DNA of 21,070 nt from a virus, in the IMG/VR virus record IMGVR_UViG_3300043448_000879, positions 1-21,070 of that record; one strand, 5' to 3'. The translations under genes and the position numbers were made by a program. The notes below the pieces were generated by a model that was not told the origin of the DNA, made no database searches, and saw only the letters and a program-made list of their open reading frames with translations. Shown piece by piece: positions 1 through 21,070 of this stretch (positions are counted from its first letter, which is position 1; each line of letters opens with the position of its first letter).

Positions 1-1208
1 ACAAATTTTGAGAACATTAATTCATCTCTTAAAATTTCAGAAGATCTTCCAAGATTAAATCCATCACCACCACCTGCAATTCTTGTCTCTGGAACTCCAA
101 GTGCTCTATAAAGTTTCTTCTGAAAATATTCAATATCAGTAAGTTCACCAAGATTTTGTCCACCAGGAAGTGTGGTAATTTCTGTACCGCGACCACCTTC
201 ACGTCTTGGAAGCCAAAAGTCCTCAAGCATACTCATGAATTTACGATCATCACGAACTTCACCAGTATTTGCATCATATACAAGTTTATTTCTATAACGA
301 GACATAACTTCCTTAAGGTATTGCTCTGCTTTTACCTTTGGAAGATTGCCTACATCAATATAGAAAATTCTACGCTCTGGTGCTCTAGATAATCTATAAA
401 TTACAAGAGAATCCTCAATCATTCTCAATTGATTGAGTGCTTTAATTGCTTTATGTAGATATGAAAGAATAGTACCTTTATTTCTATCAACTAAACCTGA
501 CGTACAATATGTAATTGAATCTTTTGCAATTTTAACTCCTTTTTTAGATCCACCGCTAATTGTCCCTGCTGGAAAATTTGGAGTAGGAGTATAAACAAAA
601 TATTCTTCAATTTCTGGAAAATTATATTCTTGCTCTTGTCCAAATGATCTTGATAACAAGTTTAAGTTCCTTGTACCGTCTAATTCATTGCCTGTCTTTT
701 TTTCCTGACGGACATGTTTTATTTTCATTGGATCAATATATCTTAACTCCTGAATACCAGCCTCAGGATTTTTTTGATCAATTACTTTAAGATAAAATAA
801 GCGCCCATCTATGTACCAATTTCTAAAAATTTCATGGCACTTTTTATCAAAGTCCATGATTTCTTTAATATATTTAAATTCCGCTCTGATAACTTCTTTT
901 AAACGATCACTTGCGTTTAAGTTTGATAACTCAATTTCTACTGGTGAGTCGTAAAGATCACTAACGATTGCCTCATTTACAACACTTTCAATTGCACCAT
1001 CACATTCCGGATGGAGCGCCATTTCACGATAACGCCGAATTAGATCATATTCAGTTCTATAAACACCTTCAATATCTACATATTGTCCATAAAATCCAGA
1101 TTGAATAAAATAATCAACCCCGTCCTCATTGTTAGGAGGAACGGGGGAGACTATAGATTTGGATTTTTTTTCGTTATCCTCAATCGAAAAACCAAAAAGT
1201 TTCGCCAT
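1..1208 (-). CDS. 20: Portal vertex protein gp20 (partial, C-terminus beyond left edge)
   Basis: T4 gp20-type portal: a dodecameric ring at one capsid vertex that nucleates prohead assembly, docks the terminase motor and later binds the neck. The frame starts at ATG 1208 (MAKLFGFSIEDNE) and stays open for 402 codons to the window edge, so about three quarters of the usual length (T4 524 residues) is present. Recognisable portal segments are GFYGQYVDIEG and YDLIRRYREMALHPECD near residues 40-70, RNWYIDGRLFYLKVID near residues 110-130, LRYIDPMKIKHVRQ, then SRAPERRIFYIDVGNLPK and FWLPRREGGRGTEITTLPGG in the second half, and ETRIAGGGDGFNLGRS before the edge. It lies 30 bp after gp19, which matches T4 order 19-20. 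The ribosome site is weak (AAG-rich). A GC-rich hairpin lies inside codons 21-31. Family assignment is sure; only the end is missing. Confidence 0.95.
   Translation of the reverse strand, partial: MAKLFGFSIEDNEKKSKSIVSPVPPNNEDGVDYFIQSGFYGQYVDIEGVYRTEYDLIRRYREMALHPECDGAIESVVNEAIVSDLYDSPVEIELSNLNASDRLKEVIRAEFKYIKEIMDFDKKCHEIFRNWYIDGRLFYLKVIDQKNPEAGIQELRYIDPMKIKHVRQEKKTGNELDGTRNLNLLSRSFGQEQEYNFPEIEEYFVYTPTPNFPAGTISGGSKKGVKIAKDSITYCTSGLVDRNKGTILSYLHKAIKALNQLRMIEDSLVIYRLSRAPERRIFYIDVGNLPKVKAEQYLKEVMSRYRNKLVYDANTGEVRDDRKFMSMLEDFWLPRREGGRGTEITTLPGGQNLGELTDIEYFQKKLYRALGVPETRIAGGGDGFNLGRSSEILRDELMFSKF
1118..1146 (-). other. GC-rich hairpin inside the gp20 5' coding region
   Basis: On the plus strand CCCCGTCCTC (1118-1127) pairs with GAGGAACGGGG (1136-1146), with one bulged A at 1140 and an 8-nt loop. 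This gives 10 base pairs in otherwise AT-rich coding DNA. In the mRNA direction the stem is followed by a T-rich run (TTGATTATTTTATT). It resembles a leaky intrinsic terminator or an mRNA-processing stem between the high-copy tube gene and the low-copy portal gene. It is also constrained by coding, so a role is only inferred. Confidence 0.45.
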
Positions 1209-1238
1209 TTTATAAACTTAAATTCTTGTATATACTAT

Positions 1239-1829
1239 TTAGTTAATGTCCTGACCACCTGCAGCAGGTGAATCACCTTTCATTGCTTCCCACCAGAGGA
1301 TTTGGAACTCTACAGGGAATTCTTGAATGTTTGAAGTGCCATAATCTAAAGTAATTGCTCCAATAGAAGTTGGGAAAATATCATAGAAATGATATGCTCT
1401 GAGAGTTGATCCGTCACGATCTAATTGATAAACAAAAGCATCTGCTGTGTATGCTGTTGGATCTGTTTCTCCAGTGTTGTCGGAAACTCTATTGATTCTA
1501 TTCATCCAGTTCTCAAAAGCAGAACGGATAGCAAAGTCAGTGTCGTTAATTACTGTAACTGTCCAACTTTCAAATGTTCTGTCACCAGCGACTTTTAGAG
1601 TACGACCTCTGAAAGGAACATCAATTGGAGTTACATTAGATGCTGGTAAGTTTGCACCCTTTACCAAAAATCTTGCTTTATCGAGAACATTAGTATCTGC
1701 TGGTGCAATATCTGGGAATGAAAGAACAACCTCAAAGAGATTACTTCTAGCACCGCCACCTGTTAACTTACTTTTAAAGTCAGTAATCTTTCTTAGTGGA
1801 GGTGGATTTAATTGTTGTCTAGTTGCCAT
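1239..1829 (-). CDS. 19: Tail tube protein gp19
   Basis: Structural subunit of the inner tail tube of a contractile tail, stacked as hexameric rings inside the sheath; DNA passes through it at ejection. The 196-residue product is a little longer than T4 gp19 (163). It starts MATRQQLNPPPL and shows family features: RSNLFEVVLSFPD near residues 28-40, FLVKGANLPASNVTPIDVPFRGR near residues 54-76, GDRTFESWTVTVINDTDFAIRSAFENWMN near residues 82-110, and a C-terminal IQEFPVEFQILWWE. The N-terminal proline-rich stretch and acidic Gly-rich end account for the extra length. An AGAGG element at 1841-1845 lies 11 nt before the ATG. The gene follows gp18 by 19 bp, so both are probably on the same late transcript, as expected for partners needed in large and equal numbers. 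Confidence 0.95.
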   Translation of the reverse strand: MATRQQLNPPPLRKITDFKSKLTGGGARSNLFEVVLSFPDIAPADTNVLDKARFLVKGANLPASNVTPIDVPFRGRTLKVAGDRTFESWTVTVINDTDFAIRSAFENWMNRINRVSDNTGETDPTAYTADAFVYQLDRDGSTLRAYHFYDIFPTSIGAITLDYGTSNIQEFPVEFQILWWEAMKGDSPAAGGQDIN

Positions 1830-1848
1830 GGTAGTTTAAACCTCTAAA

Positions 1849-4026
1849 TTAAAAGTTTCCGATTACTTCTTCAAAGTCAACACCAGTCTTGGTGGCAATG
1901 AAGTTAAGACCAATGAAGTTAATTGATCTTGCAGGTTTAATATAGATGTCGGCAACAAATTCATTGTTGTCGATTACAGCTGCAGTGTTATTTGTTTCAT
2001 CACAAATAACAACATAATCAAAAATTCCTCTCTTTGCTTGAACATCACGCAAGAATGGTTCAACAGTATTTACAAAGTTTGTTCTTGTAATTTCATCATT
2101 AAATTCGAAGAGAGAATCTTTCGCTGCTTGAGAAATTGCATTCTCAAGGTAAATAAACAGGCGACGGACGTTAATTCTATCAAATGCTGATGATTTACCA
2201 AATCCTGTTTTATCTCCAAATAGAATGATTCCTGCTCCTGGTGAGAAGATTACTGGGTTGATTCTGTTTGAGTAGAGACGATCTCTTTGAGTTTTAGATG
2301 GATTGTATGCAAGTTTAACAGCATTTAAGATAGCGCCTCTTGATGTACCTGCGGGAGAATACCAAGCAAAGTTGTTGATATCGTTACGAGCACAAAGACC
2401 TGCAATATCTCCATTCAGAGGTACATATCTAAATGTATTTGAGAATCTGTCATACATGTACTTGTAACCACTATCAAATACTGCATAAGTAGATGATGTA
2501 ATGGGGGCATAAAACTGAATTAGATTCTCGGTAATATTGGCAGCAGATTTTACTGTTACTTCAGTCTGACTTGATGTATCAGATAGTGCAGCGCCTCTAT
2601 AAGGTGAAATAAATGCAACAGCATCCTTTCTCAATTCAGCAACTGAGATAAGTTTGTTTGCAAGTGCTTGTGCGTCGTTAATGTTATAAGCAGCAGATCC
2701 CATTAGGAGGAAGTCTACCTTGAAGTTTTCTGTATTTTCAAATAAGTCATAACCATCTGAAAGTTCTGCAAGTGTTGCAGTAAGAGCACCGGAAGTTGTA
2801 ATTCCTGCCTGACCATTATAGTCTTTACCACCTATTAAAGTATTTGTAGATGATCCGGCAGCAGCAAAAGTAATTCCATCTGCACCTTGATTCCAAGCAA
2901 CATCAGACTCTAAGTTGAAACCTGAACTATATCCAGTTGTTACAATTCCTGTTGGGGAATTGAGTCCGAAGATATATTCTGAATTATTTGCAAGATACTT
3001 TCTCCAGTAAGAAGGATTTCCTACTGAGAATTCTGCATCGGATGCTTTAGAAAGTGCTAGATGCTTCTCAAGGATTGTTCCTGCATTTCCAGTTACTGTA
3101 CCCAATGAATCAATAACTACAACATGAACTTCGTCAAATCTTGAATTTCTTGCTGCTGCATATGCAGATGTTCCTGGTCTTGGAGCGATATTATTCCAAG
3201 AAATAGTTGAAGTACTTGTGAGACCTAGTGTTTGTTGATCAAACCAATCAAGTCTTGAAGTATAACCAGTGGTTCCTAGTGCTACTGTATCACCGTTTGC
3301 ATGAATAGCAACGCTTCCTGTTGAAGAGAATGCATATATTCCAGATGGTTGATAGTCTACTTCAGTTTCAGTTCCTCCAGCGGAAACGTGAGAAAGTACT
3401 TTTACATATACATTAGTACCAGATACTTCGGTAATAATGCCTTTTAAATATCCATCAAGAACTGAGGTGCTACCTGCACCAGGGTTTACTCTACCTGCTA
3501 CAGATTGAGTAACACCATATCCAACTTGAATAGTTGTAATTCCGGATGCTACCGAAGTTGTAACTCCAACAAGAATTTGATCTGCTTTAGAGTCGATAAT
3601 ACCAACCTTGATTCCATTCGACCAAGAACCAGGGTTTCTTGCTGCAACTACAACACCTGCAAGAGTATTTTCGTCATACCCTAGAGCATTATAGTGGTCT
3701 AAGCTATCAATCTTTACACTGGAAGTAGTTCCAACAAATCCATTTCTCAAATCGTTGTCATTTGCTCTTACAACTCGTAATGCACCACCATACGCTAAGT
3801 ATGAAGAGGCAGTCAACCAATGCTCATAGTGCTTGTCTGTTGAATATGGTTCTCCAAAATTGACGAGTAAATCATTTTCATTTTCTACTAAGGTTGGTGA
3901 ATCAATTGGTCCTTTTGCAAAGGGCGCTACAATTGCACCAATTTTGTCAGATGAAGGAGTAGTTCTTCCAATTGTTAAATCAATTTCTCTTACTACAATT
4001 CCAGGAGATGCTAAATTGAGTGGCAT
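1849..4026 (-). CDS. 18: Contractile tail sheath protein gp18
   Basis: Tail sheath subunit, polymerised around the tube; its contraction drives the tube through the host envelope. Length is 725 residues (T4 659). The N-terminus MPLNLASPGIVVREIDLT and the following SSDKIGAIVAPFAKGP and HWLTASSYLAYGGALRVVRA are typical of the conserved sheath core. The C-terminal domain (about residues 600-725), with NVRRLFIYLENAI, FEFNDEITRTNFVNTVEPFL and YVVICDETNN, is the other conserved part. The middle, roughly residues 130-430, is rich in Ser, Thr and Gly and corresponds to the variable surface domains. A GGAG ribosome site at 4034-4037 lies 7 nt before the ATG, and a perfect late promoter lies just upstream. 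It follows gp17 and precedes gp19 as in T4. Confidence 0.96.
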   Translation of the reverse strand: MPLNLASPGIVVREIDLTIGRTTPSSDKIGAIVAPFAKGPIDSPTLVENENDLLVNFGEPYSTDKHYEHWLTASSYLAYGGALRVVRANDNDLRNGFVGTTSSVKIDSLDHYNALGYDENTLAGVVVAARNPGSWSNGIKVGIIDSKADQILVGVTTSVASGITTIQVGYGVTQSVAGRVNPGAGSTSVLDGYLKGIITEVSGTNVYVKVLSHVSAGGTETEVDYQPSGIYAFSSTGSVAIHANGDTVALGTTGYTSRLDWFDQQTLGLTSTSTISWNNIAPRPGTSAYAAARNSRFDEVHVVVIDSLGTVTGNAGTILEKHLALSKASDAEFSVGNPSYWRKYLANNSEYIFGLNSPTGIVTTGYSSGFNLESDVAWNQGADGITFAAAGSSTNTLIGGKDYNGQAGITTSGALTATLAELSDGYDLFENTENFKVDFLLMGSAAYNINDAQALANKLISVAELRKDAVAFISPYRGAALSDTSSQTEVTVKSAANITENLIQFYAPITSSTYAVFDSGYKYMYDRFSNTFRYVPLNGDIAGLCARNDINNFAWYSPAGTSRGAILNAVKLAYNPSKTQRDRLYSNRINPVIFSPGAGIILFGDKTGFGKSSAFDRINVRRLFIYLENAISQAAKDSLFEFNDEITRTNFVNTVEPFLRDVQAKRGIFDYVVICDETNNTAAVIDNNEFVADIYIKPARSINFIGLNFIATKTGVDFEEVIGNF

Positions 4027-4062
4027 CTTTATTCTCCGTACTAACCAGAATTATTCTAAAAG

Positions 4063-4070
4063 TATTTATA
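4063..4070 (-). promoter_or_regulatory. T4-type late promoter element upstream of gp18
   Basis: The minus strand reads TATAAATA, an exact match to the T4 late promoter -10 element recognised by the phage sigma factor gp55. It sits in the 51-bp gap between the gp17 stop and the gp18 start, 36 nt before the gp18 ATG. Transcription would begin a few bases downstream and carry gp18, gp19 and probably gp20. Being exact, intergenic and correctly oriented makes it convincing; no -35 element is expected. Confidence 0.8.
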
Positions 4071-4077
4071 AATTCCC

Positions 4078-5775
4078 TTATCTATAATCCCACATATAAG
4101 ATCTATCGCCATATTCATCCACATTCCATACTTCTAATGGATTTTGTTCATTTTTTGCTCCTGCAAATATCCACCTATCTCCAGTTTCTTCATCAATAGT
4201 GACGCTAAAATCATCCAATCCATCTGCAATAAAACCAAATGGAGACATATCTTGCTCAATTTGATTCTTTTGCTCCTCATAGATTCTTTTACGAACATCA
4301 TTGTCTGTCATTTCTTTAAAATAATCTTGAGCAACTAACCAAGAAAAAATAACCAGACACATTGCCAAATCATCATTACATCCTTCTTCTGCCTCAAAGG
4401 AGTTGTGTTTTTGTGCAAATGTTGTTAATTCTGAAATAATATCATAATCTACCGTCAGTAATTTATCATCTTCCATTAAGGTTTTTAAGTTGGAACATCC
4501 CAACTTTTTAACCGCTGCAGTTGTTCTTACACCAAGTTGCGATTTCTTACCACTAAATCCAGATCCTACAATTTGTCCAGCACGACCTCTCATAGCACAC
4601 ATAAGGACATTATCATATTCTAAATCAAAGTGAAGAATATTTGCAACTTGATCACCAATATCATTAACTTCAACTAATAACCAAGAATTATTATATCCTT
4701 TTGCCACTTCGTGAATAACACTTGGAAATAACATTGGTTTGATCTCATTATTTCTATATTTTGCCACTACTTTATATGGAAAGTTTGTAATATCAAAAAC
4801 AATGAATGCTGAGTAATCATTACCGAGTCCGCGAGCAACATCTACTGTTATGAGATAATTATGTTCTTCTTTTGGATTTTCATAAATGTCAAGACCTGCA
4901 TTCCTTTTTATTGGGTCTTCATAAACTAAATTTCTTAGTTTTGCTGGATTGATAAGAGTATTAACAGATCCTAAGAACTCACATTCAAACTCAACTTTGA
5001 ACTGTTGTTCGGATGTGTTTGCAATCGTCTGCTCCTTCCAGGCAGCGTCTCTACCAGGCACTTCAGACCAATGGACATCAGTGGGTACATATTCGTTTTT
5101 GCCGCGCTCTGCGTCATGCCACATACGGTAGAAGTGATTCATACCGCGTGGTGTAGATACAATAATTACCTTCGTGCTTTGTCCAGAAGAAATAGTAGGA
5201 TAAACAGAGGCAAAGAAGTCATCAGCAATGTGATTCGGGATGAAAGCGAACTCGTCAAGAAAGATGACATTATAAGATCCGCCTCGGACAGCAGATGACG
5301 AAGTAGAGTTAGATGAAATTTTGGAGCCATTTTCTAATTCCAAAGATCCTTTGTTCCATGATATAATACCTTGTTGCATCCACCTGGGCAAGTTCTCATA
5401 AGCAAGTTGCAATCTTCCAAGTAGGTCTCTTGCGGTTGATGCTTTGTTCGCTAGAATAGCTATATTAACGTTGTCATTGAAGACAGCATAATGTAACAAA
5501 TATGAAACACAAGTTGTAGATTTACCTGTCTGACGAGGCATCTTACAAATATTAAATCTGTTGTCGTGGAAATTTTGAATTAGTTTCTCCTGGAACGGAT
5601 ACATCTCAAAAGGAACTAGACCGTGATCAAGAGACACGATCTTAATATAATTTCTAGCAAAATATACAGGATCTTCTTTACACTTTAAGAACTCAATAAT
5701 TTGTTCTTCTGTAAATTGAATCTGAGTATTTGCCTTCTTAAGGTTTGGATTTCCCAAATAAACATTATCAGACAT
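4078..5775 (-). CDS. 17: Terminase large subunit gp17 (packaging ATPase and nuclease)
   Basis: Motor of headful DNA packaging: it cuts concatemeric DNA and pumps it through the gp20 portal using ATP. Length is 565 residues (T4 610). The N-terminal ATPase has Walker A MPRQTGKST at residues 79-87 (Lys85), Walker B VIFLDEF at residues 170-176 (Asp174, Glu175) and a coupling motif VSTPRG near residue 207. The C-terminal RNase H-like nuclease shows the acidic triad positions: Asp312 in ITVDVARG, Glu369 in LLVEVND, and Asp468 or Asp469 in CNDDLAM. All key residues are present, so it should be active. It follows the 438-aa gene by 6 bp, with its ribosome site (AGTAGG) overlapping that gene's end. 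Unlike T4, three genes separate it from gp16. Confidence 0.97.
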   Translation of the reverse strand: MSDNVYLGNPNLKKANTQIQFTEEQIIEFLKCKEDPVYFARNYIKIVSLDHGLVPFEMYPFQEKLIQNFHDNRFNICKMPRQTGKSTTCVSYLLHYAVFNDNVNIAILANKASTARDLLGRLQLAYENLPRWMQQGIISWNKGSLELENGSKISSNSTSSSAVRGGSYNVIFLDEFAFIPNHIADDFFASVYPTISSGQSTKVIIVSTPRGMNHFYRMWHDAERGKNEYVPTDVHWSEVPGRDAAWKEQTIANTSEQQFKVEFECEFLGSVNTLINPAKLRNLVYEDPIKRNAGLDIYENPKEEHNYLITVDVARGLGNDYSAFIVFDITNFPYKVVAKYRNNEIKPMLFPSVIHEVAKGYNNSWLLVEVNDIGDQVANILHFDLEYDNVLMCAMRGRAGQIVGSGFSGKKSQLGVRTTAAVKKLGCSNLKTLMEDDKLLTVDYDIISELTTFAQKHNSFEAEEGCNDDLAMCLVIFSWLVAQDYFKEMTDNDVRKRIYEEQKNQIEQDMSPFGFIADGLDDFSVTIDEETGDRWIFAGAKNEQNPLEVWNVDEYGDRSYMWDYR

Positions 5776-5781
5776 AATAAA

Positions 5782-7098
5782 TTACCTACTAATTTCTTCC
5801 CAGTCCATTGCAGCAACAACAGTATCATCAGCACTATCAGAAGCAATCACAAGTGTGAGTTCATAAGGAGTTGAAGTCAATCCGTCTCTTTCCAACTGAA
5901 ACTTGAAGAGTGCTTCCTTGAGAATATCAACTTGAGATGCTCCTTGATTTGAAGCATTGAAAAATCCACTCGCAAGTATTCTTCCATCAGTATAAGAAGT
6001 TCCAGTAATGTTATATTCAACAGCACTATCAACACCAGCACTTACCCAACTTCCATCAGTAGTAGTTCCAGATGCTCTAATTTGCCAATTAAAGTTTCCA
6101 GTACTAATTGGCATAATTGAAAGTGCGGTAAGAATTACAATCGCATCTAAACGATTTGGTGATGTTTTGAGACGCAAACCGATTACTGGATAAAATGTTC
6201 CTGCAGTTCCTAATGTTCTTGGAGTATTGATTGGAATACCGATTGCCTGTTGTAATCCACGAAGTTCATAACCACCCTCCGAAATTACAGTAGAACAAAC
6301 TTGTTTGAGTGTGCTTGAACTTGTGGTTATACCTGTATTTGCAATTTCATATCTTAGAGGTAATGATGCAGTTGTAATATAAGTCGATTGAATTACATTT
6401 GCGTGATGGAATGAATGACAATGAACAAATACACCATCAATCACAAAACCAACTCTTACAGTTCCAAGACCTAACCATTCAATATCAGTCCATAGAATTT
6501 GTGCTTTGGTTGGATCCAAAGTAATTCCAGAAACACCAGTTCCATCTAATTTATCAATATTCCATTCTGTCTGTGGGACTCTTGTTTCTGTTGCTAATGA
6601 TAAACTTCTTTCTACAAAACCAATTGAGGTGCTTCCAATTCCTGCAATTTCAAAGTAAATTCCATTATCTGCACCAAAATATCCTACTCGTTGTCTTAGA
6701 TTTGCTTTTGGTGGTGCAGGAACAAATGTATTCAACACCAATAATGATTTTCCTGGTTGATATGAAAAAGTTTTGGTAGTTTCTCTAATTACAGAACAAC
6801 CAGCAGTGGTTCCAATACCAATATTAATTAATCCTTGTGTAGTTACAAATCCTACAGTAGAACCAGTACCAACAATTAAACTTGTCCACAGATTATTGTC
6901 TCTGTATCTGTGTGAAGAGTCAAAAAGTGTGAGTGGATTTGATACTCTTGTTCTTCCAAAAGCATCAGAATTTGTGCTAACTGGAAATCTATTGTATTCA
7001 TCAACAACTCTACCATCTCTGGTTGCAATTAGAGGAACCTCAAAGAGAGTTCTCTCCTGATTTAGGAAATCTTGTTCATTCTTATTCCACTGGGCCAT
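5782..7098 (-). CDS. Phage structural protein of 438 residues between gp16 and gp17
   Basis: Probable virion protein of a kind seen in marine T4-like phages; its exact place in the particle is not known to me. The N-terminal third carries TRDGRVVDEYNRFPVS (about residues 26-41) and DAFGRTRVSNPLTLFDS. The central part has LRQRVGYFGADNGIYFEI (about residues 134-151), ILWTDIEWLGLGTVRVGFV (about residues 203-221) and SLPLRYEIANTG. This alternating strand pattern suggests a jelly-roll or lectin-like beta sandwich, a common surface or receptor-binding fold; that is inference. The remaining C-terminal part has a smooth beta-rich composition. It starts 3 bp after the 104-aa gene, with GGAG upstream of the ATG, and ends 6 bp before gp17, so it is co-transcribed with packaging genes. 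A head or tail decoration role is possible. Confidence 0.75.
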   Translation of the reverse strand: MAQWNKNEQDFLNQERTLFEVPLIATRDGRVVDEYNRFPVSTNSDAFGRTRVSNPLTLFDSSHRYRDNNLWTSLIVGTGSTVGFVTTQGLINIGIGTTAGCSVIRETTKTFSYQPGKSLLVLNTFVPAPPKANLRQRVGYFGADNGIYFEIAGIGSTSIGFVERSLSLATETRVPQTEWNIDKLDGTGVSGITLDPTKAQILWTDIEWLGLGTVRVGFVIDGVFVHCHSFHHANVIQSTYITTASLPLRYEIANTGITTSSSTLKQVCSTVISEGGYELRGLQQAIGIPINTPRTLGTAGTFYPVIGLRLKTSPNRLDAIVILTALSIMPISTGNFNWQIRASGTTTDGSWVSAGVDSAVEYNITGTSYTDGRILASGFFNASNQGASQVDILKEALFKFQLERDGLTSTPYELTLVIASDSADDTVVAAMDWEEISR

Positions 7099-7101
7099 GA
7101 A

Positions 7102-7416
7102 TCAATCACTCCAAGTTAAACTTTCTGGTCTGTATCTTTGTGCGTTTTTAATTTTAATAGAATCTGGTGATATTGGATAAATGTTATGAACAATTGCTCC
7201 AGGATATTCTCCCTGAAGTTGCTCTGCCAAAGAATTTTTATCTATCATCTTACCCTCAACTTCCATACGATATAATCTACCCTGCCAAACTACATCAGCA
7301 AGAAAAGATTCACCCACTGGTTGTGATTGGGATTCAGATCCATTAATATAAAGATTTCCATTGAAATCTCCAGAAATGTTGACGCTTTCAGAAATAAACT
7401 GTTTAAAGGATTTCAT
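7102..7416 (-). CDS. Small protein with a T4-style capsid-targeting leader (probable internal head protein)
   Basis: 104 residues. The N-terminus MKSFKQFISES closely resembles the capsid-targeting sequence of T4 internal protein III (MKTYQEFIAE). That 10-residue leader directs proteins into the prohead core and is removed by protease gp21 after a Leu/Ile-X-Glu motif. Here Ile8-Ser9-Glu10 is followed by Ser11, which fits the cleavage rule. The mature part would be about 94 residues: NISGDFNGNLYING, then a probable beta domain with ADVVWQGRLYRMEVEGKM and YPGAIVHNIYPI. There are no cysteines and no membrane segment. It starts 1 nt after the 506-aa gene and is followed 3 nt later by the 438-aa gene. 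I recall similar small ORFs in marine T4-like phages, but none with a proven function. Packaging into the capsid is inference from the leader. Confidence 0.75.
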   Translation of the reverse strand: MKSFKQFISESVNISGDFNGNLYINGSESQSQPVGESFLADVVWQGRLYRMEVEGKMIDKNSLAEQLQGEYPGAIVHNIYPISPDSIKIKNAQRYRPESLTWSD

Positions 7417-7417
7417 T

Positions 7418-8938
7418 TTAGTTACAGTTCCAACGACGGAGTGCTTTGTTGATTCTTGAATCTGGATCTCTGGATGTCTTTGCTGAAGTTAGTTTAGACT
7501 TCATACCTTTCATCCTACGACAAAAAGATGCACGACGCTTTGCTCTTTTACCCTTTGGTTTCTTTTCAGTAACTGCAGTCTGAAGTTTTGAACCTGGATT
7601 TTCACGACGATAAGCATTAACTGCTTTCTGACTCAAACCATCAGTTTTATCTTTACGATTTACTGATTGCCAATCTTCAGATAATCCAAAATCTGATCTC
7701 CAATTAGAGAACTCTTCTGCCTTAACGCAACGATTATAAGTTTTTCCAAATAATTTTTGAGTTCCCTTTTTCTTATATCCTGGCCAGCACTTCTTTGCCT
7801 CACTCATCTCACCACTATCAACATAATCTGCAGCAGAATCTAGGTAATCTGCTGCTTTAGTAATCTTTGACTGCACCCATGCTTCAATATTTCCCTCACC
7901 TTTCATTTTTTTACGAAGTCTTTTTGCTGCAGCGATAATTGTAGATAATTCGGAGCGGGCCATCGAATGTTCATGATCATAAGATTCTGGAAAATTGCCA
8001 GGATGGACAGTTGCAATATTATATTTCAATTGATTTGTGGTTAAAGCAGAAGGTCTGGAGAACATATCCCAATATTTTCCACCATACTTGCACTCATTTC
8101 TAGTTTCATCTTTTTGACACTTTGGACAATATCTAACCATTTCCATTGCTTCAGACTTAGTTCCCCAATTTGCAGCACCAACTTTACGACACTTGACCAG
8201 TGCTCCTGATGCATATGCACTTGGCCAAACATCATATCTTGATTTTACTTTATGGTAGCAAGCATCTTTAGTTCCACTACCTTTACCTGGTTTATCTTTA
8301 ACTTCTTGTAAGTCTAATTCTTCTTTCATTTTTTTCTTTGAATCTGTTGAGACATAAGTTGGTTTTGCCGCACCTGTTTTTTCTTGTTGTCCAGGATCTG
8401 CTGCTTTTTTTCGTCTTGCAGCAGATCGTCTTTGTGCTGGTGTCATGCTCGCTCTTTTTTCGGAAGAGACACACTTAGGAACTCCTTCTCCAGGTTCATC
8501 ACTTGCACAAGTTCCACCAGTTACAACATTAACCCAACCAGATTTACCATCTTTTGATTTAGATTTTCCAAACCAATCACGAAGACCTTCTTCATTCATT
8601 TTTACATCTTTGAACTTCTTATGTTCTTTTTTAGCAGACGCTTCCATTTTTTTAAGACGAGTATAATAATCTGGAATTTCATCTAAATGTTGAAGAGCAA
8701 TCTCCATCGCCAATTTATGGTCTTTGGTGTGCTCATGCTCAATTGGTTCTCCCATATCAAGTTGTTTTTGAATGAAAGAAACATCAAGACGATGCTTCTT
8801 AGCAATCTGTTCAACAGTCTTGTATGGTTTTAATTGTTCTTTCAATTTTTTCTTTCTACCTTGACAGTGAGCTCTTTGCGAAAATCCTTTTGGATTGTCA
8901 CAATCAATTGATCTTTTATATTTGTCAGACCAACTCAT
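7418..8938 (-). CDS. Modular Cys- and Lys-rich protein of unknown function (DUF5661- and DUF5872-like modules)
   Basis: 506 residues, very basic, built as a string of short modules joined by acidic linkers. In order: SIDCDNPKGFSQRAHCQGRK (residues 10-29); a helical segment with EHEHTKDH near 68-74, resembling DUF5661; GLRDWFGKS to PTYVSTDSK (118-200), resembling DUF5872; GTKDACYHKVKSRYDVWPSA to KVGAANWG (222-259); a CPKC zinc-ribbon-like motif with a further Cys (271-283); DHEHSMARSE and a long helical region (321-375); KCWPGYKKKGTQKLFGKTY (383-401); and a C-terminal RRASFCRRMKGM to INKALRRWNC (468-505). I recall these modules, in varied order, in other tailed-phage proteins. The DUF names are from memory. 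No enzymatic motif is evident. It lies 12 bp after gp16 and 1 bp before the capsid-leader gene. A DNA-associated or packaged head protein is a reasonable guess. Confidence 0.75.
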   Translation of the reverse strand: MSWSDKYKRSIDCDNPKGFSQRAHCQGRKKKLKEQLKPYKTVEQIAKKHRLDVSFIQKQLDMGEPIEHEHTKDHKLAMEIALQHLDEIPDYYTRLKKMEASAKKEHKKFKDVKMNEEGLRDWFGKSKSKDGKSGWVNVVTGGTCASDEPGEGVPKCVSSEKRASMTPAQRRSAARRKKAADPGQQEKTGAAKPTYVSTDSKKKMKEELDLQEVKDKPGKGSGTKDACYHKVKSRYDVWPSAYASGALVKCRKVGAANWGTKSEAMEMVRYCPKCQKDETRNECKYGGKYWDMFSRPSALTTNQLKYNIATVHPGNFPESYDHEHSMARSELSTIIAAAKRLRKKMKGEGNIEAWVQSKITKAADYLDSAADYVDSGEMSEAKKCWPGYKKKGTQKLFGKTYNRCVKAEEFSNWRSDFGLSEDWQSVNRKDKTDGLSQKAVNAYRRENPGSKLQTAVTEKKPKGKRAKRRASFCRRMKGMKSKLTSAKTSRDPDSRINKALRRWNCN

Positions 8939-8950
8939 TAGAAATAAGAA

Positions 8951-9373
8951 TTACTCTTTATTATTTAGAAAACCTTGTTTGAGTAGTTTTGAGAGTTCTG
9001 ATGTCGATCCAACAAAGACTGCATTATTAGTTACATTGTTAGTTGTTTTTGTAGATTCTTCTTCAACATCTTTGAGTTTTTTCTGCAAATCAATTAATTT
9101 ATCAGTTACATCTCCAACTGATTTTATTAATTGTCCGGCAACTTCATATGCTCTTGGAGAACCACCTTCACCAGCAAGTTCCATAATTCCATTAATCGCT
9201 TCCTGTCCTTTTTCAATTAATGAATATAAATTTGCACGAGTATATTCATAATCTTTTTGAATATCATCAGATTTTGTTGGAACAATATCTAAAGATGATT
9301 CTACTTTTTCCACTTCAACTAAATTGCTTTCAATATTCAAAGCACTATCCAAATTTTCAAATTTATTTTTCAT
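8951..9373 (-). CDS. 16: Terminase small subunit gp16
   Basis: Small terminase: forms an oligomeric ring that recognises phage DNA and stimulates the gp17 ATPase and cutting. 140 residues (T4 164). The central part is strongly helical: YTRANLYSLIEKGQEAINGI near residues 44-63, then MELAGEGGSPRAYEVAGQLI near residues 63-82, and VTDKLIDLQKKLKDVEEEST, a coiled-coil-like helix. This is the oligomerisation core that is conserved in T4 gp16. The N-terminal 35 residues are acidic and low in complexity. The C-terminus ends in a Asn/Thr-rich and then a hydrophobic/basic tail. It follows gp15 by 6 bp, as in T4 order 15-16. The Shine-Dalgarno is weak, so translation may depend on coupling from gp15. Confidence 0.9.
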   Translation of the reverse strand: MKNKFENLDSALNIESNLVEVEKVESSLDIVPTKSDDIQKDYEYTRANLYSLIEKGQEAINGIMELAGEGGSPRAYEVAGQLIKSVGDVTDKLIDLQKKLKDVEEESTKTTNNVTNNAVFVGSTSELSKLLKQGFLNNKE

Positions 9374-9379
9374 AATGTA

Positions 9380-10177
9380 TTAAATATCCGTTTGTTGAGT
9401 TGGACTGTAAGTTTTAGAATCATCGAAAGATAACCATTCCTCATCAAATCCAAAATTATCATCTGGATCTGCATCAATTGGATCTGGAGTAACTGTATAT
9501 CTCATTTCTCTCTTTGCGGTTTGCGTATCTGTGCTACCATAGAGATCAACTTGTACCTTACGGATAAGACCATCCGTAGTTTCTGCAATCGGACCAAATA
9601 GATATGTTTTTGCTGTAAAATTAAAAGTATAAATTAAAACTCTTCTTGTTGAAAAATCACCTTCATAATCATCTGTAAATGAAACACTATCTAAAACTAT
9701 TGGAATATCTCTTTTTTCTCCAATAGAATCAATTAAATCTATTGTTAGATTAAATGACGGTTGAAAATATGGTAATATTTGTTCTACAACTTGTAAAGCA
9801 TCATCTTGAAGTTTAGACATTAAATTTAATTGAAAACCAATATTATATGGAACTGGTAAAAAAACTTTTTTTAAATTAGACCCATCACATGCTCTAAAAG
9901 TCTGAGTTATATTTGCCTTTCTAGTTGGATCATATTGAATAGAAGTCATTTCAAATGATAACCTAGGCAAAGTCATTGCAATAGGTTTATTTAATTCTGG
10001 TTGTTGCTCTATTCTTGCTAAAAACTTTTGAATAGGTCCATATGCTAAAGGAACTTTTATTTCACTTATACTATCACCACTAGAATCTTTATGCCTTACA
10101 TTAATATCATTAAATAATGTGCCAAAGGCTATTACTGTTCTTCTTATGATTTCGTGATAGTAGTATGTACCTAACAT
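9380..10177 (-). CDS. 15: Tail sheath stabilizer and tail terminator gp15
   Basis: Forms a hexameric cap on the finished tail that stabilises sheath and tube and joins the tail to the neck. 265 residues, close to T4 gp15 (272). Family landmarks are MLGTYYYHEIIRRTVIAFGT at the N-terminus, LPRLSFEMTSIQYDPTRKAN near residues 90-109, VVEQILPYFQPSFNLTID near residues 150-167 (nearly identical to the T4 segment), KRDIPIVLDSVSFTDDYEGD near residues 175-194, and GLIRKVQVDLYGS near residues 223-235. The acidic, Asp-rich C-terminus is like that of T4. Its ATG overlaps the gp14 stop in a TAATG, so translation is likely coupled. Confidence 0.95.
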   Translation of the reverse strand: MLGTYYYHEIIRRTVIAFGTLFNDINVRHKDSSGDSISEIKVPLAYGPIQKFLARIEQQPELNKPIAMTLPRLSFEMTSIQYDPTRKANITQTFRACDGSNLKKVFLPVPYNIGFQLNLMSKLQDDALQVVEQILPYFQPSFNLTIDLIDSIGEKRDIPIVLDSVSFTDDYEGDFSTRRVLIYTFNFTAKTYLFGPIAETTDGLIRKVQVDLYGSTDTQTAKREMRYTVTPDPIDADPDDNFGFDEEWLSFDDSKTYSPTQQTDI

Positions 10178-11571
10178 TAGAATGTCCCAAAAGGATTAGA
10201 CTCTGTGAAATCGATAATGCCATCAGCCGCATTTTCAATTTCTATATTTTCACTATATTTATCATATTGATCCCATCTGTCATAGGATTGAATAGAATAT
10301 ATAGCACTGGAAGAAGATCCTACAATAATTTCACCAGGATAAAATCCTTTTGTAGCAGCATTATCTACAAAAGAAACTTTAAGAATTTTAGTATCTTTAT
10401 CCCAAGATTTAACACGTCCTTTAGTACCTGATAAAGATCCAATAACTTCTTCATTAAATAAGTATGTTCCAATTCCAGACAAAACTGGTGGTGGTGCAAT
10501 TGTAATTGTAGGTGCTTCAGTATATCCTACACCTGGGTTTAATATTCTTATGGATTGTATTGATTGTCCTAATCCCACAATAGCAAGTGCTGTAGAAGTT
10601 TGACCTGCTCCTACAGATCCAGCAATACTAACTGTTGGTGATGTTATATACCCTGATCCATTGTTCACTACAATAAACGAACTAATTCCACTACTATTAG
10701 TTTCAATTGAACATGTTGCAATTGCACCTGTTCCTCCCCCACCAACAATTGAAATAGTAGGTGCGACAGTGTAACCTGCTCCAGCATTTGTCAAAACAAT
10801 TGATTGAATAGAATAAACTCCTGCTCTTGCGGTTGTAATTGCAACTGCAGAGGCATTTTTTCCTCCTATCGGTGCTGTAGAAATGGAAACAGATGGTGTA
10901 GATGTATAATCATAACCATCATTATTTAAAAATATTTGTCTAATATATCCAGTATCAATCACTGCAGTGGCGGTAGATGTAGATCCTGTACCAATCAACT
11001 GTAGTGTTGTAATATAACCTTGATCTTCTATTTGAGTATCAATTTCATCAATACTTGTATCGATAACTTCGTCTTCATATTCAAATAATTCACATTTCAA
11101 TTCATAAACATATAATTTACCTAGTTGATAAAATGGATTTTCATGTTCAACAAATTTAACTTCAAACAATCTTTCTCCAAGTGGAAAATAAACAAGGTCT
11201 CCTTCTCTTGGACGACTAGATAATTCCAACTCAAGATCTTGTTCTGATTCTAATAAAAATGGAGAGATAAAATCTTCAAATCTCTCTCTAGATATTATTA
11301 AACTTACTTCATCTTTTAAACTTACTCCAAATTTTGATAGAATATCACCTTGTCCAGTATATCCATCATAATTATTTAAATATGCTTCTATTGCAAAATT
11401 ATCATTAAATTTTGATGATTGAATTTCTTTTAAAATTGTTTGCTTTCTTACAAATTTTCTAGGAATATAAATTACTTCAATCCCATAGATTCTCAATTGC
11501 TCATTGATTAATTCTTGAACAAGTCTTTGTTCATTGGGAGATCCTTGTAAAAAAAATGGATTAAGTGCCAT
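10177..11571 (-). CDS. 14: Neck protein gp14 with large repeat-containing insert
   Basis: Head-completion/neck protein that with gp13 seals the filled head and receives the tail. 464 residues against 256 in T4. Residues 1-165 match the T4 N-terminal domain: EVIYIPRKFV (32-41), EAYLNNYDGYTGQGDILSKF (62-81), LKDEVSLIIS (85-94), EGDLVYFPLGERLFEV (123-138) and NPFYQLGKLYVYELKC (145-160). The last 25 residues (SENIEIENAADGIIDF, then ESNPFGTF) match the T4 C-terminus. Between them, about residues 190-430 hold an insert with four Gly/Tyr-Pro repeats plus a segment with FNEEVIGSLSGTKGRVKSWD and GFYPGEIIVGSSS. The insert probably adds beta-rich surface decoration to the neck. The start overlaps the gp13 stop (TAATG). 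Confidence 0.93.
   Translation of the reverse strand: MALNPFFLQGSPNEQRLVQELINEQLRIYGIEVIYIPRKFVRKQTILKEIQSSKFNDNFAIEAYLNNYDGYTGQGDILSKFGVSLKDEVSLIISRERFEDFISPFLLESEQDLELELSSRPREGDLVYFPLGERLFEVKFVEHENPFYQLGKLYVYELKCELFEYEDEVIDTSIDEIDTQIEDQGYITTLQLIGTGSTSTATAVIDTGYIRQIFLNNDGYDYTSTPSVSISTAPIGGKNASAVAITTARAGVYSIQSIVLTNAGAGYTVAPTISIVGGGGTGAIATCSIETNSSGISSFIVVNNGSGYITSPTVSIAGSVGAGQTSTALAIVGLGQSIQSIRILNPGVGYTEAPTITIAPPPVLSGIGTYLFNEEVIGSLSGTKGRVKSWDKDTKILKVSFVDNAATKGFYPGEIIVGSSSSAIYSIQSYDRWDQYDKYSENIEIENAADGIIDFTESNPFGTF
10486..10968 (-). repeat. Four degenerate protein repeats inside gp14
   Basis: Codons 202-362 of gp14 encode four copies of a roughly 40-residue unit with the core pattern (S/R)I-X-(V/I)-L/V-X-N-X-G-X-G-Y-X-X-(A/S)-P-T-(I/V)-X-I. 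The cores are NNDGYDYTSTPSVSI, NAGAGYTVAPTISI, NNGSGYITSPTVSI and NPGVGYTEAPTITI, each followed by a Gly/Ala-rich turn. DNA identity between copies is modest, so this is an old duplication maintained at protein level. T4 gp14 has no such repeats. Confidence 0.8.
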
Positions 11572-12413
11572 TATCCAATAAAATCGTAAGGTGGTAGTTC
11601 GTAGTCCATAGACATTCTTTGAATAATATTTTCTATTTCCCTTTCTCCATCTTCATATAATTCTCTACCATTCAATTCAATTCCTCCTGGTAGTTTTACT
11701 CCTCTAAATTTAATTAAATTTTGTCCCCACTGACGTTTCATTAATGCTGTTAAATATCTTTTCAAGAAACTATCATTATAAACTTTAGTAAAATCATTTG
11801 GATCTAAGATTCTATAGCAATCAATAACTATAAATGCGTCTGTTTTTTGTGCTGCCCAATCAATATCCAGATACATTCTATTTTGTCTTTTATTAAATCT
11901 TATCTGTTTATCTGTTGTCAATAAAAAATCAATATCTTCAAGATATGTTTTTACCATTGCATATTGAAGAAGTTCGACAGAGTTAAAATAGTAAAGATCA
12001 TTTAAAAATAACTGATACTTAATACTAAACATTCCACCTGAAATTGAACTGGTATCAAATTTAAATACTTTTTCTATTCCAATAACTGAATCTGGAACTT
12101 GAATAAAATTTGAACTTTCATAGAAATTAAATGAAGTAGATCCAATACCACTAATATTAGCACTTCCTGTTGTAGTTACTATTCCGACACCATTAGTTCC
12201 TTTTGCACTTCCTCTTTTAATATCCTCTTCAGTAATTTTATATTTTAAGTACATCCTTTCAACACCATCAAAATGGCGTTCATGAAAATATTGTAAAGCA
12301 TCATCTACTAAGTCATCTATTTGATCATCATCCAAGTTTATTTCTAAAACTGGAGCACCAAGTTTTCTTAAACAATAATCTATTAATTGCTGTCTTGATG
12401 ATGGTTTTGACAT
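11571..12413 (-). CDS. 13: Neck protein gp13
   Basis: Head-completion protein that binds under the portal after packaging and works with gp14. 280 residues (T4 309). The N-terminal helical part RQQLIDYCLRKLGAPVLEIN (residues 8-27), followed by LDDDQIDDLVDDALQYFHER (27-46) and HFDGVERMYLKYKIT, is the typical gp13 opening. Further family-like segments are FQVPDSVIGIEKVFKFD-type text near residues 104-120 (here with IQVPDSVIGIEKVF), NDLYYFNSVELLQYAMVKTY near residues 147-166, and a C-terminal AQKTDAFIVIDCYRILDP, LTALMKRQWGQNLIKFRGVK and LPGGIELNGRELYEDG. Its ATG overlaps the stop of the 149-aa gene in a TAATG, and its own stop overlaps the gp14 start the same way. Confidence 0.93.
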   Translation of the reverse strand: MSKPSSRQQLIDYCLRKLGAPVLEINLDDDQIDDLVDDALQYFHERHFDGVERMYLKYKITEEDIKRGSAKGTNGVGIVTTTGSANISGIGSTSFNFYESSNFIQVPDSVIGIEKVFKFDTSSISGGMFSIKYQLFLNDLYYFNSVELLQYAMVKTYLEDIDFLLTTDKQIRFNKRQNRMYLDIDWAAQKTDAFIVIDCYRILDPNDFTKVYNDSFLKRYLTALMKRQWGQNLIKFRGVKLPGGIELNGRELYEDGEREIENIIQRMSMDYELPPYDFIG

Positions 12414-12862
12414 TAGTAAGATCCTCCATCTATTATACTAGACCAAGTTGGAATACCTGAACTATTAGTTGTTAACATATAATTTGTATCAGTTATTGCT
12501 GAAGAAGTGGATCCAGTAGAAACTAATTTATCATTTTGATTAAAATATGCAACTCCAAAAGATTCCCCTGGTGTGTAATAAAATTCCTGAGAAACTGTCA
12601 GAATTCCTGTAATATTTCCATTTCTGGCAGTAAATTCGTCAAAATTAATATCATCACCAACATATAAATCGCCATCAATGTAAACATTATTTTTAAAAGT
12701 AGATACTCCTACAAAAGTTGAAATGCCACTTACATTAAGTTGAGATACTGATGCTATTCCACCAATAACATTTTCAGAAATTGCTGCAATTGAAGACCCA
12801 GAAATACTAGAAACTACTTTTACAGCGTTTTGTTGTCCAACTCTAACTTTTATGTCTGACAT
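12413..12862 (-). CDS. Small beta-repeat virion protein upstream of gp13
   Basis: 149 residues. After a conserved-looking N-terminus (MSDIKVRVGQQNAVKVVSSI) it has repeats of the form VSGISTFVGVSTF and VYIDGDLYVGDD, then NGNITGILTV. Such text is frequent in marine T4-like phage fibre and whisker proteins and predicts a trimeric beta-helix or beta-prism. The C-terminal part (FGVAYFNQNDKLVSTGS and YMLTTNSSGIPTWSSI) resembles the tail ends of short fibre proteins. There are no cysteines. It lies where T4 carries gp12 and wac, so a short fibre or neck whisker-like role is possible but not proven. It is coupled on both sides by TAATG overlaps with the 113-aa gene and gp13. Confidence 0.75.
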   Translation of the reverse strand: MSDIKVRVGQQNAVKVVSSISGSSIAAISENVIGGIASVSQLNVSGISTFVGVSTFKNNVYIDGDLYVGDDINFDEFTARNGNITGILTVSQEFYYTPGESFGVAYFNQNDKLVSTGSTSSAITDTNYMLTTNSSGIPTWSSIIDGGSY

Positions 12863-13203
12863 TATCTAGTCACTCCCTCTCTTACCAATACCATTCCTTC
12901 AATAACTTTATTTTTTTGTCCAGATGTATCGGTAATTACAATATCATAAACATATCTTCCTGGTTTCAAAGAAGTAGTTTGTTCATTTGTGAGAGAAATG
13001 CTTATTTTTCCATCAGGGGCATCTACTACAGTGGAAGTAAAAGTTACTGCTGTAGAACTACCTGCCCACTTTCTCATTTGAGAAGAAACAGAATAACTTG
13101 TCAAATTAAAAGCAGAATTTGTAGTTGGATCTTCAAGTGTAAAAGATTGTCCAAAGTCTGCTCCAGAATTAATGACTAAATTATTTACATATACTGATGC
13201 CAT
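12862..13203 (-). CDS. Small beta-sandwich virion protein, first gene after the late promoter
   Basis: 113 residues with alternating strands: INSGADFGQSFTLEDPTT near residues 11-28, FNLTSYSVSSQMRKWAGSS near residues 32-50, then PDGKISISLTNEQTTSLKPG near residues 63-82, RYVYDIVITDTSGQKNKVIE and GMVLVREG at the end. This is the pattern of an Ig-like or BppU N-terminal-like baseplate domain (polarisation of strand pairs, LKPGRYVYDIVI turn). I recall similar small genes before gp13 in marine T4-like phages, annotated as structural. Its ATG is 24 nt downstream of a perfect late promoter, so it heads the neck operon. Its stop overlaps the next start in a TAATG. Confidence 0.75.
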   Translation of the reverse strand: MASVYVNNLVINSGADFGQSFTLEDPTTNSAFNLTSYSVSSQMRKWAGSSTAVTFTSTVVDAPDGKISISLTNEQTTSLKPGRYVYDIVITDTSGQKNKVIEGMVLVREGVTR

Positions 13204-13226
13204 CTAATTAGTCTACTTCTACACTT

Positions 13227-13234
13227 TATTTATA
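13227..13234 (-). promoter_or_regulatory. T4-type late promoter element upstream of the neck operon
   Basis: The minus strand reads TATAAATA exactly, between the stop of the 55-aa ORF (13235) and the start of the 113-aa gene (13203). It is the T4 gp55-type late -10 element, in the right orientation, in one of the few intergenic gaps. It should drive the 113-aa and 149-aa genes, gp13, gp14 and gp15, and possibly further genes. Confidence 0.8.
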
Positions 13235-13402
13235 TTATAGTCCTAAACTAGATATAACCTCTTGCTGTTTTAAATATAATTTGCAGTATAATTTTGAAAA
13301 TTTTTTAAGTTCATCAAAATCTAGACTATCAATACATCTAACATGTTTCTCATATTCAAACAATTTATCTATTGATTCTAATTTTATCTCATTTGGATTC
13401 AT
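13235..13402 (-). CDS. Small conserved-looking ORF of 55 residues
   Basis: ATG at 13402, TAA at 13235-13237. Product begins MNPNEIKLESIDKLFEYEKH and ends KLYLKQQEVISSLGL. It is helical and charged, with two cysteines (in VRCID and LYCKL), and no signal peptide or membrane segment. A near-ideal Shine-Dalgarno AAAGGAG (13410-13416) sits 7 nt before the ATG. It overlaps the end of the 67-aa gene by 14 bp and is followed directly by the late promoter, which fits a real last gene of the preceding transcript. I recall similar short ORFs at this place in marine T4-like phages. No function is known to me. It is too short for usual gene-length cut-offs and may be missed in annotation. Confidence 0.7.
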   Translation of the reverse strand: MNPNEIKLESIDKLFEYEKHVRCIDSLDFDELKKFSKLYCKLYLKQQEVISSLGL

Positions 13403-13592
13403 TGATAATCTCCTTTAAAAGCAGTTTAATCTCTTCAATATCTTTTTTCATCTCATCTAATTCTCTTTTTTGAGAATTTCTATTATTTAAACTATTAACA
13501 TACTGATTATATGATATGTTATCACAATTGACAATTGCACCTGATTCCTCATCTCTATATAAATTTGGGTGTCCTTTTACTGGTATCATCAT
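13389..13592 (-). CDS. Small hypothetical protein of 67 residues with C-terminal coiled coil
   Basis: The N-terminal half, IPVKGHPNLYRDEESGAIVN (residues 3-22) followed by CDNISYNQYVNSLNNRN, looks like a small conserved fold. The C-terminal half, QKRELDEMKKDIEEIKLLLK (residues 41-60), is a clear heptad-type helix likely to dimerise or trimerise. Its ATG overlaps the stop of the giant DUF4815-type gene as ATGA, so translation is probably coupled. A second ATG three bases later is an equal start candidate (66 residues). Small proteins of this type follow the DUF4815 gene in marine T4-like phages as I recall; no role is proven. A chaperone or assembly partner for the giant fibre protein is a guess from position and coiled coil. 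Confidence 0.75.
   Translation of the reverse strand: MMIPVKGHPNLYRDEESGAIVNCDNISYNQYVNSLNNRNSQKRELDEMKKDIEEIKLLLKEIINESK
13410..13416 (-). promoter_or_regulatory. Strong ribosome binding site for the 55-aa ORF
   Basis: AAAGGAG on the minus strand with a 7-nt spacer to ATG 13402. It is among the best Shine-Dalgarno matches in this window and decides that the short ORF is translated. It lies inside the end of the 67-aa gene. Confidence 0.7.
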
Positions 13593-16500
13593 CTGATTGC
13601 AATACTTCTTAGATCTTTAAATCTTGGTGGATATGCTTGATTTGTAGATGACATTACAATCTTGATTGTATATCCACTAAACTCCCCAAGATTATTGGCA
13701 GAAAATTCATATTCTAAAAATTCATTTTCTCTACTCGAAGGAACAAATACATCAGGTAATCCATCATTATTTGCTGGATCTACAACATCTAAATATCCAT
13801 CATTATTATTATCAACAGATAGATTATTATAACCTGGGAATAACTCAAATGCTTGAGAAACTTCGCTAGAGTCTGGTCTAATCAAACTATAGAGAACTCT
13901 GAAGTCTGCAGATGAATGTCTATATGCAGATACAATAACTTTGAGTGATGTTGCAGGTTGAGAAAGTCTAACTTCATTAGAAACATAAACAGATGTATGT
14001 GGATCATCAATAAGTGAATTAACCCTATTATCTGTTGAATAATTGGATATTGGAGAATTAATTCTATTACTATGAAAATCTGTAAAAGAACCATCTAAAA
14101 AGATTTGAGGAGAGAGATACTTATCTGTTGTTTGTAAAGTAATTGCTGTAGTAAATGATTTAGATCTTGGTAAAGCAGTTAGATATGTATTTTCATTTAC
14201 TTTAGAGCAAACAATTCTGGTGGATGATAACTGATTAAGAGAGTTTAATTGAATATTTTCATATCCTAAATCATCAAATGACACTTCATCTCCAGAAACA
14301 CTTGTACCGCTTACAGTTCTTATTTTTGCAGAAACTGAAGTTAAATCGGTTGGGGATATAATTCTATAAAATGGTATAATAGAATCATATTGAATATTTT
14401 CAGAAGCAAATACACTATCTCCTCCATAATTTAACTCATTAGTAAATGAAAGTTGTGGATATCCTGCAGGTGTATTATCAGAATTTCTATTTACTCCATT
14501 AGAAGATCTATCAATTTCAATATAGTAACTATCAGTATCTAATCCAAAATCACTAATGTCGTGAGTAGTATTAATTCTACTTAGAGAAACTCCGTTAAAT
14601 TCATATTTGTAAATTTGTGCATTACTATCATGGGGAATTGCAAGTGTTGATAAATGACCTCTTGTTATTGTTTCTAAAGATCCTTCTCCAACAGATTCAT
14701 ATTTAATAATTTCATTTTCTAAAATTGCATATCCAGGATTTGTTCCACTAACTTGTTTTCCTTCAAAAATGACGAAGTTTGCAGTACTCGCAACTGAAAT
14801 TGAAGTAGAAGATGCTGTTATGGATTGAGATAATGTGGTTGGGGAAACACTTGGTAAAACACCAGATATAGAAACTTTATTATTTGGTGAATACATTCCA
14901 TGATTGAAATGATTTACTTTAACAAAATTACCATTATTTGGTTCCCCAATAGGAGTAGAACTTGTAATATAAGTTGAACCCATAGTAACAGGGTTATTGG
15001 AATTATTATAATAAATTAAGTTTGCAGTTCCATCTGTAGTAAATGAATTTCCTTGAACATTATTAAGATATAAAGTATCAATACCACCATTATTTCCTGT
15101 AATTGTTATTCTTGCATCTCTTCCACTATTACTAGAAACGGAAGAAGTTACGATACCAACAACATCTCCAACTGCATACCCTCTTCCTGGATTTACAATT
15201 GTTACATTTGTTATTTGTCCAGCAGAAGCAGTAATGTTTAAGGTAAGACCAGATCCATTACCAATTACATTAAATGTAGATACACTAGTATCTGTTACAT
15301 AATTAAATCCACCTGTGGTTATACCAATGGAAGATACTGAACAACCTGTTCCGACAATATATCCATAATTATAAGTTTTTACACTTTCACTTATTTTTCT
15401 TCCTGTTGTTAAAATGCCAACAGTACTTGAGTTTGTAGTTGTTGTAATACCTATACTCAGTTTTCTGGGAAGTGCAGTTAATGGATTATTTTGTAAATTT
15501 TTAATATATCCATTACTTTCATTAAGTGTTGGGTTATAGAAATATGCAGTTGCTGGTGTGTTAGTTATGAAGTTTGCACGATATAAAATAAACTTCATAT
15601 CTTTTGTTTGCTCAGCAGTCCATATAGATCCATTTTGAGATTTAAATAGACTTCCTATAGCAAATTGTTGTGCATACTTTCCCGAATCTCCCTGTGGCAA
15701 GTTGGCAGTTCTAAATAACTTTTTATCCTGCTCTGCAACAAATACCTCATATTGTACACTTTCTGGTGCAAGAAGAACGATAGCATACTCCAAATTAGGT
15801 GCAAGATAAATGGGATAGTCAAATGTTACTCTTGTTGCTGCTGATGCATCATTAGAAATATTAATTTGATCAGGTCTAAGTGTAACTGAATTTCCAATTA
15901 CTGTTCTTGTTGGAGTTCCAAGTTCTACAGTTCTAATTTGAACCGTTAACGGGTTATTAGCAGTATCTTTTTTATAGAAGAATAGGTCAACCGCTGTTAC
16001 ATAAGCACCATTTTCGTCATCGTTTTCTGTTTGACTTCCCCCAACACTGAATGACTGAGCTAAAGGATCATAATATTCTGTTGTGGTTATAGTCCTAGTT
16101 GTAGTAAGAGTTATAGTTGTAGTAGTCGTTCTTGTAGTAGTTACTGTTGCAGTATTAGTAATAGTTCTTTCATATATTTCTAAAGTTCCTTCTGATACAT
16201 AATTAGTTTCTGCAGATGATATACTCGCACTTCCTGAAGCAGGAATTTCATTTGTTGAACTAGATGTAACTTTATATGTTTTATTTCCAGTATTAATTCT
16301 TACATCAGGTGCTGGTACAGTATTTGGATCTCTGATAAAGAATGATCCAATCATATCACCAAAATTATCAGATATTAGTCTTAAATCCTTTACATATGCA
16401 ATAGAACCACTTGTTTGTCCGACAAGTTTTGCACCTTTAACTAAATATCCTGAATAAAGACCTTGAGACTCCTCAGAAAGTGAGAAGGTGTCTACGTTTA

Positions 16501-19500
16501 ATATTTTTGATGATGCACTATAAGCATTTGGTAGAGATTCTGTTTTAATATATGGATTTACATTAAATGTTGTTGTTGGAGAATTATATTGTCCAAATTT
16601 ATGATTTGGTTGTGCGACCCTAAAGGAAATAATTTTTTTATTTTGACTATCATATCCAAAGACAGTTTCACCAATTGCAAATGCAGAAGATGCTCCATCA
16701 TTTTGTAAAGAACTACTTTTTGCAATTTCAATAAGTTTTGGAACAAAGTCTATTGAACCATTACCATCTAAAAATTGATAATATCTTGTGTAAGGTTTTA
16801 AGTTTGATATAGAAAACTCAGTGTTTCTAGATCTCATGTATTCTTCTCGTCTACTTTCTAATAAGTTATTAACAGATGAAGTAGATCTAGTCGTGTTTGA
16901 AACATCAGAAACATCTTGTCTACTAGAAAGATTCTGAGTAGTTTGATCTCCGGTTACTGTAGTTTGCCCTCTCCTATCAACATCAGCAACTCTTCTTCTA
17001 TTATTAATTGTTATATTTCTATTTTCAGTTTCTATTGCATTTCTTTCAACTAATACATAATCTGTAACAGAAATTACTTTATCGGGTAGTTGTACTGTTC
17101 TAACCCAGTTGTCTCTTTCGGGGGATAATTTTATTGATCCAATATATGTTACTACATGATATGGGTTTACATTTTCTACCTGAGGACTTCCATTAATTTC
17201 TGTTACTAGAGGTTGAGATAACCACTTTTCAGATTCATATTTAAGAGTAACTGTTGATCCAGTTTTCTTTACATTGGAGTCTAGTAACTCATAATTTGTA
17301 GATAGATCTACATTTTCATCAGTTATGTTCTGTGCAGGTGCAAGGTAATTTTTTAAACTATTTCTTGAAATAATCGGTCTCATTTCTTGAGACTCTTGAT
17401 CAACTTCAATGGAAGAAAAAAGACTGTTTATTCTTTGTGTGTCTTTGAAATCATCAACAAAAAATCCAGTTTTAAATCTATTGAAACCTTGAGAATCTTG
17501 TACTTGTAAAGTTTGTGTACTTAATTCTAGAAGTGACAATGAAGTCACTCTTTCAAGATTTTTGACCCTATTTTCAATTAGTCCAATATCTCTCATAGTA
17601 TATCTTCTATTATCTACAAGAGATAACGATGCATTTTTTACATTATACAAATATGGAGGTAAAGTAACCGTTGCTAACTCCATTAAATCATCTATTTTTA
17701 AAGGAGCTGTTGGATTTTGAGAAGATAAACCTTCTACATAAACAAAATTTCCATTTTTACTCAAATATATTTTATCAACTCTTCCCAAATAGTAATCATA
17801 ACCAATAATGCTACTTTCGTCTGGACTTAAATTAAGTTTAATTGATGAACTAAAATTCCTATTTGGAAAATCGAAGGGTGAAGAAGTATTTGTGGTAAAT
17901 ACAGGTACTTTTGGTCTAAAATCTAAAGTATCAGATGCTCTAATACTATTGTTTCCAATTAAGGGAACATCAGAATTAAATTGCTCTTTATTATAACTTG
18001 CTACTGTATATACATCTCCATTATCAGTTGAAGGTACGCTATAATAATCAAATACAATTAAAAGTTTCTTTGAAGGTTCAGTTTCCCCTTTATTTCTGAT
18101 TAATTTGGAATAATCATAATATTGATCTTTTTGACCTTTATCTAAAATAAACTTATTGGTGATATCATTATAATTTCCTGGAGTTATAACATCTATTTCT
18201 CCAGTAATATTTGATTCTTTAAAGGTTACAACTTCATTGACAGCAAACCTATTTGAATTTAAATAAACGATTCCAACACTATTTGTAGATTTTGATACAA
18301 CTCTAGCAACACAACCACTTTCAGATCCTATAATATTTTCACCAATAATAACATTTATTCCAATATTTAAAATAGAACTAAATGATAAACTATCTAATGT
18401 TGGATCTGATGTATCTAAAGATTCATATATCGATAATACTCTAGAAACATCTGGATAATTGAGAGAAATTTCCTCATCTTGAACTCTTAGTCCATAATAT
18501 TGATTATACTCTAACCCATCATTGATAGAAGTGCTGAGTCCAGTGCCAGACTCTGGATATTTGGAATAAATTACATTTAAAGTATTGCTACGGTTATATT
18601 GCTTTTTCCTAGTTTGTACACCATTTTTAATAAATGTTGCGTTGATTGATGATGTTGTTTTTCCTGAAGTAAGATTTGATAATGTTACTTGATTATTTGA
18701 TAAAGAAAACTGATCCGAATTTAAGGATTGTGTAGTACCATCTGTATAATGAACAGAGTAACGCTCTTCGTCAAAAGATGCAAATAATGCAGTTGATAAA
18801 CCAGAAGGTAGTGAAAAATCAGATACTGAAAGAACTATTGGACTATTTGAAGACTTAGCACTCGTAGATTGTGCGCTAAAAGTAAGAATAGAATTATTTA
18901 AGTCTACCTGAGAAATATTTGAATTTGGCAATTCTGCATATAAGTACCCCTTACTGGAGTTTCTAATTTTTGGTATTCCAAGACTAAATGAAAGATTTGT
19001 TTCAATCCCTACAGCACCATCACAAACTCCATTGACTGTAGTAACTCCTACAACAGTCATAGATGTTCCAGTAGAACTTACACTAGAAACTATATTAAAA
19101 GTTTCGCTAGACTTTCCAGGTGCTTGATATCTTAAAATAGATCCTGGTTTTATAGCATTGAAAACTTTTCCTGGAGAAGTTACCACTCCACCTGCAGAAA
19201 TCTGAATAGTATCGGAAGCATTAAATCCAATAGGAAGTTGTTTATCTAGTACAGAATCTCCGATAAATGATGTAGTAAACCCAGAGACTGATGTTGGTTG
19301 ATAGATCTGTTTAATATCACTACTATCATACGCAGTAATTTGCGTAATAGATCTGGGATATAATTCTAATCCATTTATTAGTATCTGCTCTCCTCTTATA
19401 AAACTACCTGATGTTTGTCTCAGTTTAATAGTTGTTGTATCATCTCCTGCAGCAGATGCGTATCCACTCGCACCGCTACTCTTTCCTTTAATATATGATG

Positions 19501-20944
19501 AAGATGGTAGTTCTGTAGCAGATAAAGGTTGATTTAAAGTTAAAGTTGTATAAGTTTGTATATCATAAAGATATAAATCCCAGTTAGTAGATTCTCCTGA
19601 ATAAGCAGCATCAGTTAATCTAAAGTTATAAACTCTAGCATCTCCAATTTTAGTACTTGAAGATGGGTTTCCAGAGGAACTTCTTCTTTCTGAGTGAAGT
19701 TCTATAGTTTCATTTTGTTTTGGAGATCCAAATACATTATTTACTCTTAATAAGTTTCCCATCTCAAAAGGAACACTTACATTTTCTACTTTTTGAGTTT
19801 CTCTAGGTTTATTTACATCTAAAATAGTAGTAGTAATTTTTTCAATATCATAACCTTTTACATATGCTTTTCCTGGAGATAACTTTACACACATCAAATC
19901 ATCAGATGGAGTATTTCCAGATTCTGTTTTTTGATTATCAAAAAATAAACCGTTATTTCCAAGTCTAGTATTTAAAGAATTATGTAGAGAAATTTTAAAT
20001 GGTTCTACTGAATAGTTTCCAGATTCATCAAAAGTTCTTTGTGCTAGATAATCTTTAATTAAAGAATACTGAGTTTTAGTATTAATCTTTTTAATTTCAC
20101 CATTTTCTACCCTAAGTAATTCAACAAAATCGGTGTCAGTATCTACACTATCAATTGTTTTTTTAGTAAGTGATAATGAAATTTTAAATCTATCTGCACC
20201 TGGTGCAGCATAATTTGTAAATCCTTTTGCATTATCATAAAGAGAAGGATCTTCCTTAGCAGATACAATCTCCTCAGATACGTTTAAACCAATTCTATAT
20301 GATGGAGTATTTGTATAATAATCTAAAATAATAGTTTGTTGAGATACTTTTGCAAATGTTCCTCTTACAAAATAAATTCCATTATCAATAGATGCGGCAG
20401 ATCCTGTAAAAGTTGCTTCCGTAGATATTAAAGATCCAAAAGGAGTTCCTGCAAAAATAGTAGTATTACCATATACAATACTTTCATTACATACTAATGT
20501 CTCACCATCTTGAAATGGATTGATTTTAAAATCATTGTCCGAATCAATATATTTTACATATAACGTAATATAATCCAAATTATTAGTTGAACTTGGTATT
20601 TCAACTTTTTGTACAAAAGCAGTAATTCCAGAAATCTGCCCCTCTATTAACTTTCCAACATATTGCTGTATATAACTAGATACGTTTACACCAAAAGAAG
20701 TTGAATTTAATTTTACTGCAAAAAAATTAGGATCATATGTAATATTTCCTGGAATTACTACAGATCCCTCTTTAAATAAATGACTACCAAAAGATTCAAT
20801 TTGATTTTGTAAAATTGATTGAATATTATTTAATTCTCTTGCTTGTACTGGTCTTCCCGGATTAAAAAGAACTTTATAAAAATTCTTTCCAGCATCAAAA
20901 TCATCAAAATAAGGACTTACATTTAGATTTGTCTTTTGTGCCAT
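13589..20944 (-). CDS. Giant DUF4815-type baseplate/tail-fibre structural protein (2451 residues)
   Basis: The N-terminus carries the DUF4815 signature: NVSPYFDDFDAGKNFYKVLF (residues 8-27), then GRPVQARELNNIQSILQNQI (30-49) and FGSHLFKEGSVVIPG. Further blocks are RYTMRDIGLIENRVKNLERV and NRFKTGFFVDDF (about 1108-1165); a Arg/Gln/Ser-rich stretch (about 1313-1378); LKPYTRYYQFLDGNG (about 1382); a Thr-rich linker (1594-1622) followed by YYDPLAQSFSVGG (from 1624) and VTAVDLFFYKKD; Gly/Tyr repeats like those in gp14 (about 1860-1960); ILENEIIKYESVGEG (about 2072); and a C-terminal part with paired Asp-rich loops (2378-2398) and the ending KDLRSIAIR. It lies between gp8 and gp13, the place of T4 gp9-12, and follows gp8 by 3 bp. 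A structural role in baseplate periphery or fibres is very likely; receptor binding is inference. Confidence 0.88.
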   Translation of the reverse strand: MAQKTNLNVSPYFDDFDAGKNFYKVLFNPGRPVQARELNNIQSILQNQIESFGSHLFKEGSVVIPGNITYDPNFFAVKLNSTSFGVNVSSYIQQYVGKLIEGQISGITAFVQKVEIPSSTNNLDYITLYVKYIDSDNDFKINPFQDGETLVCNESIVYGNTTIFAGTPFGSLISTEATFTGSAASIDNGIYFVRGTFAKVSQQTIILDYYTNTPSYRIGLNVSEEIVSAKEDPSLYDNAKGFTNYAAPGADRFKISLSLTKKTIDSVDTDTDFVELLRVENGEIKKINTKTQYSLIKDYLAQRTFDESGNYSVEPFKISLHNSLNTRLGNNGLFFDNQKTESGNTPSDDLMCVKLSPGKAYVKGYDIEKITTTILDVNKPRETQKVENVSVPFEMGNLLRVNNVFGSPKQNETIELHSERRSSSGNPSSSTKIGDARVYNFRLTDAAYSGESTNWDLYLYDIQTYTTLTLNQPLSATELPSSSYIKGKSSGASGYASAAGDDTTTIKLRQTSGSFIRGEQILINGLELYPRSITQITAYDSSDIKQIYQPTSVSGFTTSFIGDSVLDKQLPIGFNASDTIQISAGGVVTSPGKVFNAIKPGSILRYQAPGKSSETFNIVSSVSSTGTSMTVVGVTTVNGVCDGAVGIETNLSFSLGIPKIRNSSKGYLYAELPNSNISQVDLNNSILTFSAQSTSAKSSNSPIVLSVSDFSLPSGLSTALFASFDEERYSVHYTDGTTQSLNSDQFSLSNNQVTLSNLTSGKTTSSINATFIKNGVQTRKKQYNRSNTLNVIYSKYPESGTGLSTSINDGLEYNQYYGLRVQDEEISLNYPDVSRVLSIYESLDTSDPTLDSLSFSSILNIGINVIIGENIIGSESGCVARVVSKSTNSVGIVYLNSNRFAVNEVVTFKESNITGEIDVITPGNYNDITNKFILDKGQKDQYYDYSKLIRNKGETEPSKKLLIVFDYYSVPSTDNGDVYTVASYNKEQFNSDVPLIGNNSIRASDTLDFRPKVPVFTTNTSSPFDFPNRNFSSSIKLNLSPDESSIIGYDYYLGRVDKIYLSKNGNFVYVEGLSSQNPTAPLKIDDLMELATVTLPPYLYNVKNASLSLVDNRRYTMRDIGLIENRVKNLERVTSLSLLELSTQTLQVQDSQGFNRFKTGFFVDDFKDTQRINSLFSSIEVDQESQEMRPIISRNSLKNYLAPAQNITDENVDLSTNYELLDSNVKKTGSTVTLKYESEKWLSQPLVTEINGSPQVENVNPYHVVTYIGSIKLSPERDNWVRTVQLPDKVISVTDYVLVERNAIETENRNITINNRRRVADVDRRGQTTVTGDQTTQNLSSRQDVSDVSNTTRSTSSVNNLLESRREEYMRSRNTEFSISNLKPYTRYYQFLDGNGSIDFVPKLIEIAKSSSLQNDGASSAFAIGETVFGYDSQNKKIISFRVAQPNHKFGQYNSPTTTFNVNPYIKTESLPNAYSASSKILNVDTFSLSEESQGLYSGYLVKGAKLVGQTSGSIAYVKDLRLISDNFGDMIGSFFIRDPNTVPAPDVRINTGNKTYKVTSSSTNEIPASGSASISSAETNYVSEGTLEIYERTITNTATVTTTRTTTTTITLTTTRTITTTEYYDPLAQSFSVGGSQTENDDENGAYVTAVDLFFYKKDTANNPLTVQIRTVELGTPTRTVIGNSVTLRPDQINISNDASAATRVTFDYPIYLAPNLEYAIVLLAPESVQYEVFVAEQDKKLFRTANLPQGDSGKYAQQFAIGSLFKSQNGSIWTAEQTKDMKFILYRANFITNTPATAYFYNPTLNESNGYIKNLQNNPLTALPRKLSIGITTTTNSSTVGILTTGRKISESVKTYNYGYIVGTGCSVSSIGITTGGFNYVTDTSVSTFNVIGNGSGLTLNITASAGQITNVTIVNPGRGYAVGDVVGIVTSSVSSNSGRDARITITGNNGGIDTLYLNNVQGNSFTTDGTANLIYYNNSNNPVTMGSTYITSSTPIGEPNNGNFVKVNHFNHGMYSPNNKVSISGVLPSVSPTTLSQSITASSTSISVASTANFVIFEGKQVSGTNPGYAILENEIIKYESVGEGSLETITRGHLSTLAIPHDSNAQIYKYEFNGVSLSRINTTHDISDFGLDTDSYYIEIDRSSNGVNRNSDNTPAGYPQLSFTNELNYGGDSVFASENIQYDSIIPFYRIISPTDLTSVSAKIRTVSGTSVSGDEVSFDDLGYENIQLNSLNQLSSTRIVCSKVNENTYLTALPRSKSFTTAITLQTTDKYLSPQIFLDGSFTDFHSNRINSPISNYSTDNRVNSLIDDPHTSVYVSNEVRLSQPATSLKVIVSAYRHSSADFRVLYSLIRPDSSEVSQAFELFPGYNNLSVDNNNDGYLDVVDPANNDGLPDVFVPSSRENEFLEYEFSANNLGEFSGYTIKIVMSSTNQAYPPRFKDLRSIAIR
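13751..13813 (-). other. Two adjacent Asp/Asn-rich calcium-loop-like motifs in the giant protein
   Basis: Codons 2378-2398 encode DNNNDGYLD and, three residues later, DPANNDGLPD. Both follow the D-X-N/D-X-D-G-X-X-D pattern of thrombospondin type-3, dockerin and EF-hand calcium loops. In the giant protein they precede a conserved C-terminal end. Calcium binding is inferred from the spacing of acidic residues. Confidence 0.5.
16079..16165 (-). repeat. Threonine-rich low-complexity linker in the giant protein
   Basis: Codons 1594-1622 encode almost only Thr with scattered Arg, Ile, Val and Leu (for example VTTTRTTTTTITLTTT). At DNA level it is a degenerate array of Thr (ACT/ACA) codons, seen as agt/tgt-type triplets on the plus strand. 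It separates the Arg/Ser-rich upstream region from the block beginning YYDPLAQSF and probably forms an extended hinge. Confidence 0.8.
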
Positions 20945-20947
20945 TTC

Positions 20948-21070
20948 TTAAAATTCCAGGATAATTTTAATGTCTTCTTTTTGTCTGATGTTGCGAGAAA
21001 CGAGAGGTCTATTATCAATATAAATTATATCTCCCGTCTTTTTATTTATCTCAGGATTTGATAATCCATT
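20948..21070 (-). CDS. 8: Baseplate wedge protein gp8 (C-terminal 40 residues only)
   Basis: An open frame enters from the right edge and ends at TAA 20948-20950, 3 bp before the giant gene. The last 40 residues include TGDIIYIDNRPLVSRNIRQ and end KEDIKIILEF. This aligns well with the C-terminus of T4 gp8 (GEMIYMENRPPI and EEINILFTF), a baseplate wedge subunit of 334 residues that forms dimers in each wedge. Only this end is visible, so integrity of the rest cannot be judged. Its position before the large fibre/baseplate gene and the gp13 block agrees with T4 order. Confidence 0.85.
   Translation of the reverse strand, partial: NGLSNPEINKKTGDIIYIDNRPLVSRNIRQKEDIKIILEF
21043..21050 (-). promoter_or_regulatory. 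Possible late promoter inside the gp8 end
   Basis: The minus strand reads GATAAATA, one mismatch from TATAAATA and matching the relaxed NATAAATA form of cyanophage late promoters. It is 98 nt before the start of the giant gene. It is inside coding sequence and AT-rich DNA makes chance matches likely, so this is weak. Confidence 0.3.

Follow-up and report, generated by a model that had tools for sequence, protein, structure and literature searches.

The closest described systems are the internal head proteins of bacteriophage T4, which are typically basic, although this property does not define them. The ten-residue leader of these proteins has been dissected by mutagenesis, with targeting depending mainly on residues 4 and 7 and processing on residues 8 and 10, and the protease gp21 cleaves after the motif L/I-X-E (reviewed in PMC9026906). 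T4 internal proteins act as inhibitors of type IV restriction enzymes (PMC12373910), and proteins tagged in the same way are therefore good candidates for acting on the host as soon as infection begins; the candidates described here concern phages of ocean and freshwater cyanobacteria. In the virion proteomes of cyanophages, NMNAT, SAM hydrolase and kinases have been found, and the authors left open whether these enzymes are packaged or contaminating (PMC10665884, PMC9602691).

Gene order between the terminase genes

The window analysed here is a 21-kb virus record of 21,070 nucleotides (IMGVR_UViG_3300043448_000879) with the gene set of a T4-like cyanophage, as judged from PHROG and phage-record matches. 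The genes of interest lie on the minus strand, in the following order:

8951-9373, minus strand: terS, terminase small subunit (gp16-like; phrog_445, E=6e-55)
7418-8938, minus strand: 506-residue mosaic protein, directly upstream of the 104-residue gene (Pfam DUF5661 and DUF6321 modules)
7102-7416, minus strand, stop codon at 7102-7104: 104-residue protein of the PHROG 1742 family (phrog_1742, E=6e-41)
5782-7098, minus strand: 438-residue virion structural protein, downstream of the 104-residue gene (PHROG 1645; phrog_1645, E=7e-160)
4078-5775, minus strand: terL, terminase large subunit (gp17-like; phrog_2, E=3e-75)

The 104-residue gene thus lies between the terminase genes, as the original prediction had stated, and shares that interval with the 506- and 438-residue genes. 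A single base separates the stop codon of the mosaic gene from the ATG of the 104-residue gene, so that the two are probably co-translated. The S-SZBM1 protein at the same position as the 438-residue protein (gp086) has been detected in the virion by mass spectrometry. In many cyanophages the 104-residue gene is conserved and keeps its position between terS and terL; some cyanophages, such as S-SM1, lack it.

The leader of the 104-residue protein

On the minus strand, positions 7416 to 7384 read ATG AAA TCC TTT AAA CAG TTT ATT TCT GAA AGC and encode MKSFKQFISE/S, where the slash marks the predicted cut. Two features can be placed in this segment:

7387-7416, minus strand: capsid-targeting-type leader MKSFKQFISE, ten codons (translation, family conservation and recurrence, including T4 ipII and ipIII)
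7384-7386, minus strand: Ser11, predicted first residue after gp21-type cleavage, ISE/S (L/I-X-E motif of gp21 and residue preference at position 11)

The agreement in length and pattern with the T4 leader, which had been pointed out from these letters, is confirmed by the T4 genome, where MKTYQEFIAE heads both ipII and ipIII. Among 42 distinct homologues M1, K2, F7 and E10 are invariant, only F or Y occurs at position 4 and only I, L or M at position 8, and these conserved positions are those that serve targeting (4 and 7) and processing (8 and 10) in T4. Homologues devoid of the leader or of Glu10 had been named beforehand as the finding that would speak against a targeting role; the alignment of the 42 keeps both. 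The leader is also retained in 80/80 IMG/VR homologues (80 loci kept of 495). Conservation in the family runs past residue 10, the leader not being sharply set off within it.

Synonymous variation is free at most leader positions, which indicates conservation at the protein level and rules out a DNA-level constraint on the leader. Within the family the gene always opens with ATG AAA, as might be seen if the recurring N-terminus arose by chance or had another cause, for instance a preference of late genes for certain translation starts. This explanation is very improbable, since the remaining leader codons vary synonymously while residues 4, 7, 8 and 10 are kept, and since away from ORF starts the proteomes lack the motif, which is also almost missing from a reversed control (see below).

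Recurrence of the leader on unrelated proteins

A DNA pattern encoding MK.[FY]..[FY][hydrophobic].E was scanned against 18 phage genomes (3.56 Mb), with the reversed pattern as control, and gave 37 matches versus 1 for the control. The matches in T4 were ipII, ipIII and gp61.1. At the protein level, the motif K.[FY]..[FY][ILVMF].E is found six times at ORF starts of S-SRM01 and S-SZBM1 and nowhere else in their 126,563 residues; this start-versus-elsewhere count, together with the reversed control, rules out a chance origin of the leader. In the 21-kb window the leader heads one ORF, and the search for it on other ORFs of a full genome, proposed along with the original prediction, finds it in complete relatives, for example on four ORFs of S-SRM01. 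Two of the 18 genomes, S-PM2 and Melnitz, gave no pattern match, though both encode the protease. Variant leaders with Gln at position 8 (MKTFQ.FQES and MKSFQQFQED), missed by the pattern, are present in S-SRM01 at 83142-84158, 82315-83145 and 138614-138784.

Altogether, at least 237 distinct leader ORFs were collected from IMG/VR contigs and phage genomes, the narrow patterns used for IMG/VR making this a sample biased to MK[ST]F. The mature parts fall into at least 96 groups, 73 of them singletons, and among the leader ORFs listed these 96 groups have no detectable similarity to each other behind the leader. Positions left free in the search are still biased, with K at 5 and Q or E at 6, and position 11, which lies outside the search pattern, is A, S or G in 58% of the 238 leader ORFs listed. 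The Pfam names found behind leaders comprise cytidylyltransferase, S-AdoMet lyase, zeta toxin, HD_4, HicA, RMF, GNAT, HNH, DPBB and HiPIP, many of the leader-bearing proteins resembling enzymes or toxins.

Several individual cases deserve a mention of their own. T4 gp61.1 (54 residues; NC_000866 18966-19130, minus strand) starts with MKTFKEFIKE, close to the internal-protein leader, and by this likeness may possibly be an unrecognised T4 head protein. A SAM lyase family (PF23780) is found behind the leader at loci L131 (1530, minus strand) and L136 (2227, minus strand), with similar ORFs in L182, L200 and L206; these proteins are candidate packaged anti-restriction enzymes. The leader proteins of L128/L209 (216 residues, no Pfam match), L175 (3736) and L268 (11047, minus strand) appear ADP-ribosyltransferase-like by eye, with HGT- or HYT-like motifs. 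A 67-residue HiPIP-like iron-sulphur protein carries the leader in L084 (47292-47492), L134 (1612, minus strand) and L172 (5222, minus strand). Five consecutive ORFs, each headed by a leader, are seen in L265 (9422-5915, minus strand) and L316 (6905-2265, minus strand).

Leader-bearing proteins in virion proteomes

The virion proteome of S-CREM2 has been published (PMC10665884) and allows a comparison between leader and virion content. The strict motif, which had been fixed beforehand as the DNA pattern and here additionally admits the GTG start codon of gp14, occurs in 3 of the 219 S-CREM2 CDS, namely SAM hydrolase gp6, APH-like kinase gp14 and cytidylyltransferase gp154, and 3/3 were detected in the virion (Fisher P=0.013 relative to all CDS and 0.0022 relative to non-structural CDS). 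A relaxed regular expression adds gp13 and gp136, both detected (5/5, P=3e-5); it was written after those N-termini had been viewed, and the strict test alone is therefore used as evidence. The three leader enzymes and the virion Cas9 of S-CREM2 (OR473000) are located at L367 3837-5081, 10579-12846 and 7704-10313, and at L326 20609-21469. The Cas9 found in the S-CREM2 virion has a leader-like LRFASFMAE/A at residues 17-25.

S-SM1, S-SCSM1 and S-CREM2 each encode an NMNAT/cytidylyltransferase with the leader, S-SZBM1 one with a shorter version, MRFRQFIIE, and the enzyme was detected by mass spectrometry in all four phages. A kinase of S-CRM01, reported in virions as cited in PMC10665884, has an open frame that begins with MISFDQFLSE. 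For strict leader ORFs, detection in virions amounts to 1 of 2 in S-SCSM1 and 0 of 2 in S-SZBM1.

The homologue of the 104-residue protein in S-SZBM1 (gp085, S-SZBM1_191) is absent from the virion list of 30 proteins, with six usable tryptic peptides expected from its mature form; the locus number there equals 276 minus the RefSeq gp number, a relation that holds for the capsid protein, for the cytidylyltransferase and for several protein lengths. In S-SCSM1 the homologue is unlabelled, with two usable peptides expected, and both its neighbours are labelled as virion proteins. Since these two proteomes list 30 and 45 proteins, respectively, non-detection is weak evidence. It agrees, as does the location of the gene in the terminase cluster, with a protein whose N-terminus merely resembles a leader and which stays inside the cell, where it helps in assembly or packaging as a product of the terminase operon. 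Such a role is unlikely in view of the invariance at exactly the positions used for targeting and processing in T4, and of the S-CREM2 virion enzymes that are marked by the same leader.

The mature protein and its family

The match to PHROG 1742 is full-length (E=6e-41; residues 1-103 of the protein, 1-106 of the 108 profile positions), and the family has matches in 136 phage records, all of them cyanophages. The closest isolate found to carry the protein is Synechococcus phage S-SRM01, with 79% identity. The mature 94-residue part had been described as having no known function, in line with PHROG 1742, a family of unknown function. A Pfam search with the 104-residue protein returned no match, a PDB sequence search with the family profile returned nothing credible, and a search for distant relatives from the S-SZBM1 copy returned three loci only; no recognisable catalytic domain is seen in the protein. 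The mature part is acidic, with 8 K/R versus 12 D/E.

In the AlphaFold2 model residues 1-33 have low confidence, and residues 37-81, with a pLDDT of about 90, are modelled confidently as a domain:

7174-7308, minus strand: predicted beta-beta-alpha-beta domain, residues 37-81 of the 104-residue protein (AlphaFold2 model)

In both models T7 Gp2 comes out as the top PDB fold match (E 0.07-0.08, with a probability of 1.00 and a TM-score over target of 0.66), and YkzG (epsilon) is also near the top. The match to Gp2 may be taken as a weak lead, and not as evidence for function. If followed, the mature domain would be an early binder of the host RNA polymerase, like T7 Gp2 or YkzG, delivered with the DNA; the recurrence of Gp2 as best match in two separate models and the high place of YkzG favour it, and T4 Alt is a precedent of a packaged protein that acts on RNA polymerase (PMC9026906). 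With E values of 0.07-0.08, no sequence match to any solved structure and a type of small beta-beta-alpha-beta fold that is common, we nevertheless regard this function as quite unlikely.

The upstream mosaic protein

Of the 506 residues of the mosaic protein, 504 are covered by matches to the portions behind the leader in ORFs from other phages, and as a control only 11 of 319 ORFs of the window and S-SRM01 match the leader-ORF mature set at all. One border between modules coincides with a motif of the cleavage type:

7799-7807, minus strand: putative cleavage-type site MSE380/AKKCWPGY at a module border of the mosaic protein (alignment with the L186 leader ORF)

Here the leader ORF of L186, MKTYQEFISE/AKKCWPGY, aligns with MSE380/AKKCWPGY of the mosaic, and from this alignment we infer a site of the cleavage type at the border. 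The mosaic relatives found at the same place in S-SCSM1 (gp029) and S-CREM2 (gp137) are virion proteins by mass spectrometry. The 506-residue protein is probably an internal head protein or polyprotein, and its sequence would possibly make it an internal polyprotein with L/I/M-X-E sites at module borders. The 506- and 104-residue genes probably constitute an internal-head-protein locus, the mosaic possibly being cut into pieces.

The domain of the 104-residue protein also occurs within the adjacent mosaics of S-CAM9 (profile E=8e-12), S-B05 and S-SCSM1. Embedded copies of this beta-beta-alpha-beta domain in DUF6321-type mosaics encoded next door are located at L095 1909-3999, L094 2716-3999 and L087 4448-6001. 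The presence of the domain in a neighbouring virion protein is one of the observations that fit a genuine leader on a component of the core or of assembly, either a minor scaffold protein or a constituent of the head, rather than on an injected effector. This component would act in prohead assembly and then stay in the head or leave after cleavage; degradation of a core protein after cleavage would account for the missing peptides, and both the fixed, conserved place between terS and terL in many cyanophages and a degree of conservation that is high for an anti-defence protein point in the same direction. S-SM1, on the other side, does without the gene, so that it is dispensable for head assembly in general, and the resemblance of many other leader proteins to enzymes or toxins argues for a different purpose. 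Taken together, the structural role is tenable, though we would not expect it to be the correct one.

The prohead protease

A gp21-type protease is annotated in S-SRM01; the window ends before the protease region. Peptidase_S77 was found in 11 of 17 records, several of the remaining ones being fragments. The presumed propeptide ends of the major capsid proteins, placed by position in the cyanophages, are SFLSE/A in S-SRM01, GILTE/A in S-SZBM1, GMLNE/V in S-PM2 and GLLTE/A in S-CREM2, compared with SFLTE/A in T4 gp23. These ends carry the cleavage signature seen in the leader, and on the protease side the picture is consistent with leader cleavage.

Proposed role of the 104-residue protein

With good confidence we regard the 104-residue protein as an internal head protein that is targeted to the capsid of a T4-like cyanophage and whose leader docks, is cut by a gp21-type protease and leaves the mature part in the head. 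The leader is very probably a capsid-targeting propeptide removed by the protease, and the protein is probably internal to the head. By analogy with T4, the ten-residue leader would dock the precursor into the prohead core and the gp21-type prohead protease would cut after Glu10 (ISE/S). The 94-residue mature protein, predicted to consist of a flexible arm of about 25 residues and the beta-beta-alpha-beta domain, would stay in the head with the DNA and, again as in T4, would probably enter the host at infection, where the domain may be an effector aimed at a host target; alternatively it may be a head constituent. This assignment is supported by the leader being conserved where T4 needs it, by the many unrelated proteins that share it, T4 ipII and ipIII among them, and by its association with the virion content of S-CREM2; the NMNAT, the S-CRM01 kinase, the capsid propeptide ends and the virion detection of related mosaic neighbours add to this. 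The absence from the S-SZBM1 virion list, the missing label in S-SCSM1, the acidic mature part, the conservation past residue 10 and the lack of matches in S-PM2 and Melnitz count against it. The suggestion of a packaged effector or core protein, put forward in the original prediction, is thus well founded, the strongest and independent support being that leader ORFs are non-structural virion enzymes in S-CREM2, with the NMNAT occurring in four proteomes.

On a wider scale, T4-like phages of cyanobacteria and of other hosts in the environment are likely to share a single portable ten-residue capsid-loading tag, with which they package a large and varied arsenal. This arsenal would include, with similar likelihood, NMNAT, SAM lyase, kinases, ADP-ribosyltransferase-like proteins, zeta-type kinases, HD hydrolases, HicA, RMF, HiPIP and the 104-residue family. 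If true, the tag predicts virion cargo from sequence and is a cheap predictor for other phages, and it may foretell what related viruses carry and probably inject. The leader likewise offers a sequence-level reason to view NMNAT, SAM hydrolase and kinases as cargo and not as contaminants, and moves the 104-residue family from unknown to a testable head protein.

Comparison with known systems

A search of the openly accessible literature returned no report of the leader in cyanophages. The kind of protein is known from T4; in the literature searched there is no report of the 104-residue member or of the range of cargo apparently marked by the tag in cyanophages. The predicted fold has as its best PDB match the T7 RNA polymerase inhibitor Gp2, with YkzG also high, at E >0.05 and with no sequence similarity, and is a lead only. 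The virion-associated enzymes of cyanophages (NMNAT/cytidylyltransferase, SAM hydrolase and APH-like kinase) bear the same leader and were detected by mass spectrometry, and differ from the 104-residue protein in being enzymes, no catalytic domain being recognisable in the latter. Within PHROG 1742 the protein is a clear member, and reading its N-terminus as a leader is, in the literature searched, new to a family previously left with no assigned function. The T4 internal proteins differ in that the mature part described here is unrelated to them and acidic, is encoded at a fixed place in the terminase cluster, comes from the cyanophage family Kyanoviridae and is a candidate virion protein. 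With ipI, ipII and ipIII the protein shares the ten-residue leader, the aromatic residue 4, F7, I/L8, E10 and the L/I-X-E cleavage signature, and, as in T4, this leader is common to otherwise unrelated proteins and a gp21-type protease is present in relatives of the phage.
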